From the NCBI GenBank assembly GCA_016278515.1, contig JADQBR010000067.1, positions 62,001 through 126,000 on the forward strand: 64,000 nt of DNA, read 5' to 3'. The notes below the pieces were generated by a model, which saw only the letters and a list, made by a program, of their open reading frames with translations, was not told the origin of the DNA and ran no database searches. The DNA is from Bacillota bacterium (GTDB lineage Bacteria; Bacillota; JADQBR01). Of the stretch, positions 1 to 64,000 are shown one piece after another; position 1 is the stretch's first letter, and the number at the start of each line of letters is the position of its first letter. A program made the position numbers and the translations under genes.

Positions 1-241
1 ATAATAAATAATCCGATTATGTACTGCCTCTTAGTCAATTTTATCTTCCTTTCATGTTTCATTATATTTCCTATTGTACGTAATAATTGGAAAAAATTAA
101 ACCCCCTCTGATAAGAATAAATAAATTGAAGGTCAAATAAGCCATCTTTAGTATTTATTCTGAAGAAAAAATGGTAAAGTTATGCATAACTGCTTAAGAA
201 AGACTATATTAAGATAATAATGGAAAGGATTGAGTCTCAAC

Positions 242-715
242 ATGATATTAATCTCGGCCTGCCTCGCTGGAGCTTCTTGCAAATACAATGGCAGATCCAA
301 CAACATATCAGAAATAGAAACTTTAAAACACGATTTAATTCAAGTCTGTCCAGAACAATTAGGGAACCTACCCACTCCAAGGCCACCGGCAGAAATACAA
401 AATGGTACCGGTAAAGACGTTATTGATATGAAGACAGCCATCATTACCAAACAAGGCTCCGATGTTACTAAACAGTTTCTCACGGGTGCCCAAAGGGTCC
501 TAGAATTAGCCAGAACACACAACATAACTTTCGCAATCTTTCAGGAGCGAAGTCCATCCTGTGGTGTTAGATATTGTTACGACGGCAGTTTTTCTGGAAA
601 ATTAGTTCGAGGCCAAGGTATTACAACTGCCATGCTTACCCAAAATGGCTTTACTGTTTTTTCTGATGAAGAGTTTACTGCAGCGTTAAAGCTAAATAAT
701 TTGATAAATTATTAG
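242..715 (+). CDS. DUF523 / TudS-family [4Fe-4S] protein
   Basis: 157-residue single-domain protein of the DUF523 family. Members studied as TudS remove sulfur from thiouracil using a [4Fe-4S] cluster held by three cysteines. Seen here: an N-terminal ISACLAG..C stretch, a CPEQLGNLPTPRPPAE segment near residue 40, and ERSPSCG near residue 105, which are the family signatures. The ATG at 242 is chosen because the GGAAAGG ribosome site at 222-228 touches the upstream TTG at 230 but sits 13 bases before the ATG. It stands alone, facing the next gene tail to tail. The family call is firm; the desulfidase activity is inferred. Confidence 0.85.
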   Translation: MILISACLAGASCKYNGRSNNISEIETLKHDLIQVCPEQLGNLPTPRPPAEIQNGTGKDVIDMKTAIITKQGSDVTKQFLTGAQRVLELARTHNITFAIFQERSPSCGVRYCYDGSFSGKLVRGQGITTAMLTQNGFTVFSDEEFTAALKLNNLINY

Positions 716-738
716 CACTTTTCTAAGGCATTTTCATC

Positions 739-2154
739 TTATACTTTCTTTCCCATAAGAGCCCTAAATGTTAGAAATGGGTGTTTAATTAGACCCATTG
801 CAAAGAGAAATACTATCATTTTATAGGAAAGTTCTCCATTGGCTAAGGCACGAATTGCACTATGCACATAAGAGCCGTATTTATATTTGCTTTCCGATTG
901 TGCAACCGCAATAAATGTCTTCGCAAACCAGTCTTTTTGACTCAACCAATTATTCAATTTGAATAAATTACGTCCATAGAAATTGTCTTTTGCAAAGTGT
1001 TTCAATCGATTATGATAACCCTTCCTTAAGCTTTGATAATCTGCTCCTAAGTGAACTAAAGTTTCAGCAGCTAACTGTGCCCCTAAAACTGCTGCAAAGT
1101 ACCCATCTTTTAACACGCGTCCATAACCTGTTAAATCTCCGATGACAAACCAGTTATCTCCATAAAATGTTTTTGAAGCTCCTAAGTATACTTTAGCACC
1201 ACAGATTGTGTGACAACGCAAACAATCGCTCGGATTACTTAATTCTATAAATTCTTGTACTTGTGGGTGGCCAAATATTATATCTAAATCTTCAATAGAT
1301 AGCTTCTTATTTAGTGTCGTTAATGTTAACCATTTTGGGCCCTTCGGAATAAACGCTACAACACAATCTGGAATAATACCGTCTAAAATAAACATCCGAT
1401 TGCTAATAAGGTTCTTAGTTGCTTTACTTGTATCAACCTCCGTTACGGATGCAGGAATATAAGGAGGCGGTTGGTAACCTGTCGTTTCTTGGAAATTTTT
1501 TAGCATCGGCTTATCGACAGAACGGAATCCACATGCCATAACTACTATATCTGTTTTGAGGACTTTATTAGTATTATCGGGGTTACGTTTACTCAACACT
1601 ACTTCCCATTTATGCTCTTGACCACTTAACCTTAAGACTTTTTTAGCTAAAGTTGGCTCAATTATTTCTATTCTTTCTATCGCTTCCTTAGGTAAACCCT
1701 GAGTGACTCTGTTTTTAATAGAATCATCGAATCCAATGTAGCCGAAACGACTTGTCCGCAATGTTGCTGTTAAGGGTTTAGCTAATTCTACATTAATACT
1801 ACCTGCTTTGTTTATGTAGATACATTCTGTTACCTGTTTTAACACTATATCATCAGGTATATCCAAATTGCATAATTCATCTAAAGTATCCATAGCCAAG
1901 TTCGTAATTAAACCACCGCAATAGTTACAATTAGTGCTATTGACCATAGTAATATTAATCTTCTTTCCTGCTTTATGGGCTTGTAAAGCTAACTGCCTCA
2001 CAAAAATGCTACCGGCAATACCCCCGCCTATAACTGTAACATGGGTATTGTCCTTAATACCTCTACCATCCAATGACTCTAGAGGTGTGTAGAAACCTTT
2101 TAAGCGCTTTCTGAAACGTCTCTCCAGAAAAGAAGACAATTGGTTTGGAACCAT
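739..2154 (-). CDS. FAD-dependent NAD(P)-binding oxidoreductase, substrate unknown
   Basis: 471 residues. A dinucleotide-binding motif GGGIAGS lies near residue 42, a MACGFRSVD segment (second nucleotide-contact region) near 210, and a GDLTGYGRVLKDG segment near 340 that resembles the FAD-contacting GD motif of geranylgeranyl-reductase-like flavoproteins. There is an unusual STNCNYCGG cysteine cluster near residue 75, and further cysteines (CLRCHTIC) near 315. An AAGGGGG ribosome site precedes the ATG. It lies next to the multiheme cytochromes but is divergent from them. I do not recognise the substrate. The protein could be a quinone- or heme-linked oxidoreductase, but this is only inferred from position. 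Confidence 0.7.
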   Translation of the reverse strand: MVPNQLSSFLERRFRKRLKGFYTPLESLDGRGIKDNTHVTVIGGGIAGSIFVRQLALQAHKAGKKINITMVNSTNCNYCGGLITNLAMDTLDELCNLDIPDDIVLKQVTECIYINKAGSINVELAKPLTATLRTSRFGYIGFDDSIKNRVTQGLPKEAIERIEIIEPTLAKKVLRLSGQEHKWEVVLSKRNPDNTNKVLKTDIVVMACGFRSVDKPMLKNFQETTGYQPPPYIPASVTEVDTSKATKNLISNRMFILDGIIPDCVVAFIPKGPKWLTLTTLNKKLSIEDLDIIFGHPQVQEFIELSNPSDCLRCHTICGAKVYLGASKTFYGDNWFVIGDLTGYGRVLKDGYFAAVLGAQLAAETLVHLGADYQSLRKGYHNRLKHFAKDNFYGRNLFKLNNWLSQKDWFAKTFIAVAQSESKYKYGSYVHSAIRALANGELSYKMIVFLFAMGLIKHPFLTFRALMGKKV

Positions 2155-2312
2155 TGTGATTACCCCCTTAAGAATATTACCCTATCGTATTCAAGAATAA
2201 CCCCCCTCATTATCTTAACTTTTCTATTTATTAGTATAATTATCCTTTCTTTCTGATTGTCCTTTTGATGTGTATTCGAAACTAAAAATTATTGTAATAT
2301 TTTTACGGAAAA

Positions 2313-2341
2313 TTGCGCATTACACCCATTTTTGATACAAT
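2313..2341 (+). promoter_or_regulatory. sigma-A-type promoter for the tetraheme cytochrome
   Basis: TTGCGC (2313-2318) and TACAAT (2336-2341) are separated by 17 bases. They lie about 90 bases before the TTG start at 2430 in the 275-base gap between divergent genes. No other structure is evident in this gap. Confidence 0.5.
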
Positions 2342-2429
2342 ATAATAGTTAAAATAACGTCTATAACAAGGGGGGAGTAGTTAGATAGTCCGTTCTTTTA
2401 CAATTATTTTTTGGGAGAGGTGAGAGCCC

Positions 2430-2852
2430 TTGAGGCCAAGTTTATTAATTGCATTAATTTCCGGAGTGTTATTGTTTTTCGTATTAGGTTTTGTAGCAGT
2501 TGAACAAACAAGCAAACCTTCCTTTTGTTCAAGTTGTCACGAGATGGAGACTTATTATGAACAATGGAATCAGTCTTCGCACAAAGATGTTGACTGTTTA
2601 AGTTGTCACTCAGATCATACAATTACTGGCAAACTTAAGGTAAAGGCCAATGGATTACGTCAAGTTTACGTACACTTGACACAAGATGTTGATCCGGATG
2701 AGATTACAGCGGAAGTACCTAAATATAGATGTCTTGAATGTCACACTGCGCCAAAAACAGGAGAAGATCACATAAAGATCACTGAAGAAATGCAATGTAT
2801 TACGTGCCATCAATCATTTGTGCATGATCTTAACCAGTATCCATCTTCCTAA
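2430..2852 (+). CDS. Small membrane-anchored tetraheme cytochrome c, NapC/NirT-like
   Basis: 140 residues: one N-terminal membrane helix (residues about 5-25) followed by four heme-binding motifs (CSSCH, CLSCH, CLECH, CITCH). This is the layout of a minimal NapC/NirT/NrfH-type quinol-oxidising cytochrome, which passes electrons from menaquinol to periplasmic or extracellular partners. It starts at TTG with a strong GGGAGAGGTGAG site just upstream. It is monocistronic, with its own promoter and a strong terminator, and converges on the first cytochrome b/c module. The heme count is read directly; the quinol role is inferred from the family. Confidence 0.85.
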   Translation: MRPSLLIALISGVLLFFVLGFVAVEQTSKPSFCSSCHEMETYYEQWNQSSHKDVDCLSCHSDHTITGKLKVKANGLRQVYVHLTQDVDPDEITAEVPKYRCLECHTAPKTGEDHIKITEEMQCITCHQSFVHDLNQYPSS

Positions 2853-2896
2853 AGATGCAGTGGTTTGAAAGATATTACTTAGTTGCTTTTATAAAG

Positions 2897-2940
2897 AGTA
2901 AAACAAGTCCTTGGTTTTTCAGCCAAGGACTTGTTTTACT
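2897..2940. terminator. Bidirectional intrinsic terminator
   Basis: An 18-base perfect inverted repeat (AGTAAAACAAGTCCTTGG and its complement) around a TTTTTCAG loop. It sits between the convergent tetraheme gene and the cytochrome b gene, so it can stop transcription from both sides. Confidence 0.85.
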
Positions 2941-2959
2941 ATAATTATACACGTACACG

Positions 2960-3790
2960 CTAAACAAAAAGCAATGGGATAAAACTTACCAACAACAAGA
3001 CAAAGACTGCTATATAAACTATTAATTCAAAAATAATCAGCGGTTTACTGCGAGCAAATTTGGTATGTTTCTCCTCTTCAACTATCTCAACACCCGATTT
3101 CTTTTGCTCATCGAACCATTCCTGATACTCCAGGGGATGCTCTTCTTTCATATGTTCCCTTGATATTTTTCCATTTATCCACACTTTACTGGTTGGAAAA
3201 ACATGGGGATTGAGGTGCACTGCAAAGAAATGACCGGTGAACACCGCCAGCATAGCTACAAAAGCCTCATTAGTATGAGCTATTCTTATTATATGCAGTA
3301 CCCATCTTGGCAATATCCCAAATAAACCCGGGAACCATAGTATTAAGCCTGAACCACCCATAACAATTATTCCCCAAAAAACAGCTAGATATTCAAACTT
3401 TTCCAGATAGGTATACCGGCCATATTCCGGGGGGGCCTTTCTTATACCCAGCAAATATTTTCCATGATCAATGGCATCTCTTACATCCTTGAAAGTTGGT
3501 ACCATACTCATAGCAAGTTCTTTTCTGAAAAACTTGTTAATCATCCAAGCCAAATGGTAGGCACCACTTACTAACATTACCACTGCAAACACTAAGTGAG
3601 TCATAAACATGGTTTCAAAACTACCAAATAAGTTAACTACTGTTTGAGCCCACGGCCAATGTCCATATTTAATTGGGAAACCGGTAATAACCAGCATCAA
3701 CACACTTAGTGCGAGTAAAAAATGTTGATAACGTTGATGTTTATTGAACCTCATTATTTCTTTTGGTAATACTTTTTGCTGTACACTCAT
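2960..3790 (-). CDS. Cytochrome b (b561/FdnI-like) with fused C-terminal helix, module 1
   Basis: 276-residue integral membrane protein of the formate-dehydrogenase-gamma/b561 type, expected to carry two b hemes and to oxidise or reduce menaquinone. Candidate heme ligands are the histidines in FNKHQRYQH (near 18-23), MTH (near 65), RIAHTNE (near 171) and TGHFFAVH (near 187-192). There are four main membrane segments, then a charged stretch and a fifth hydrophobic segment at about 247-276. That fifth segment is absent from its 247-residue paralogue (start 7179) but is matched by a separate 37-residue gene at 6302-6415. It starts 15 bases after the heptaheme cytochrome stop, with an AGGAGGG site, and is clearly cotranscribed with it. 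Confidence 0.85.
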   Translation of the reverse strand: MSVQQKVLPKEIMRFNKHQRYQHFLLALSVLMLVITGFPIKYGHWPWAQTVVNLFGSFETMFMTHLVFAVVMLVSGAYHLAWMINKFFRKELAMSMVPTFKDVRDAIDHGKYLLGIRKAPPEYGRYTYLEKFEYLAVFWGIIVMGGSGLILWFPGLFGILPRWVLHIIRIAHTNEAFVAMLAVFTGHFFAVHLNPHVFPTSKVWINGKISREHMKEEHPLEYQEWFDEQKKSGVEIVEEEKHTKFARSKPLIIFELIVYIAVFVLLLVSFIPLLFV

Positions 3791-3805
3791 TATTTTCCCT
3801 CCTAT

Positions 3806-4747
3806 CTACACGTCCAAGCCTTTTTCGGATGTTTTCGATTGTTTCTTGGACTTATTTAGACTTCTCAATTGTCGAACTAATTCAAAAGGAATTATAGTGC
3901 CATTCATGATAATGTCAAATACTATTAGTAAAATAAATATTTTCCAAACCAGATACAGTGGAAAAGCCTTGTCTTTATCCATCGGGGTTACATGTTCATC
4001 ACCATTGGCAAAACCTTCGCCCGCAAATTGATGACAGCTTGCACATGTTTCCGGCCTATTAGTGGACGACACCATGGATTTTGGATTATCTGCAGGTAGA
4101 ATATTATGATTCCCATGGCAATCCGTACATGTGGCTGCATCCATGTACCCTAATTTTACAGCAGTACCGTGGAAAGAGTAATTGTACGCATCCTTTATCT
4201 GCCCGTCGTGGCATGTTACACAATTATCTGAGACATTTAGTCTATAAGTTGGTGAATTAATATTCTCTTTTTTAAGAATATCATGAGATCCATGGCAATC
4301 ACTGCAATAAGCTGTTTCCTTGCCTTGTTCCGCTAATTGTCCATGTATACTATTTTGATAATCCATTGCATCATCACTGTGACACGATTGACAATTGTCG
4401 GATACACGTTTTTTTAACTCCTCTCCATAAACCGGGTTTTTATGAGGAATATTCGTCACGCCTTCTTGATGGCAGGTTATACAATTATTACTACCATGGA
4501 CTGAATTACCATACATTTCTTCATCAGTAATCAATGAAACCTCTTTCCCATCTCTCACAACAGAAAACCCTTTTTGGCTATGACACTGCAAACACTGTCC
4601 GTTAGTCATGGTTGTTTCAGCTAGGGCCGTATTGCTAAAAACAAAAAAGGTAAAAAAGATTCCAGATACTATAACAGTTAGAAATACCATAACAAATAAT
4701 GTGGTAAATATATAGGTAAAAAGATTACCTAATAACTTCTTCCACAT
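3806..4747 (-). CDS. Heptaheme cytochrome c with N- and C-terminal membrane helices, module 1
   Basis: 313 residues. The N-terminal hydrophobic segment may be a signal or an anchor (possible cleavage after NTALA). Seven CxxCH motifs follow: CLQCH, CITCH, CQSCH, CSDCH, CVTCH, CTDCH, CASCH. A single C-terminal membrane helix and a basic tail end the protein. Extra histidines (SVHG, SIHG, SFHG, GSHD, GNHN) would serve as distal ligands. Probably accepts electrons from the downstream cytochrome b and faces outward. Start chosen at 4747 because AAAGGAGTGAG at 4752-4762 serves this ATG and not the one at 4765. It is colinear with the second-module cytochrome starting at 8046. Confidence 0.88.
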   Translation of the reverse strand: MWKKLLGNLFTYIFTTLFVMVFLTVIVSGIFFTFFVFSNTALAETTMTNGQCLQCHSQKGFSVVRDGKEVSLITDEEMYGNSVHGSNNCITCHQEGVTNIPHKNPVYGEELKKRVSDNCQSCHSDDAMDYQNSIHGQLAEQGKETAYCSDCHGSHDILKKENINSPTYRLNVSDNCVTCHDGQIKDAYNYSFHGTAVKLGYMDAATCTDCHGNHNILPADNPKSMVSSTNRPETCASCHQFAGEGFANGDEHVTPMDKDKAFPLYLVWKIFILLIVFDIIMNGTIIPFELVRQLRSLNKSKKQSKTSEKGLDV

Positions 4748-4863
4748 GATACTCACTCCTTTCATGGCTGGGCTTATGTGCCTTTTCAGACACTAAACCT
4801 CAAGCTTTCCTCATGGCTGCTGGGCCTCGGGAATGAGTCTTTGGGTATTTATTTTGGGGGATC

Positions 4864-4992
4864 TTAGAAAATTAAGTGATAAGCAGCTGCGCCTAAAAAA
4901 TATAAACCGGAAAAAGTAATTAACGCAAGCACAACAACAAACCAAGCAGTAAGGAAATACGTTAATGCGTTACCTAAGGCTAAGCGTACCAT
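4864..4992 (-). CDS. 42-residue membrane peptide resembling the anchor of the adjacent cytochrome c
   Basis: An intact small ORF preceded by AGAGGTGAG at good distance from its ATG. The product is one long hydrophobic helix after MVRLALGNALTY. It lines up with the N-terminus of the next gene (MWKKLLGNLFTY): both share an L-GN--TY--T--FV-V pattern and an SG(L/I) turn at the same place. It is between a Com-like gene and the cytochrome c gene in the same orientation, so it is probably part of the operon. Function unknown; a free paralogue of the cytochrome anchor is the simplest reading. Confidence 0.65.
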   Translation of the reverse strand: MVRLALGNALTYFLTAWFVVVLALITFSGLYFLGAAAYHLIF

Positions 4993-5040
4993 GGTCTCAC
5001 CTCTTTCTTCATGAATTTAGGGCTGATGACTTTAACTACT

Positions 5041-5232
5041 TTAGCTCTTATTAAAATCAATTACCTGGGTTTCACCACCTTCTGTATCATCTGTCAATTT
5101 GAATTCCACAGATTCAATGCCTTTTGTTTTGATGTGTACATACCTTTTACAATGTCGGCATTTGACGATAATGGTATCTTCCTCGATTTGACAGATAATT
5201 TTTTTACACTGGCAGCGGAAAAATTCACTCAT
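5041..5232 (-). CDS. Com-like zinc-ribbon protein, copy 1
   Basis: 63 residues. FRCQCKK near the N-terminus, IICQ, then KCRHCKRY near residue 25 form a four- or five-cysteine metal site in a layout like phage Mu Com (RC..C.K..., CPRCKR). Mu Com is an RNA-binding translational activator. The acidic tail is variable. One of four paralogues in this locus, sharing the invariant block KCRHCKR. Lies directly before the 42-residue membrane peptide and the heptaheme cytochrome. A regulatory or metal/heme-handling role is inferred, not shown. Confidence 0.75.
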   Translation of the reverse strand: MSEFFRCQCKKIICQIEEDTIIVKCRHCKRYVHIKTKGIESVEFKLTDDTEGGETQVIDFNKS

Positions 5233-5268
5233 ATTAACTCCTCCCTCTCCTAAATTAAATTTTAAGTT

Positions 5269-5342
5269 AAAAAAGACTAGACCTACCCTTAATTGGGAGG
5301 TGCTAGTCTTTTTGGCTATGTGCCTGTGACCTTGACCTTAAA
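5269..5342 (-). terminator. Attenuator-type element A before Com-like copy 1
   Basis: Reading the minus strand: GGTCAAGGTCACAGG, then a stem-loop (GACTAGCACCTCCC with a near-perfect complement) and a TTTTTT tract. It points into copy 1, so it could end transcripts before the module. One of seven such elements in the locus; the upstream motif is more divergent here than in elements 1-3. Confidence 0.6.
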
Positions 5343-5353
5343 ATATTTAGTTA

Positions 5354-5426
5354 TAATAAAAGGCTGGAAACCTATAAGTTACAGGGTCTCCAGCCTTAGG
5401 ACTCTATGTCTCTAGCTACGGACTTT
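5354..5426 (-). terminator. Attenuator-type element B between Com-like copies 2 and 1
   Basis: Minus strand: AAGTCCGTAGCTAGAGAC, AGTCC, then a stem AAGGCTGGA/TCCAGCCTT with the U-rich tail TTTTATTA. It keeps the AGTCCG...GAGAC...AGTCC order seen in the elements near 9 kb. Confidence 0.6.
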
Positions 5427-5461
5427 AAATTACTGCTTTTTTCTATTTTCACTATGCGTAC

Positions 5462-5626
5462 TCATAGCACAACTTCCTCAAGTTCATTTTCCAATTTGAA
5501 TTCTGCCTCTATTAATCCTTTAGTATGAATATGAATATATCTTTTACAATGCCTGCATTTTATTATCACTGTATTTCCTTCAATTTGAAAAATCAACTTC
5601 TTACAAGTACAGCGAAAGTCTTTCAT
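5462..5626 (-). CDS. Com-like zinc-ribbon protein, copy 2 (54 residues)
   Basis: Short ORF with an excellent GGAAAGGAGGT ribosome site. It begins MKDFRCTCKK and has KCRHCKRYIHI near residue 24. Compared with copies 1, 3 and 4, the middle cysteine (IICQ) is replaced by phenylalanine (LIFQ), so the CxC and CxxC pairs are probably the true metal ligands. The acidic C-terminus ends EEVVL. Lies between elements C and B on the same strand. Below the usual length cut-off for gene callers and likely to be missed. Confidence 0.7.
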   Translation of the reverse strand: MKDFRCTCKKLIFQIEGNTVIIKCRHCKRYIHIHTKGLIEAEFKLENELEEVVL

Positions 5627-5645
5627 TGTATTACCTCCTTTCCCT

Positions 5646-5717
5646 AAAAAAACATAAGAGGCTAGCTTCTTTAAAAAAGACGCTAGCCTCTTGACTTAAA
5701 GTCTATAGGCCTTGACC
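5646..5717 (-). terminator. Attenuator-type element C between Com-like copies 3 and 2
   Basis: Minus strand: AGGTCAAGGCC, GACTTTAAGTCAAGAGG, then stem GAGGCTAGC/GCTAGCCTC followed by TTATGTTTTTTT. The motif abuts the stop codon of copy 3. Confidence 0.65.
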
Positions 5718-5885
5718 TTAACAAACCTCAAGATTAACTTTTGAATCTTCTATGCTGGTTTCAACTTTCACCGTCCCTTTGGTTCTAATGACAATAAATC
5801 TTTTACAGTGACGACATTTAATTACAATAGTATCGTCGTCAACCTGACAAATAATTTTGTTACATGTACATCTGACGTCTTTCAT
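5718..5885 (-). CDS. Com-like zinc-ribbon protein, copy 3 (55 residues)
   Basis: Starts MKDVRCTCNK, then IICQ and KCRHCKRFIVI; the same cysteine layout as copies 1 and 4. Preceded by GGGGTGGGG, a weaker ribosome site than those of its paralogues. It is the first gene after the 416-base non-coding stretch that holds element D and the direct repeats, so it is probably promoter-proximal in the module 1 transcript. Function inferred only from similarity to Com-type zinc ribbons. Confidence 0.65.
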   Translation of the reverse strand: MKDVRCTCNKIICQVDDDTIVIKCRHCKRFIVIRTKGTVKVETSIEDSKVNLEVC

Positions 5886-5960
5886 AGTAAGCCCCACCCC
5901 ACCTAATTAAATGCTAAAAGTAAATTAAAATTACTCTTAACTCACCTCCTATGAATAATA

Positions 5961-6035
5961 ATTAATAAGACTAGCCCCATAAGACTAGTCTTCGAAAATA
6001 TCTTCTTTGACTCACCCTACAGGATTGCGGTCTTT
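5961..6035 (-). terminator. Attenuator-type element D upstream of Com-like copy 3
   Basis: Minus strand: AAAGACCGCAATCCTGTAGG, GAGTC, then stem AAGACTAG/CTAGTCTT with tail ATTAATTATTATT. Weakest member of the set: the motif is diverged and the tail is not a pure U run. Confidence 0.45.
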
Positions 6036-6038
6036 AAG

Positions 6039-6112
6039 ATTATATATTCGATTGTATTAGTTCACTCATTCACAAACTTATAGAAAAATTTTTAGTTCGT
6101 TAATTCACAAAC
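6039..6112 (-). promoter_or_regulatory. Promoter with tandem 21-bp direct repeats for module 1
   Basis: TATAAT on the minus strand (6039-6044) lacks a recognisable -35 hexamer. Where one should be, a 21-base sequence, TTAGTTC..T.ATTCACAAAC on the plus strand, occurs twice (6057-6077 and 6092-6112), starts 35 bases apart. This layout fits an activator-dependent promoter. The rest of the 5886-6301 gap holds element D and the terminator at 6209. Confidence 0.4.
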
Positions 6113-6208
6113 TTTTGTATTTACTAACCATTTCTTTACTATATCGTATTCTGCATAGAACAAAAAATTCCTTCTTTTATTTTATTATTTTTTGGCAATT
6201 TTTTCTTT

Positions 6209-6240
6209 CAAAAAACCCAGTAGATGTTACTGGGTTTTTT
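6209..6240 (-). terminator. Intrinsic terminator of module 2
   Basis: Inverted repeat AAAAAACCCAGTA/TACTGGGTTTTTT with a 5-base loop, about 60 bases after the 37-residue gene. It can work in both directions and separates module 2 from module 1. Confidence 0.85.
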
Positions 6241-6301
6241 ACAGCAATATTGTTGTTTGCTTTTACGAGAAATCGTTTAGTTTATACGCCTCTCCCATCC
6301 G

Positions 6302-6415
6302 TTACATCAAACCAACGGGAAGGAATACTTTTAAAAACCAAACTAAAATAAAGGCATAAATAATCATTTCCACAATGATTAGTACCTTATTTTTACTATA
6401 ATTATTCACACTCAT
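6302..6415 (-). CDS. 37-residue membrane peptide matching the C-terminal helix of the module 1 cytochrome b
   Basis: ATG preceded by GGGAGG at 8 bases spacing, 20 bases after the cytochrome b stop and in the same operon. The product has one hydrophobic helix. Its SKNKVLIIVEMIIYAF matches ARSKPLIIFELIVYIAVF at the C-terminus of the 276-residue cytochrome b, in the same orientation and at the same distance from the end. It therefore looks like the detached fifth helix of the module 2 cytochrome b. Too short for most gene callers. Confidence 0.75.
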   Translation of the reverse strand: MSVNNYSKNKVLIIVEMIIYAFILVWFLKVFLPVGLM

Positions 6416-6435
6416 AGCATTTTCCTCCCATGTAT

Positions 6436-7179
6436 TCACATTTTTATTTCAGAAGACTCACCTTTTTTATATGAAGGACCCTGCCCTCTTGTCATGCTAT
6501 TATCATTTTCTAATAAGCGTTCCAGTTCAACAGGGTGTTCATGTTCCATTGATTCCTCCGACATTTTTCCATGAAACCACACAAAATTCATAGGGAAGAA
6601 ATCAGGACTAAAGTGTACATTATAAAAGTGCCAAATGAAAATTGCCAATATCGCCAGCATCGCTTCATCACTATGTGCAATCCTTGTACTGTCTATAAAC
6701 CATCGTGGAAAAAACTGGGCTGCTATATCAGGAAACCACATCATAAGGCCGGAACCCGCCATAATGACCATGCCCCAGAATACCGCCCAATAATCAAATT
6801 TCTCTTTGTAAGAATATCTGTCGAATTTAGCAGCTTCTTTAGATAAACCGAAGAGATATCTGAAATTTTGAACCAAATCGGTTACATCTTTGATTGTTGG
6901 TACAGCTGCAATACTAAATTTTCTCTTGATAATCGGGTAAATAATCAAATATAACAAGTGATACACAGCGCTAGCAATCATTACGGCTGCTCCTATCAAG
7001 TGCACCGCAAACATGTTGTCAAATCCACCGAATAAGGCAGTAACCTTAGGTGCCCACCATGAATGATTATACTTAATGGGTAATCCCGTAATTGTTAAAA
7101 CAATAAAACTGGTAAACATCATAATATGCTGTAACCTCTGATGAATATTAAAACGCTCAAACTTTTTTGTAGAAGCCAT
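6436..7179 (-). CDS. Cytochrome b (b561/FdnI-like), short form, module 2
   Basis: 247 residues, closely parallel to the module 1 protein: FNIHQRLQH near residue 12-18, RIAHSDE near 165, and IWHFYNVHFSPDFFP near 185 carry the likely heme histidines. Four membrane segments. It ends in a hydrophilic tail (SYKKGESSEIKM) instead of the extra helix of its paralogue. A GAAGGGAGGG site precedes ATG. It starts 15 bases after the heptaheme cytochrome stop, exactly as in module 1. Expected to exchange electrons between menaquinone and the heptaheme protein. Confidence 0.85.
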   Translation of the reverse strand: MASTKKFERFNIHQRLQHIMMFTSFIVLTITGLPIKYNHSWWAPKVTALFGGFDNMFAVHLIGAAVMIASAVYHLLYLIIYPIIKRKFSIAAVPTIKDVTDLVQNFRYLFGLSKEAAKFDRYSYKEKFDYWAVFWGMVIMAGSGLMMWFPDIAAQFFPRWFIDSTRIAHSDEAMLAILAIFIWHFYNVHFSPDFFPMNFVWFHGKMSEESMEHEHPVELERLLENDNSMTRGQGPSYKKGESSEIKM

Positions 7180-7194
7180 CCTAATCCCTCCCTT

Positions 7195-8046
7195 CTATTT
7201 TTTACCTGCATTTTTATATTTGCGGAATAGATCTAGCTCAATATGAACTATGAGCAGAACAATTGTAGCAATTGTCAACCAAGTAAAGAATTTTAATGTA
7301 TAATACATGGGTTTACCGGGTCCATCGGGTTCAAATGTCCAGTGTTCTGATCCAACTGCAAAGTTAGGTTGTGCAGTATTATGGCAAGACGCACAAGTTT
7401 CTGGCACATTTGCTTTACTTACTGTGGATTTAGGTTCTGTCGGTCCCAATATCATATGATCTGTATGACAGTCAACGCACGTAGCAGCCTTTGTACTGCC
7501 CAAGTTTACAGCTTTCCCATGGAAACTTTCTACATAACTCTCAGCAATTTCACCGCTATGACACTTGGTACAAGTTTCAGTAATATTAGTGCGATTAACT
7601 AATGAATTCTCATTTTCCGTTTTCACAATAGTATGAGCGCCATGACAGTCGGAACAGTATGCCGTTTCTTGACCTTCTGCGGCTAACTTGCCATGAGTAC
7701 TGTCTTTATATTCCTTGTTAACATCAGCATGACACACCTGGCAACGTTCAGTTACCTTAGCGGCCAACTCTCTCACTGATGAGACAGTCTCTTTGTGCGG
7801 AATATCTTCCATTCCAGCATGGCATGTTTGACAATCATTAGTTCCATGTACTGACTGACTTAATTCATTAGAATCCACATAAAGAGAAACGGTTTTGCCC
7901 TCTTTTTCGATACTAAAACCTTTGTTGCTGTGGCACTGCAGACATTGATCATTAGGTTCTGCAGCCTCAGCTACTGAGGCAGTGGCACCAATTAGAACTA
8001 GTGCTAGACTCAAGAATACAAACAAAAGAATTTTTCGAAATGCCAC
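7195..8046 (-). CDS. Heptaheme cytochrome c, C-terminally anchored, module 2
   Basis: 283 residues. A cleavable-looking signal peptide (residues 1-28, VAEAAEP) is followed by seven CxxCH motifs (CLQCH, CQTCH, CQVCH, CSDCH, CTKCH, CVDCH, CASCH) and one C-terminal membrane helix with a lysine-rich end. Motif order and spacing match the module 1 protein. GTG start after AAAGGGGTGACC. Unlike module 1, no separate copy of the N-terminal anchor precedes it. Electron-transfer role by family and context. Confidence 0.88.
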   Translation of the reverse strand: MAFRKILLFVFLSLALVLIGATASVAEAAEPNDQCLQCHSNKGFSIEKEGKTVSLYVDSNELSQSVHGTNDCQTCHAGMEDIPHKETVSSVRELAAKVTERCQVCHADVNKEYKDSTHGKLAAEGQETAYCSDCHGAHTIVKTENENSLVNRTNITETCTKCHSGEIAESYVESFHGKAVNLGSTKAATCVDCHTDHMILGPTEPKSTVSKANVPETCASCHNTAQPNFAVGSEHWTFEPDGPGKPMYYTLKFFTWLTIATIVLLIVHIELDLFRKYKNAGKK

Positions 8047-8091
8047 TTGGGGTCACCCCTTTCTAAATTATTAATTTTTTAAAGCAGTTAT

Positions 8092-8274
8092 TTAAGTCCT
8101 ATAATCAATCTTTTTTTCCCCTCTCTCCGTAGTCTCAAACCCTTCAGTTCTGATGATAATAAATCTCTTACAATGACGACACTTAATAACAATAGTCTTT
8201 TCTTTAACCTGACAGACAATTTTTCCACACTGACAACGAAGGTCTTCTATACTCTTACTCAATTCTTTGCTCAT
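8092..8274 (-). CDS. Com-like zinc-ribbon protein, copy 4
   Basis: 60 residues. Has an N-terminal extension (MSKELSKSIED) before RCQCGK, IVCQ and KCRHCKRFIII. TAAGGAGGA site. It lies between the twin two-helix proteins and the heptaheme cytochrome, the same relative position that copy 1 holds in module 1. That recurrence supports a functional link to the cytochromes rather than chance proximity. Confidence 0.75.
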   Translation of the reverse strand: MSKELSKSIEDLRCQCGKIVCQVKEKTIVIKCRHCKRFIIIRTEGFETTERGEKKIDYRT

Positions 8275-8301
8275 GCTATCCTCCTTATCTCTTAATGGAA
8301 T

Positions 8302-8502
8302 TTAAATTGGTAAAACAGGCGGCCATACAATAAATACTGATAGATTCATAACAGCAAAGGTTATGAAGAAACCAAAGAATATAGTTGAAAGATTAGACTG
8401 CATTCCTTGTTCCCAATTAAAAACATGCTTCACAATATAAAAACTTAATGAGAAACCAAAAACCACACTTAACAACATCCCTGTAACTATTAACATCATC
8501 AT
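8302..8502 (-). CDS. 66-residue two-helix membrane protein ending WPPVLPI
   Basis: Start placed at the first of three ATGs, right after AAGGAGGGG; a longer upstream frame lacks a ribosome site. Two hydrophobic helices (about 3-25 and 40-60) and a C-terminal FIVWPPVLPI. It is similar in size, topology and C-terminus to the next upstream gene, so the two are tandem paralogues. I do not recognise the family. Cotranscribed with module 2. Confidence 0.7.
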   Translation of the reverse strand: MMMLIVTGMLLSVVFGFSLSFYIVKHVFNWEQGMQSNLSTIFFGFFITFAVMNLSVFIVWPPVLPI

Positions 8503-8542
8503 TACTAACCCCTCCTTGTTTTTAGAACAATCAACCCAATAT

Positions 8543-8740
8543 CTATAGAGGCAATATAGGTGGCCAAACAGCAAAAATACCTAAACTTATAACCATGACC
8601 GAAAGAACTAAACCCAGTGGAACAGCAACAACGTAAGCAATCTTACTACTTAGCTGAAAAGTATACTTTGATAGATAAACTGCCAAAGAAAAGCTAAATG
8701 TTACTGCCAACAAAATTCCTAGTACAAAGTACATAATCAT
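8543..8740 (-). CDS. 65-residue two-helix membrane protein ending WPPILPL
   Basis: First gene of module 2, with a GAGGGGGAAG site. Two hydrophobic helices and the C-terminal motif FAVWPPILPL, shared with its downstream neighbour (FIVWPPVLPI). It is preceded by three tandem attenuator elements over about 400 bases. Family not recognised; small subunits of a membrane cytochrome complex are a reasonable guess. Confidence 0.7.
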   Translation of the reverse strand: MIMYFVLGILLAVTFSFSLAVYLSKYTFQLSSKIAYVVAVPLGLVLSVMVISLGIFAVWPPILPL

Positions 8741-8812
8741 TGTTCTTCCCCCTCATTATTCTAATTACTAGCTGGTTGAGAAACGAAATTAATTTCCTTT
8801 GTTCGTCCGAAA

Positions 8813-8875
8813 TAAAAAGAGACCAGCATTAAATATAACTATCGCTGGTCTCTGGACTTAAAGTCTCCGGACTTA
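8813..8875 (-). terminator. Attenuator-type element 1 upstream of module 2
   Basis: Minus strand: AGTCCGGAGACTTTAAGTCC, then AGAGACCAGC...GCTGGTCTCT and TTTTTATTT. The motif contains AGTCCRGAGAC twice. It faces the first gene of module 2, 73 bases downstream. The 8741-9313 gap holds this element and elements 2 and 3; nothing else was seen. Confidence 0.75.
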
Positions 8876-8985
8876 GTGTATTCTTTTTGTTTAGATTTTT
8901 TTTGCCCCACCTCCCAGTAGTAAGAAGTTCGGGACCTCGCCAGAATGATGTTTAATAAATCTTACGAAACATTATCCTGTAGACA

Positions 8986-9040
8986 TAAAAAACCAGCATC
9001 AAAAAAATGTGCTGGTCTCTGGACTTGAAGTCTCCGGACT
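8986..9040 (-). terminator. Attenuator-type element 2 upstream of module 2
   Basis: Same order as element 1: AGTCCGGAGACTTCAAGTCC, stem ACCAGCAC/GTGCTGGT region, TTTTTTA tail. Differs from element 1 by one base in the 20-base motif while the stem bases differ, so the motif is conserved independently of the hairpin. Confidence 0.75.
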
Positions 9041-9142
9041 AATTCTAAATTGTGATTTTCATAATGCTTCGTCCGAGACTTAGGCCAGTAGGCAGTTTGC
9101 CTATTTTTAAGCATATAAAAATTGCTCGCCCTTTGTTTACAC

Positions 9143-9193
9143 AAAAAGCCAGCATTCTTATCTGCTGGCCTCTGGACTTAAAGTCTCCGGACT
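9143..9193 (-). terminator. Attenuator-type element 3 upstream of module 2
   Basis: AGTCCGGAGACTTTAAGTCC, identical to element 1 in the motif, then stem GCCAGCA/TGCTGGC and TTTTTG. It is the most upstream of the three and about 120 bases from the ddl stop codon, so it may also terminate ddl transcripts. Confidence 0.75.
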
Positions 9194-9313
9194 TTTTGCG
9201 ACTAAACTATTCAAGTTAAGATTTTCACAATTGCTTTACTAACTTATTCTCTATTAAAATATAGAATCCTTCCTAAAACATAATTTATTTTTAAAAAATT
9301 TCTATCGATAAAT

Positions 9314-10252
9314 TTAGCGGTTTGATTTGAGGCCCAAAATAACAATTCTATCAATTAGTTCGGCAAACTCTATTCCTGCATACCTTGCGGAATCGGGGAA
9401 TAGACTAGTTTCAGTCATCCCCGGGATAGTGTTCACTTCCAATAAGTGCGGCTGATCTTGCTCATCAATAATAAAATCAACTCTTGCTAATCCGCTGCAA
9501 AAAAGGGATTTGTAGGTTTTAAGTGATAAATCTTCAACTTCTTTTGTAGCTTTAGCTGATATACGTGCGGGAATAACATGGTCGCTTAAACCCTTTGTGT
9601 ATTTTGCTTCATAATCATATACCCCAGTATGAGAAACTATTTCAATAATGGGTAAAACCTCTGCATGGTCATTACCTAAGACAGACGCTGTTACCTCTCT
9701 GCCCGAAACAAACTTTTCAATTAAAATAGTCTGATCATATTGAAAAGCTTTTTGCATAGCTATCAATAAATTATCGGAACCATCATGCGAATCTACAAAA
9801 TAAATTCCTATTGTTGAGCCTTGGTTTGGTGCCTTGACAACTAGCCTGCCAGACATTTGATTGCATATATTTGCTGCTGCTTCTTTCAAGTCATCATTAA
9901 TATTTACAGTTCTAAAGGCAGCAGTTATAATATTATTAACGGTTGCAATTTGTTTAGTTAAAATCTTATTCATGGCAACGGCACTAGCAGCAATACCGCT
10001 GCCGGTATAAGGTATTCCCAAAGTTTCTAGCAGACCTTGGATGGCTCCATCTTCTCCCCCTTTACCGTGTAGAGCGATAAAAGCTATGTCTGGGTTCATT
10101 GATTTTAGATTTTGAACAATGTTTACATCTAAATCTATCAGTTCGGCGGTATGACCGCCACTCAAAAGTGCTTCATGAATTGCCTTGCCAGTTCGTAAAG
10201 AGACTTCTCGTTCTGCAGAGTTTCCTCCGTATAATACTGCAACATAGGACAT
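9314..10252 (-). CDS. ddl: D-alanine--D-alanine ligase
   Basis: 312-residue ATP-grasp ligase making D-Ala-D-Ala for peptidoglycan. Motifs: LYGGNSAEREVS at the N-terminus, LHGKGGEDGAIQGLLE near 60, PYTGSG, VKAPNQGSTIGI (ATP-grasp lid), ARVDF and LLEVNTIPGMTETSLFP near the C-terminus with the Mg2+ and substrate residues. The start at 10252 is chosen because the longer GTG start (10264) lies inside the AAGAGGTG ribosome site. Single-gene unit with no murF neighbour. Confidence 0.95.
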   Translation of the reverse strand: MSYVAVLYGGNSAEREVSLRTGKAIHEALLSGGHTAELIDLDVNIVQNLKSMNPDIAFIALHGKGGEDGAIQGLLETLGIPYTGSGIAASAVAMNKILTKQIATVNNIITAAFRTVNINDDLKEAAANICNQMSGRLVVKAPNQGSTIGIYFVDSHDGSDNLLIAMQKAFQYDQTILIEKFVSGREVTASVLGNDHAEVLPIIEIVSHTGVYDYEAKYTKGLSDHVIPARISAKATKEVEDLSLKTYKSLFCSGLARVDFIIDEQDQPHLLEVNTIPGMTETSLFPDSARYAGIEFAELIDRIVILGLKSNR

Positions 10253-10344
10253 TTTTATAATCACCTCTTAAATATGATATTTTATTCTAATATATACTTA
10301 TTCTAATTATAGCATTTAATAAAAAATTTGGTAACAACAATAAC

Positions 10345-10373
10345 TTGCAATATTACATGAAAACTGTTAAAAT
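10345..10373 (+). promoter_or_regulatory. Promoter of tRNA-Trp
   Basis: TTGCAA (10345-10350), a 17-base spacer, and TAAAAT (10368-10373), 25 bases before the tRNA. Confidence 0.65.
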
Positions 10374-10398
10374 AGCTTGTGGTGACAGTGAATTTCTT

Positions 10399-10474
10399 AG
10401 GGGAGTGGCTCAACTGGTAGAGTAGCGGATTCCAAATCCGTTGGTTGCGGGTTCGATTCCTGTCTCCCCTGCCA
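10399..10474 (+). tRNA. tRNA-Trp (anticodon CCA)
   Basis: Complete cloverleaf: acceptor AGGGGAG/CTCCCCT, D arm GCTC...GAGT, anticodon loop TTCCAAA with anticodon CCA, T arm with GGTTCGATTCC, discriminator G and an encoded CCA end. Confidence 0.95.
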
Positions 10475-10504
10475 ACAAGAAGGGCATATGCTCTTCTTGT
10501 TTTC
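10475..10504 (+). terminator. Terminator of tRNA-Trp
   Basis: ACAAGAAG...CTTCTTGT stem followed by TTTTC, directly after the tRNA CCA end. Confidence 0.8.
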
Positions 10505-10582
10505 TATTTAACTATTACCTTCTTGAAAAACTGTTCTAGTATTAATATATGCTAACCACTGGCAAAAGTTTCTGTTTTATTT

Positions 10583-10610
10583 AAAAAAAGCTGCCCAAAT
10601 GGGCAGCTTT
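10583..10610 (-). terminator. Terminator of the EF-G paralogue
   Basis: Minus strand: AAAAGCTGCCC ATTT GGGCAGCTTTTTTT, beginning a few bases after the stop codon at 10614. Confidence 0.9.
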
Positions 10611-10613
10611 TAC

Positions 10614-12650
10614 TTACTCTTCAGCAGGTATTTTTGCTTCTTCAATAATTTTTGTTGCTATAATTTCAGGTACTTGCTCGTAATGAGAATATTTCATTTT
10701 AAAACTTCCTCGACCTTGAGTGATTGACTTAAGGTCAATGGCATAGCGATACATTTCAGATAATGGTACTTGAGCCTTAATTATTTGGGTCCTGCCTTGG
10801 GGCTCCATACCCATTATCTTACCTCTTTTGCCGTTTAAGTCACCCATGATATCTCCCATATAGTTATCTGGAACAGTTACTTTAATACTCATAACCGGTT
10901 CCAAAAGAATAGGTGAAGCTTGTTCCAGGGCTCTTCTGAAAGCAAGAGCACCGGCTACTTTGAAAGCCATTTCCGAGGAATCCACGGGGTGATAGGAACC
11001 GTCAACAAGAACTGCCTTAACTTGTGTTACCGGATAGCCTGCCAAAATCCCCTCTTCCATTGCTTCATTGATACCTTTTTCAACAGCCGGAATATATTGT
11101 TTAGGTACGGAACCGCCAAAGATTTTTGCTTCAAACAAAAAACTTTCGTCAGTAGGAGAAAGATCTATATAGACGTGCCCATACTGCCCATGACCTCCAG
11201 ATTGTTTCTTATGCTTTCCTTCTACTTTTTGGACGGATTTACGAACGGTTTCACGGTATGGTACCTTTGGATCAGAGATATCCACACCAACTTTAAATTT
11301 ATCTTGCAACCTATCAGTGATAATATTTAGGTGTAGTTCACCCATTCCTGTCAGCAACGTCTGCTTAGTCTCTTTATTTTTTTCAAGCCTTAGGGTAGGG
11401 TCTTCTTCCATTAGCTTAGCTAACGCAGTACCTACCTTATCCTCATCACCCATTGATTTAGGAGTAATAGCCACGGTTAGGGTTGGCTCCGGGAATTCAA
11501 TGCCTTCGAGTATCTGAGGATCTTGCTTAACTGTTAGACTATCCCCAGTTTCAGTGTATTGCAGTTTAGTTACCGCTGCAATATCACCAGGCATAACTTC
11601 GGAAACAGGTAATTGTTCTTTACCTTGCATTACAAAAACTTGGCTAATCTTTTCTTCTTCTTCTTTATTAGCATTATAAACAACCGAGTCCGCTTTAAAC
11701 ACTCCGGAAAACACTCTAAAGAAACTTAAACGGCCAACATATGGGTCAGATAAGGTCTTGCATACTAATGCCGCTAAGGGTTTAGATTCTATATTCTCAG
11801 CTTGTGAAAGATCGGATGGAGACGGTAAATAGCTAACCATAAAATCTAATAGTATATCAATACCAATGTTATTTAAGGCAGAACCACAAAGAACGGGAGT
11901 AATCTTACCATTCATCATACCCAATTTTAACCCGTTTTTTATCTCTTCGGCGTTTAATTCTTCACCTTCTAAATACTTCATAAGCAGTTCGTCGTCAGAT
12001 TCTGCTGCTGCTTCTATTAATTCCTCGCGAAAAGTTTCTGCGTCTTCTTTCATATCTGAAGGAATGTCCTGTTTTGTTGCTGTTCCGTTTTCATAAACAT
12101 ACGCTTTCATCCCCAGTAGATCAACAACGCCTTTAAAAGCCTCTTCTTTACCAATGGGAAGAAGAATCGGAACAGCGTTAGAACCCTCTAAACTTTCTGT
12201 CATACCTTTTACAACTTTGTAAAAATCCGCATTTTCTCTATCTAACTTATTAATAAAAGCAACTCTGGGTAGTTTTGCATCGTTAGCATATTCCCAAATT
12301 ATTTCGGTTTGCACTTCAATTCCAGAAACTGCGCATAAGGTAAACAAAAGGCTATCAACTACTCTCATAGTGCCTTTAACTTCACCAATAAAATCTGAAT
12401 ATCCAGGCGTATCTAAAACGTTAATCTTATGTTTTTGCCAAACACAAGGTGCTAATGCCGTATTAGTAGTTACCTTTCTCTTTATTTCTTCAGGTAAATA
12501 GTCCGCAGTTGTATTTCCGTCGTCCACTTTACCCAACCGCTTTAAAACACCAGTATTAAAAAGCATTGCTTCCGTAAGCGATGTTTTTCCCGCTCCTCCA
12601 TGGGCTACTACTGCGACATTTTTAATCTTGTCCGTTTGAAATACCTGCAT
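10614..12650 (-). CDS. EF-G-like translational GTPase (stand-alone paralogue)
   Basis: 678 residues with the full EF-G layout: GTPase domain with AHGGAGKTSL (G1), LDTPGYSDF (G3) and NKLD (G4), then domains II-V including GMGELHL and a GQYGHV region. The G1 motif reads AHGGAGKT, not the AHIDAGKTT of the canonical factor in the str operon, and no rpsL, rpsG or tuf is nearby. It therefore belongs to the second EF-G group found in many Clostridia. GAAGGAGATT precedes the ATG at 12650; the longer frame lacks a site. Canonical translocase activity is uncertain. Confidence 0.85.
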   Translation of the reverse strand: MQVFQTDKIKNVAVVAHGGAGKTSLTEAMLFNTGVLKRLGKVDDGNTTADYLPEEIKRKVTTNTALAPCVWQKHKINVLDTPGYSDFIGEVKGTMRVVDSLLFTLCAVSGIEVQTEIIWEYANDAKLPRVAFINKLDRENADFYKVVKGMTESLEGSNAVPILLPIGKEEAFKGVVDLLGMKAYVYENGTATKQDIPSDMKEDAETFREELIEAAAESDDELLMKYLEGEELNAEEIKNGLKLGMMNGKITPVLCGSALNNIGIDILLDFMVSYLPSPSDLSQAENIESKPLAALVCKTLSDPYVGRLSFFRVFSGVFKADSVVYNANKEEEEKISQVFVMQGKEQLPVSEVMPGDIAAVTKLQYTETGDSLTVKQDPQILEGIEFPEPTLTVAITPKSMGDEDKVGTALAKLMEEDPTLRLEKNKETKQTLLTGMGELHLNIITDRLQDKFKVGVDISDPKVPYRETVRKSVQKVEGKHKKQSGGHGQYGHVYIDLSPTDESFLFEAKIFGGSVPKQYIPAVEKGINEAMEEGILAGYPVTQVKAVLVDGSYHPVDSSEMAFKVAGALAFRRALEQASPILLEPVMSIKVTVPDNYMGDIMGDLNGKRGKIMGMEPQGRTQIIKAQVPLSEMYRYAIDLKSITQGRGSFKMKYSHYEQVPEIIATKIIEEAKIPAEE

Positions 12651-12940
12651 AATCTCCTTCTCCTCCTTAAGAGCAATTAATCCGAATTTTTTAGGATTTT
12701 TCTGTACTGACTTAATAATCCACATCTAACTATTACATTTTTCCAAAAACTCTAGAAATCCTCTTTTAACTTATAAATTTTTGAATAAAATTCATTCTGT
12801 AAATTTCCAATAATGGTAAGAAGGACCATAATTCCGTATATTATAGTTCCCCAGAAATATATTCCTATTCGCGTATCTTTGTTTCTACTCCGAAGTAATC
12901 AAGCATATAAATCTAAAGATGGTGGGACAGGAGGTACATA

Positions 12941-14479
12941 ATGACTAAGCAGTCTTTCATTAAAGGTGCAATGATATTGGTCACAGCTAGCTTTTACAAT
13001 AGGTTACTGGGGTTTATTTATAAAATAATGGTTGTCCGTTTGGTAGGGTCAGAAGGAATTGGTATTTATGAAATGGTCTTTCCTTTTTATGTCTTAATAT
13101 TAGTAATAACCTCAGCAGGAGTACCTTTAGCTATTTCAAAACTTGTCGCAGAAGAAATGGCTAAAAGCAATATAAAAGGAGCATACAAAGTATTTTACAT
13201 TTCTATAATCTTTCTAACATTTACTGGAATAACAGTTACGATGATTTTGTACAAGTTTTTGCCGATAATTGTGAAATACTTTTATAACGATCCAAGAGTT
13301 TATTGGAGCTTTTGGGTAATGATTCCAGGTATTTTCGTAATCTCAGTTTGCTCGGCATTTCGTGGCTTTTTCCAAGGTTTACAACAAATGACGCCGACTG
13401 CAGTAAGTCAAGTGATTGAACAAACCACACGTTTTATAATTGGTTTATGGTGCGCTAAATCTTTAATAAAATACGGGGTAGAGTTTGCATCCATGGGAAT
13501 GGCTATTGGTATGATTGCCGGTGAAATGGTGGGAATAATTGTAATGATCATATTCTACATCACAAAGCGGCCGGGGGTTAAAACTGGGTTTGTTAGGCTT
13601 GTCCATACAAGCAGTATGATTTCCATCATAAAAGCAATTTTCTATCTGGCTTTTCCCATCACTTTAACAAGAATTGTATATAGTACGTCTATGACACTAC
13701 AAGCGTCCTTAGTGCCACAAAGATTGCAAGCAGCGGGATACAGTTTACGACAATCCACAGAAATTTTCGGACAGTATTCCGGTATTGCGGTAACATTACT
13801 TCACTTACCGACAATGGTTACTGTATCTTTAGCGATTACTTTAGTACCCGCCATTTCAGAAGCCCTATCCAGAAACAACTATAAGTTAATATCTCAAAGA
13901 ATAAACCAGGCCTTACGCATTACTTTTCTTTTAGGCCTGCCAAGTATGGTAATCTTTCTTTTATTTCCTTTTCGCCTTAGCGAGTTACTATTTAACACAC
14001 CCCAAGCAGGCACTCCCTTAAAGATTTTAGGCTGGGGGGCAATTTTTTTGTATCTGCAGCAGACAACTACTGGCATTTTACAAGGGTTAGGGAGGGTAAA
14101 AGCCTCACTCTACAATGCAGCATGCGGTGCTTCTGTCAGCTTAATAGGAGTTTATTACTTAACCGCAATTCCAACTTTGGGCATACAGGGTACAGCAATT
14201 GCCGCCAACATAGGAGCGATAATAGTATCTATGCTAAACCTTCTGTCAATCATAAAATCCGTAGCTTTTAATTTAAATTTTAGACAAACAGTTCTATTAC
14301 CTTTAATAGCAACTTTCGTTATGGGGTTTACTGCATTTCAACTGGATCATTATTTAGTATCGTATAGCCCGTGGATAATAATACCAATACTCTCCATCAG
14401 CGGTATTTTGTACATTATACTATTGATACTAATGAAGGCTATTAACATAAAACGAATTCTTAATTTGTTTATCCGGTAA
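12941..14479 (+). CDS. spoVB: Stage V sporulation protein B-like flippase
   Basis: 512 residues, about fourteen hydrophobic segments, MATE/MurJ (MVF) superfamily. The N-terminus (SFIKGAMILVTASFYNRLLGF, then VRLVGSEGIGIYEM) is typical of SpoVB and related lipid-linked precursor exporters of the spore cortex. AGGAGGT site at 12929. Monocistronic, divergent from the EF-G gene. The 290-base gap upstream shows no clear structure. A MurJ-type or YtgP-type role cannot be excluded, but the Clostridia context favours sporulation. Confidence 0.8.
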   Translation: MTKQSFIKGAMILVTASFYNRLLGFIYKIMVVRLVGSEGIGIYEMVFPFYVLILVITSAGVPLAISKLVAEEMAKSNIKGAYKVFYISIIFLTFTGITVTMILYKFLPIIVKYFYNDPRVYWSFWVMIPGIFVISVCSAFRGFFQGLQQMTPTAVSQVIEQTTRFIIGLWCAKSLIKYGVEFASMGMAIGMIAGEMVGIIVMIIFYITKRPGVKTGFVRLVHTSSMISIIKAIFYLAFPITLTRIVYSTSMTLQASLVPQRLQAAGYSLRQSTEIFGQYSGIAVTLLHLPTMVTVSLAITLVPAISEALSRNNYKLISQRINQALRITFLLGLPSMVIFLLFPFRLSELLFNTPQAGTPLKILGWGAIFLYLQQTTTGILQGLGRVKASLYNAACGASVSLIGVYYLTAIPTLGIQGTAIAANIGAIIVSMLNLLSIIKSVAFNLNFRQTVLLPLIATFVMGFTAFQLDHYLVSYSPWIIIPILSISGILYIILLILMKAINIKRILNLFIR

Positions 14480-14510
14480 AGTAAAATCTACAATTTTGGT
14501 GGCCGTTCCT

Positions 14511-15266
14511 TTACAATAGTTTATTAAGATCCCAGTCCTTGATTTGGTCGATGATGCTGTAATTAGTTAAATCAAAGTGAACCGGTGTTACAGATACGAA
14601 ATTTTTTACTACAGCAGAGACATCAGTGTCATCCCTATCAACAATGTCTTCAACTTTTCCTCCTAACCAATAGTAACTATTACCTCTGGGGTCTTTTCTT
14701 TCCTCAATCGAATTTTTATACCGCCTTATCCCCAAAGTTGTAACTTTTAGGCCCTTAATATCTTCTAATGAACAATCTGGTACATTTACATTGAGTAACG
14801 TATCGGTCGGGAATTTTTTGGTTATTAAAAGTTCACATAACCTAACGGCAACAGTGGCTGCCGTTTCAAAAGAAGCAGTTTTACTTTGACTTAATAGCGA
14901 AATTGCAATAGAGGGTATATTTGCCAAGATGCCTTCTATTGCCGCTGATACGGTGCCGGAATACAAAACATCTGTTCCTAGATTTGCTCCTAAGTTTATT
15001 CCGGAAATAATAAGGTCAGGCTGAATAGGTAATAAAGCTTCCAATGCTATTTTCACACAGTCAGCAGGTGTGCCGGATACAGCAAACTGATGTTCCTCTA
15101 TTTCATTGGCACGCAATGGCTTATGAACAGTTATCCCATGCCCTGATGCACTTCGTTCTCGCTCAGGCGCAACAATATAAACTTCTCCCAAAGGCTTAAA
15201 ATGATTATATAAAGTTTTAATTCCTTTTGCATCTATTCCATCATCATTAGTTAATAATACACGCAT
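14511..15266 (-). CDS. surE: 5'/3'-nucleotidase SurE
   Basis: 251 residues. Starts MRVLLTNDDGIDAKGI, the metal-binding DD motif of SurE, with VAPERERSASGHGIT near 35, SGTPADCVK near 65 and ISGINLGANLG near 88. Dephosphorylates nucleoside monophosphates with a divalent metal. GGAGGT site eleven bases before the ATG. It follows lepB by 20 bases, and the two are likely cotranscribed. Confidence 0.95.
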   Translation of the reverse strand: MRVLLTNDDGIDAKGIKTLYNHFKPLGEVYIVAPERERSASGHGITVHKPLRANEIEEHQFAVSGTPADCVKIALEALLPIQPDLIISGINLGANLGTDVLYSGTVSAAIEGILANIPSIAISLLSQSKTASFETAATVAVRLCELLITKKFPTDTLLNVNVPDCSLEDIKGLKVTTLGIRRYKNSIEERKDPRGNSYYWLGGKVEDIVDRDDTDVSAVVKNFVSVTPVHFDLTNYSIIDQIKDWDLNKLL

Positions 15267-15286
15267 CGGTTACCTCCATTAAATTT

Positions 15287-15811
15287 TTATGGCAACATGC
15301 TAAAGCGATCTAGCGGCCAATATGTTAAGAATGCCTTTCCCTTTACATTATCAATTGTCAACCAGCTGCCCCAAGCATGACTGTCAAAACTCTTATTTCT
15401 ATTATCCCCTAAAACAAACAGAGCATTATCTGGGACCCGCACCGGTCCAAAATAATAATTGGGTTTTTCTTCAATGTAATCTTCTTCTAAATCTTGGCCG
15501 TTAACATAGACACTTCCGTCTTTTATTTCAATAGTTTCACCGGGCAAACCTACTACCCGTTTTATAAAATCATATTGTGCGCCCAGACTGGCAGGTGGGC
15601 TAAAAACAATAATGTCTCCTCTTTCAGGAGAACTAAAATCATAAACGAATTTATTTACCAATACACGGTCTTCTATCTTAATAGTAGGTAGCATTGACCC
15701 CGATGGAATTACACGCCCTTCAACAACATACGCTCTTAATACTAATGATAAAATAATGGCCAAGCCTACCGTTACAATGGTTTCCCTCATAAAACGAAAG
15801 AATTTTTTCAT
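15287..15811 (-). CDS. lepB: Signal peptidase I
   Basis: 174 residues: one N-terminal membrane helix, the catalytic serine in IPSGSMLPT near residue 40, the catalytic lysine in DFIKRVVGLPGE near 85, and the C-terminal box GDNRNKSFDSHAWG. Cleaves secretory signal peptides at the outer face of the membrane; the short Gram-positive form. Start set at 15811 because GGGG abuts the alternative ATG at 15820. The 285-base gap upstream holds only the small frame noted in the findings. Confidence 0.92.
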   Translation of the reverse strand: MKKFFRFMRETIVTVGLAIILSLVLRAYVVEGRVIPSGSMLPTIKIEDRVLVNKFVYDFSSPERGDIIVFSPPASLGAQYDFIKRVVGLPGETIEIKDGSVYVNGQDLEEDYIEEKPNYYFGPVRVPDNALFVLGDNRNKSFDSHAWGSWLTIDNVKGKAFLTYWPLDRFSMLP

Positions 15812-16105
15812 ATCCGTCATCCCCTAAAATCGTGGTTAAATACTCACTGACTCATATTTATAGTACCATCGGTAAAACAAGTGTGCAATGTTTGACAGCG
15901 AGGGCATCTTATCACCCACATGTTACAACAAGAATATACCAATTCCCAATCAGTGGAGGATAAAGATAAATAACATCTTAAGCAGTACTCCAACAGCTCC
16001 ATTCATTGCTCCCCCTCTACTAGCTTATAATTCATACTATGTAGGGAACAATCATAATGATAAGACATTGGCAAACTAAGTCCAATACAGATTGATATTT
16101 TCAAA

Positions 16106-16285
16106 TTATTGGTTATCTAATCGGTAAATACTAATAGTCATTGTATCATTTCTATTATTCTTTGTTATACCAAACATTAAGGAGTCTTCTTTTAAACTTT
16201 TATTTAAGAAATCTACAATCTCGTACAAAGATTTATCTGCCGGTAATGTTTTGGTTGTGAAAGGAAAAAGTTTAGATTCTGACAT
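16106..16285 (-). CDS. DUF4264 / YpmA-like small protein
   Basis: 59 residues with the family core KSLYEIVDFLNKSLKEDSL and MFGIT...ISIYRL. The ATG at 16285 gives the usual family N-terminus and follows AGGATGTGC; an earlier in-frame ATG at 16303 overlaps folE. Function unknown; conserved in Bacillota. Last gene of the queuosine operon here. Confidence 0.75.
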   Translation of the reverse strand: MSESKLFPFTTKTLPADKSLYEIVDFLNKSLKEDSLMFGITKNNRNDTMTISIYRLDNQ

Positions 16286-16295
16286 ACTGCACATC

Positions 16296-16859
16296 CTATC
16301 CATTATCTCTGATCAAACTATATGCTTCGGCCCGGGTAGCTTCATTAGTCTGAAAGAGCCCTCTCACAGCTGAAGTTAGTGTTTTAGATCCGGGTTTTTT
16401 CACTCCACGCATAGTCATACACATATGTTCTGCTGCCACAACCACAATTACTCCTCTTGGGTCTAACGCCTCCATAATGGAATTAGCAATTTGTGATGTT
16501 AATCTTTCCTGAAGTTGGGGTCTTTTTGCAAAACCCTCCACAACCCTAGCCAATTTACTTAAACCGGTAATTTTCCCTTTTTTAGGAATGTAAGCAACAT
16601 GCGCTTTACCATAAAAAGGCAATAAATGATGCTCGCACATTGAATAAAGCGGTATGTCCTTTACTAACACCATTTCTTCATGGTCCTCTGTAAACAAAAC
16701 TTGAAGATGTTCTTTCGGTAGTTGGTCCAGGCCACAAAATATTTCCTTGTACATCCGCGCAACCCTTGCAGGTGTATCCTTTAAGCCCTCTCGGCTCGTA
16801 TCCTCACCAATGCCTTCAAGAATCATTTTTACGCCTTCTTCAATCTTCTGTAAATCCAT
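16296..16859 (-). CDS. folE: GTP cyclohydrolase I
   Basis: 187 residues. Zinc ligands are visible in [12 protein letters not shown] near residue 75 and HMCMTMRGV near 147; [10 protein letters not shown] is the substrate-site helix. Converts GTP to 7,8-dihydroneopterin triphosphate. Within the queD-queC-DUF366-queE operon it supplies the first step of preQ0/queuosine synthesis, though folate synthesis may use it too. Confidence 0.95.
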
Positions 16860-16892
16860 AATAATAAACCTCCAGTCTTATCATTGAACTCG

Positions 16893-17642
16893 CTATTTAA
16901 CTCCAATCAATTTGTGTAGTTGCGGTAATATCCTAATATCCTTTAACTCTTTGAGCATCATCCACTGAATCTCCAACAATTGGGACATAGAGACATTAAT
17001 ATTATCATCTTTATATTCCGGTTGTAATATTACAGGTATTGTTGAATTTACATTTGATACCAAAGACATTACTTTATTAATTTCTTCGTATGACACTGAA
17101 GAGTTAATAACTAATTTAGTGTAAACAGAAACTTTTGACTCATATGCCAGCTTTAAGAATTGAGCATGCTTTGTCCATAAAGAGGAAAGATCTCCATTCC
17201 CTAGTTTAATATCCATACTTATATAAGAAATATAGTGTAAAACTTCTTCTAATTTATCGGGCAGCGTCCCATTCGTCTCTAATAGGACCTTTCCACCAGC
17301 ATCCATCCATCGTTTTGAAAGAATTTTTACAGTATCAACCTGCATAAGCGGCTCCCCGCCAGTAATACTTAAACTATGATGTAATTTTGGGTGAAAATTG
17401 TTTATAATCTCCCAAAGCTTCATTAAATTTATAGGATTATTAATACCCTGCATCTTGTAACTATTAGGGCTTTCTTGGAACAATGCAATATCAGGCGACA
17501 GCCAACTATCTTTAGTATCGCAATATTCGCACCTTAAGTTGCAACCAGCAAGTCTCAAAAATAATTGACGACACCCAATAAATAAACCTTCTCCTTGAAT
17601 AGAAGAAAATACTTCACAAACATTCGCAGTTAGTTGTTTCAA
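16893..17642 (-). CDS. queE: 7-carboxy-7-deazaguanine synthase (radical SAM)
   Basis: 249 residues. FSSIQGEGLFIG at the N-terminus and the radical SAM cluster CNLRCEYCDTK near 35-45 are diagnostic; SITGGEPLMQ follows near 110. Converts carboxytetrahydropterin to carboxydeazaguanine. I chose the TTG at 17642: GAGGTG lies nine bases before it and this avoids a 32-base overlap with the upstream gene. The start codon directly follows the upstream stop, suggesting translational coupling. Confidence 0.93.
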   Translation of the reverse strand: MKQLTANVCEVFSSIQGEGLFIGCRQLFLRLAGCNLRCEYCDTKDSWLSPDIALFQESPNSYKMQGINNPINLMKLWEIINNFHPKLHHSLSITGGEPLMQVDTVKILSKRWMDAGGKVLLETNGTLPDKLEEVLHYISYISMDIKLGNGDLSSLWTKHAQFLKLAYESKVSVYTKLVINSSVSYEEINKVMSLVSNVNSTIPVILQPEYKDDNINVSMSQLLEIQWMMLKELKDIRILPQLHKLIGVK

Positions 17643-17643
17643 C

Positions 17644-18204
17644 TTAATTAACACCTCTAACCTTGCAACATGCATTTCTAATAGAGATTATTTCCTCTTT
17701 ATAATCCTCCATAACTTTTCTCGCAAATTTCTCAATTTTATGGATGCCAATTTCATTTAAGCAGGCGGTTTTTATTGGAGTACCCTCATTAGTGATGTTC
17801 AAAGCTACATGAATCAAGCCGGAAACAGGACTTACTGTGGCAATTGATACGGACAGTTTTCCATCATTAACAAAAAGGTCATCACCTTTTCGTAATATTT
17901 GGGAGTCGCAAGCAGCTTCCAGTAATTGCTTTACAATGGCCATGAACAGCCGCTGTCTAGTTGTTATTAACGTTAAGTTGCTCTCAAAATGCTCGATTAT
18001 AAAATGCAGCATTTTATCAGAATAGATGGGAGCATTTTCTCTTACATCTTGAATGTCCACTAGTTCTGACAGCTCTACTTTGCAACTTCCGGTAAAGCTC
18101 ACTATTGAATCGCCTTGTATACCAAACCTACGAAATGCAAAGAGAGAATGTAGTTGAGTCCCATCATAAGTTAATTCCTTATCGTTCAAATAGTATTGGT
18201 GCAT
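17644..18204 (-). CDS. DUF366 family protein in the queuosine operon
   Basis: 186 residues. LFAFRRFGIQGDSIVSFTGSC near residue 23 and LHFIIEHFE near 67 look like DUF366, a family of unproven function found in archaea and Clostridia. It overlaps queC by 26 bases and is followed immediately by queE, so it is embedded in the preQ0 operon. A role in deazaguanine synthesis or tRNA modification is a context-based inference. Confidence 0.7.
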   Translation of the reverse strand: MHQYYLNDKELTYDGTQLHSLFAFRRFGIQGDSIVSFTGSCKVELSELVDIQDVRENAPIYSDKMLHFIIEHFESNLTLITTRQRLFMAIVKQLLEAACDSQILRKGDDLFVNDGKLSVSIATVSPVSGLIHVALNITNEGTPIKTACLNEIGIHKIEKFARKVMEDYKEEIISIRNACCKVRGVN

Positions 18205-18859
18205 CTATTTCAGCCTCCCTAACAGCTCGCCTCAATCTCTGACAGCTCTCACATCTTCCACACATTTTTTTACCTCCCTCATAACAACTCCATAAATATT
18301 TCCAAGGAATACCCAAGCGAAAACCTGCAGCCGCAATCTCTATTTTTCTAAGATTTAACGTCGGCGCAAGCACATTCACATGGCTTTTGGTGGAAAAAAA
18401 TAAAGCTCTGTTAATGCTGTCCACAAAATGTTCACTATTATCAGGAAAGGTTTCCGCCTCTTCTTTATTGAAGCCGGCTATTATATAAGCCGCATTAATA
18501 CTCTCTGCATAACAAGCAGCAATATTTAAAAAGACACCATTTCTGTTCGGAACCCAAACAGCCGTACCCGTATCTTTAATACGGTCATCTTTGTCCAGGT
18601 CAGTAACCTCAAGCTGCGGTATTTCCCTTCTTGATTGTAAAGATGACGTATCTATCCTGCCCAGCCATGGTAAGTCTATTATCTCATGTTTGATGTTATA
18701 ATAGCTGCAGATTCTTTGAGCAGCGAATACCTCATTATCAGCGGCCTGCTGTCCGTAATTAAAGGTTAATGCCACCTGAGGAATAGCAGTACAACGAGCT
18801 AAGGCTAAACTGACAACAGAATCCATTCCACCAGATAATAACACCACAGCATCTTCCAT
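18179..18859 (-). CDS. queC: 7-cyano-7-deazaguanine (preQ0) synthase
   Basis: 226 residues, PP-loop ATPase. SGGMDS near residue 10 binds ATP; TFNYGQ near 34 and VPNRNG near 105 are family motifs; the zinc site is CYEGG..CGRCESC near the C-terminus. Forms preQ0 from carboxydeazaguanine, ammonia and ATP. The ATG at 18859 follows AAGGAGTGA; the alternative GTG lies within that site. Confidence 0.95.
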   Translation of the reverse strand: MEDAVVLLSGGMDSVVSLALARCTAIPQVALTFNYGQQAADNEVFAAQRICSYYNIKHEIIDLPWLGRIDTSSLQSRREIPQLEVTDLDKDDRIKDTGTAVWVPNRNGVFLNIAACYAESINAAYIIAGFNKEEAETFPDNSEHFVDSINRALFFSTKSHVNVLAPTLNLRKIEIAAAGFRLGIPWKYLWSCYEGGKKMCGRCESCQRLRRAVREAEIDAPILFER

Positions 18860-18864
18860 TAGAA

Positions 18865-19230
18865 TCACTCCTTAAAAAGTGCAGAAGTAGCTGAAGACTC
18901 CCAAACTCTCACATATTCAATTCCTAGATCGGAAGCAAGTTCTCGTTTTAATTTAAAATAAATAATTCGTGCCATATTTTCTGCAGTAGGATTAATTTCA
19001 ATGAACTCTGGTAGCTCATTTAAAAATGCATGATCGTACTCAGTCAGAATATTTTTTAATAAAGCCTTTATTTCCCCAAAATCAATTAACAACCCTTGCT
19101 GGTTTAATTCATTTCCAGCAACTGCAACTTCAATGTTCCAGGTATGTCCGTGCAGATTAGAACACTTACCTTGATAGCCTTTTAATAGATGGGCTGCGTC
19201 AAAGCTCTGTTTTACAGTTAATACGTACAT
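18865..19230 (-). CDS. queD: 6-carboxy-5,6,7,8-tetrahydropterin synthase
   Basis: 121 residues. SFDAAH (first zinc histidine), NLHGHTW (two further zinc histidines), IDFGEIK and LNELP..NPTAENMA are the QueD/PTPS motifs. First gene of the operon. GGAGG lies before the ATG at 19230; the longer frame upstream has no site. I looked for a preQ1 riboswitch in the leader and found no convincing match. Confidence 0.93.
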   Translation of the reverse strand: MYVLTVKQSFDAAHLLKGYQGKCSNLHGHTWNIEVAVAGNELNQQGLLIDFGEIKALLKNILTEYDHAFLNELPEFIEINPTAENMARIIYFKLKRELASDLGIEYVRVWESSATSALFKE

Positions 19231-19362
19231 AACAGGCCTCCATAACCTAAATTTCGACATAATTATTCTTACCTTCTTGTTTAAGAATAGTTTCCCCTGC
19301 CAAGAAAAAAAATTAATCAAATAATTAGTTGCATTTGTGCTAATCATAAACTTTCTTATGTA

Positions 19363-19390
19363 TAAAAAATAGTTCGCTATAAAGCGAACT
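19363..19390 (-). terminator. Terminator of the TPR gene
   Basis: Minus strand: AGTTCGCTTTATAGCGAACT followed by ATTTTTTAT, 12 bases after the TPR gene stop. It isolates the queuosine operon from the gene upstream. Confidence 0.85.
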
Positions 19391-19401
19391 ACCGTTTAAG
19401 C

Positions 19402-20334
19402 CTATGATGTTAAACCATATGAATGATTGTAACAATCAATTGCCTCCTGGTGTTTCCCAATTCCATCCATGGCTAAACCTAGCAAATACCATAACATTTT
19501 AATTGACGACGATTGTGGCTTACCGGCATCTAGGTGTTGTTTTAAGTATAATATAGCATCTTTAAACCATCCACATTCGATTAAACATCTAACCAACTGC
19601 GAAAAGTATTTTTCATTGTCGGGTTTTAACAGGAGTAGTCTTTTATAGTAATCTATTGCCAACCTTTGCTTACCTAAAACAATAAGACATTCAGCCATAT
19701 TCTCTAATACAATATCACTACTGGGATACTTATTATATAGTACGTCCAGTTGTTCAAAAGCATCATGATATCTTTTTTGTTTACATTTTGCAAAAATTTC
19801 GTTGCTTCTAACTTCTACAGCCAGTTGAGAATCTTCCGGCAGCTGCTTAAGAGCTTGATGAAAGTATACAATTGCTTTCTCATAACAACCGTTTTCCATG
19901 TAACACACACCCAAATTATTATGCTCAGTCGCATCAATATTACCCTGGGTAATTTTCTCAAGCTTCAGATAATGTTCCAACGCCTGCTTGGTATTGTTCG
20001 TTTTAAAATATGCAAGGGCTATATTCTGATGTAAGCTTGGTTCAAAAGGTTTAATCCTTAGAGCCCTTATAAAAACTTCGACGGCTTGGTCTAGTCGATC
20101 TAACATTAAGTAACAATAACCCATTTCATTCAATACCAATACGTGCCTGGGCTTGTTTTTAGTAATTTGTAACAAAATCTTTAACGCTTCATTAAAATTA
20201 TTTAATTGTATATAATATTGGGCTTTCTTAAGCATTAAATTTACCTGGTTTGGATACTTGTTTTGTTTGTTAACAGGGAATCTGGTTAACAAATTATTGA
20301 AAGTTGTTTTCAAAAAAGAAATCTTATTCACCAA
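19402..20334 (-). CDS. Tetratricopeptide-repeat protein
   Basis: 310 residues made almost wholly of about seven TPR units (for example NEMGYCYLMLDRLDQAVEVF, NNLGVCYMENGCYEKAIVYF). No signal peptide or membrane helix, so probably a cytoplasmic scaffold for protein contacts. GTG start after GAGGGCGGG. Partner unknown; the gene is monocistronic between two terminators. Confidence 0.8.
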   Translation of the reverse strand: MVNKISFLKTTFNNLLTRFPVNKQNKYPNQVNLMLKKAQYYIQLNNFNEALKILLQITKNKPRHVLVLNEMGYCYLMLDRLDQAVEVFIRALRIKPFEPSLHQNIALAYFKTNNTKQALEHYLKLEKITQGNIDATEHNNLGVCYMENGCYEKAIVYFHQALKQLPEDSQLAVEVRSNEIFAKCKQKRYHDAFEQLDVLYNKYPSSDIVLENMAECLIVLGKQRLAIDYYKRLLLLKPDNEKYFSQLVRCLIECGWFKDAILYLKQHLDAGKPQSSSIKMLWYLLGLAMDGIGKHQEAIDCYNHSYGLTS

Positions 20335-20422
20335 GACCCGCCCTCTCGATTAAGGTTATTATCTGACAAATTCTGGGTCCTGTAAATTATTTCCTGCTTT
20401 ATTTTTGACTTTTTTACAACAA

Positions 20423-20456
20423 ATCCTCCCGCAAAATGACAGTTTTGGAGGAGGAT
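20423..20456 (-). terminator. Hairpin terminator after fur
   Basis: Minus strand: ATCCTCC TC CAAAA CTGTCA TTTTG CG GGAGGAT followed by TTGTTGT. Strong stem but a poor U tract, ten bases after the fur stop. Confidence 0.55.
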
Positions 20457-20466
20457 AAAGCAATTA

Positions 20467-20916
20467 CTATTTATTATAACAACTTTCACATTTTCCATAA
20501 AATTTTACTTTATGATCCATAATTTTGAATTTAGTCTTTGTTGTAATTTGTTCTTCTAAAGCTTCTAACAAATCATCGCTAAACTCGGAAACTTTGCCAC
20601 AACCGGTACAAATTAAATGATGATGGTGATGTATATCATTGTTATTAAGCTCATACCTATTCTTACTGTCGTCAAAACTCATTTTTTGCAGAACATCAAG
20701 TTCAGCATACAATTCTAACGTACGATAAACAGTAGCCAAACCAATTTCAGGATGATTTTCCTGAAGCAAATTATACACCTCTTCAGCACTTAAATGTTCA
20801 CCAATTTTGTCAAAAAATAGGTTTAAAATTACTTTTCGCTGGGGTGTAACCTTAAAGTCATTTTGCTTAAGTAATTCATATATTTGGTCAGCTTTATTTT
20901 CTACTTTATTTCTCAT
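20467..20916 (-). CDS. fur: Ferric uptake regulator family protein
   Basis: 149 residues. N-terminal winged helix (KVTPQRKVILNLFF, GLATVYRTLELY), then the metal-binding dimerisation domain with HHHHHLICTGCGKV near 100 and CESC at the end. The two CxxC pairs form the structural zinc site. Could be Fur, Zur or PerR in detail; a Fur-like operator before feoAB in this window favours iron. GAGGTG and GGAG sites precede the ATG. Confidence 0.85.
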   Translation of the reverse strand: MRNKVENKADQIYELLKQNDFKVTPQRKVILNLFFDKIGEHLSAEEVYNLLQENHPEIGLATVYRTLELYAELDVLQKMSFDDSKNRYELNNNDIHHHHHLICTGCGKVSEFSDDLLEALEEQITTKTKFKIMDHKVKFYGKCESCYNK

Positions 20917-20953
20917 TCTCCAACATCACCTCTGCTGATAACTAATATCGTTT

Positions 20954-20982
20954 AGTTTACTATTATCAGAACAATTTGTCAA
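20954..20982 (-). promoter_or_regulatory. Promoter of fur
   Basis: Minus strand TTGACA (20977-20982), 17-base spacer, TAAACT (20954-20959). The spacer contains TGATAAT, half of a Fur-type operator, which would allow autoregulation. Confidence 0.6.
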
Positions 20983-21105
20983 GAGCAATAGAAAAATACT
21001 GAAATATTTCTAATATCATATATATTCAATAGTCTATGGAACAGATCATATATTATACCTATCCTCAATTTAAAGGCCTCTGATTAATAAAAGCTTATTA
21101 TAAAA

Positions 21106-22062
21106 TTAGCATGCATGCTCCCACTTACCACATCGACCACCCCAGCGTGCAATTAAATTATCATCTTGGAAAATATTAATTACCTCGCAGAGGTTTGGAC
21201 AACCTTTGCACTCAAAACTTCTAGCTGCAAAATTCTGATCCGCCATATCCCAACCCTTGAATTTGCTTACACCCGTTTGAAGATAGTTATTCTTAGCTAA
21301 ATATGCAGCACCTATAGCCCCCATTACGGAAAATTCTGTAGGTATCATCACCTCTTTTGCCAATGCTTTTTCAAAAGCCGCATGAATCCCTTTGTTTGCA
21401 GCAACTCCGCCTTGAAATACTATCGGTTCCAGAATATCTTTTCCTTTTCCAACATTGTTAAGATAGTTTCTTACCAAAGCCTCACATAGACCAGCAACAA
21501 TATCCTCTAAATTGTGACCTAACTGCTGTTTATGTATCATATCTGATTCTGCAAAGACTGAACACCGACCGGCAATTCGTACTGGATTTTCTGATTGTAA
21601 AGCTAAATTACCAAATTCCTCGATAGGTATACCTAAACGACTCGCCTGTTGGTCCAGAAATGACCCAGTTCCAGCAGCACAAACGGTATTCATGGCAAAG
21701 TCAGTCACAATACCACTGCGCAAAACAATTATTTTTGAATCCTGACCACCAATCTCAAGAATGGTCTGGGCATTGGGAATTTCCCGTGATACAGCCACGG
21801 CATGTGCGGTAATTTCGTTTTTAATAACATTGGCCCCAACAATTACTCCCGTTAAGTTTCTCGCGCTACCGGTAGTCCCTGCCGCCTTAATATCTATGCT
21901 GTTGTCCAGGTTTTCACGCATATATTCCAAGCCTGATTTTATGGTCTTTATAGGTTGGCCCTTAGTTCTAATGTAAAGTCTTTCCACAACTTGACCGTCT
22001 TCAGTTATGACCACTAAATTTGTACTAACAGAACCAACGTCAAATCCGAGATAACAGTCCAT
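21106..22062 (-). CDS. Acyl-CoA dehydratase activase-like ATPase (BadF/BcrA family)
   Basis: 318 residues of the ASKHA fold: GFDVGSVSTN near residue 5 (phosphate 1), TTGSARN near 63, EIGGQDSK near 100, CAAGTGSFLDQQ near 128 (one cluster-ligand cysteine) and GGVAANKG near 218. Enzymes of this family use ATP to push one electron into 2-hydroxyacyl-CoA dehydratases or benzoyl-CoA reductases. A C-terminal extension adds CKGCPNLC and GRCGKW cysteines. Its start codon follows directly on the stop of the previous gene. Confidence 0.85.
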   Translation of the reverse strand: MDCYLGFDVGSVSTNLVVITEDGQVVERLYIRTKGQPIKTIKSGLEYMRENLDNSIDIKAAGTTGSARNLTGVIVGANVIKNEITAHAVAVSREIPNAQTILEIGGQDSKIIVLRSGIVTDFAMNTVCAAGTGSFLDQQASRLGIPIEEFGNLALQSENPVRIAGRCSVFAESDMIHKQQLGHNLEDIVAGLCEALVRNYLNNVGKGKDILEPIVFQGGVAANKGIHAAFEKALAKEVMIPTEFSVMGAIGAAYLAKNNYLQTGVSKFKGWDMADQNFAARSFECKGCPNLCEVINIFQDDNLIARWGGRCGKWEHAC

Positions 22063-23142
22063 TTAAGCACCTTTCCCCCTTCTTTTATGCTCAAGTAAAT
22101 CAACAAATGCTTCGACCCGAGTCTGAACTCCAGCTTTGCCTGTTTGTTCATCCAAAAAAATGGTCATGACTGGTATATTAAACTTTTTGCTGACCTCCGG
22201 CAAGATACTTTTAGCAACAATCTCTGGAATACATGTAAAAGGAGCCAATTGAACAACACCATCAAACCCATTTTTTGCATAGAGTATGGTTTCTCCAATA
22301 GAATTAATTCCATGTCCACCTATTAATTGGTTTAAATGTGGCTCAGCTGCTTTCTTTATGTTTTTTTCACCATCAAAAACCGTGTTATCTCTTGTCCAGT
22401 CCGTAAGATAAATAGATCTATGAGTTTCCACACCCATTTCCCCAAAAGTCTTTTCAATATCCAAGTTGATAAAAGGTTCCAAAACCACATATATTTCGCC
22501 TATAATTCCAACCTTCAATGGAGTATAACCCTCTTTTTGTTTAATGGCATTTAGCTTACGTTCAGACTCTATCTTGGCTTCCTCAATTTCGCCCTGTGTC
22601 TGCGCCTGGTCAATCAGGTATAAACATTGGTCAAAAATCCGACTCGTTTCTCCTTTTGTAATTTCGTAAGGACGAATACGGTGGGACAATATTTCTGTCT
22701 CATCCAATGCTAAAAGCTTTTTCCAGGTAATTTTGAAAACCCTGATAAATTCAATCCAGCCAACGCCACCAGGCTTAATTACACGGCCAATTTTTGAAAT
22801 GAAGTCACCTACTCCTCTTAAAGGAGGCTCAAAAATTAACATTTCAAAATCATACCCTAAGCTTTTTAATATCTTCTCATGCAGTAAGCCGTAAATACCA
22901 GCCCTGCACGGCCCCACGCCTCCCGATGAAATAATCATATCTGTTCCTTGCTCCAACACTTCAAGATAGCTCCCTAACAATATTTTAAAAGGAATACATG
23001 CAAATTCTGGTGAATGCTGGACTCCAAGACTTAAAGTGCGTTTGCTGGGATTTGGTGGCACCACAGCTTCGTGCCCAAGATGCTCAATAAGATGTTTAAA
23101 TGCAATATGAGACGTTCCCATGTGGGGAAACGATACTTTCAT
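22063..23142 (-). CDS. 2-hydroxyacyl-CoA dehydratase subunit-like protein
   Basis: 359 residues. GVQHSPEFACIPFKI near residue 40, SSGGVGPCRAGIYG near 73 and VVQLAPFTCIPE near 290 place cysteines as in the HgdB/FldB-like or CoA-activase-related family. No catalytic partner dehydratase subunit is present. It overlaps its upstream neighbour by four bases (ATGA), so the three genes form one translationally coupled unit. The actual substrate is unknown. Confidence 0.75.
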   Translation of the reverse strand: MKVSFPHMGTSHIAFKHLIEHLGHEAVVPPNPSKRTLSLGVQHSPEFACIPFKILLGSYLEVLEQGTDMIISSGGVGPCRAGIYGLLHEKILKSLGYDFEMLIFEPPLRGVGDFISKIGRVIKPGGVGWIEFIRVFKITWKKLLALDETEILSHRIRPYEITKGETSRIFDQCLYLIDQAQTQGEIEEAKIESERKLNAIKQKEGYTPLKVGIIGEIYVVLEPFINLDIEKTFGEMGVETHRSIYLTDWTRDNTVFDGEKNIKKAAEPHLNQLIGGHGINSIGETILYAKNGFDGVVQLAPFTCIPEIVAKSILPEVSKKFNIPVMTIFLDEQTGKAGVQTRVEAFVDLLEHKRRGKGA

Positions 23143-24107
23143 TTTCTCTCCCTCCGATAACTGACCATATCCACAAATGCTTCAAGTCTTGTCAAAACTC
23201 CGGCCTCCCCTGTATGCTCATCAATAGTTAAAGTGATAAAAGGAACATTATGTGCCTTTGTTTCCAATTCCATTAATTTATCAACAATAGAGTCCGGTCC
23301 GCAGCCAAAAGCACTCACATGTACGATGCCATCTATGGGTTGCTTTAAATAATAATAGCAAGCCCATAGAACCTTGTTACTGTAGTGCCAAAACAAATCT
23401 TTAGACAATTTATAGCGATATTTAGCCAATATTGCATCAGGAACCATCTCAGCCGTCCAAACATTCACCTTCATTGCCGCTAAATTCTGCAATAAATTAA
23501 CGCTTATGTAGGGGTCATACACTTCATAGGGATATCCTAAAACAGCTAAGTTAATGCCACCCATAGTTCTTGAATTTCGAACATTCAGTGTTTGGTCATG
23601 CAGTATTTCGCCAGGCAAAACACCGTTAATAAGTTGGCTCCGGTATTGGAAATGGGCTATATAGGCCTTTCTGTATGCATTGACAATATTTATATAATTT
23701 TCTTTAAGTGCTGCTCCTATCTTATAACACGTCGCCAGCAAACCATGAGTATTCCGCTTCAATTCTATCCTTTGGTCTATTATTTCCGGCAACCCATCAA
23801 TAGAAGCTCGCACCATATCTGGTAATCCAAGAAACTTTGGACAAAATGTTGCTTTTCCATCTACTGAAACCATACGCGGGATAAACAGGTAATCCACTTT
23901 ATCCCTTAATGCTATAACATGCCCATGAAATAATTTGATCGGAATACAAGCGTCATTGACTGTTTCTTTGACTCCCCAATCAATTATTTGTTTTGAAGAA
24001 GCGGGAGATGCAACTACTTCATAATTTAGAGCAGAAAAAAACTTGTTCCAAAATGGAAAATAAGAATAATAAGTAAGAGTAGAAGGCAAGCCAATAGTTT
24101 TTCCCAT
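23139..24107 (-). CDS. DUF2229-type acyl-CoA dehydratase activase-related protein
   Basis: 322 residues beginning GLPSTLTYYSYFPFWNKFF, the DUF2229 signature. NDACIPIKLFHGH near 52 and VSAFGCGPDSI near 263 carry conserved cysteines. In many Clostridia DUF2229, an HgdB-like part and the activase are fused in one protein of about 1400 residues; here they are three genes. First gene of the unit, AGAAAGGA site. Confidence 0.75.
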   Translation of the reverse strand: MGKTIGLPSTLTYYSYFPFWNKFFSALNYEVVASPASSKQIIDWGVKETVNDACIPIKLFHGHVIALRDKVDYLFIPRMVSVDGKATFCPKFLGLPDMVRASIDGLPEIIDQRIELKRNTHGLLATCYKIGAALKENYINIVNAYRKAYIAHFQYRSQLINGVLPGEILHDQTLNVRNSRTMGGINLAVLGYPYEVYDPYISVNLLQNLAAMKVNVWTAEMVPDAILAKYRYKLSKDLFWHYSNKVLWACYYYLKQPIDGIVHVSAFGCGPDSIVDKLMELETKAHNVPFITLTIDEHTGEAGVLTRLEAFVDMVSYRRERK

Positions 24108-24365
24108 TCGAATCCTTTCTCCTTCCGAAACAGTGTCTTAAATTATATTCTTTAACGATATTTAACATGTACCCCTCCCTTAATAAGAAGTCATCACGTT
24201 AAAATGTTATATAATGTTTTCTACATTCTCCGATAAATTCCTCTAAGTGGCTGTTTGAAAAGCAACTAACTATTAATACTGAATTTTCATATCCTGGAAA
24301 ATACAGTCATATTTCCCTTAACTACACATATTGTTTTTATAACAAAATAATGGAGGTGAAGAGCA

Positions 24366-24761
24366 TTGGTTTGGCAGAATAACGTTACTAGAAACAATAA
24401 CGGTTTTTTATATTCAATTATATCAGGAATTACATTCACAATAATATTAGCAATACTGTTAATCCTAATAGTAGCGACTGTGGTTTATTTTTCAAACCTT
24501 CAGGAGCATAGTCTTTATTTATTGTCCCTGCTAATTCTTGTAATCAGCGTCTTTCTTGGAGGGTATAGGGCTGCAAAAAGAACTGGCAAAAAAGGTTTAG
24601 TTACCGGCGGAGGGGTTGGATTAGGCTTCTTTTTAATAATTCTTTTGATAACCTTCTTTATTGTTCCAGAAACTCTTTCTGCTTGGAACATATTAATTCG
24701 TTCGATTTATTGTCTATTAGCAGGTGCTTTAGGTGGAATATCCGCTGTAACCAGAATGTAG
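24366..24761 (+). CDS. TIGR04086-type membrane protein
   Basis: 131 residues, four hydrophobic segments, with glycine-rich GGYRAAKRTGKKGLVTGGGVGLG in the middle and GALGGISAV at the end, the pattern of the TIGR04086/YrzE family of unknown function. TTG start, with GGAGGTGA at 24352-24359. The 258-base gap upstream shows nothing clear. Confidence 0.75.
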   Translation: MVWQNNVTRNNNGFLYSIISGITFTIILAILLILIVATVVYFSNLQEHSLYLLSLLILVISVFLGGYRAAKRTGKKGLVTGGGVGLGFFLIILLITFFIVPETLSAWNILIRSIYCLLAGALGGISAVTRM

Positions 24762-24785
24762 TCTACTCTTGATAATCATGAAAGT

Positions 24786-24815
24786 AAGCAGGGGACACTC
24801 CCCTGCTTATTTTAT
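24786..24815. terminator. Terminator after the TIGR04086 gene
   Basis: AAGCAGGGG ACACT CCCCTGCTT with ATTTTAT after it on the plus strand. Confidence 0.8.
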
Positions 24816-24899
24816 GCATTTAATTAATATAATTAAGAGACCCAATAAAATCATGCCAAGACCAAACTTTCCACGCAAATGAGGTGTAAAGTGCCTCAT
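24807..24899 (-). CDS. Possible 30-residue membrane peptide
   Basis: ATG preceded by AGAAGTGAT; product MRHFTPHLRGKFGLG then a hydrophobic run and ends KCIK. Its stop lies in the stem of the opposite-strand terminator. It follows the two-domain protein by 22 bases on the same strand. Coding status is uncertain; no family recognised. Confidence 0.4.
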   Translation of the reverse strand: MRHFTPHLRGKFGLGMILLGLLIILIKCIK

Positions 24900-24921
24900 G
24901 GTATGATATCACTTCTTTCAA

Positions 24922-25665
24922 TCATTTTGGAGAAAGGTCACTAATAATCTGGTTTATTTGCCATTTACCGTTAGTTTTAGTTAACTGTACATCAACCGAA
25001 ACTACTCTTAGATGACCTTGGTTAATGACGAGTTTGCCCGAGACCCAGGCCATTGTCTCCTTCACAGCAAAATCTTCCGGTATAAAATTAACTAACTGAA
25101 CGCTGGAATATTGAATTTGCGACAGAGACAAGATATCTTTAGTGACATATTTTCCGGCCGCTTCCCAATTGCTAGTTGAAACTAAAGAAAAAAATTCACT
25201 TACCATATCAACAGCCGGAATAAGTTTCATTTCAGAAATAACCCAAGACCCGTCTAATAATTGTAATTTAATTTGTTGTGTTTCATCGGGATACATGTTT
25301 TTTTCCGATACCCAAACGGCTCTGCCTACCAAGGAAATATGTTTTTTATCTTCCTCTTTAAGTTCAAGTATTACAAAAGAAACAAAATCTAAACTGCTAT
25401 CCCTTTCCATGGACACCTCCCATTTCTTGAGATAACCTTGTTCGTTTATTTTTTGCCATTCAGATTGAATAAACAGGTCAGAAATTTTCTCCCACTCACC
25501 AAGCTCTATACTTCGATACAAATTGCTAACTGTTTCAACCGGCGGTTTTAGAACAGCGTTCTCTACCGCTGGTATATTTTCTAAAGGCTTGGCAATAAAA
25601 TAGAATAAACTAAATACACTAATACTGACTAGCAATGTATATGGTATTAACTTATAATTCCGCAT
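24922..25665 (-). CDS. Secreted or anchored protein with two related domains
   Basis: 247 residues: an N-terminal membrane segment (residues 6-25) then two domains of about 100 residues with the same outline. Each begins with VSNLYRSIELGEWEKI or VSEFFSLVSTSNWEAA and ends DGSWVISEM or NGKWQINQI. This looks like tandem NTF2-like or DUF4878-like domains. Start placed at 25665 after GGTAGGTG; an ATG at 25695 with its own weak site is possible. Function unknown. Confidence 0.6.
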   Translation of the reverse strand: MRNYKLIPYTLLVSISVFSLFYFIAKPLENIPAVENAVLKPPVETVSNLYRSIELGEWEKISDLFIQSEWQKINEQGYLKKWEVSMERDSSLDFVSFVILELKEEDKKHISLVGRAVWVSEKNMYPDETQQIKLQLLDGSWVISEMKLIPAVDMVSEFFSLVSTSNWEAAGKYVTKDILSLSQIQYSSVQLVNFIPEDFAVKETMAWVSGKLVINQGHLRVVSVDVQLTKTNGKWQINQIISDLSPK

Positions 25666-25746
25666 ATATACACCTACCTGCAATTGAAGATTCATTAATA
25701 CTAACCCTTCTCCTAAATAATACAAGTAGATGTCCAATTTTATGCC

Positions 25747-26036
25747 AGATAGAGCGAAACTTCATTAGTTGGGACTTTGTTCCCCAACTAATGTTAGTTG
25801 AGCCTATCCAGGAGCTTAGTGCCACTTATCACTTTTCCTTAGTGATTAGTGGCAGTTAGCTATCGGGTAAAGCGAAACTTGCATTAGATGGGGTGTTGTC
25901 CCCCAAATAATGCTAGCTAAGCCTATCCAGGAGCTTAGTGCCACTTATCACTTTTCTTTAGTGATTAGTGGCAGTTAGCTATCGGGCAAAGCGAAACTTG
26001 CATTAGTTGGGTCTTGTTCCCCAAATAAGCTATCGG
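25747..26036 (+). repeat. Tandem array of a 119-bp structured element
   Basis: GCGAAACTT recurs at 25753, 25872 and 25991, exactly 119 bases apart; CCTATCCAGGAGCTTAG recurs at 25803 and 25922. Each unit can form three hairpins: CATTAG..CTAATG, CTAAGC-CTATCCAGGA-GCTTAG, and TGCCACT..AGTGGCA, ending in GTTAGCTATCGG. The third unit lacks its core. A related single copy is at 63441-63590. The strand is arbitrary. Together with spoVM this fills the 25666-26241 gap. Confidence 0.8.
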
Positions 26037-26067
26037 CAAAACTAGAGAGAGCACGTATCGCTCTCTC
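26036..26067 (-). terminator. Terminator of spoVM
   Basis: Minus strand GAGAGAGC GATACGT GCTCTCTC then TAGTTTTG; it begins at the stop codon of the small gene. Confidence 0.65.
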
Positions 26068-26134
26068 ACTGCTTTAAAACAACCCGTAAGATATTTTTAA
26101 CAAACCTTGGCAATGGCACAAAGATTACGCGCAC
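26066..26134 (-). CDS. spoVM: SpoVM-like 22-residue amphipathic sporulation peptide
   Basis: GTG start eight bases after AAAGAGGTG. The product starts MRVIFVPLPRFVKNILR, which lines up with the Bacillus subtilis SpoVM N-terminus MKFYTIKLPKFLGGIVR: the same length to LP, the proline at position 9, aromatic F11, and alternating basic and hydrophobic residues. SpoVM is a membrane-curvature-sensing helix that recruits SpoIVA to the forespore. It ends KQ, four residues shorter than the Bacillus protein. Own terminator follows. It is not next to prpC/prkC/rsgA here. Confidence 0.8.
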   Translation of the reverse strand: MRVIFVPLPRFVKNILRVVLKQ

Positions 26135-26241
26135 TTTCTTATCACCTCTTTAGAAATCCTTTTTTACTGTAATATTTTATGGCGAATAGTTAAAAAGGTG
26201 ATAAAACAATTACACAAAGCTATGGAAATAGCTGGATGACA

Positions 26242-26772
26242 CTAACCCCTTGAATACCAGTACGTTACAACGAGTATTATCGTATAGGCGGCAATAAAGG
26301 ACAAAAGATAGTAAGGATCCTTATTAATCCAAATAAAAATAGATAAGGATAGCAAACTGGCAAATAAAGAAATTGGCTGATTTCGAGTCAATACTAACAT
26401 TGAAAACCAAAGAGCAATGAAAAGCTTTAGGACATCAGGAGCAATTATCAACAAGCCCCCGGAGAATATGGCCATACTGCCTATTCTAAATTTGTGACTG
26501 GTGAGCTGCTGCGTTACCAGTGAAGCCAGCAGACCGACTACAGCAAGATACTGCCATTGATACCAAAAGTTTAAGGCAATGATACTGACCAAAATTCCCT
26601 TTAAGAACTCAGCGGTTATTATCAGCAAGGTAAACTCAAGACCCCATATTTCTACCATGTCTTTTACTGTACTTATTGAATAATCTGGTTCGTTTAACCG
26701 TAGGATTAGAGGGAACAAAGAAATTCTTCCTATTAATACAGACGCACCAATATAAAAAAAATACTCCGGCAT
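26242..26772 (-). CDS. PlsY-like integral membrane protein, divergent
   Basis: 176 residues, about five hydrophobic helices. The layout and EFLKGILVS (cf. the DxxKG motif) suggest the PlsY glycerol-3-phosphate acyltransferase fold. However, the usual GSxNxGATN and FKGGKG motifs are not seen; the corresponding region reads LNEPDYSIS and SHKFRIGS. Probably a degenerate or repurposed family member. Other membrane families are possible. Confidence 0.45.
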   Translation of the reverse strand: MPEYFFYIGASVLIGRISLFPLILRLNEPDYSISTVKDMVEIWGLEFTLLIITAEFLKGILVSIIALNFWYQWQYLAVVGLLASLVTQQLTSHKFRIGSMAIFSGGLLIIAPDVLKLFIALWFSMLVLTRNQPISLFASLLSLSIFIWINKDPYYLLSFIAAYTIILVVTYWYSRG

Positions 26773-26846
26773 TGTTTGTCCTCCATAAGGTTTCTCTTAA
26801 AAACCTATGAATTTAATAAACAATTTATACCGAAGTCTGCTAGATA

Positions 26847-27197
26847 TTAAGCCAAGACCAGCCCAATTTTCCGTTCCCGTCCCCGTTTGGCTAAAGAGAA
26901 GATTTCTGAAAATCTGTCTCTACGCCTTTCATTTAAAGATTGAGGATTGTGCATAATGATTAAGATAGGCTTATGGGACGTTGGCAACACTTCTTGGACA
27001 CCTTGAAGGAAAAGGTTAAATGCATGATTGTTTTTGGGAAGTGGCACATTTAATAAACCTTCATAGGCATCGCTTTTTAATAATTCTCTAATAACTTTTA
27101 AAGCAACAATTTGATAAAAACTACTTTCATCAAGATCCATCAATTCTTTAGCATCAATGATTACATGACACAACTTTGTATTGGATACTTTCCCCAC
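26847..27197 (-). pseudogene. Possible ATPase remnant
   Basis: 116 residues from a GTG start. CHVIIDAKELMDLDESSFY and HKPILIIMHNPQSL look like parts of a P-loop NTPase core. Just before the GTG the frame reads SKGGVG, continuing into VGK, like a broken Walker A; no complete ATP site or usual start with spaced ribosome site is present. It follows dinG by 66 bases. I call it a truncated gene with low certainty; it may instead be a small intact protein. Confidence 0.4.
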
Positions 27198-27263
27198 CCC
27201 GCCTTTAGAAAAACTGCTTTTTTTATATTCTTCACTCAGATCAAAATCCCTGCCCCGAACTAA

Positions 27264-29951
27264 TTATTTAACGATAAAGGCCTCAATTTTTTCTACTACA
27301 TCTTCTGCACGCAATTTGCAGTACCTATACTCGGGTAAAGATTGCAAGAAATATTTTCCATAACGCTGGGTAATTATCCGGTTGTCCATAACTATAATAA
27401 CGCCTTTATCTTTTTCTGTTCGAATTAGTCTGCCGGCACCTTGTTTAAACCTTAATATGGCCAACGGTAAACTTAAATGATAAAAAGAATTTTTATTATC
27501 TTTTTCTAATTGTTCCAACCGAGCAGCCATAGTTGGCTCCATGGGCGGAACAAAAGGTAACCGCATTATAATAACGCAACGCAAATTGTCTCCGGGAACA
27601 TCTACTCCTTCCCAGAAGCTTTGAGCACCAAAGACTACCGTGTTGCTATTACTTTTCATAGTATCAACCAACTGCCACCTATCCCCGTCAATGCCCTGGC
27701 CTAGAACCTTTATTCCCATTGAGGACAATGTCGGTTTGACCCCATAATAACATTCTTGCAACATCTTATGTGAATTAAAAAGTACCAAGGTCCCTCCTTT
27801 TAATGCAGATACAATATCAACGATTAATGAAGCACTTTTATTAAGATAATGTATGCTGTTAATCTTTGGTAAATTATTTGGAATGCAAATTAAACTTTGT
27901 TTTTCGTAACTAAAAGGCGAGGTGACTTGGTAGTATAAAGGCGATATCTCAGCTAAACTTAAGCTATTTTCAAAAAATATAAATCGATCGTTTACGGTAA
28001 TAGTTGCTGAAGTAAATATTATTGTTTCAAAGTTTGGATAAAACCGCTCCGCTAAAATCGGTCCCACCTTTACCGGTTGTCTGTTTACTACAAAACTTCT
28101 TTCGTTCCCACCCTGTACCCAAGTAACATAATCAGGGTTCTGCCAATCTAAAATCTCATACAATTCCCTTAGTAACATAGATACTTTCGACTCTAGTTCA
28201 AGCAGCTGATTATTCCATATTTCATTAACAAAATCTTGTTCCTCAATTTGTTCGATCAAAGCAGTTAAGTCTGCCTTCACAAATGACAACCTATCAATAA
28301 TAATCTTTATTTTTAATATAAAATCCTGCCATTGAGACCCATGAGAAATCTCATCATTAACTCTCACTGAATCTTGTTTTAATAAATCAAGTATCTGATT
28401 CCCAGACAGCAAGAAGTTTTCTAAATCTGATTTGAAATCTTTGCCAACATTTCGGATATTATTTATTACATCTTGGGAAAAAACCACATTAAATTGAACA
28501 GGAACTTTTAAGTTTATCAAGCTTTCAGCTAGATCCACAAGTTGAAAATAAAATACATTTATCCTTGCCTGTTTTGCCGCCGTCTCCTCGAAGTGTTGAG
28601 CCTCATCTACTATTAGATGGCCATAGTCAGGCATTACTTTATGACCTGATAAAACATCGGCCAATACCAATGAATGATTAGTCACAATAATATTTGCTCC
28701 CAAGGCTTTTTGTTTGGCTTTAGTTACATAACAGGAACTGAACCAAGAACACTGATTTCCCCAACAGGTATCCCCATCTGAACATATTTGAAACCATAAT
28801 TTGTTCATTTTCCTTTTAAGGTTAAGCTTTGTCTTGTCCCCTGTTTTAGTTGTTGCCTCCCATATTAATACTTCCATCGCAAACAAGCTGGTGCAATCTG
28901 ACCAGGAATCAATATTTGAGATAAAATTGGTCCATTTTCGCAAACATAAGTAATTACTGCGGCCTTTCAAGACAACTGCTTTAAATTCCTTAGGCAGTAC
29001 TTTCTTTAATATAGGAATATCTTTTTCCCATAATTGCTGTTGAAGATTGATTGTATTTGTACTTACAACTACTCTTTCTCCCCCTGTTAAGGATAGAAGG
29101 GCAGCAGGTGCTAAATATGCCAATGTTTTACCTGTTCCAGTTCCTGCTTCTACAACTAAGTGCTTAGGAGCATCCAGTGCATTTAGTACCTCATTAGACA
29201 TTTTAAACTGCTGGGGCCTTTTTTCATAATCAGGAAGTACTCTCCCTATCCCATGCTCCTTAGAAAATAGCTTGCTCAGTGTTTCCGCGTCAAATGTCAA
29301 ATCATTGCTGGTAGCAGGCGCAGTAGGAAGTTTTGTCGATTCGTTTATCGCCATAGTTTCTACTTTAAATATATTTTGATCAATTACAGTTTGAAAAAGG
29401 ATTTTTTCATCCCAATGCTTAGGAATAATTCTTTCTGCCTTTCGGACAACGCTGACTTCTAAATCCATTGCCTTACTAATTATTTTTTTAAAAACTTCAA
29501 AAACTAACATGATGGAAGAAACATTTTGACTGTCTTTATCTAACAAGTTGCCGGCAACATTGTCCAAAGTGTATGAACCAATTTCCGGGAAAAAGATCTC
29601 ACTCAACCTAACAGTATCCAAATAACTGCATTGGAGCGATATCTCATGGCTTTCTAAAAATCTTTTGTCAAATGATACATTATGCCCAACTAAAACCTTT
29701 TCAGTTGACAAAAATTCATAAACTTGTTCCTTAACATCGGCCCAACTTGGTGCCGTCCGAAGCAGTTGTTCAGACACACCTGCTTTTTTTGCTTCTAAAG
29801 ACAATTTCCCATCATAGTGAACAAAAGAATGAAATTCTTCCGAAACTTTACCGTGTCGAACTTTTAATAAACTGATTTCAATTATTTTATCAAGATCACA
29901 ACTTAGTCCAGTAGTATTAAGCTTGATGACAGAAAACGGTAATGATACCAT
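27264..29951 (-). CDS. dinG: DinG-family helicase with degenerate N-terminal exonuclease domain
   Basis: 895 residues. Residues about 1-165 have the DEDD exonuclease fold (VGHNVSFDKRFL is kept), but motif I reads KLNTTG where active enzymes have D-E-TG. The helicase part has VEAGTGTGKT (Walker A), a cysteine-rich insert (CLRKW, CSDGDTCWGNQC..C), VDEAQH, and the C-terminal motifs VLFNSHK, FWEGVDVPG and QGAGRLIR. It unwinds DNA 5'-3' in repair. Start set at 29951, eight bases after AGGGAG. Confidence 0.88.
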   Translation of the reverse strand: MVSLPFSVIKLNTTGLSCDLDKIIEISLLKVRHGKVSEEFHSFVHYDGKLSLEAKKAGVSEQLLRTAPSWADVKEQVYEFLSTEKVLVGHNVSFDKRFLESHEISLQCSYLDTVRLSEIFFPEIGSYTLDNVAGNLLDKDSQNVSSIMLVFEVFKKIISKAMDLEVSVVRKAERIIPKHWDEKILFQTVIDQNIFKVETMAINESTKLPTAPATSNDLTFDAETLSKLFSKEHGIGRVLPDYEKRPQQFKMSNEVLNALDAPKHLVVEAGTGTGKTLAYLAPAALLSLTGGERVVVSTNTINLQQQLWEKDIPILKKVLPKEFKAVVLKGRSNYLCLRKWTNFISNIDSWSDCTSLFAMEVLIWEATTKTGDKTKLNLKRKMNKLWFQICSDGDTCWGNQCSWFSSCYVTKAKQKALGANIIVTNHSLVLADVLSGHKVMPDYGHLIVDEAQHFEETAAKQARINVFYFQLVDLAESLINLKVPVQFNVVFSQDVINNIRNVGKDFKSDLENFLLSGNQILDLLKQDSVRVNDEISHGSQWQDFILKIKIIIDRLSFVKADLTALIEQIEEQDFVNEIWNNQLLELESKVSMLLRELYEILDWQNPDYVTWVQGGNERSFVVNRQPVKVGPILAERFYPNFETIIFTSATITVNDRFIFFENSLSLAEISPLYYQVTSPFSYEKQSLICIPNNLPKINSIHYLNKSASLIVDIVSALKGGTLVLFNSHKMLQECYYGVKPTLSSMGIKVLGQGIDGDRWQLVDTMKSNSNTVVFGAQSFWEGVDVPGDNLRCVIIMRLPFVPPMEPTMAARLEQLEKDNKNSFYHLSLPLAILRFKQGAGRLIRTEKDKGVIIVMDNRIITQRYGKYFLQSLPEYRYCKLRAEDVVEKIEAFIVK

Positions 29952-30035
29952 ATAGTCGCTCCCTAGTGTTGAATACATACTCTTCTATTGTACTAAATAT
30001 TTATATCTGTGTGTAGTAAATAGTGAATTTTAGGC

Positions 30036-30063
30036 AAAGAAAAAGCCCCGTTTCCACGAGGCC
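30036..30063 (-). terminator. Terminator of the malic enzyme operon
   Basis: Minus strand GGCCTCGT GGAA ACGGGGCTTTTTCTTT, seven bases after the stop. Confidence 0.75.
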
Positions 30064-30069
30064 ATTTAT

Positions 30070-31296
30070 TTACGGCTGAACTAATTTTCTTGTGTGTTCC
30101 GCCACTTTTTCCGGATCAACTTTTATTTGAGCAACCCCACTTTCTATTGCCGCTTTAGCAACCGCTTTGGCAACTGCTGGCGCTACGCGGGGATCAAACG
30201 CCTTTGGAATAACATAATCTGCGCTTAATTCTTCATCTGAAATTAGTTCGGCAATTGCATAAGCAGCTGCTATTTTCATTTCTTCGTTAATATCGCTTGC
30301 GCGTGTATCCAATGCACCACGGAAAATGCCGGGAAATGCTAAAACATTGTTAACCTGATTAGGATAATCCGAACGGCCGGTGCAAATAACCTTGGCACCG
30401 GCTTCCTTAGCCAAATCCGGCATGATTTCCGGCTCCGGATTAGCCATTGCCATAATAATAGAACCATCAGCCATATCTTTAACCATTTCCGGTTTAACCA
30501 ACTCAGGGCCTGATACACCGATGAAAACGTCAGCTCCCTTAAGAGCATCAGTCAAAGTACCGGATTGCTTATCACGGTTAGTTACTTTGGCAATCTCTTC
30601 CTTAGCAGGGTTCATACCCTCGGGACGACCTTCATAGATAATTCCTCGGCGGTCACACATTACAACGTCCTGCACGCCCATATTTAGTAACAGCTTTATT
30701 ATTGCAATGCCCGCAGCGCCAGCGCCATTAGTAACAACTTTAATATTTTCTAGTTTTTTATCGACGATTTTTAAAGCATTTACTAGTCCGGCCATGGCCA
30801 CAATTGCAGTACCATGCTGGTCATCATGGAAAATCGGAATACTCGTTTCTTTTTTTAAACGACGTTCAATCTCAAAGCAACTAGGGGCAGCGATATCTTC
30901 CAAATTAATGCCGCCAAATGTTGGTTCAAGCAGCTTAACCAACTCAACAATCTTCTCAACATCTTTGGTATTTACGCAAATAGGAAATGCATCCACTCCA
31001 CCAAAAGCTTTGAAGAGCACAGCCTTACCTTCCATAACAGGCATAGCTGCTTCCGGACCAATGTCTCCCAAACCCAGAACGGCAGTACCATCTGTAACGA
31101 TGGCGACAAAATTTCCTTTGTTTGTGTAGTCATAGACTCTTTCAACATTTTTATTAATTTCTTTGCAGGGTTCAGCAACACCAGGCGTATAAGCAAGACT
31201 GAGGTCCTTGCTGTTATTAACAGGCACCTTGCTGGTAACCTCAATTTTCCCCTGATGTTCCTTGTGCATTTTTAATGCTTCACTCTTTAAATCCAA
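30070..31296 (-). CDS. NAD(P)-dependent malic enzyme
   Basis: 408 residues of the short bacterial type. LAYTPGVAEPCKEI near residue 32, DGTAVLGLGDIGPEAAMPVMEGK near 72, FHDDQHGTAIV near 157 and NGAGAAGIA near 190 mark the active site and nucleotide-binding domain. Interconverts malate and pyruvate plus CO2. The TTG at 31296 gives the family N-terminus (DLKSEALKMHKEHQGKI) and a proper distance to AGGGGTG. It completes the C4 route with the fumarase genes upstream. Confidence 0.92.
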   Translation of the reverse strand: MDLKSEALKMHKEHQGKIEVTSKVPVNNSKDLSLAYTPGVAEPCKEINKNVERVYDYTNKGNFVAIVTDGTAVLGLGDIGPEAAMPVMEGKAVLFKAFGGVDAFPICVNTKDVEKIVELVKLLEPTFGGINLEDIAAPSCFEIERRLKKETSIPIFHDDQHGTAIVAMAGLVNALKIVDKKLENIKVVTNGAGAAGIAIIKLLLNMGVQDVVMCDRRGIIYEGRPEGMNPAKEEIAKVTNRDKQSGTLTDALKGADVFIGVSGPELVKPEMVKDMADGSIIMAMANPEPEIMPDLAKEAGAKVICTGRSDYPNQVNNVLAFPGIFRGALDTRASDINEEMKIAAAYAIAELISDEELSADYVIPKAFDPRVAPAVAKAVAKAAIESGVAQIKVDPEKVAEHTRKLVQP

Positions 31297-31307
31297 TCTT
31301 AACACCC

Positions 31308-31859
31308 CTACTTTTTATATTTTCTTACCCCTTCTTCATATAAATCTCCACCATGGCAGTCGTTAACAACGATGGCTGGAAAATCCTGGACCTCAAGTTT
31401 TCTTATAGCTTCTGCCCCTAGATCCGGGTAGGCTACTATCTCAGCCTTTTTGATAGACTTAGCTATCAATGCGGCAGCTCCACCCACAGCTGCTAAATAA
31501 ACTCCTTTTTGTTCCTTTATCGCATCTTTTACTTCTTTGGAACGAGTTCCTTTTCCAATCATACATTTAAGTCCTTCAGCTAGTAATCTTGGTGAATAAG
31601 GGTCCATCCTATAGCTGGTAGTCGGTCCTGCGGAGCCAATAATTTGCCCTGGCATAGCAGGAGTGGGTCCCACATAGTAGATAACCTGCCCTTTCACATC
31701 AATAGGCAATTCTTTTCCTTCTTCTAGCAGCTCAACGAGACGCTTGTGGGCAGCATCCCTAGCGGTGTAAATAGTACCGGTAATAAAAACTTGATCACCA
31801 ATTTGCAGGTTCTCAACATCAGCATCACTTAAAGGTGGGGTTAATTGTTTTTTGCTCAT
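31308..31859 (-). CDS. Fumarase class I, beta subunit
   Basis: 183 residues equal to the C-terminal domain of class I hydro-lyases: GDQVFITGTIYTARDAAHKR near 22, YYVGPTPAMPGQIIGSAGPTTS near 60 and KGTRSKEV near 105. Could be the L(+)-tartrate dehydratase beta subunit by sequence alone; the propionate-pathway context makes fumarase likely. Works with the alpha subunit 13 bases upstream. Confidence 0.88.
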   Translation of the reverse strand: MSKKQLTPPLSDADVENLQIGDQVFITGTIYTARDAAHKRLVELLEEGKELPIDVKGQVIYYVGPTPAMPGQIIGSAGPTTSYRMDPYSPRLLAEGLKCMIGKGTRSKEVKDAIKEQKGVYLAAVGGAAALIAKSIKKAEIVAYPDLGAEAIRKLEVQDFPAIVVNDCHGGDLYEEGVRKYKK

Positions 31860-31872
31860 TAAAAATCACCTC

Positions 31873-32715
31873 CTAAAGAACAATGGATTTGTGCCTAGTA
31901 GCGTGGCAGTTAATGTTAACCGCAACAGGTAAGCTGGCAATATGACAAGGGTACACTTCGATATGCACTGCCAGTGCAGTACTGGTTCCGCCCAAGCCTT
32001 GTGGGCCGATACCCAGCCGTTTGATTTTATCCAAAATTTCGTGTTCCATTTTTGCTATTTCTTCATCTTTGCTTGGCTGCCCAACCGGGCGTAATAATGA
32101 TTCTTTCGCCAAAAGAGCCGCTTTTTCAAAATTTCCACCGATACCAACGCCTACTACTATCGGCGGGCACGGGTTAGGACCAGCCTTTCGCACAGCATCA
32201 ATAATAAATTCTTTTGCACCCTCTTCTCCTGCAGCAGGTGCCATCATATTAATGGAACTCATGTTTTCACTGCCGGCGCCTTTAGGCGCCACTGTGATTT
32301 TTAATTTATCGCCGGATACAACCTTTGTATGGATGATTGCCGGTGTGTTATCCCCAGTATTTTTACGTCTAAAAGGGTGTTCAACCATGGATTTTCTTAA
32401 ATATCCGGATGTATATCCCTCAGCCACCCCTTCGTTAATCGCATCATAAAGGCCCCCCCCCTCAACAGTAACATCTTGTCCCATTTCTAAAAACACGACT
32501 GCCACTCCCGTATCCTGACACATGGGTACTTCCTCTGTTCTAGCTATTTCAGTGTTTTCTTTTATCTGTTCTATAATCTCTTTTCCTGTTGGAGACTCTT
32601 CTTCGGCTAACGCTCTGTCGTAGGCATTCTTTACGTCATCACCTAAAAAATAATTCGCATCCCGACATAATTTTGCCATTTCCATAACTATTTTGTCATA
32701 ATTAATTGAACGCAT
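31873..32715 (-). CDS. Fumarase class I, alpha subunit
   Basis: 280 residues, the iron-sulfur domain. Cluster cysteines are seen in PMCQDTG near 65, GPNPCPP near 183 and NINCHA near 270. HPFRRKNTGDNTPA near 112 is the substrate region. Hydrates fumarate to malate. First gene of the fumA-fumB-malic enzyme unit, separated from the decarboxylase operon by a terminator; GGAGG site. Confidence 0.9.
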   Translation of the reverse strand: MRSINYDKIVMEMAKLCRDANYFLGDDVKNAYDRALAEEESPTGKEIIEQIKENTEIARTEEVPMCQDTGVAVVFLEMGQDVTVEGGGLYDAINEGVAEGYTSGYLRKSMVEHPFRRKNTGDNTPAIIHTKVVSGDKLKITVAPKGAGSENMSSINMMAPAAGEEGAKEFIIDAVRKAGPNPCPPIVVGVGIGGNFEKAALLAKESLLRPVGQPSKDEEIAKMEHEILDKIKRLGIGPQGLGGTSTALAVHIEVYPCHIASLPVAVNINCHATRHKSIVL

Positions 32716-32770
32716 TTTTCAATTTTCCTCCTTTTCGTTTTTTTTGAAAACAACAGATTTTGACAATGCC

Positions 32771-32818
32771 AAAAACGGGAAATAGGTCTACTATAATTAA
32801 TATATTCCCTATTTCCCG
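32771..32818 (-). terminator. Terminator of the sucC-to-decarboxylase operon
   Basis: Minus strand CGGGAAATAGG ... CCTATTTCCCG then TTTTTGG, about 95 bases after the decarboxylase beta gene and before fumA. Confidence 0.8.
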
Positions 32819-32912
32819 AGGCATTCCTGCTTATGTTATTTAATTGTTAGAAACATTCTAAATTATATAAACTATAATCTTGTTTTTAGAATAATTGTCT
32901 ACTGGCGATGGA

Positions 32913-34022
32913 TCAACCTAGTAATGATAGAAGTATACCTGCAGCAACCGCAGACCCAATAACGCCAGCTACATTGGGTCCCATGGCATGCATCAGTAAA
33001 AAGTTATTTGGATTCTCTTCCTGGCCTACTGTTTGAGAAACCCTAGCTGCCATTGGAACCGCTGACACACCAGCAGAGCCTATCAAAGGATTAACCTTAC
33101 CTCCTGATAACCTGTACATTAGTTTACCAAAGAGCACACCTGTAATAGTCCCGATAGAAAATGCAATTAATCCTAGTCCTAAAATAAGGATCGTATCCAT
33201 ACGCAAGAAATTTGCCGCACTGGCAGTAGCTCCTACTGTCAAACCTAAGAAAATAGTAACAATATTTATTAAATCATTTTGAGCCGTTTTAGTTAATCTA
33301 TCAACTACACCGCTTTCTCGGAATAGATTACCCAACATTAACATTCCTATTAATGGTGCGGCGGCCGGCAAAAACATCAGTGTAATTACTGTTGTGATTA
33401 TAGGAAAAACAATCTTTTGACTTTTAGGTACCGGACGCAGTTGCTCCATAACCACTTGCCGCTCTTTCTTGGTAGTGAGGGCACGCATTATTGGGGGCTG
33501 AATAATCGGTACTAAGGCCATGTATGAATATGCAGCCACTGCTATAGGACCTAATAGTTCAGGCGCTAACTTCGAAGCTAAAAAGATCGCAGTTGGACCA
33601 TCCGCCCCGCCTATGATACCAATTGCACCAGCGGCTTTTGGTGTAAAATCTAAAAGCATGGCACCAATAAATGTGGTAAAAATCCCAAATTGGGCAGCGG
33701 CACCTAATAAAATAGTTTTTGGGTTAGCGATAAGAGGCCCAAAATCCGTCATTGCGCCTACACCTAAAAATATCAGGGGTGGATAAATACCCAGCTTAAC
33801 ACCTTGATAAAGCCAGTACAATAGACCGCCTGGTTCCATTAGTTGAGCAAGCGGAAGGTTGGCGAGCAACACACCGAAAGCAATAGGTACTAGTAGAAGT
33901 GGCTCGTATTTCTTGGCAATTGCCAGATAAAACAAAACGCCAGCAATAATTAGCATTAATAATTGGGGAAATGTAAGATTAGCCCAGCCCGTGTCGCGCC
34001 AAAATATCATAATACTTTCCAT
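32913..34022 (-). CDS. Na+-translocating methylmalonyl-CoA decarboxylase, beta subunit
   Basis: 369-residue membrane carboxybiotin decarboxylase of the OadB/GcdB/MmdB family with about ten helices. [21 protein letters not shown] near 77 and [13 protein letters not shown] near 135 carry the conserved aspartates linked to sodium transport. [12 protein letters not shown]-type glycine/alanine stretch near 263. Pumps Na+ outward when biotin-CO2 is decarboxylated. GGGAGGGAG lies before the ATG. Confidence 0.93.
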
Positions 34023-34042
34023 AGTGCTTTTAGCTCCCTCCC

Positions 34043-34453
34043 TTAGACTATGGTTAGTAGAGTGTCACCTGTGCTTACACTTTGACCTTTGGTTACATTC
34101 AGACTAACCACTTTACCATCAGTATCTGCCTTGATTTCATTTTCCATTTTCATAGCCTCTAATATAATTAGCACGTCACCGGAGCTAACCTGCTCACCTT
34201 CGCTTACTTTTATATCCAAAACTGTTCCTGGCAGGGGAGACGAAACTGCCTTGCCATCACCAGAAGCCGGCTTTTTCTGTTGAGCCGCCGTTGGTTTGGT
34301 TTCTGTTTTTGGTCCTGTTGTAGCTATTGGTGCAACTTTAGGAGCTGAACTTGCTGCGGGTTGGGTCGGTACGGCTTGAGTACTTTGTCCTCCAACTTCT
34401 TCTACTTCAACTTCATAACTGTCACCATTTACAGTTACACGAAATTTTTTCAT
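34043..34453 (-). CDS. Biotin carboxyl carrier subunit of the decarboxylase
   Basis: 136 residues: N-terminal acceptor region, an alanine/proline/threonine-rich linker (about 25-65), and a biotinyl domain with [10 protein letters not shown] near 100, whose lysine carries biotin. It shuttles CO2 between carboxyltransferase and the membrane beta subunit. Three bases after the gamma gene. Confidence 0.93.
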
Positions 34454-34455
34454 TT

Positions 34456-34842
34456 CTAAATCCCCCTTCTTGCAAAGAATTTTTGTCGACTATTGATAAT
34501 GTTTTGCCTGCCTGCATAGGCCCAGCTGCTCTGGCCATCTTGGGCCATTTCCCTTACAGCTGCAATTTTTATCTCTGAGGTTTCTGTCTGCATACTAGCA
34601 GCTATAGCTGCGGTAATAGCTGCTACTACCGCTCCTGATAGCCCTTCATCTATTGTTTTCTCGGGAATAACTGTTTGACTAATCTTTTCCGGTTCACTTA
34701 TTACTTCTTGCTTATTTCTTTTAGCTAACGTGTCCCAACTTAAGTTCATAATGTGCATAATGATACCTAACAAAATTAATATGAAAAAGGTTACCCCCAT
34801 GCCTATTATAGTAACTGTTAAGGACAAACCTAATTTATCCAA
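34456..34842 (-). CDS. Decarboxylase gamma (OadG-like) subunit
   Basis: 128 residues: one N-terminal membrane helix (about 5-30), then a hydrophilic part with SGAVVAAITAAIAASM and WAYAGRQNIINSRQ typical of OadG/MmdD. It links the carboxyltransferase to the membrane part and stabilises the complex. TTG start with AGGGAGGTG. Confidence 0.85.
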   Translation of the reverse strand: MDKLGLSLTVTIIGMGVTFFILILLGIIMHIMNLSWDTLAKRNKQEVISEPEKISQTVIPEKTIDEGLSGAVVAAITAAIAASMQTETSEIKIAAVREMAQDGQSSWAYAGRQNIINSRQKFFARRGI

Positions 34843-34857
34843 GTATCCGCACCTCCC

Positions 34858-36408
34858 TTAAACAGGAATATTCCCGTGTTTCTTTCCAGGTCTATCTTCC
34901 CGTTTGCTAATAAGCGTTTCTAAAGCCTTAATAATACTTGGTCGCGTGTCTTTTGGCTCAATTACGGTATCTACTAAGCCCCGTGATGCTGCTACATAGG
35001 GATTGGCGAACCGTTCCCGGTATTCATTAATTTTCTCTTGACGGACTTCAGGTGGGTTTTCAGCATCTTTAATTTCCTTACGAAAAATAATATTTGCCGC
35101 ACCTTCAGGCCCCATTACTGCAATTTCAGCCGTTGGCCAAGCAATCACCTGATCCGCCCCGAGGGAACGTGAGCACATAGCTAAATATGCACCTCCATAG
35201 GCCTTACGCAAAATGAGAGTCATCTTTGGTACCGTAGCTTCTGAGTATGCGTAAAGTAATTTGGCTCCATGACGAATAATTCCTCCAAACTCCTGTTTGA
35301 TGCCTGGCAGATAACCAGGGGTATCCACCAAAGTTAGAATTGGTATATTAAAGCTGTCGCAAAAGCGAATAAAGCGTGATGCCTTATCCGAAGCATCAAT
35401 ATTTAAGCATCCTGCCAGCATCAGTGCCTGATTAGCGATAATACCGACAGACCGACCATTAAATCGGCCAAAACCAACAACAATGTTGTTGGCATACAAC
35501 TCTTGCACTTCAAAAAAGTCACCATCATCAACAATGTTATTTATGATTGCTCTAACATCGTAGGGTTTATTGGAAGCAGCAGGAATGATTTCATTTAGCA
35601 CGTCTTCACAACGACCGATATTATCATCGGTATTAACTAGAGGAGTTTCTTCCATGTTGTTACTTGGTATAAAGCTAATTAGTTTCTTTATTTGGTCTAT
35701 GCACTCGTCCTCTGAAGGAGCTCGAAAATGTGCGACACCACTGGTTTTGTTGTGCGTCACCGATCCGCCAAGTTCCTCAACACTAACCTCTTCACCGGTA
35801 ACAGTCTTTATAACCTGCGGCCCTGTAATAAACATTTGGCTAGTATTATCTACCATAAAAATAAAATCTGTCAACGCCGGTGAATAAACGGCACCGCCTG
35901 CACAGGGACCCATAATTACAGATATCTGTGGTACAACACCTGAGGCTAACGTATTCCGTTTGAATATTTCGCCATAACCATTAAGTGCATCTACCCCTTC
36001 TTGAATACGCGCACCACCGGAATCATTCATTCCTATAACTGGAGCTCCCATTTTCATGGCTAAATCTAGTACTCTAGAAATTTTAGCAGCATGCATCTCC
36101 CCCAAAGTTCCGCCAATTACTGTGAAATCTTGGGCAAAGACGTATACTAATCTTCCGCCAATTGTTCCATAACCAGTAACGACACCTTCTCCTGGAGCCT
36201 CAACGTCTTCCATCCCTAGCTGGTTACAGCGATGAGTAACAAATTGGCCTATTTCAACAAAACTTCCTTCATCCAGTAAGGCACCGATGCGTTCCCTGGC
36301 AGTCTTTTTTCCTTTTTCGTGCTGTTTTGAAATTCTCTTTTCCCCACCGCCTTGCAGAACCTTATCACGCCGTTGTTGCAAATCTTCAAGTTTATTCTCT
36401 ATGGACAT
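34858..36408 (-). CDS. Methylmalonyl-CoA decarboxylase carboxyltransferase alpha subunit
   Basis: 516 residues of the acyl-CoA carboxyltransferase family (MmdA/PccB). GKKTARERIGALLDEGSF near 30, GGTLGEMHAAKI near 100, GPCAGGAVYSPAL near 165, DTPGYLPGIKQEFGGIIRHGAKLLYA near 360 and LRKAYGGAYLAM near 405. Transfers the carboxyl group from methylmalonyl-CoA to biotin. The ATG at 36408 is used because the GTG at 36417 is within the AGGAGGTG site. With the beta, gamma and biotin subunits, the Na+ pump is complete. Confidence 0.93.
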   Translation of the reverse strand: MSIENKLEDLQQRRDKVLQGGGEKRISKQHEKGKKTARERIGALLDEGSFVEIGQFVTHRCNQLGMEDVEAPGEGVVTGYGTIGGRLVYVFAQDFTVIGGTLGEMHAAKISRVLDLAMKMGAPVIGMNDSGGARIQEGVDALNGYGEIFKRNTLASGVVPQISVIMGPCAGGAVYSPALTDFIFMVDNTSQMFITGPQVIKTVTGEEVSVEELGGSVTHNKTSGVAHFRAPSEDECIDQIKKLISFIPSNNMEETPLVNTDDNIGRCEDVLNEIIPAASNKPYDVRAIINNIVDDGDFFEVQELYANNIVVGFGRFNGRSVGIIANQALMLAGCLNIDASDKASRFIRFCDSFNIPILTLVDTPGYLPGIKQEFGGIIRHGAKLLYAYSEATVPKMTLILRKAYGGAYLAMCSRSLGADQVIAWPTAEIAVMGPEGAANIIFRKEIKDAENPPEVRQEKINEYRERFANPYVAASRGLVDTVIEPKDTRPSIIKALETLISKREDRPGKKHGNIPV

Positions 36409-36423
36409 TCCGTGCACCTCCTC

Positions 36424-36828
36424 CTAATCTTCCCTTTGGCATATTTCTACCAGTGTGCCAAAAGTAGCCTTGGGATGTATGAAGGCAATCTTAGCTCCAC
36501 CAGCACCTATTCGCGGTTTCTCGTCAATTAGTCTAATTCCCTTATCCTTTAGATCCGCCAGCGTTTGTTCAATATCATCCACTCTTAAAGCAATATGTTG
36601 AATACCTTGTCCCTTTGCCTCAATATATTTAGCTATTGGACCTTGAGGATCAGTTGATTGCAGCAATTCCAACTCACTATCTCCAGTAGGAATAAATGCG
36701 ACCTTCACCTTTTGATCAGGAACTTCCTCAATTTCAGTCACCTTCATACCCAATATATCCTCGTAGAACTTACTTGCTTCATCAATACTCTTGACAGCTA
36801 CTCCAATATGGTCAATTTTACTAACCAT
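36424..36828 (-). CDS. mce: Methylmalonyl-CoA epimerase
   Basis: 134 residues, glyoxalase-fold. KIDHIGVAV at the N-terminus, ELLQS near 52, [11 protein letters not shown] near 80 and GTLVEICQ near the end supply the metal ligands (H, Q/E, H, E). Interconverts the R and S forms between mutase and decarboxylase. ATG at 36828 after GAGGAGGG; an earlier TTG overlaps that site. Confidence 0.93.
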
Positions 36829-36856
36829 TGTATCCCTCCTCAAACAACATGTCGAC

Positions 36857-37249
36857 TCAATTTACATGTTCTCTAATAAAAGAAATTATATCTTTTGTAG
36901 ACGTACCGGAAGTAAAGATTTCAGTTATGCCTGCTTCTTTAAGGTAAGGAATATCACTCTCTGGAATGACGCCCCCGCCTATTACAAGAATGTCACTGGC
37001 ACCTTTTTCTTTTAGTAACTCAGCAACTGGAGGAAACAAATGCATGTGCGCTCCCGATAAGCTGCTGATGCCGACTACCTGTACATCTTCTTGTATAGCA
37101 GCCTCTGCTATTTTCTCAGGAGTCTGCCGTAATCCGGTATATATTACCTCCATTCCTGCATCACGTAAGCTTTGGGCAATTACCTTTGCCCCACGATCGT
37201 GACCATCGAGACCAGCCTTGGCAATTAAGACACGAATTGGTTTATCCAT
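36857..37249 (-). CDS. Methylmalonyl-CoA mutase, B12-binding subunit
   Basis: 130 residues, the stand-alone cobalamin domain. [16 protein letters not shown] near 10 has the DxHxxG motif whose histidine binds cobalt; SSLSGAH near 62 and VIGGGVIP near 90 line the lower face. Pairs with the 559-residue catalytic subunit directly upstream. Confidence 0.94.
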
Positions 37250-37261
37250 TAAAGTCCCTCC

Positions 37262-38941
37262 CTAAATTACTACCTGCTGCTGGTATTCCCCAAATACTTC
37301 TCTTAAAATATCACAGATTTCTCCTAATGTAGCATAAGCTTTTACCGAGTCAATAATGTATGGCATTAAGTTTTCATTAGATTGTGCCACATCCCGCAGT
37401 TTCTGCAGCGTTTCTGCCACCTGTTTTGGATCACGCTCTTTTTGCAACTGTTCAAGTTTCTTAGATTGTCTTTCCATAACCGCAGGGTCTACTTTCAACA
37501 AGTCAGCAGGTATTCCTTCCTTCATGCGATATTTATTGACACCCACTACTATTTTTTCTTCACTTTCTATTTGCTGCAGATATTGATACGCACTTTCTTG
37601 TATTTCTTTTTGCATAAAACCTTTTTCAATAGATTTTGTTGAGCCACCTAATTTGTCAATATTATCAATGTACTGCCAAACCAGGGTTTCTAAGTCATTT
37701 GTCAACTTTTCCACATAATAAGATCCGGCCAATGGGTCTACAGTTTCGGTAACACCTATCTCATGCGCAATTACCTGTTGTGTGCGCAAAGCAATCAGTA
37801 CAGCCTGTTCGCTTGGTAACGCTAAAGCTTCATCCTTGGAGTTGGTGTGCAACGACTGAGTACCGCCAAGAACGGCGCTTAACGCCTGGAATGCCACTCT
37901 CATGACGTTTACGTCCGGCTGCTGAGCAGTTAGGGTGACACCTGCAGTCTGGGTATGAAAACGCAATTTTAGAGATTTGTCGCTTTTTGCGCCAAACCTT
38001 TCTTTCATTAGTTTGGCCCAAATTCTTCTTGCCACTCTGAATTTGGAGACTTCCTCAAAGAAGTTTAAATGAGCGTTAAAAAAGAAAGATAAACGCGGTG
38101 CAAACTCATCTACATTCAAGCCCGCATCCACTGCCGCCTGCACGTAAGCAATCCCATTAGCAAGAGTAAATGCAATTTCCTGGGCAGCAGTCGCACCTGC
38201 CTCACGGATATGATAGCCGCTAATACTAATGGTGTTCCAGTTGGGTACATTCTTAGCGCAATAACCAAATATATCAGTGATTAACCTCATAGAAGGCTCC
38301 GGTGGAAAAATATATGTTCCTCTGGCAACATATTCCTTTAAAATATCATTTTGAATCGTGCCGGATAATTTATCCGGTGCAATACCCTGCTGTTCTGCTA
38401 CTGCGATATACATGGCAAGAATTACTGCTGCCGGTGAGTTGATGGTCATTGACGTACTTACTTTATCTAACGGTATACCGTCAAATAACAATTCCATATC
38501 CTTCAATGAGTCTATAGCTACGCCAACTTTACCGACTTCTCCTCTTGCCAAAGAATGGTCTGAATCATAGCCAATTTGGGTTGGCAGATCAAATGCCACA
38601 CTTAAGCCCGTTTGCCCCTGGTCTAACAAATACTTAAACCTTTTGTTAGTTTCTTCTGATGATCCAAATCCAGCGTACTGTCTCATGGTCCAAAAACGAC
38701 CTCTGTACATAGTTGGCTGAACTCCGCGAGTATAAGGATATTCCCCTGGAAAACCCAAATCCTTTTGATAATCAAAGTCTTCTAAATCCTCGGGGGTATA
38801 TACCCTGTTAACAGGGATTCCGGAATCCGTTTCGAATTCCTCTTTACGTTCGGGAAAACGTTTCAATGTCTTATTGACAAACTTATCTTCCCATTCTCCT
38901 TTAGCTTGCTTAATATCTTCGAGTTTTTTCTTATCGTACAT
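37262..38941 (-). CDS. Methylmalonyl-CoA mutase, large catalytic subunit
   Basis: 559 residues, the TIM-barrel part. [21 protein letters not shown] near 70, [18 protein letters not shown] near 112, [12 protein letters not shown] near 243, and [14 protein letters not shown] near 360 are the substrate and cofactor contacts. No B12 domain at the C-terminus, which is a separate gene. Rearranges succinyl-CoA and R-methylmalonyl-CoA. No MeaB-type chaperone gene is in the cluster. Confidence 0.95.
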
Positions 38942-38992
38942 ATGTTTACGCTCCCCTTTCGGAAAATACGTATGGCATCAAATAATCTTGAA

Positions 38993-39859
38993 CTATAATA
39001 CTTTTTTTAGAAGCTCAGGCACCTGGAAAGGCAGTTCTGCCACCTTGACTCCTGCCGCTGTCAATGCCTCAACCTTACCCTCAAAAGTTCCTTTGCCCTT
39101 CTCAATTATTGCCCCGGCATGACCCATTCTTTTGCCGATAGGTGCACTTTTCCCTGCTAAGTAGGCTACTACAGGTTTAGATACGTTTCCTTTAATGAAT
39201 TCAGCAGCATCTTCTTCAGAACTACCGCCAATTTCACCTATCATTACAATAGCCTTTGTTTCCTTATCTTCTTCAAAGCGAGTCAGCACATCAATATAAT
39301 TCAAACCTACAACTCTGTCCCCGCCTAGCCCGACAACAGTAGTAGTTCCCATTTTAGCATCTGTTAAATTTCCTACAATCTCGTAACTTAATGTTCCACT
39401 ACGGGAAACAACTCCAATATTTCCAGGTATAAAAAACTGATTAGGCGGTATACCAATTTTACACTTTCCGGATGATACTAAACCAAAAGTGTTAGGGCCG
39501 ACAACAGTGGTACCTTTTTCTTTGGCAAAAGCAATAATTTTCATGGCATCTTGCACTGGAACATGTTCCGTAATGCATACTACCAATTTAACTCCTGCAT
39601 CTATTGCTTCCAGCGCCGCATCCTTAGCAAAAGGAGCAGGTATATACAATATAGAAGCGTCTATTTGATGATTCTTAACTGCAGATGATACTGTGTTATA
39701 AATTGGCTTGCCCTCAACTGTTTGCCCTTCTTTACCCGGAGAAGTACCGGCGACTATATTTGTTCCGTAATCTAACATTTGTTTTGCATGGAAGGAGCCC
39801 TGATTACCAGTCATTCCTTGAACAAGTACCTTTGTGTTTTCATCAATATAAATCGTCAT
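38993..39859 (-). CDS. sucD: Succinate--CoA ligase, alpha subunit
   Basis: 288 residues. QGMTGNQGSFHAKQML near 13 (CoA site), GPNTFGLVSSGKCKIG near 122, and GHAGAII near 243, where the histidine is transiently phosphorylated. Couples succinyl-CoA cleavage to nucleoside triphosphate formation. Follows sucC by 15 bases. Confidence 0.95.
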   Translation of the reverse strand: MTIYIDENTKVLVQGMTGNQGSFHAKQMLDYGTNIVAGTSPGKEGQTVEGKPIYNTVSSAVKNHQIDASILYIPAPFAKDAALEAIDAGVKLVVCITEHVPVQDAMKIIAFAKEKGTTVVGPNTFGLVSSGKCKIGIPPNQFFIPGNIGVVSRSGTLSYEIVGNLTDAKMGTTTVVGLGGDRVVGLNYIDVLTRFEEDKETKAIVMIGEIGGSSEEDAAEFIKGNVSKPVVAYLAGKSAPIGKRMGHAGAIIEKGKGTFEGKVEALTAAGVKVAELPFQVPELLKKVL

Positions 39860-39874
39860 TAAATTCTTACCCCC

Positions 39875-40981
39875 TTACTGTTTGGCTAATTGAACCGCTT
39901 TTTTTGCGGCATCATCCATTGTGCGATATGCCTCAATGCCGTATTCCTTTAATAATGCAATTCCTTGGTCTTCGTTGGTTCCTACTAAACGAATTACTAC
40001 CGGCACAGGAATTTCTTGATCTTTATTAACTGTGACAAATGCATTTGCTACATCGTCACAGCGAGTAATACCACCAAAGATATTTATTAAAATCACTTTA
40101 GGGTCTGTGGCAAGTAGTATCTCCAATGCTTTGGCAGTTGCCTCAACACTTGCACCACCACCGGCATCTAAAAAGTTCGAAGGTTGACCGCCATAATGTT
40201 GGATAATGTCCAAGGTAGCCATTGTGATTCCAGCCCCGTTGGCCATAATTGCAATATCTCCATCTAACTCAACGTAGGAAAGTCCTAATTTATGAGCCTT
40301 CTGCTCAGCCTCAGTACGTTCTTCTACCAGTGGTAAGTCTTTGTGGCGATACAATGCATCATCATCAATAGTAACTTTGGAATCTGCGGCTATAAGATTA
40401 CCGCTTGCAATAACCAATGGATTTATTTCAACAAGTTCAGCATCCAATTCTTCAAACATACGGTATAAGTTTATCAAGATTTTAGTAAATTGCTTTACTA
40501 AATCACCACTAAGTCCCAGCTTATCGGCAATATCTTTTCCAAGATAAGGCTGAACTCCTAAATTGACACTGACTGCATAACGTATCATTTTGTCTTCAGG
40601 AACGTCTTCAATATCCATGCCACCTTCTGCCGAAGCAAGAATGATTGGTTTCCTTTTTGAACCATCTAGTGTAATGGCTAAATAAAACTCTTTCTCGATG
40701 GCCAGTTTTTCCTCCACCAATACGGTTTCTACCTTAAAACCTTTAAGATCTTTCCCTAACAGATCCGAAGCAGCGTTTTTCGCCTCGTCGACACCTGAAA
40801 CAAACTTTATTCCACCTGCCTTGCCTCTTTTACCGCTTAAAATCTGAGACTTAACTACAGCCTCATTTAGATCGGCAGCCACATTTCCCGCTTCATCAGT
40901 GGTAGCAGCTATGCCCCCTTGCGGCACCGGTATGTTGTATTTTTTAAAAAGTTCCTTTCCCATATACTCTAGTAACTTCAT
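39875..40981 (-). CDS. sucC: Succinate--CoA ligase, beta subunit
   Basis: 368 residues with an ATP-grasp fold. VVKSQILSGKRGKAGGIKF near 42, VEINPLVI near 182 (metal contact), NGAGITMATLDII near 240, FLDAGGGAS near 262 and INIFGGITRCD near 293. First gene of the long operon down to the decarboxylase beta subunit; AAGGAGGT site. Slightly shorter than the usual 385-390 residues. Confidence 0.94.
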   Translation of the reverse strand: MKLLEYMGKELFKKYNIPVPQGGIAATTDEAGNVAADLNEAVVKSQILSGKRGKAGGIKFVSGVDEAKNAASDLLGKDLKGFKVETVLVEEKLAIEKEFYLAITLDGSKRKPIILASAEGGMDIEDVPEDKMIRYAVSVNLGVQPYLGKDIADKLGLSGDLVKQFTKILINLYRMFEELDAELVEINPLVIASGNLIAADSKVTIDDDALYRHKDLPLVEERTEAEQKAHKLGLSYVELDGDIAIMANGAGITMATLDIIQHYGGQPSNFLDAGGGASVEATAKALEILLATDPKVILINIFGGITRCDDVANAFVTVNKDQEIPVPVVIRLVGTNEDQGIALLKEYGIEAYRTMDDAAKKAVQLAKQ

Positions 40982-41081
40982 TTATGGGTACCTCCTTCCA
41001 ATCTTTAAGTTTTTTCTTCTACTACTCTCTAATTATTAGCATATTTATCTAAAACATTCACCTCCTATAAATACTGTAATT

Positions 41082-41111
41082 ATTTTAACTATTAGAATTA
41101 CTCTTTAGCAA
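41082..41111 (-). promoter_or_regulatory. Candidate promoter of the sucC operon
   Basis: Minus strand TTGCTA (41106-41111), 18-base spacer, TAAAAT (41082-41087), about 100 bases before sucC. It resembles sigma-A type. I found no -24/-12 sigma-54 element here, although a sigma-54 activator is the adjacent gene. Confidence 0.35.
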
Positions 41112-41137
41112 AAAAAATAATTACTTAAAATATTAAT

Positions 41138-42841
41138 TTAATCAATGCTGGTACGATATTTCTTTAGTTTATTGTAAAGTGTTGCCAAAGATATATTTAA
41201 AGCTTGGGCAGCTTTCTTTTTTCCTTCTAGGCTGTCACCATGCCTGTCCAGTGCCGCTTTTAGCATAATTTGTTCCATCTTCTCTAAGGGCATTATCTCA
41301 GTGATATTATTGCCAAATACTGAATCGAATTGTCCAATGTATTGATATAACTGGGTATGAGTTAATAAATCCCCATCAACTACGACCATGGCCCTTTCCA
41401 AAACGTTCTCCAATTCCCTGACATTGCCAGGCCACTCGTAATTAATAAGTAGTTGTAGTGCCTCCGATGAAACTCCTTTCACACACTTACCGAGTTTTCG
41501 GTTGAATTTTACTATCAAATGTTCCACCAACTCAGGAATGTCGTCCTTACGTTTGCGAAGCGGAGGGAGAGCTAGCTCAACTACATTCAACCTATAATAT
41601 AGATCCTCCCGAAACGCTCCTTTTCGTACCAGCTCTTTTAAGTTACGGTTAGTGGCAGCAACAAACCTAACATCAACTTGGATGGTTTGAGTGCCCCCTA
41701 CCCTTTCAAACTCCATATCCTGAATTATTCGTAATAACTTTGCCTGCAAAAATAAATTCATATCACCAATTTCGTCTAAGAATAAAGTACCACCGTTGGC
41801 CAGCTCAACTTTACCCAATTTAGTACGAACTGCACCAGTGAAAGCCCCTTTCTCATGCCCAAAGAACTCGCTTTCCAATAAGCTTTCCGGAATAGCAGCA
41901 CAATTCACCTTGATGAAAGGTTTATCTCTTCTAACACTGCTATGATGTATGGCGTGGGCATATAATTCCTTTCCCGTACCGCTTTCGCCATTAATTAATA
42001 TCGTTGAATCGCTTCGCGATGCTTTTTTAGCCATTTCTATGGTAGATCTAAAATTTTTGCTTCGTCCTATTAAATCATCAAAGCTATACTTACTGCCTGT
42101 GATCTGACCGATTCTTGCGTAGAGGTTTTCTATGATTGTATTTGATTTTTGAAGCTCTTCCATCAATTTTATTATATCTGTTATTGGTTGGAAGACCACC
42201 ACAGCCCCTTCACTTTTACCATCCACAACTATAGGTGCACCGTTAGATATAACCTCAACGCCTGAACCCCCGACTTTAGTTCTATGACCGCTATGGGGTC
42301 TTTGGGTAGTCAAAGTAGTTGCCAACGCCCCATAAGGAGAAACTTCAAAAATGTTCTTATTTATTCTCTGTCCCTCGGGGATACCGGTAATCCTAGAAAA
42401 TGCTGGGTTAACGTACTTAATTACTCCATTATTGTCAGCAACCTCTATTGCCTCAGATACGGAGTTTAGAATAATCTCCAGCTCTCCCTTAACCTTTTTA
42501 AACTCCAAAAGTTCTTCTTTTTCTTCCAAAAGTGCGAGAAATAGTTTCGCTGCCTGGGCTTCAATAACCGCTGTATTTGGCCTTTTTAGTTCACTGATCT
42601 TTTTTTGAACTTCTTTATCACCAGTGGCTTCAAAAATAACATCTAGTCTATCTAACGAAACCAGTTTGCGTAAGTCAGTCGACACAAAAACCCCTTCTTT
42701 TTTAGCCATTGCAACGGTAGGAGTGTTTGGGTTGCAATCACATACCGCAACAACTTTAACTTTTTGCACCGACTTTAACATGCGATAAATAGCGTTACCG
42801 CCCTTGCCTGCACCCACTAGCCCTACAGTGTACTGCCGCAC
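41138..42841 (-). CDS. Sigma-54-dependent activator with N-terminal Rossmann and PAS domains
   Basis: 567 residues. Residues 1-110: dinucleotide-binding-like domain (GLVGAGKGGNAIYRML, then VVAVCDCNP, EATG), unusual for this class. About 125-235: PAS domain. About 255-490: AAA+ domain with GESGTGKE (Walker A), GAFTGA (sigma-54 contact), LFLDEIGD (Walker B), and VRELENVLERA. C-terminus: Fis-type helix-turn-helix (KKAAQALNISLATLYNKL). Directly upstream of the succinate/propionate operon, as in other propionate-oxidising Peptococcaceae; it probably controls it. Confidence 0.88.
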   Translation of the reverse strand: MRQYTVGLVGAGKGGNAIYRMLKSVQKVKVVAVCDCNPNTPTVAMAKKEGVFVSTDLRKLVSLDRLDVIFEATGDKEVQKKISELKRPNTAVIEAQAAKLFLALLEEKEELLEFKKVKGELEIILNSVSEAIEVADNNGVIKYVNPAFSRITGIPEGQRINKNIFEVSPYGALATTLTTQRPHSGHRTKVGGSGVEVISNGAPIVVDGKSEGAVVVFQPITDIIKLMEELQKSNTIIENLYARIGQITGSKYSFDDLIGRSKNFRSTIEMAKKASRSDSTILINGESGTGKELYAHAIHHSSVRRDKPFIKVNCAAIPESLLESEFFGHEKGAFTGAVRTKLGKVELANGGTLFLDEIGDMNLFLQAKLLRIIQDMEFERVGGTQTIQVDVRFVAATNRNLKELVRKGAFREDLYYRLNVVELALPPLRKRKDDIPELVEHLIVKFNRKLGKCVKGVSSEALQLLINYEWPGNVRELENVLERAMVVVDGDLLTHTQLYQYIGQFDSVFGNNITEIMPLEKMEQIMLKAALDRHGDSLEGKKKAAQALNISLATLYNKLKKYRTSID

Positions 42842-43009
42842 TTTAACCTCTCCTCAAAAAATCAATGTTAAATATATAATACCTATTGAATTATCTACAT
42901 TCTTGCTTTCTTCCAAAGTCTTATATTTTACATGCCTTGGTATTTTTGTTCATTGTGATCATTTTTCTTCATTTTAGAACATTCGTAATAATTGGAAGGA
43001 TTCCTGCTT

Positions 43010-43054
43010 TTTTTTCCTAATCTCATCATGTATACCTGTATACATGATGAGATT
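43010..43054 (-). terminator. Terminator of ahcY
   Basis: Minus strand AATCTCATCATGTATAC AGGTATACATGATGAGATT then AGGAAAAAAAAG: a long near-perfect palindrome, without a good U run, nine bases after the stop. Confidence 0.65.
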
Positions 43055-43062
43055 AATTGTCA

Positions 43063-44307
43063 CTAAAGCTGCCAGCCGGCAAGGTATTCAATTTGTTCTG
43101 GCGTTAGACGGTCAATTTTTAGCCCTAAAGCTTCTAGTCTAACCTGTGCTACCTTGCTGTCAATCTCTTCTGGAACACCATGTACGCCAGGCTCCAACTT
43201 ATTTTTCAACAAATAATAAAGTGATTGTGCTTGAAGCGCAAAACTCATGTCCATAATTTCTGCCGGATGCCCATCCCCTGCAGCAAGGTTTACCAGTCTT
43301 CCATCTGCTAACAAATTCAAGGACCTACCATCAGGCAGTTGAAACTGAAGAATGTTTTTTCGTACTTCCACAACATATTCTGCTAGTTCATTAAGATCTG
43401 ATTTAGATATTTCAACATCAAAATGTCCGGCATTTGCGAGTATTGCCTGGTCTTTCATTACCTTAAAATGCTCTGCCCTAATTACTGACTTGTTTCCTGT
43501 AATGGTAATAAAATAATCACCAACAGGTGCCGCTTCTATTAATGGCATTATCTTAAAACCATCCATCAATGCTTCGTTTGCCTTAATAGGGTCTACCTCG
43601 CAGACAATCACTTTGGCGCCAAGACCTTTTGCACGCATGGCAACACCTTTTCCACACCAGCCATACCCTATTACTACTACATTCTTACCTGCAACCACCA
43701 AGTTAGTTGTTCTATTAATCCCATCCCAAACAGATTGGCCGGTTCCATATCTATTGTCAAATAGATACTTAGATAAAGCGTCATTAACGGCTACCATAGG
43801 GAAAGCCAATGTTCCTTCTTTATGCATAGCCTTGAGTCGTAACACGCCGGTTGTAGTTTCTTCACAACCACCAATTACGTTGTTTAATACATCCTTGCGG
43901 TCTCCATGCAGCAAGGAAACCAAGTCACCGCCATCATCCACAATAAGGTCAGGTCCAAAGTCTAATGCTTTATTTAAGTGAAGTCGGTATTCTTCGTCCG
44001 ATGCGCCGTACCATGCGTAAGCCTTCACCCCTGCCTTAACCAAAGCAGCAACAACATCATCTTGAGTTGATAATGGGTTGGAAGCGACCACGGCAACTTC
44101 AGCACCGCTATTTTTTAGGATTAATGCTAAATAGCCGGTTTTTGCCTCCAAGTGAAGGCATATTACTATTTTCTTTCCCGCAAACGGTTGATTTTCCTGA
44201 AATTCTTCTCCTAATTTGTTTAAAACAGGCATATGGCTTTTTACCCAATCAATTTTTTTCTGTCCTTGGGGAGCAAGGTTTATATCTTTGATCATAGATT
44301 CTACCAT
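43063..44307 (-). CDS. ahcY: Adenosylhomocysteinase
   Basis: 414 residues. [15 protein letters not shown] near 50, DDGGDL near 125, [10 protein letters not shown] near 150, [20 protein letters not shown] near 207 (NAD site), and [14 protein letters not shown] near 340. Splits S-adenosylhomocysteine to homocysteine and adenosine. ATG at 44307 placed after AAGGAGGT; the longer frame has no site. Bacterial short form, lacking the approximately 40-residue insert. Confidence 0.95.
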
Positions 44308-44358
44308 TTTGAAATACCTCCTTAAATTATTCCTATCCAGCACCTACTAAAAAGGTAG

Positions 44359-45198
44359 TTATTCTAAGCTATTAGTTGCTAAGCTTAATGCAATTTTTTT
44401 AGCCTGTTGATCTGTTAATTGATCCCTTAATTGTTCATCGGTTATAAAATCAATCAACTTATCTTTTTTTATTACCCTCAATTCCGGATCCTGTCCATCG
44501 ATTATTGTTTTAGGGTGAGCCATTACTACAACAGAAACTATTGGTATTTTCCAACCTCCGAAATTTGTTCTAAAAAATTCTCTCAAAACCCGTTCATGTC
44601 GTTGTACTTGATGCCGTGGACTCTCCATACCTTCCCGCAATAAGCTATTATTAATTGCCTTAATTTGTGTCCAATCCCCTTGGGGAGAAATTACTATAAG
44701 TCCATTAAGGGTTTTTGTTTCTATGTGAAAAACGCCTTTAGGCCCGACAACCAAATGATCCATTTGTTGGGACTGATATTTACTACTTGGTAATGTAATA
44801 TTATTAAGCACAATATGATTTTTAGGCAACCAGCTGAGATGGTGGGCTACTGCTTTTTCACCTCTAGCGCCTGCTTCCAACATCCCCTTTTTTCTTTTAA
44901 GAGCTTTTATATCATGGATAAGCTGGCGCCTAATTTCTTCTTTATTCGGTTGGTACAACACCAGATAACCGCACGTAATCAACAGTGAGAAAAAAAGTGC
45001 TCCAGTAAGGCCGGAAGTTAAGTCTATTAATCCGTCAGAAATAAAGACCACCACAAGAAATAGTATTGTAGTAGGAATAGCAACTATGATATAAACGAAA
45101 GGAAAATTCTTTTGATTATCCAATTTTTCTAGTTCTTTTTGATAGTATTCTATTTTTTGTTCTAATTCAGTCACTTCTTCGTATCCGGTTTGAGACAT
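44359..45198 (-). CDS. NERD-domain membrane protein
   Basis: 279 residues: a coiled-coil start (5-30), two membrane helices (about 33-55 and 65-82), another coiled coil, then a NERD nuclease-related domain (GARGEKAVAHHLSWLP near 110, MDHLVVGPKGVFHIETKT near 145). NERD resembles restriction-type nucleases (D..E.K pattern visible as D-H and ETK). Nucleic acid target unknown. Last gene before ahcY in the same direction, 51 bases apart. Confidence 0.8.
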   Translation of the reverse strand: MSQTGYEEVTELEQKIEYYQKELEKLDNQKNFPFVYIIVAIPTTILFLVVVFISDGLIDLTSGLTGALFFSLLITCGYLVLYQPNKEEIRRQLIHDIKALKRKKGMLEAGARGEKAVAHHLSWLPKNHIVLNNITLPSSKYQSQQMDHLVVGPKGVFHIETKTLNGLIVISPQGDWTQIKAINNSLLREGMESPRHQVQRHERVLREFFRTNFGGWKIPIVSVVVMAHPKTIIDGQDPELRVIKKDKLIDFITDEQLRDQLTDQQAKKIALSLATNSLE

Positions 45199-45361
45199 AT
45201 GCGTTTTGCGCTCCTAAAGAAGCCCAATAGTTTTAGCGAACTTCTATATATTTTAAATGTAGATTTCTACAATCTACCATTAAGTTCCTGCCACACAATT
45301 TTATCCGGCATACAGACAATATATATAGACATTGTCAGGCACTATTACTTTATTTACATAG

Positions 45362-45970
45362 CTAATCGGCACTAATTAAAGCTTTCAGTCTAACGACCAA
45401 TAAGCTAGATAATATTGCATAATCCTCAGTAGCTAGGTAGTCTGCCGCCGCTTTATCAAATAATATGTTCGCCGCCGCAGGAAATTCGTCATCTCCTTCC
45501 CACAACACAACAGTTACAGGAACCTTAGGCAGTACCTTAAATGTATAACTAACGTCGCCGAGATCTTGGCTGTAGCCGCCCAACTGTTCCGCTGCTTTCC
45601 TAAACAAATCCACGTTATTACCAAACAGTGCCAAAAACGGACGTATAGAACGATTAAAGAATGGTCCGTTATAAATGTCTCCACCCGGCAATTCTTTGAA
45701 GGAAATCAATTCATTAGTGAGAGGTTGCCCCGTTGAATCAGTTAGGTAATGTAATATTAGAATTTTTTCTACAATAGTCAAATCTTCACTGTTCATAAAA
45801 ATAGCACTTGGATAACTTACTGCAATGTCTCGATTTAAATACTGAAAAGTCATCATATTTTTTTCTTTAGAATAATCAACCGCTACCTTTTTAGCCATTC
45901 CTTCCGGGTCTTCTGATAGAAAATTATGGACAGCCTTTTCCAAGGTAACTTCTAAATTGAAAGCAGACAT
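45362..45970 (-). CDS. DUF3786 protein
   Basis: 202 residues. ILHYLTDSTGQPLT near 85, ISFKELPGGDIYNGPFFNRSIRP near 103, and VVLWEGDDEFPAAANILFDKAAADYLATED near 155 are typical of DUF3786, a family common in anaerobes with corrinoid metabolism; function unknown. Start at 45970 after GGGGTGA. Stands alone; 163 bases of featureless sequence separate it from the NERD gene. Confidence 0.8.
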   Translation of the reverse strand: MSAFNLEVTLEKAVHNFLSEDPEGMAKKVAVDYSKEKNMMTFQYLNRDIAVSYPSAIFMNSEDLTIVEKILILHYLTDSTGQPLTNELISFKELPGGDIYNGPFFNRSIRPFLALFGNNVDLFRKAAEQLGGYSQDLGDVSYTFKVLPKVPVTVVLWEGDDEFPAAANILFDKAAADYLATEDYAILSSLLVVRLKALISAD

Positions 45971-46141
45971 AAAAAATTCACCCCGCAAACATTTAAAATA
46001 TTTTATGTTATGTAGACTGACTTTCACCAATAATAAGCATTTTTTCATAGTATAGCATAGTTAGCAATATTTTTCCTCTAACTCTTTAGCTGTTATATTC
46101 TATACTTTGTAGCAATTCTCCACTTAATAAAACGCATCCAG

Positions 46142-46170
46142 TGAAAAAAACCGTACTTTTCAGTACGGTT
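46142..46170 (-). terminator. Terminator of ablAB
   Basis: Minus strand AACCGTACT GAAA AGTACGGTT TTTTTC, starting inside the ablB stop codon. Confidence 0.9.
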
Positions 46171-47066
46171 TAATACTTTAACCTCTTGACCCATAAGTTC
46201 ATGTCCTCGAAACCTCCGCAGATATCACAATTATTAATGAATCTGCCTGTAAAAGAATAACCCAACTTGCTAAAAACCATGTTCATTCCCACAGACCTGG
46301 CCCTTGCAAGACTATAGACGGTTACTAGTTCTTTTTTAACCATCAATTCTTCCAACTTAACTAGCAGAAAGCGCATTAACCCCTTCCCTTGATAATCAGG
46401 CAGGGTAGCGCAGTCAGTCATTTCTGCATTATTATACTTTAGATTTCTTTCTGCAGAAGCACTGCTTACTACTCTTTGTCCATCCATTACCATAAGGAAA
46501 TTTACATTATCATTGATCACTTGCTTAACGTAATCTTCATTATTTAAAGGCGTAGGATAAGTTTCAAAAGTATTGTTGTAAATCTGGGCCAATTGACTAG
46601 CATGTTGTTCCCGCCCAGAAATAACAGTCCAATCTTCAAGCAGTTTACTGGTATTCTTAGCTGGAGAAACGCTTAATACTTTTTCCATTATTTCCTTTTC
46701 TTCATCTAAAAAAGGACTTTCCATTCTTTTGTCATTCATAAACCTTGATAAACAGTAAGCAGTTTTCCCATTAAAATAACCGTCTATTTCTCCTTCTTTC
46801 ACAAACCCGTGTTCGAAAAACTCATCCCAACATTCCCGGGCATAAAACAAAATCTTACCTACATTATTTTTTTGGGCGATATCGATTAGGCTACGCGCTA
46901 TGCTTTCGCTGTCACCCTGGTAGTCAAGCACCTTCAGTCTTTTATTAAATATGTCTAAGTATAATCTCAGTTCATAATTATCCTTTTGGACATCCCAAGT
47001 TATGCCGTAGGCCCTGCCCAAATATGAGAAACTGTTGGTCCCTAAAAAAACTTTTCTTTCGTTCAT
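46170..47066 (-). CDS. ablB: Beta-lysine N6-acetyltransferase
   Basis: 298 residues. N-terminal half unique to the family; C-terminal GNAT domain (NLKYNNAEMTDCATLPDYQGKG near 215-235, acetyl-CoA loop). Acetylates beta-lysine to the compatible solute N6-acetyl-beta-lysine. Start at 47066 after AAAGGGTGG. Follows ablA by 13 bases; the gene pair is diagnostic of this osmolyte route. Confidence 0.9.
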   Translation of the reverse strand: MNERKVFLGTNSFSYLGRAYGITWDVQKDNYELRLYLDIFNKRLKVLDYQGDSESIARSLIDIAQKNNVGKILFYARECWDEFFEHGFVKEGEIDGYFNGKTAYCLSRFMNDKRMESPFLDEEKEIMEKVLSVSPAKNTSKLLEDWTVISGREQHASQLAQIYNNTFETYPTPLNNEDYVKQVINDNVNFLMVMDGQRVVSSASAERNLKYNNAEMTDCATLPDYQGKGLMRFLLVKLEELMVKKELVTVYSLARARSVGMNMVFSKLGYSFTGRFINNCDICGGFEDMNLWVKRLKY

Positions 47067-47079
47067 ATATACCACCCTT

Positions 47080-48342
47080 TTAGCAATACTTCTTGCGTCT
47101 TTTCTCTCTTAAATTTCCTTTTGGTGTCAAGCTGACCTTATCACTACCATATAGCTTAGCAATGCCAATTTGATCTTTATATTTTATTTTATTGCAATCA
47201 TCACAGTCATAGCAGTCGCTATTCTTATTATCCGGTTCACCATAAGCACATATTACACCTTCATAGTTTCGTAAAATCACCTTCTGATCTGATTGGGAAA
47301 TAAGATATTGAGGACTAACCGGAATTTTGCCCCCTCCACCAGGAGCATCCACGACAAAAGTGGGCACTGCTAGGCCGGAAGTATGTCCTCGTAACATTTC
47401 TATTATTTCTATTCCTTTGGAAACAGAAGTTCGGAAATGTTCAATTCCAGGCGATAAATCACACTGATAGAGATAGTAAGGACGTACTCTTGACATCAAT
47501 AATTGGTGGTTCAAGTCTTTAATCAGGTATGGACAATCATTCACACCACGTAACAACACGGTTTGATTTCCCAATGGAACACCGGCATCTGCTAATTGAG
47601 CACAGGCCTGCCTAGCTTCAGATGTTAGTTCCTTTGGATGATTAAAGTGTGTATTTATATATACAGGATGATGCTTTTTAATCACCTTGCAAAGGGCGTC
47701 TGTTATACGCATTGGCATCACAACCGGTGTTCTAGTACCCAGGCGAATAATCTCCACATGCTCTATTTTTCTTAGCTGTCCCAGAATAAAATCCAGTTTA
47801 TCCTCCGAAAGTAACAAACTATCTCCGCCGGAAATTAGTACATCTCGCACAACCGGCGTGTTTCTTATATATTCCAGGGCAGATTCAATTTGTTCCTGAG
47901 GCATCATTTTATCCGTGCTGCCGGCAAGGCGTCGCCTAGTACAATGTCGGCAATACATTGAACATTGATCTGTCACTAAAAATAATACCCTGTCAGGATA
48001 CCGGTGTGTAATACCAGGGACTGGAGAATCGCCTTCTTCGTGAAGCGGGTCTTCTAAGTCATAAGCAGTTTCATCCAGCTCCCAAGACACCGGAACTGCT
48101 TGTTTCCGCACAGGACAATTAGAATCATCCGGATCCATCAAACTCGCATAGTATGGCGTTATGGCCATCCTTAATGTCTCTAAGGCGTCGTTTATCCCCC
48201 GTTCTTCCTCTTCTGTGATGTTTATTACTTTTTTAAGATCATCCAAATTGTCTACCCTATTCCTGACCTGCCATTTCCAGTCCAACCACTGTTCGTCAGG
48301 AATATGTTCCCATATTTTAGCTTTTGGGGTTTCTGCTATCAT
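47080..48342 (-). CDS. ablA: Lysine 2,3-aminomutase
   Basis: 420 residues. Radical SAM cluster [12 protein letters not shown] near 135, the PLP lysine region in [18 protein letters not shown] near 335, and four C-terminal cysteines ([12 protein letters not shown]) that bind zinc. Converts L-alpha-lysine to beta-lysine. First gene of ablAB, GGAGGCGAG site, preceded by an attenuator-type leader. Confidence 0.94.
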
Positions 48343-48406
48343 CTGCTCGCCTCCATTTTTTCTTGTTCGCGAAATGTCTTTTAGTTAATTTCCCCGAACA
48401 GTCATC

Positions 48407-48469
48407 AAAAAAGACTTAAAGCTTTGGCACATAAACTTATTATTTACGCCTACCAAAATTTTAAGTCTT
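48407..48469 (-). terminator. Attenuator in the ablA leader
   Basis: Minus strand AAGACTTAAAATTTTGG, loop of 25, CCAAAGCTTTAAGTCTT then TTTTGAT, 65 bases before ablA. Upstream of it (48506-48560) pairs AGCGG/CCGCT and GCTAT/ATAGC form a compact structured region. Together they fill much of the 339-base gap and suggest a regulated leader; the ligand is unknown. Confidence 0.6.
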
Positions 48470-48640
48470 AATTCTATATTTTTACAAATTTAAGTTTATC
48501 AGAAAGCTATCCCGGTGGCAAATCTCTCCAATAGCGGTTAACTTTGAACACCGCCGCTGTCCCTTAAATACACCTTATTATGTTTACAATACCTAGTATT
48601 ATGTTAACTAACACCATATTACACATCCATATTTTACGTT

Positions 48641-48669
48641 TTGACTTTTAGTTGATAGTGATATATAAT
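48641..48669 (+). promoter_or_regulatory. Promoter of tRNA-Arg
   Basis: TTGACT, 17-base spacer, TATAAT; twelve bases before the tRNA. Near-consensus sigma-A promoter. Confidence 0.85.
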
Positions 48670-48681
48670 GTAATTCTGCTA

Positions 48682-48758
48682 GCGCCCGTAGCTCAGTTGG
48701 ATAGAGTAACGGATTCCGATTCCGGGGGTCGCAGGTTCAAGTCCTGCCGGGCGCGCCA
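48682..48758 (+). tRNA. tRNA-Arg (anticodon CCG)
   Basis: Acceptor GCGCCCG/CGGGCGC, D arm GCTC...GAGT, anticodon loop TTCCGAT with anticodon CCG, T arm GCAGG TTCAAGT CCTGC, discriminator G and encoded CCA. The first base pair of the anticodon stem (A-G) is mismatched. Confidence 0.93.
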
Positions 48759-48783
48759 TAGAATTCTACTTGCGAATACTAGT

Positions 48784-48812
48784 GACAAGGGTTTTTATCC
48801 CTTGTCATTCTT
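48784..48812 (+). terminator. Terminator of tRNA-Arg
   Basis: GACAAGGG TTTTTAT CCCTTGTC ATTCTT, 25 bases after the tRNA. Confidence 0.75.
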
Positions 48813-48830
48813 AATTTGAAAACCTCTATT

Positions 48831-49211
48831 TTAGTAAATTACGTATTCCGTTATGGTGTTATATACCTTGAACAGAAGGTCTGACATTTTTTTCCCCTTC
48901 AAAAACTCCAACTGGATAACAATTCCGCCGGACAGGTAAATTTTAATTTCTGAATCTAAGTCAAAACTGCCAGCCGTTTCAATGGAGTATGAAATAACTG
49001 ATTTATATGGGACGGTAGCATATTCCACTTTCTTACCTGTAATTCCTTGCTTATCTGCAATTAAAATTCGTTTATCCGTAAACACTGCTGTATCCCTAAC
49101 AGTTTTTACAGCAAAAAGTGCAGTCTCTTTGCTGGATAATAATTTCTCTAAATGATCTGGAATAGGTACTTCACTAAAAAATGAGTATGTGCTGGAAAAT
49201 AAGTCTGCCAC
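48831..49211 (-). CDS. Bacterial PH-domain protein
   Basis: 126 residues. ALFAVKTVRDTAVFTDKRILIADKQGITGKKVEYATVPY is the core of the bacterial pleckstrin-homology-like fold (bPH_1). No membrane helix. GTG start after AAAGGAGGT. Role unknown; such proteins form ring oligomers. Monocistronic. Confidence 0.75.
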   Translation of the reverse strand: MADLFSSTYSFFSEVPIPDHLEKLLSSKETALFAVKTVRDTAVFTDKRILIADKQGITGKKVEYATVPYKSVISYSIETAGSFDLDSEIKIYLSGGIVIQLEFLKGKKMSDLLFKVYNTITEYVIY

Positions 49212-49329
49212 AAATTTACCTCCTTTCCATTCTGACTTATTCTTTTCGATAAATAGCAATAAAAACCTTTAAATTAAAAAACCATTCTGTATGTTTTAAG
49301 CATAAGCTGATAATAGGGGAATTAACTTT

Positions 49330-49605
49330 ATGGACAATATCATCACTATACTAAAGTCTCTAAACCTTATTGTTGGTGTGACCACTGTTTTGACAGGATT
49401 AGACAAATACATATCCAACCCAAGCAGAAATAGTCCTTTATACATCTCAACTGCCATCATAATCGTTGGGCCAGTTGAAGATATGCTGACCAATCAATTT
49501 GTTACTAATTTATCTTCCAAGGACCAAGAAGCATATGAACTAATCGATCAAACAACCAGCTTAATTTTTTTAATATTACTGAGTCTGGTGATCAAAGAGT
49601 TATAA
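49330..49605 (+). CDS. Small hypothetical protein with two hydrophobic segments
   Basis: 91 residues. GGGG at 49316-49319 precedes the ATG. Hydrophobic segments at about 5-22 and 74-90 and one at 37-48. No family recognised. An antisense frame of 65 codons exists, but this strand has the better ribosome site and longer frame. Convergent with pduL. Confidence 0.5.
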   Translation: MDNIITILKSLNLIVGVTTVLTGLDKYISNPSRNSPLYISTAIIIVGPVEDMLTNQFVTNLSSKDQEAYELIDQTTSLIFLILLSLVIKEL

Positions 49606-49610
49606 TAAAA

Positions 49611-49638
49611 CAAAAAAAGGCCAGTAATTAAACTGGCC
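49611..49638 (-). terminator. Terminator of pduL
   Basis: Minus strand GGCCAGTTTAATTACTGGCC followed by TTTTTTTG, seven bases after the stop. Confidence 0.9.
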
Positions 49639-49644
49639 CTGATA

Positions 49645-50250
49645 CTATCCGACTAATTCTAAAGCATCCCTGGAATTGCTAATAATTTTCACTTGGTCAC
49701 CCGTATTTAAGAAAGCTGCATTAGCTTCGTCGGTATCTATATGCATTTCTAGTATAAATTCCTTGTTGACCCTAATAATTACATTATGATAACTGAGTTC
49801 ACGTTCACCATCAACTAACACAGTTACTTTATCACCGTCTTTTAAGGACATCTGTTTAGCATCTTTATCAGACATGTGAATATGCCTGGAAGCAATAATC
49901 ACACCACGTTCTAAGGTAACCGTCCCTGCAGGTCCAACTAGCATGCAACCGGGCGTACCTTCTAAATCACCACTTTCTTTAACAGGTGCATTTACTCCCA
50001 AACGAAATGAGTCTGTTCTGGAAATCTCAACTTGTGATTTACTTCTTAGTGGTCCTAAAATGCGTACGCCTTCTAAAATACCCTTTGATCCAACTAAGGA
50101 TACAGTCTCCTTTGCTGCAAAATGGCCAGGTTGCCCCAAATCTTTAATTGGAGTTAGTTTGTAGTCCTTGCCAAAAAGTATTTCCATATGTTTTTGGTCC
50201 AAATGGACATGGCGGTTAGAAACACCAACGGGTACTGAAATTATTCTCAT
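49645..50250 (-). CDS. pduL: Phosphate propanoyltransferase / phosphotransacylase
   Basis: 201 residues. VGVSNRHVHL near 8, DLGQPGHFAAKETV near 38, and IASRHIHM near 120 supply the zinc-binding histidines of PduL. Interconverts acyl-CoA and acyl phosphate (acetyl or propionyl), likely for ATP synthesis with an acid kinase. No microcompartment genes nearby and no encapsulation peptide apparent, so it is a housekeeping form. Fits a propionate/acetate metabolism. Confidence 0.9.
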   Translation of the reverse strand: MRIISVPVGVSNRHVHLDQKHMEILFGKDYKLTPIKDLGQPGHFAAKETVSLVGSKGILEGVRILGPLRSKSQVEISRTDSFRLGVNAPVKESGDLEGTPGCMLVGPAGTVTLERGVIIASRHIHMSDKDAKQMSLKDGDKVTVLVDGERELSYHNVIIRVNKEFILEMHIDTDEANAAFLNTGDQVKIISNSRDALELVG

Positions 50251-50274
50251 TATTTACCCCTCCTTAAGCCGCTT

Positions 50275-50337
50275 CAACCTTTCACCTCAATTATTCTACC
50301 GTTCACCGTTGTAATGCTACCTTTCGCCATTATTATA
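50275..50337 (-). promoter_or_regulatory. pduL promoter -10 box with three 12-bp direct repeats
   Basis: TATAAT on the minus strand at 50332-50337. Downstream, on the plus strand, the 12-mers CAACCTTTCACC (50275), CTACCGTTCACC (50296) and CTACCTTTCGCC (50317) are spaced exactly 21 bases apart. This suggests binding sites on one DNA face or a repeated RNA motif in the leader. Confidence 0.4.
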
Positions 50338-50488
50338 CTACCCAATGAAACATCCTGCAATAGAGATTAAATAAGTTCTAAAATAGAAAATTTTCTCTTT
50401 TTACACACAATTGAAACATCTTAGATGCCAAGCCTATTATAGACTGATAATCAATGTCATTTTTCAGTCTATTAAGTTAATTGAAGCA

Positions 50489-51229
50489 TTATTTTAATGT
50501 TCTTTCCAAATCAGACAGTACTTTTCCAATACCCTCGTGAAATATTACTGCTGCCTTGTTATCGTAGGAGGTTGGCATTTTGTTAATAATTATTAACCTC
50601 CTAGCTAACTGCGGTAAAGTTGCCACCGGGTAAACCTGTAGACTGGTCCCGATAACTAAGAGCAAGTCGCAACCGGATAGTACTTTAGTCGCCTTAATGA
50701 AATCATCAGACATAGCATCCTCAAAGAGAACAACGTCTGGTCGTAAATATCCGTCACATATGCTGCACCTGGGTGGATTAATGCCTTTATCCAGCTGTTT
50801 TATAACGTCTTCAAACAGAACTCTGCCTTCGCACTTAATACACCTGGCTGTCCGCAGGTGACCGTGCACCTCTAATACGCTGTTTGAACCAGCCTTATGA
50901 TGAAGGCCATCAATGTTCTGAGTAATTACCCCTAATATTCTACCTTTGTCCTCCATGTTTTTCAAAGTATTGTGCCCAACATTAGGTTGGGCTTTGGAAA
51001 ATTTTCGCCATTGCGTAATAGTTGTCTTATAAAATTCTGCAGGATCTTTTCTTAATGCACTAACAGAGGCTTTCTTCAGAGGGTTAGTTTTATTCCACAA
51101 CCCAGTTCCCGGACTGCGGTAATCAGGAATACCGCTTTCGGTACTAATTCCGGCTCCGGTAAGTGCAAATACTCTTTTGGACTGCAGTATTATTTCTGCC
51201 GCTCTTCTTAATCTGTCCTTATAGTTCAT
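50489..51229 (-). CDS. NAD-dependent protein deacylase (sirtuin)
   Basis: 246 residues. TGAGISTESGIPDYRS near 27, ITQNIDGLHHKAG near 105, EVHGHL (catalytic histidine), and two CxxC pairs (CIKCEG, CSICDG) for zinc. Removes acyl groups from lysines, e.g. acetyl-CoA synthetase. ATG at 51229 after GAGGGGGGA. Confidence 0.93.
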   Translation of the reverse strand: MNYKDRLRRAAEIILQSKRVFALTGAGISTESGIPDYRSPGTGLWNKTNPLKKASVSALRKDPAEFYKTTITQWRKFSKAQPNVGHNTLKNMEDKGRILGVITQNIDGLHHKAGSNSVLEVHGHLRTARCIKCEGRVLFEDVIKQLDKGINPPRCSICDGYLRPDVVLFEDAMSDDFIKATKVLSGCDLLLVIGTSLQVYPVATLPQLARRLIIINKMPTSYDNKAAVIFHEGIGKVLSDLERTLK

Positions 51230-51329
51230 CCAATCCCCCCTCAAAAAGTTCGTCAAAACTTCTCTACCATATTAGACTATTCCTGCCGGCAAGATGTATA
51301 AATAACTTAATTCTTCTTAAATACTTCTA

Positions 51330-53342
51330 CTAGAAATCCATTAAACGATCCAGAAAATTATCCCAAGGTACAGTTGGTTCTGTTTGCTTCCCTGGATCTT
51401 GTGTTTCCTCTTTCCAATTCAATTCTGGTTTGTGGGAAGTGTCCCATTCAGTCGGTTCAGTTCCCTCGATAAAACTCATTTCCATCACCCGAGGGCAATC
51501 CGCTGTAGCTCTTAAGCCAGTATCTAAACAAATACTTACCTTCACAATATTCTCTGGCACGGTAAATTTTGTTAGCGCAGTATCTCTTAGTGCTTCGGCC
51601 AAAAACTGAGCCCAAATCGGCCCGGCGATACTACCACCTGGCAGCCATACTGGGCGCCTATCATCGAAACCAACGTAGACAGCTGCCGAAATCTCCGGGG
51701 TAAATCCCGCAAACCAAGCTTCTCGAAATTCATTTGTAGTACCTGTTTTTCCTGCCGCCGGTCGATTAAGATACTGTCTCAAATTTGAACCAGTCCCGCC
51801 TGGTTTCAGTACTGATTGCATCATATCTGTTACTATATAGGCGGTACTTTTGTCCAATACTATTTCTTGCTCTGGTATATTTTCCAATAATACCTGGCCA
51901 TTACGATCCACTACTTTGGTAATATATATCGGTTTGATCCTAAGACCCTGATTGGCTATTGTAGCATATGCTGTCGTAATTTGTAACGGAGATACTTCAA
52001 TTGTCCCCAAAGGTAAGGAAAGATAAGGGGGCAGATTGGTATCAATCCCCATATTATTAGCCGTTTCCGCCATGGCCTCAGGTCCTAAAATACTATTTAA
52101 GCGAACCGCCACCACATTGTCTGAAATTTTTAATGCCTCTTTTAAAGTGAAATTTCTATAATGGTAAGGGGTATCGCCATAATCTCCCGGCTTGTAGGTT
52201 TCTCCCCCAGGCACCTGATATTCTACTGGCTCACACTTTATCAGGCTTGCCTCAGTGTAACCTTGCGCAATTGCCGCAGCATAAAGAAAGGGTTTCATGG
52301 CTGAGCCAGGTTGCCTGGGATTAATTGCTCGATTAAATTGACTTTTGCGATAGTCACGTCCGCCTACTAATGCCTTAATATACCCCGTTTCAACATCTAT
52401 AGCTACCAATGCCGCCTCCAACTCAGGATCCTGTCCTCTCAGCACCTCTTGCACTGCCTTTTCAGCCGCATGCTGCATTTCCAAATCAAGGGATGTATAT
52501 ATTTTCAGCCCGCCCTGATAAATGAATTCTTCTGGAAATTTTTCTTTTAGTATTTGGACAACTTCTTTAATGAAATACGGAGCCTGTTGTTGTTTGTTCT
52601 CTGGCGCCAATTCCAGAGGTTGTTTCTGTGCTAAAATCATGTCGTCTTCAGATATACCTCCTAATTTAGCCATTTTACTTAAAACTAGGTCTCTTCTTTT
52701 TTTAACCACATCCAGACGCTTATACGGATTGTAGTAACTAGGGGCTCTCGGAAGTGCGGCCAGCATAGCACTTTCCCAGAGTTTAAGTTCACTAACACTT
52801 TTGTCAAAATATCTGCGGGATGCTACTTCAACTCCGTAAGCACCCTGACCAAAATATATCTGATTTAAGTACATATCTAAAATTTCATCCTTAGTATAAG
52901 TACGTTCAAGTTGAAGTGTCAGAAATGCCTCCTTGGCCTTTCGGGTCAGAGTCTTTTTGTGAGTTAGGTAGAGATTTTTTGCCAACTGCTGGGTAATAGT
53001 ACTACCACCTTCGACAATTTTCCCAGCCAAAATATCCTTGTATATTGCACGGACTATCCCAATAGGATCAATACCGAAATGACTATAAAATCTCTCATCC
53101 TCTATTGCCACAACTGCTTTTCTAAGCGAGTCCGGTATTTTTGTACCAGAAACAACAATGCGGTTTTCTTTAAATAAAGTGTCTATTTCTTTACCCTCAC
53201 TGTCCAATAGAACGGTAGTTTGGGGCACTTGAGGCTTAGGCAGCTGCTCCAGTCCACAACCAAAAACAACTAAAATTGTTAGAATAAAAATAGCTCCCAG
53301 CATTAGGAAATTATGGTTGTCCTTCTGAAGATGCTTACGCAA
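51330..53342 (-). CDS. Class A penicillin-binding protein (PBP1A-type)
   Basis: 670 residues. N-terminal membrane helix, glycosyltransferase domain (IEDERFYSHFGIDPIGIVRA near 80, GGSTITQQLAKNLYL near 112), then transpeptidase with SAMKPF (catalytic serine) near 345, SDNVVAVRL near 405 and GKTGTT near 530. Polymerises and crosslinks peptidoglycan. TTG start after GAGGAGTG. Proline-rich end. Confidence 0.93.
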   Translation of the reverse strand: MRKHLQKDNHNFLMLGAIFILTILVVFGCGLEQLPKPQVPQTTVLLDSEGKEIDTLFKENRIVVSGTKIPDSLRKAVVAIEDERFYSHFGIDPIGIVRAIYKDILAGKIVEGGSTITQQLAKNLYLTHKKTLTRKAKEAFLTLQLERTYTKDEILDMYLNQIYFGQGAYGVEVASRRYFDKSVSELKLWESAMLAALPRAPSYYNPYKRLDVVKKRRDLVLSKMAKLGGISEDDMILAQKQPLELAPENKQQQAPYFIKEVVQILKEKFPEEFIYQGGLKIYTSLDLEMQHAAEKAVQEVLRGQDPELEAALVAIDVETGYIKALVGGRDYRKSQFNRAINPRQPGSAMKPFLYAAAIAQGYTEASLIKCEPVEYQVPGGETYKPGDYGDTPYHYRNFTLKEALKISDNVVAVRLNSILGPEAMAETANNMGIDTNLPPYLSLPLGTIEVSPLQITTAYATIANQGLRIKPIYITKVVDRNGQVLLENIPEQEIVLDKSTAYIVTDMMQSVLKPGGTGSNLRQYLNRPAAGKTGTTNEFREAWFAGFTPEISAAVYVGFDDRRPVWLPGGSIAGPIWAQFLAEALRDTALTKFTVPENIVKVSICLDTGLRATADCPRVMEMSFIEGTEPTEWDTSHKPELNWKEETQDPGKQTEPTVPWDNFLDRLMDF

Positions 53343-53465
53343 AACCTACACTCCTCGCATATTTATTAGGCCGCATATTATACTATTATACCCTGCTAAA
53401 TAAATATATCATTCACAGCTCACGGTATTGATTTTGCTAATGTATATTGAACCTATTGGATCTTT

Positions 53466-53508
53466 GTAAGTAAAAAGCCGGCCTGGTATCGGCCGACTTT
53501 TTACTTAC
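53466..53508. terminator. Large palindrome acting as terminator
   Basis: GTAAGTAAAAAG-CC-GGCC ... GGCC-GA-CTTTTTACTTAC. Lies between the Zn-ribbon gene, whose last codons it includes, and the PBP gene. Confidence 0.75.
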
Positions 53509-53653
53509 CATGTTTTTTCATTTTCAAGCAATTCCCGCAACCGGAACAATCGCCAGCATGCATTAAATAAAAGTTACATCTAGGACAGCGGATAGTAACC
53601 TTTGGGTCTACCTCCGCACCACACTGGGGACATTTAATAACAGTTTTATTCAT
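53501..53653 (-). CDS. 50-residue zinc-ribbon/cysteine-rich protein after feoB
   Basis: ATG preceded by GGGGGGAGA. Contains CPQCG, CPRC and CSGCGNC: two treble-clef-like pairs and an extra C..C..C cluster. Lies 35 bases after feoB in the same direction, where other bacteria have feoC or FeoB-associated cysteine-rich proteins. It has no membrane helix, so it is not the usual membrane type. Role in Fe2+ transport is inferred. Confidence 0.65.
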   Translation of the reverse strand: MNKTVIKCPQCGAEVDPKVTIRCPRCNFYLMHAGDCSGCGNCLKMKKHGK

Positions 53654-53688
53654 GTTTATCTATCTCCCCCCGTTTAACAATTGTCTGC

Positions 53689-55533
53689 TTAAATCAAAAC
53701 TTGAGATAGCAAACCTCCAACAATAAAGGCCAAAATTAAAATGCTCAACCAAATTATTGTAGCTTCCTTTTTACCACGTTCTCTATAGATTACCATGGCA
53801 GACGCGATACAAGGCACGAATAAGGTTATGGTTACCAAGGAGATCACTGTCTGTAATGGACTTAGGTCTAGCCCGTATAAACCGGCTGCTCCGAAATCAC
53901 GCCTTACAAAACCCATAATAAAAGCTGTTGCTGTTTCTTGGGGAAGCTGCAACCAACCAACTGTTAGAGGAGCCAGTATTTCTTGTATTAGCGTTAAAAG
54001 TCCTGTTACCTGAAGCAATCCAATAATGAGTGCACCTAAAGCAAATAACGGCGTGGCTTCCTTCAAAAACATGGTTGACTTAGTAATTGTTTTTTTCACT
54101 ACGTTTTCTAACCTTGGAAACCTTAAAGGTGGCAGGTCAATCATTAAATCAGTAGATTCCCCAGGGAGTATTTTATTGAGTGCTGTACCTACAATAACTA
54201 AAACCATAAATATTACTGCCACATATAGGCCAATGTAACTGGGCCCAAGTCCTGCCAGCATTCCTATAATTACTGCCAATTGTGCTGAGCATGGTATCAC
54301 CAAAGCCAGCAAGAAAATAGCTATGCGTCTTTCCCGGTCCGATCCCAATAAACGGGTAGTAATAGTAGCCATTGTTACACAGCCAAAGCCCAATATCAGT
54401 GGAATAACTGCCCGACCGTTTAGACCAATGCCTGTCAGCAGTCTGTCCACCAAAGCGGCCAATCTAGGCAAATAGCCTGAATCTTCCATCGCAGATAATG
54501 CAAAATAAAAACCGATAACTAAAGGCAATAATAACCCTAAAATATAGGAAACTGTCATAGTTAAGACGCCGAATTCCCCAATCAACAGGTGTCCAATAAA
54601 ACTTTCTTGTCCAACAATTGGTGCTATTAATCCTTTGATAAACGGTTCATACATTCCCTGCATTATAGTTTCTTCCGTTATACCAACCACAGTCTGGGCA
54701 ATAAAAACACCAATTACTTCATACATGGCCCAGAGGATGGCAGCTAAAACAGGAATACCAGTCCAAGGATAAACCATCCATCGTCCTAATCGCGTGGTAA
54801 ATGAGGCACCTTTACTTGCCTCTGAAACCACATGTCCAACAATATCATTTACCTTCTCCCGACGCAATAAATAGATTTCTTCTCGCATGTTGCCAGGTTC
54901 TAGACCATGACGTCTAGCAACATGTTCATCTCCTTCCAGTATCAATAGTGCGTCACCTTGACTGCCTACCCTATCCTGTAGTTTCTCTAATTTTTTCTTT
55001 AGTTGATGATTTAATAAACCTGGGCGTGCATTTTCAATAGCCGACCGCAATTCATCCAGTCCCTGTTTCTTAGTGGCCACCGTAGGAATTACCGGTACTC
55101 CCAACAGGTCACTCAGTAAGTCCGCATCGATGTCCATGCCGTGTTTTCTCGCTTCATCCGCCATGTTTAAAGCTACTATCAGTGGAATGCCTGTATCAAT
55201 TATCTGCTGGGTCAAGAATAAATCTCGTTCCAAGTGCACGGCATCGATAACATTGACAACTACATCTGCTCCCAATATCACATCACGGGCAACTTTTTCT
55301 TCATCGTTAAAAGATGAAATGCCATATACTCCTGGAGTGTCTAGGACCACGTCCTTACCAGTTTTACCAACAGAAATTTCTAAGGTTGTACCAGGAAAAT
55401 TTGATACATCTACATATAAACCGGTAATTGCATTAAATACAACTGATTTACCCACATTAGGATTTCCCGCTAAAACAATTTTTCTAACGCCTTTTGGTAT
55501 GTTAAAATGTTGTGAAAGATCATGGCAATGCAT
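53689..55533 (-). CDS. feoB: Ferrous iron transporter B
   Basis: 614 residues. N-terminal G domain: GNPNVGKS (G1), DTPGVYG (G3), NMADE (G4); then about eight membrane helices with two gate-like repeats, CSAQLAV near 415 and PCIASAM near 580. Imports Fe2+. GGAGGTGTC site inside feoA; the ATG lies one base after the feoA stop, so translation is coupled. Slightly shorter than typical because the spacer region is short. Confidence 0.95.
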   Translation of the reverse strand: MHCHDLSQHFNIPKGVRKIVLAGNPNVGKSVVFNAITGLYVDVSNFPGTTLEISVGKTGKDVVLDTPGVYGISSFNDEEKVARDVILGADVVVNVIDAVHLERDLFLTQQIIDTGIPLIVALNMADEARKHGMDIDADLLSDLLGVPVIPTVATKKQGLDELRSAIENARPGLLNHQLKKKLEKLQDRVGSQGDALLILEGDEHVARRHGLEPGNMREEIYLLRREKVNDIVGHVVSEASKGASFTTRLGRWMVYPWTGIPVLAAILWAMYEVIGVFIAQTVVGITEETIMQGMYEPFIKGLIAPIVGQESFIGHLLIGEFGVLTMTVSYILGLLLPLVIGFYFALSAMEDSGYLPRLAALVDRLLTGIGLNGRAVIPLILGFGCVTMATITTRLLGSDRERRIAIFLLALVIPCSAQLAVIIGMLAGLGPSYIGLYVAVIFMVLVIVGTALNKILPGESTDLMIDLPPLRFPRLENVVKKTITKSTMFLKEATPLFALGALIIGLLQVTGLLTLIQEILAPLTVGWLQLPQETATAFIMGFVRRDFGAAGLYGLDLSPLQTVISLVTITLFVPCIASAMVIYRERGKKEATIIWLSILILAFIVGGLLSQVLI

Positions 55534-55534
55534 C

Positions 55535-55768
55535 CTATGACACCTCCTGCATTACTGGCTCAATCTCGATTTTTTTAGCTAGACTACGTCCAATAGCAAT
55601 TTCCTGTCGATTTTTGTATATTATTATTGGTCCCATAGGAATTATTTCGCCAATAGAAACTGTCTCACCCCTATATACTCCAAATCTAATAGCTTGGGAT
55701 GCAATTTTTCCGGCAGGTATAAATTTAATTACATACGCTGAACCTTTCTTTACTTGATCTAAAGTCAA
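55535..55768 (-). CDS. feoA: Ferrous iron transport protein A
   Basis: 77 residues, SH3-like: GSAYVIKF near 9, RFGVYRGETVSIGEIIPMGP near 28, IAIGRSLAKKIEI near 57. Stimulates FeoB. TTG start after AGGAGGG. First gene of the feo operon. Confidence 0.92.
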   Translation of the reverse strand: MTLDQVKKGSAYVIKFIPAGKIASQAIRFGVYRGETVSIGEIIPMGPIIIYKNRQEIAIGRSLAKKIEIEPVMQEVS

Positions 55769-55839
55769 ATCATCCCTCCTAGTTGATAAATAGTCTCATT
55801 TAATGGCCAAAAAGAAAAAGCAGTCATCCTTTCACTGTT

Positions 55840-55914
55840 TGATATATATTATCATTTAAGGGTTATAAAAACTCTTCTAAGTGTAATTTTATTAAATTAC
55901 GATAATTTAGTCAA
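55840..55914 (-). promoter_or_regulatory. feoAB promoter and Fur-box candidate
   Basis: Minus strand TTGACT (55909-55914), 17 bases, TAAAAT (55886-55891). Downstream at 55840-55854, TGATAATATATATCA differs from the 7-1-7 Fur consensus TGATAATNATTATCA at two positions. Represses feoAB when iron is plentiful, by inference. Confidence 0.6.
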
Positions 55915-56014
55915 TAGACAATCTCAATTAATGACTAAAGTCACAGATTAAACAGGACACACCGATCGTCTGCTTTTATTGTATGCCCTTGTTTTTGTCT
56001 CCTGACTTCTTAAT

Positions 56015-56734
56015 TCAAATAAGCATCTGATAAAACCTTTTTAGCACAACGGCCAATTGAGCTCTAGTCAGCGATTCGTCAGGAGCAAAGCTATTGTCGG
56101 AAACGCCATTCATTAAGCCATTTTCTATAGCCCACATTATCTCAGTTTGCGCCCAGTGACCTTCAATATCGGTAAATGAATTATCCGGTTTATTAAACTT
56201 TTGCTCTATTTGGTCCATTACCCCTTGTGCCAGAGCTTCAGCAAGGGCCCTTTGAGTATCATCTTCAGCGAGCTGCTTTGCAATATCCAATTTCGAAATA
56301 AAGCCTAATTCTGCCAATACTGCAGGTGCATCTGTCTCTCGTACCATAAAAAAATTATTTACCCGGACGCCTCCGTCCTCCCAGCCAATGGACTTTACAA
56401 GATGCTCCTGAATTTTTTCTGCAAGTTGTTCTGCTTGCCCACCTTTCGCAACGATATGACTGCTAAGATAATTAGGCTCAGTAGATGTAGAACTATTAAC
56501 ATGTACGCTAATGACGTAGTTAACCTGAGCATTATTTAATATCTCGGCCCGACGCTGCAAACTGACATATTCATCTTTTTTTCTGGTCATAATGGTGCTG
56601 ACATTATTAAATTCCAGTAATTGCTGAAACCTTGTTGCAATACCCAAGGTAAGATTTTTCTCTTGTACATTCAATTGATCATTTACTGCACCGACATCTG
56701 TTCCGCCATGACCAGGATCAATTCCAATCAACAT
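56015..56734 (-). CDS. N-acetylmuramoyl-L-alanine amidase with C-terminal SLH domain
   Basis: 239 residues. Amidase_3 fold: IDPGHGG (first zinc histidine) at 5-11, QEKN (zinc glutamate) near 24, SVHVNSS near 72, and LAELGF (catalytic glutamate) near 140. A single S-layer homology domain follows (DIEGHWAQTEIMWAIENGLM near 188, FAPDESLTRAQLAVVL near 215). The protein begins MLIGIDPGHGG with no signal peptide and a stop in frame directly upstream. How it reaches the wall is unclear. Confidence 0.88.
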   Translation of the reverse strand: MLIGIDPGHGGTDVGAVNDQLNVQEKNLTLGIATRFQQLLEFNNVSTIMTRKKDEYVSLQRRAEILNNAQVNYVISVHVNSSTSTEPNYLSSHIVAKGGQAEQLAEKIQEHLVKSIGWEDGGVRVNNFFMVRETDAPAVLAELGFISKLDIAKQLAEDDTQRALAEALAQGVMDQIEQKFNKPDNSFTDIEGHWAQTEIMWAIENGLMNGVSDNSFAPDESLTRAQLAVVLKRFYQMLI

Positions 56735-56786
56735 TTAAAAAACCTCCTTATGCTGCTAGCATCATACTATGCAGCATAAGGAGGTT
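56735..56786 (-). terminator. Terminator overlapping the amidase ribosome site
   Basis: Minus strand AACCTCCTTATGCTGC, loop, GCAGCATAAGGAGGTT TTTTAA, then ATG. The 3' arm contains AAGGAGG, the only ribosome site of the amidase gene, so the hairpin both ends upstream transcription and can hide that site. Confidence 0.8.
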
Positions 56787-56800
56787 GTGAACTAACAATT

Positions 56801-57121
56801 TTAGTCAATTAAAATGATATCTTTAATAGCCCTTAACGCTCTCTCTTCTTCTTTTGCCCGGGTCCAATCGGTAATTGAGATTATCTCCCAAACAGCCTTT
56901 TTGGCGCTGGTGTCTAAGCTAACAAAATGACTGCCTTGCTCAACCAATAGCATTAATATATCAGGTGTCTGGTTTTGTTTAAGTTGTTCCAGACAATAAA
57001 GAAAATAGTTTGACTCCCCTTGGGTTAACTTACCTGCCCCCTCTTCCCGTAATATTAGGTTAGCCAAGTTTACCAATAAGCCATTCCAACGTTGTTTCAA
57101 GAAGAGCTTATGTTCTTTCAA
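56801..57121 (-). CDS. Hypothetical protein coupled to the DnaB-like helicase
   Basis: 106 residues, helical and soluble, no recognised family. KQRWNGLLVNLANLILREEG near 9 and SAKKAVWEIISITDWTRAKEEERALRAIKD at the C-terminus. TTG start overlapping the helicase stop by four bases (TTGA), so expression is tied to it. Possibly an accessory of the helicase. Confidence 0.6.
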   Translation of the reverse strand: MKEHKLFLKQRWNGLLVNLANLILREEGAGKLTQGESNYFLYCLEQLKQNQTPDILMLLVEQGSHFVSLDTSAKKAVWEIISITDWTRAKEEERALRAIKDIILID

Positions 57122-58482
57122 TTTACCCGGCCGCCTTCCTTACTTCTTGGGTCGGACATAATCATAGTATTCTTATCGAAAAGAATGGGGATATCTATAC
57201 CGCCCGGGCCATCTCTGTTCTTATCAATACGAATCCAATAATTTGCAACAAGATCCTGCAGTTCAGAATTTTCATTAGCCTCTTCAAAGGAAATGGGCTC
57301 CAACTTAAGCATTAAATCCGCTTCATTTTTCATCCTCTTAGCTCCCTGAAGACTTCCATCGTTATTTAACTGAACTAACGCAACCACCGCAATTTCCAGA
57401 GTTTGGGCTAAGGTTTTTAAGGAACGCATAATCATTTCCAACATTTGAAATTCCTGAATGTTATCCGACAGTTTCTCCATACGCCCAACGTAGTCAACAA
57501 CTAATAACTTTATATCCTTTTGTACTTTGTACTTACGCGCAATGGAAATACATTTTTCTGGTGTCAGTTTCGGCACGGCCACTGAGTAAAACTTACTATT
57601 ATATAATTGATTATAACCATGGGAAATATTAAGAAATTCTTTCTCACTAATGTTTCCATGTCTGATGCGCTGTTGTTCCACAGTGCTTAGTAGGGAAGCC
57701 CAACGCAGTGCAATTTGCTGTTTGCTCATTTCTGTATTTAAATATAATATCGGTTCGGGTTGCTTTGCTAAAACCGCAACCGTTGCAGCCAAATTCATGC
57801 TCCAAGCAGTTTTACCGTGTCCAGTCCGGGCTCCCAAAATAACTAAGTCGCCGCCTTTATAGCCAAGACAACAGTTATTAAGCATTTGATAGCCGGTATC
57901 TAAACCATCTAAATTTACTACACCTTTGGCCTTGGCTTCTAGATAGCGTTTGCGTCTGCGTTCAATTTCTTCAAGACCATAGGTGGCAAGCTCTTCGGGC
58001 GTATCACCAGTTTCATCCATTTCCAAAGACACTAAATTTGTAAGTTCGTCTTCTGCATCCATTAATAACTGCTGCGCATCATTTGTTTTCTGAACCTTAT
58101 GCAAGTTTTTTTGTAGAAACCTTTGAAAATTACGCAGTCGATAAAGATCCTTAAGCACTTTGATCCAATAATCAATGTTTCCTTCGCCAATAAAAAACTC
58201 AGCAATCTCTTTTAGTTCTTCAAAATCATTGGTCCCTTGGAAAACAGAATGCCTTCTCGCCTCTTTAATCAGTTCAAAATAACTGGCATGTACACCATTT
58301 TTATAAAGAGAGCAAATCATATCAAAGATAAACTGGTGCTTGGGAAGGTAAAAATGCTCGTTAATCAGGTCATTAAGTGCTTCGATACAACATTCCTCTG
58401 AATTCATCATAGCTGATAAGACCCTTTTTTCGGCTTCCGCGTCAAAAAGTTTACTATCAACACTTTCCTTTTCTACAGCCAC
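57118..58482 (-). CDS. DnaB-like replicative helicase paralogue
   Basis: 454 residues. N-terminal helicase-loader-type domain (AEKRVLSAMMNSEECC...), linker, then RecA-like core: LDTGYQMLNNCCLGYKGGDLVILGARTGHGKT near 200 (Walker A), LYLNTEMSK near 250, LLVVDYVGRM near 335 (Walker B), and MKNEADLMLKL. Differs from canonical DnaB in several motifs (e.g. GLDTGYQMLN). Start set at GTG 58482, eight bases after AGAGG. Follows the DnaD-like gene closely. Whether it is the main replicative helicase cannot be told here. Confidence 0.8.
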   Translation of the reverse strand: MAVEKESVDSKLFDAEAEKRVLSAMMNSEECCIEALNDLINEHFYLPKHQFIFDMICSLYKNGVHASYFELIKEARRHSVFQGTNDFEELKEIAEFFIGEGNIDYWIKVLKDLYRLRNFQRFLQKNLHKVQKTNDAQQLLMDAEDELTNLVSLEMDETGDTPEELATYGLEEIERRRKRYLEAKAKGVVNLDGLDTGYQMLNNCCLGYKGGDLVILGARTGHGKTAWSMNLAATVAVLAKQPEPILYLNTEMSKQQIALRWASLLSTVEQQRIRHGNISEKEFLNISHGYNQLYNSKFYSVAVPKLTPEKCISIARKYKVQKDIKLLVVDYVGRMEKLSDNIQEFQMLEMIMRSLKTLAQTLEIAVVALVQLNNDGSLQGAKRMKNEADLMLKLEPISFEEANENSELQDLVANYWIRIDKNRDGPGGIDIPILFDKNTMIMSDPRSKEGGRVN

Positions 58483-58498
58483 CAGTTTCACCTCTTCT

Positions 58499-59476
58499 TT
58501 AGGTTATAATCATTCCTGTCTCGGGATCTATCTTTGGTATATTCCGTTTATTGCTTACATTACCCTCAAACTTTTGTTTTCTAGACTTCTTACGGCTTTG
58601 ATGATTATTATCTTCGGTACCCACTTCTTCCAATGTTGTAAATCCCTTATCTTTCCAGCTTTTCATGATAGATTCGATATAGTTGAAGCTAGGTTGAGAT
58701 GTAGCCAAACAACCTTTCTCAATAGCTAACATAATCATCTCATCTGAAAAAGTCCATTCCTGTGACCAACGTTTCAGTGCCTTTTTCTCAGGTTCACTTT
58801 TTATTGCTCGTCCCAGTACCGATGAAAATTTATTTATCCAATAATAATCTTCATCATATGATAAGAACCAATCTTTAACTTCTTCAACAGAGTGTACTCC
58901 GCCAGAATAAAGGCTGTCCATTATTGATTTAATTCGCCAATCCTTCTGCCAGACTCCGCCGCGTTCATTGCACTCTATTAACACATACTCCAAAAACTGC
59001 ATGGGATAATTATATTCATAAAGCCATTGGATAATCATTCGCTCGTGTTTCGGTGCCAATGGCAGTCCTGCAACCTGAGAAAACAAGTTAGCTATCCGTT
59101 CAAATTCATCTTCTCTGCCTTTAGTTTCTTTCCCCTTATTAAACAGGTCTTGTAAACGATTATATAACCCATCCAACATGTAGATTTTCGACCATCGTCC
59201 ATTTTCATCCTGTATGGAAGCAAGACGAATAATACCTTTATTTTCTAATTCAATCATCAACTCTTGTATTTGTGGTTCCGGTATAGTTGTTAACTGACCT
59301 AAAACCTTTACTAGAGGGCGTCGTTCGTTTTCTGACTGTCTAAACCGCAGCAGTTGCAACACTATCACAAATTCTTGTTCATCTAGACCCAATTTTCTAT
59401 AGTTTTTCAATAGGATATTAGGCACTGCTGTAACCCCTTGTTCAATCAATAAACCAAAGGGTGATGCTGTTTCCAT
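58499..59476 (-). CDS. DnaD-like primosomal protein
   Basis: 325 residues. N-terminal winged helix (IPNILLKNYRKLGLDEQEFVIVLQLLRF, like DnaD), a DnaD domain near 125-200 (FERIANLFSQVAGLPLAPKHERMIIQWLYEYNYPMQFLEYVLIECNERG), and a basic tail. Would load or remodel DNA for the helicase encoded 16 bases downstream. ATG at 59476 after GGGAGAGGA. Confidence 0.82.
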   Translation of the reverse strand: METASPFGLLIEQGVTAVPNILLKNYRKLGLDEQEFVIVLQLLRFRQSENERRPLVKVLGQLTTIPEPQIQELMIELENKGIIRLASIQDENGRWSKIYMLDGLYNRLQDLFNKGKETKGREDEFERIANLFSQVAGLPLAPKHERMIIQWLYEYNYPMQFLEYVLIECNERGGVWQKDWRIKSIMDSLYSGGVHSVEEVKDWFLSYDEDYYWINKFSSVLGRAIKSEPEKKALKRWSQEWTFSDEMIMLAIEKGCLATSQPSFNYIESIMKSWKDKGFTTLEEVGTEDNNHQSRKKSRKQKFEGNVSNKRNIPKIDPETGMIIT

Positions 59477-59611
59477 TAAGATAATCCTCTCCCATCCCAC
59501 TTACTTAGGTAATAACATTATAACACGAATAGTGCTCGTTATAAATGAAAGACTAATTGTTATAGTGCCCTTCATTCTTCGTCTAACTAACTCAACATGG
59601 GAGGTTATAAA

Positions 59612-60484
59612 TTGCAACCAACTGAACAAGTCCTAGTTACGGCATTTAATCATGTATTCCATAAGAAAAACGATCCTAATGCACAATTCTTTACCTATCA
59701 GATATATCACTTATTAAATAAGAACCCAGTTAAAGTGCTGGAGACACTGTTTTTTCAATATTATTGGCGGCAAGAAGCTGTTAGCCATTCAACTTTAAAG
59801 GCCTTTTTACTCAAAACAGCACCTTATATTTATCCTGCCATCATAAAATTTTCTATTAGCCTTGAGCGAAGCTACGTTCTGGCAAGTCTTGAAAGAAATT
59901 TTTTCACTGAACAGATTCGTTTTATTAGCCAGGTAAGAAATATGATAAGAGAGCCTTTGGAAATATTATGTGTAGATAAACATCCCGGCACAGCCAAAGC
60001 AAGACACGTTTTAAAAATTATGAAGCACACGGATAATATGGTACAGCAGCTCCGTGACAATTTACGGATACCTTTTGAATTTGTGCATGTTTTTGAAGAT
60101 ATTGAACATCATCTGAAAGAAGCTAACCAAATAGCAGATTTACAGTGTTTTAAATGTGCCTATTTTGATTATGAGCAACTAAAACACCATGCCATGGATC
60201 TAGAAAAAAACCATTTATCTCCATTTTTTATCAGTTATTTGGAGCAGTTATTAACTCCTGCAAAAAAAGAACAAATAAAACAGGTTCTTAAATATTTAAT
60301 AGAATACCATCAAATACCACAGCAAGGAAAACAGGCCTTCGCCTTATACATGACTTTAGGTGACCACACCCCGTGGCAAAAACACCCTTTTATTCTTAGG
60401 TTAGTGTATAACAGCTATTGGTATAATAAAGTCACCGAAATCATTGAAAGTTCACTATCAACGTCTCCAAGTAGTGGGAATTAA
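59612..60484 (+). CDS. Hypothetical protein
   Basis: 290 residues, mostly helical and soluble, no family recognised with confidence; it somewhat resembles sporulation-associated YtxC-like proteins in length and context only. TTG start six bases after GGGAGGT; the upstream ATG (59597) has no site. Its 3' end overlaps trkH by 27 bases, tail to tail. Aromatic-rich: FFTYQIYHLL, FQYYWRQEA, NSYWYNK. Confidence 0.6.
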   Translation: MQPTEQVLVTAFNHVFHKKNDPNAQFFTYQIYHLLNKNPVKVLETLFFQYYWRQEAVSHSTLKAFLLKTAPYIYPAIIKFSISLERSYVLASLERNFFTEQIRFISQVRNMIREPLEILCVDKHPGTAKARHVLKIMKHTDNMVQQLRDNLRIPFEFVHVFEDIEHHLKEANQIADLQCFKCAYFDYEQLKHHAMDLEKNHLSPFFISYLEQLLTPAKKEQIKQVLKYLIEYHQIPQQGKQAFALYMTLGDHTPWQKHPFILRLVYNSYWYNKVTEIIESSLSTSPSSGN

Positions 60485-61888
60485 TAAGGTAAGCACCGTA
60501 AATATTTCTAACCGCCCCAGCAACATTAGGAAACTCATAAACATTTTATAGCCGCCACCGTAGAAAGAATAATTTTCGGTCGGTCCCACCAACTGTAAGC
60601 CGGGACCGATATTACCAAGAGTTGCGGCAACACTTGTAAAACCAGTTACCAAATCCACACCAGCTGTTACCACTATCAACGTAGATAGACCCATAATTAA
60701 CACATACAAAAAGAAAAATTGAAGAACATTAACGATGATTCTATCGGAAATAGTCCGTTTGTCAATTTTTAGGCTCAAAACAGCTCTCGGCCGTACCAAC
60801 TGTCTTAACTCCAATAGTGAATGCTTAACTAAGATTAAGATTCGACCAACTTTAACTGAGCCCCCAGTTGATCCGGCACTTCCTCCCACGAACATCAAAA
60901 ACACCAGTATCCCTTTAGCTAAGCCTGACCACTGATTAAAGTCTGCTGTGGCATAGCCGGTAGTAGTGGTGATAGATATCACCTGAAAAAATGCTTTAGT
61001 TAATGCCAATTCCTCGCCTGCGTTAAGTAGTATAATCCAAATAATAACCGAAGATAAAATAATTATTCCTGAATACAATCTAAATTCTTCATTTAACCAG
61101 AAAGCTTTTAAACGTTTACCTTTTAAAGCTTGATAATACAGGCTGAAATTAGCCCCGGCTATAAACATAAATATTATAATTATCCAATGTATCACTGGAC
61201 TGTAGGCTCCAATGCTTAGATTGCGTGAACTGAAGCCACCAGTAGCCATAGTACCGAAAGTATGTATCATTGACTCATACAAAGACATTTGCGCCAACCA
61301 CAAAATTAAGATTTCCGCCACAGAAATAATAACATAGGTTAACCACAGCACCTTGGCGGTTTCCTTAATTCGTGGCTTCAATTTTTCTGCACTAGGTCCA
61401 GGCACTTCTGCTTTGAACATCTGCATGCCGCCTGATCCTAGCTGACTTAAAGCAGCAATAAATAATGCCATGATGCCCATGCCGCCCAACCAGTGGGTTA
61501 GGCTTCGCCACATTAAAATACTCTTATCTACTCCCTCAATATCAGTCATTACACTAGCCCCGGTTGTTGTAAAACCGGACATAGTTTCAAAAAAAGCATC
61601 AGGAAAACTATTGAAGGTTCCTGACAGTAAAAAAGGGAGCAAACCTATTAATGTCGCTACTAACCAACCAAAGCTAACTACTGCAAACGCTTCCCTTTGT
61701 CGGATTTCACCCTTTGGTTTAATAAAGTAACTCAACAATAGGCCTATCACAATTGCCATAATCATTGGAATTAAAATTGGACTAAAAGCCTCTTTAAAGT
61801 ATACACTCCACACCAAAGGCAATATGAAAGAGACACCAATGATTGATATTAGCTTGCCCAATAAATGTATTACCGTTAAGTAACGCAA
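60458..61888 (-). CDS. trkH: Trk-type K+ transporter membrane subunit
   Basis: 476 residues with repeated M-P-M units. Selectivity-filter loops: TMSGFTTTGASV near 103, TMATGGFSSRN near 213, TTTTGYATAD near 305 and ATLGNIGPG near 425. Imports potassium with TrkA. TTG start after GGAAGGTGA, six bases after trkA stop. Confidence 0.93.
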   Translation of the reverse strand: MRYLTVIHLLGKLISIIGVSFILPLVWSVYFKEAFSPILIPMIMAIVIGLLLSYFIKPKGEIRQREAFAVVSFGWLVATLIGLLPFLLSGTFNSFPDAFFETMSGFTTTGASVMTDIEGVDKSILMWRSLTHWLGGMGIMALFIAALSQLGSGGMQMFKAEVPGPSAEKLKPRIKETAKVLWLTYVIISVAEILILWLAQMSLYESMIHTFGTMATGGFSSRNLSIGAYSPVIHWIIIIFMFIAGANFSLYYQALKGKRLKAFWLNEEFRLYSGIIILSSVIIWIILLNAGEELALTKAFFQVISITTTTGYATADFNQWSGLAKGILVFLMFVGGSAGSTGGSVKVGRILILVKHSLLELRQLVRPRAVLSLKIDKRTISDRIIVNVLQFFFLYVLIMGLSTLIVVTAGVDLVTGFTSVAATLGNIGPGLQLVGPTENYSFYGGGYKMFMSFLMLLGRLEIFTVLTLLIPTTWRR

Positions 61889-61894
61889 TATCGA

Positions 61895-63232
61895 TCACCT
61901 TCCTGCAAAAAGCTCTTCAACTTTATTGACTGCCTTAGGTAGAGCAAAGACCATTACTAAATCTCCAGCAAGAATAATATCTTTTCCTGTGGGAACGATT
62001 ACCTTATCACCTCGAGCAATTGCTCCAATAATTATGCCTCTTGGAAAGCGAATCTTTTCTAATGGCCTATTGATTATTCTTCCAGAATCGGGCGCCACCA
62101 TTTCCAACATTTCCGCCTTCGCACCACCCAACAAGGTTACAGAAATAATGTCTCCTCTACGAATATGCTTAAGAATTGCCGCCGCTGTAAGCATGCGTGG
62201 ACTGACTGCTACGTCCACACCTACCTTTTCCACTAATGGAACATAGTCGGACCTTCTGATTTGAGCAACCGTCTTTTTAACGCCAAGATGTTTTGCCAGT
62301 AATGATACCAATAAATTTACCTTGTCATCTCCTGTCACAGCCACTACCATATCAGACTGTGAAATATCCTCTTCTTCGAGCAGACTAATATCTGTACCAT
62401 CCCCATGAATTACCAAGGTTCTTTCCAACTGACTAGATAACTGTTGACACTTACGATAATCCTTCTCTATAATCTTTACTTTATAGTTGCTTCTTTCCAG
62501 TATTTTTGCAAGATTGAAGCCTATCCTGCCGCCTCCCAGGATGGTAACTTCACCAATATGCACTCGACTTTTACCCAATAACTGTTCAATATAAATCATT
62601 TCACTGGTTTCGGCCATAACAAATAATAAATCTTTTTCTTGAATTACGTCATCACCGCGGGGAATAATCATTTCTTGTTTTCTCAAAACAGCCACAATCA
62701 AATAAGGTATGTTAAAATTTAAATCAGCCAGCCTTTTCCCAATTACCGGAGCATGATCATCCACACATATTTCTAATAGCTGCACATGCCCGCCTGCATA
62801 GTATTCTACATTAAGAGCTTCAGGAATATCAGTAATTCTTGCAATAGTTTCAGCAGTAACCATTTCAGGGTTTATCACCAGATCAATGCCCATCGTCGTA
62901 TTGCGAAAACCTGAAGTCTCAACATATTCAGGGTTCCGCACCCTTGCAACAGTTTTATTGACGTGGTACTGCTTGGCAAGTAGACACGCAACAATATTAA
63001 TTTCATCAACTTCTGTTACGGCTATCAGTAAATCTGTATTTTCAATATCTGCAGCCAACAGAGTACTTATGCTAGCCCCGTTACCCTCAATAGTCTGTAC
63101 ATCTAGCTTCTCTTCTACGATTTTTAATCGCTCTTGGCTTTGTTCAATTAAATAAACATCGTGATTTTCGCCAGATAATTTCTCCGCTAAACTGAAGCCT
63201 ACCTTACCTGCCCCAATAATTATCACCTGCAA
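61895..63232 (-). CDS. trkA: Trk K+ transporter regulatory subunit
   Basis: 445 residues: two RCK_N domains (IIIGAGKVGFSLAEKL at 3 and VTILGGGRIGFNLAKIL near 225), each followed by an RCK_C domain. Binds NAD(H)/ATP and gates TrkH. TTG start after AAGGGGTGA. The long-form two-domain version. Confidence 0.93.
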   Translation of the reverse strand: MQVIIIGAGKVGFSLAEKLSGENHDVYLIEQSQERLKIVEEKLDVQTIEGNGASISTLLAADIENTDLLIAVTEVDEINIVACLLAKQYHVNKTVARVRNPEYVETSGFRNTTMGIDLVINPEMVTAETIARITDIPEALNVEYYAGGHVQLLEICVDDHAPVIGKRLADLNFNIPYLIVAVLRKQEMIIPRGDDVIQEKDLLFVMAETSEMIYIEQLLGKSRVHIGEVTILGGGRIGFNLAKILERSNYKVKIIEKDYRKCQQLSSQLERTLVIHGDGTDISLLEEEDISQSDMVVAVTGDDKVNLLVSLLAKHLGVKKTVAQIRRSDYVPLVEKVGVDVAVSPRMLTAAAILKHIRRGDIISVTLLGGAKAEMLEMVAPDSGRIINRPLEKIRFPRGIIIGAIARGDKVIVPTGKDIILAGDLVMVFALPKAVNKVEELFAGR

Positions 63233-63440
63233 TAGTAGTCACCCCTTTTAAAACACCAGTACCTTTTCGTGATAAAATACTGAATATCCTTCAAATTCCA
63301 TCTGTTTTAATTAACAACATAATGTATTATAATAGCAGCATGGCTAAATTCAAGAATTAAATTTATTTTATGTCAACAAATATGTTATAGTTAGAACATT
63401 TGATGAAGTGAAAACTTACATCAGGTGGAGTTTTTATCTA

Positions 63441-63590
63441 TCTGGTGTTTAGTTAAACCTATCCAGGAGCTTAGCGCCACTTATCCCCTTTCATCGGGGA
63501 CATTCCTGTCCCCAGCGGACAACCTAGGCTTCAGCAGGTGTGTCCCCATTCCCTAAGTGAAGTGGCGGTTAGCTATCGGATTAAGGGTAA
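63441..63590 (+). repeat. Dispersed copy of the 119-bp-type structured element
   Basis: AAACCTATCCAGGAGCTTAGCGCCACTT and the complementary arm AAGTGGCGGTTAGCTATCGG occur here as at 25.8 kb, with a longer insert between them that contains GGGGACATTCCTGTCCCC. It lies just upstream of the P-loop gene. The rest of the 63233-63612 gap shows nothing clear. Confidence 0.7.
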
Positions 63591-63612
63591 AGATAGTAAA
63601 AAGGAGGATTTT

Positions 63613-64000
63613 ATGGAAGTTTTTGCTCTTGTTGGATCCAGCGGCACGGGAAAAAGTCATCATGCCATTTCAGTAGCTTACCAAAACAATATTGATGCAA
63701 TCGTTGACGATGGACTAATTATTACCGGCAGTGAAGTTTTATCAGGAAAATCAGCTAAGCGCCAGCCTACCAAAATAGGTGCTATTCGCACGGCACTCTT
63801 TTCTGATGAAAATCATGCTTTGGAAGCGCGTCAGTCCATAAACAATCTGAGGCCATCAAAAATCCTTATTTTGGGAACTTCCGAGGGCATGATAAATAAA
63901 ATAGCCAGCAGATTAGAATTAACAAGTCCCAAGCAATATATCTACATTAATGATATTGCTAGTAGCGAAGAGATACAACGGGCACTTAATACAAGAAAAA
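63613..64000 (+). CDS. P-loop ATPase, cut by window end
   Basis: First 129 residues only. GSSGTGKSHH (Walker A) at 8, DDGLIITGSEVLSGKSAKRQPTKIGAIRTALF near 36, and LILGTSEGMINKIASRL near 88. AAGGAGG precedes the ATG. The nearest pattern I know is a Clostridia-specific ATP-binding protein that may carry a C-terminal Asp23-like part, but this is only a memory of the family and the rest is missing. Confidence 0.7.
   Translation, partial: MEVFALVGSSGTGKSHHAISVAYQNNIDAIVDDGLIITGSEVLSGKSAKRQPTKIGAIRTALFSDENHALEARQSINNLRPSKILILGTSEGMINKIASRLELTSPKQYIYINDIASSEEIQRALNTRK

Follow-up and report, generated by a model that had tools for sequence, protein, structure and literature searches.

Introduction

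Com of bacteriophage Mu, a translational activator of mom (PMC6483171), binds the sequence 5'-CC(N)2-3GAG-3' in hairpin loops closed by a C-G pair; the GA dinucleotide is essential, and bipartite sites are favoured (Nowacka et al., PMC6483171). ANTAR, BglG/SacY, and other protein-dependent antiterminators serve several operons through a short RNA structure that is mutually exclusive with a terminator. The leader element described below shares these features, whereas its putative readers belong to an unrelated protein family and its loops are of the CNGA type, rather than ANTAR hexaloops or RAT hairpins. On the side of electron transport, the CbcL/Cbc-like cytochromes of Geobacter and Carboxydocella combine a multiheme c-type part with a di-heme b-type membrane partner, and one report terms the Carboxydocella pairs CbcL-like quinol-oxidising modules (PMC6085454). 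Little is known of the genetics by which electroactive Gram-positive bacteria regulate extracellular and quinol-linked electron transport.

The window analysed here, a stretch of 64,000 nucleotides from a genome of 4.27 Mb, contains two cytochrome modules within positions 2960-9193. In contrast to CbcL, their c and b561-type parts are encoded by adjacent separate genes, and the c-type part carries seven hemes. Going by knowledge of the family, the pairs would be CbcL-like menaquinol-oxidising modules. The small membrane proteins, zinc ribbons, and leaders that accompany them are not mentioned for the Carboxydocella pairs in the accessible part of PMC6085454.

Results

Two Parallel Cytochrome Modules Share Their Accessory Genes

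Both modules lie on the (-) strand, and their features are given in the order of transcription.

Module A, beginning with three leaders (9194-8805):
9140..9194 (-): leader element 1 with overlapping terminator; core 9164-9194; 46.7 bits with covariance model R1; stem of 10-11 pairs plus U-run
8985..9041 (-): leader element 2 with terminator; core 9011-9041; covariance model 40.8 bits
8805..8874 (-): leader element 3 with terminator; core 8844-8874; covariance model 45.2 bits; fold z -5.5
8543..8740 (-): small membrane protein, WPP family, 65 aa, C-terminal WPP
8302..8502 (-): small membrane protein, WPP family, 66 aa from an inner ATG
8092..8274 (-): Com-like zinc ribbon, CxCGK subtype
7195..8046 (-): heptaheme c-type cytochrome, 7 CxxCH; PF09699, PF14522
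6436..7179 (-): b561/FdnI-type cytochrome b; PF01292
6302..6415 (-): small transmembrane (TM) protein, 37 aa; 26 homologues

Module B, with four leaders interspersed among three ribbons:
5950..6030 (-): divergent leader with terminator, 5' of the first module B ribbon; orthologous leader in locus L034; no covariance model match; fold z -1.9
5718..5885 (-): Com-like zinc ribbon, CxCNK subtype
5645..5712 (-): leader element with terminator; core 5682-5712; covariance model 39.6 bits; fold z -3.7
5462..5626 (-): Com-like zinc ribbon, CxCKK subtype
5350..5425 (-): divergent leader element with terminator; its orthologue L034:5728 matches the covariance model; fold z -4.1
5262..5345 (-): divergent leader element with terminator; fold z -5.3
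5041..5232 (-): Com-like zinc ribbon, CxCKK subtype; AlphaFold model all-beta, pLDDT 75
4864..4992 (-): membrane protein, 42 aa; 12 homologues
3806..4765 (-): heptaheme c-type cytochrome, 7 CxxCH
2960..3790 (-): b561/FdnI-type cytochrome b with an extra C-terminal TM segment; PF01292

The c proteins of the two modules are 46% identical and the b proteins 42%. An earlier, sequence-only reading of this DNA had described the same gene set in the same order, including the 15-nt gap between c and b, the tiny membrane proteins, and terminator-type attenuators with a common motif in both modules. This description proved accurate, with three of the module B leaders being too divergent for the covariance model.

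The small membrane proteins fall into three recurrent families, namely the WPP family (44 matches at 30 loci), the 42-residue family (12 at 12), and a C-terminal-TM family (26 at 26). The last of these is probably a split subunit, since the 37-residue protein is similar to the TM segment at the C-terminus of module B cytochrome b. More generally, it is quite plausible that the small membrane proteins are subunits of the c/b complex. At one locus (L104) a WPP protein stands alone 3' of an element, flanked by ftsZ and a sporulation gene.

Further genes lie near module B. A short NapC/NirT-type c cytochrome with four CxxCH motifs (2430-2852, + strand) is convergent with module B and shares a terminator with it, and a 471-residue protein with a GGGIAGS nucleotide-binding motif is encoded at 739-2154 (-), for which Pfam gave no match at E 0.001. 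Loci of the Thermincola type have a 6-heme cytochrome 3' of the c/b pair, on the same strand.

The Leaders Carry a Tandem RNA Element That Overlaps a Terminator

The motif common to the leaders of the window and its relatives is AGUCCNGAGACUUUAAGUCCAGAGRCCAGC, followed by a terminator. The element, ~27 nt and repeated, consists of two or more GYC-CNGA-GRC units, the last of which overlaps the intrinsic terminator in such a way that its 3' arm is the 5' arm of the terminator stem. A terminator stem with a T-run overlaps 70 of 77 elements, as compared to 50 of 348 control sites; the leaders are thus attenuators, with a structure mutually exclusive with a terminator hairpin and its U-run. Relative to shuffled sequences, fold z lies between -3.5 and -5.5 in five of the seven leaders of the window and is -2.6 and -1.9 in the other two. 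A generic terminator scan of the window, restricted to loops of 3-8 nt and uninformative because of this limit, returned one site, fewer than in shuffles.

Covariation was observed as a UA to CG exchange at pair 3 of the first unit. It supports equally tandem mini-hairpins and a single extended hairpin whose internal loop is CNGA/CNGA, and the arrays of up to four or five units in complex I leaders favour independent units. In searches of Rfam 15 at gathering score only tRNA passes, leaving the leaders without a family, and the sub-threshold matches to PsrR1 and sok are ascribed to chance. The leaders also differ from the ANTAR type, defined by tandem hexaloop hairpins with A1 and G4, in that their loops are CNGA or variants. 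CsrA was considered as the binding factor and is unlikely because CAGA, the sequence of most second loops, and CUGA lack GGA.

Ribbons Accompany the Cytochrome Pair in Other Bacillota

The window genome encodes exactly four ribbons, all of them at modules A and B. A profile of four rows detected ribbons in 20 of 101 relatives, representing 16 genera, and 32 ribbon loci were found in the GTDB set. The same set of module genes was found in other Bacillota, among them Thermincola, Carboxydocella, and Frackibacter, and ribbon, c, and b occur together in most loci with enough flanking sequence. Co-occurrence beyond this genome was a test that the sequence-only reading had proposed, and it was found: cytochrome b profile matches (E up to 1e-20) are present in 15 of the 101 relatives, all 15 of which contain ribbons. 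Of 23 places with this cytochrome b, 22 adjoin a ribbon; the remaining one (G001:C1:3073129) carries the RNA element instead. Because the search was seeded with ribbons from c/b-type loci, it may have under-sampled those located in other contexts. The ribbons and the three membrane families are kept in distant relatives and are therefore real genes; missing coding conservation of the small ORFs would have counted against the sequence-only reading.

Ribbons are also found elsewhere. In five ribbon genomes (G048, G086, G153, G162, and G390) the ribbon adjoins ddl and no element was detected. At loci L107, L108, L035, L038, and L172, which lack the cytochrome module, a solitary ribbon lies directly 3' of ddl, with no element detected; their fusA-ddl synteny marks the same place as in the window. 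These ddl-adjacent ribbons are perhaps relics, or their element escaped detection. Another ribbon (L112:7471-7671, genome G004) is flanked by a MerR-type regulator on one side and a CcmH-like gene of cytochrome c biogenesis on the other, with no local element. Two loci (L109 and L110), in genomes without the element, encode divergent ribbons of the form CxC...KC[SG]KCKR, whose second knuckle is closer to classical Com.

The Element Tracks the Ribbons and Recurs at Distant Operons

A covariance model search of the whole 4.27-Mb genome returned only chance-level matches outside this locus. The element is present in at least 14 of the 101 relatives, all 14 of which have ribbons. Across the phylum it was found in at least 29 of 399 genomes, 27 of the 29 having ribbons (Fisher p 1.6e-28, overstated because the genomes are related). 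The two exceptions (G260 and G284), the only element-bearing members of the 356 ribbon-less genomes, are metagenome-assembled and 63% and 61% complete. Of at least 109 element copies, at least 86 are no more than 2 kb away from a ribbon, and an element is located at the stop codon in 33 of 61 ribbon genes.

Most of the remaining copies stand, each together with its terminator, 5' of genes distant from any ribbon. One precedes a hexaheme c/b pair (L105) and one the lone WPP protein of L104; others are located 5' of AAA and VWA genes (six loci), an MFS transporter operon (four loci), Nitro_FeMo-Co and ParA/ferredoxin genes, the start of an ATP synthase operon, and complex I (two loci). The complex I (nuo) leaders, in Frackibacter and a sister genus of the same family, contain GYCCAGMGRC arrays of up to four or five units followed by a terminator (L168 3145-3408 and L169 3270). 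A cis-only explanation is insufficient for such copies, and a trans-acting reader is therefore needed.

These distant copies bear on the proposal of the sequence-only reading that ribbons, peptides, and attenuators all belong to the electron-transfer machine. The recurrence on which it was based is real, and the small membrane proteins may be accommodated in such a complex, but its extension to the ribbons is not supported. If the ribbons were cytoplasmic subunits of the cytochrome complex or helped to assemble it, their near-invariable neighbourhood with the c/b pair and the one ribbon beside CcmH would be explained. However, the c subunit is extracytoplasmic, and inspection of the ribbons by eye reveals no evident export signal or TM segment. 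Their occurrence follows that of both the cytochromes and the RNA element, they persist where local cytochromes are absent, the L105 pair has an element but no local ribbon, and elements precede unrelated operons. A structural role for the ribbons is accordingly very improbable, and a regulatory layer is the better interpretation of ribbons and attenuators.

The Ribbons Resemble Mu Com, and Their Subtype Follows the Leader Loops

A profile of the ribbons aligns with Mu Com with an hhalign probability of 95.5 (E 1.6e-8, 33 columns, 30% identity). Like Com, the ribbons have ~60 residues, four cysteines at corresponding positions, and a [KR]CxxCKR core, and the gene lies just 5' of its presumptive target and carries the RNA site at its 3' end, as in the com-site-mom layout. 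They differ from Com in their first knuckle, the pattern being CxC...CxxC throughout rather than CxxC...CxxC, and in being chromosomal, multi-copy, and associated with a bacterial respiratory regulon. The best window ribbon scores 13.7 bits against PF10122, below the gathering score of 22.9, and 5 of 44 family members match weakly. Pfam and NCBIfam searches gave no match above cut-off, a PDB sequence search gave two weak histone-methyltransferase matches only, and tblastn against phages gave none. Foldseek with the AlphaFold model, which is of moderate confidence, returned nothing significant (best E 0.34).

The element was defined before the comparison with the published Com site. Its C-CNGA-G unit reads CC(N)1GAG, and does so in each of the two halves in 56 of 78 elements; it starts with CC and ends with GAG as in Com sites, whereas its loop is one base below the Com minimum and it overlaps terminators.

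Moreover, the loop class of an element matches the subtype of the next ribbon in 46 of 50 cases (p 7e-9, again overstated by the relatedness of genomes). Elements with deviating loops are followed by a CxC[KH]K ribbon in 15 of 17 cases, and CC/CC elements by a CxCGK ribbon in 31 of 33. The correlation follows paralogous lineages, and the contrast holds within single genomes, such as that of the window.

It is conceivable that another factor or a small ligand reads the element and that the ribbons are merely co-regulated genes. Some genomes have ribbons without any element, and ribbon function is predicted from sequence. Against this, an element of such size, repeated, is too small for a typical riboswitch and matches no Rfam family; elements in ribbon-less genomes are confined to the two incomplete assemblies; and the loops both match the Com motif and track ribbon subtype. 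This alternative is thus improbable, if slightly less so than a structural role for the ribbons.

A Model for Ribbon-Dependent Antitermination

Taken together, a simple model would suggest that the ribbons are Com-like RNA-binding regulators and that their binding to the leader blocks termination, allowing the genes to be read; a probability of about 0.65 is assigned to this reading. When no ribbon is bound, the terminator would form and RNA polymerase would stop. A ribbon binding to the CNGA loops of the nascent leader would hold the 5' arm of the terminator, which could then no longer form, and the downstream genes would be transcribed. Antitermination is the simplest reading because holding the last unit excludes the terminator. 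The ribbon genes are located, between successive leaders, inside the operons that they are predicted to control; each ribbon made would therefore let polymerase pass the next leader, resulting in a positive-feedback cascade. In other genomes the same protein would act in trans on distant respiratory operons. The signal may be the metal or redox state of the Cys4 site, which is a guess.

Alternatively, ribbons could bind the element and promote termination, resulting in repression, or affect how the next gene is translated, in the manner of Com and mom. Translational activation is the role of Com, many elements lie just 5' of a small ORF, and those at ribbon stop codons resemble the com-mom layout. 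Yet nearly all elements share an arm with an intrinsic terminator (the 70 of 77 above), which a stabilised second unit excludes, and several are located hundreds of bases 5' of the start codon. Repression or translational control is therefore unlikely, although it is the strongest of the competing explanations.

The antitermination model can be extended to a chromosomal family of sequence-specific RNA-binding antiterminators that governs an anaerobic respiration regulon comprising quinol-oxidising cytochromes, complex I, ATP synthase, and others, with paralogues of matched loop specificity and a feed-forward cascade through successive leaders. This wider proposal is more tentative, its odds being slightly below even. 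If correct, a widespread family of tiny proteins that has no name would acquire a function, and a new RNA element would be defined together with the regulon it serves. The role of a phage regulator, so far known only for the translation of mom, would likewise be extended to the control of respiration by transcription in bacteria. The pairing of loops and ribbons makes the specificity of protein-RNA recognition directly testable. No earlier description of the ribbon/element switch was found in the literature searched, in which subscription journals are thinly covered.

The element was additionally observed 5' of a B12-binding radical SAM gene at three loci (L052, L168:13253, and L169:13117), in the first of which it lies directly 3' of a ribbon.
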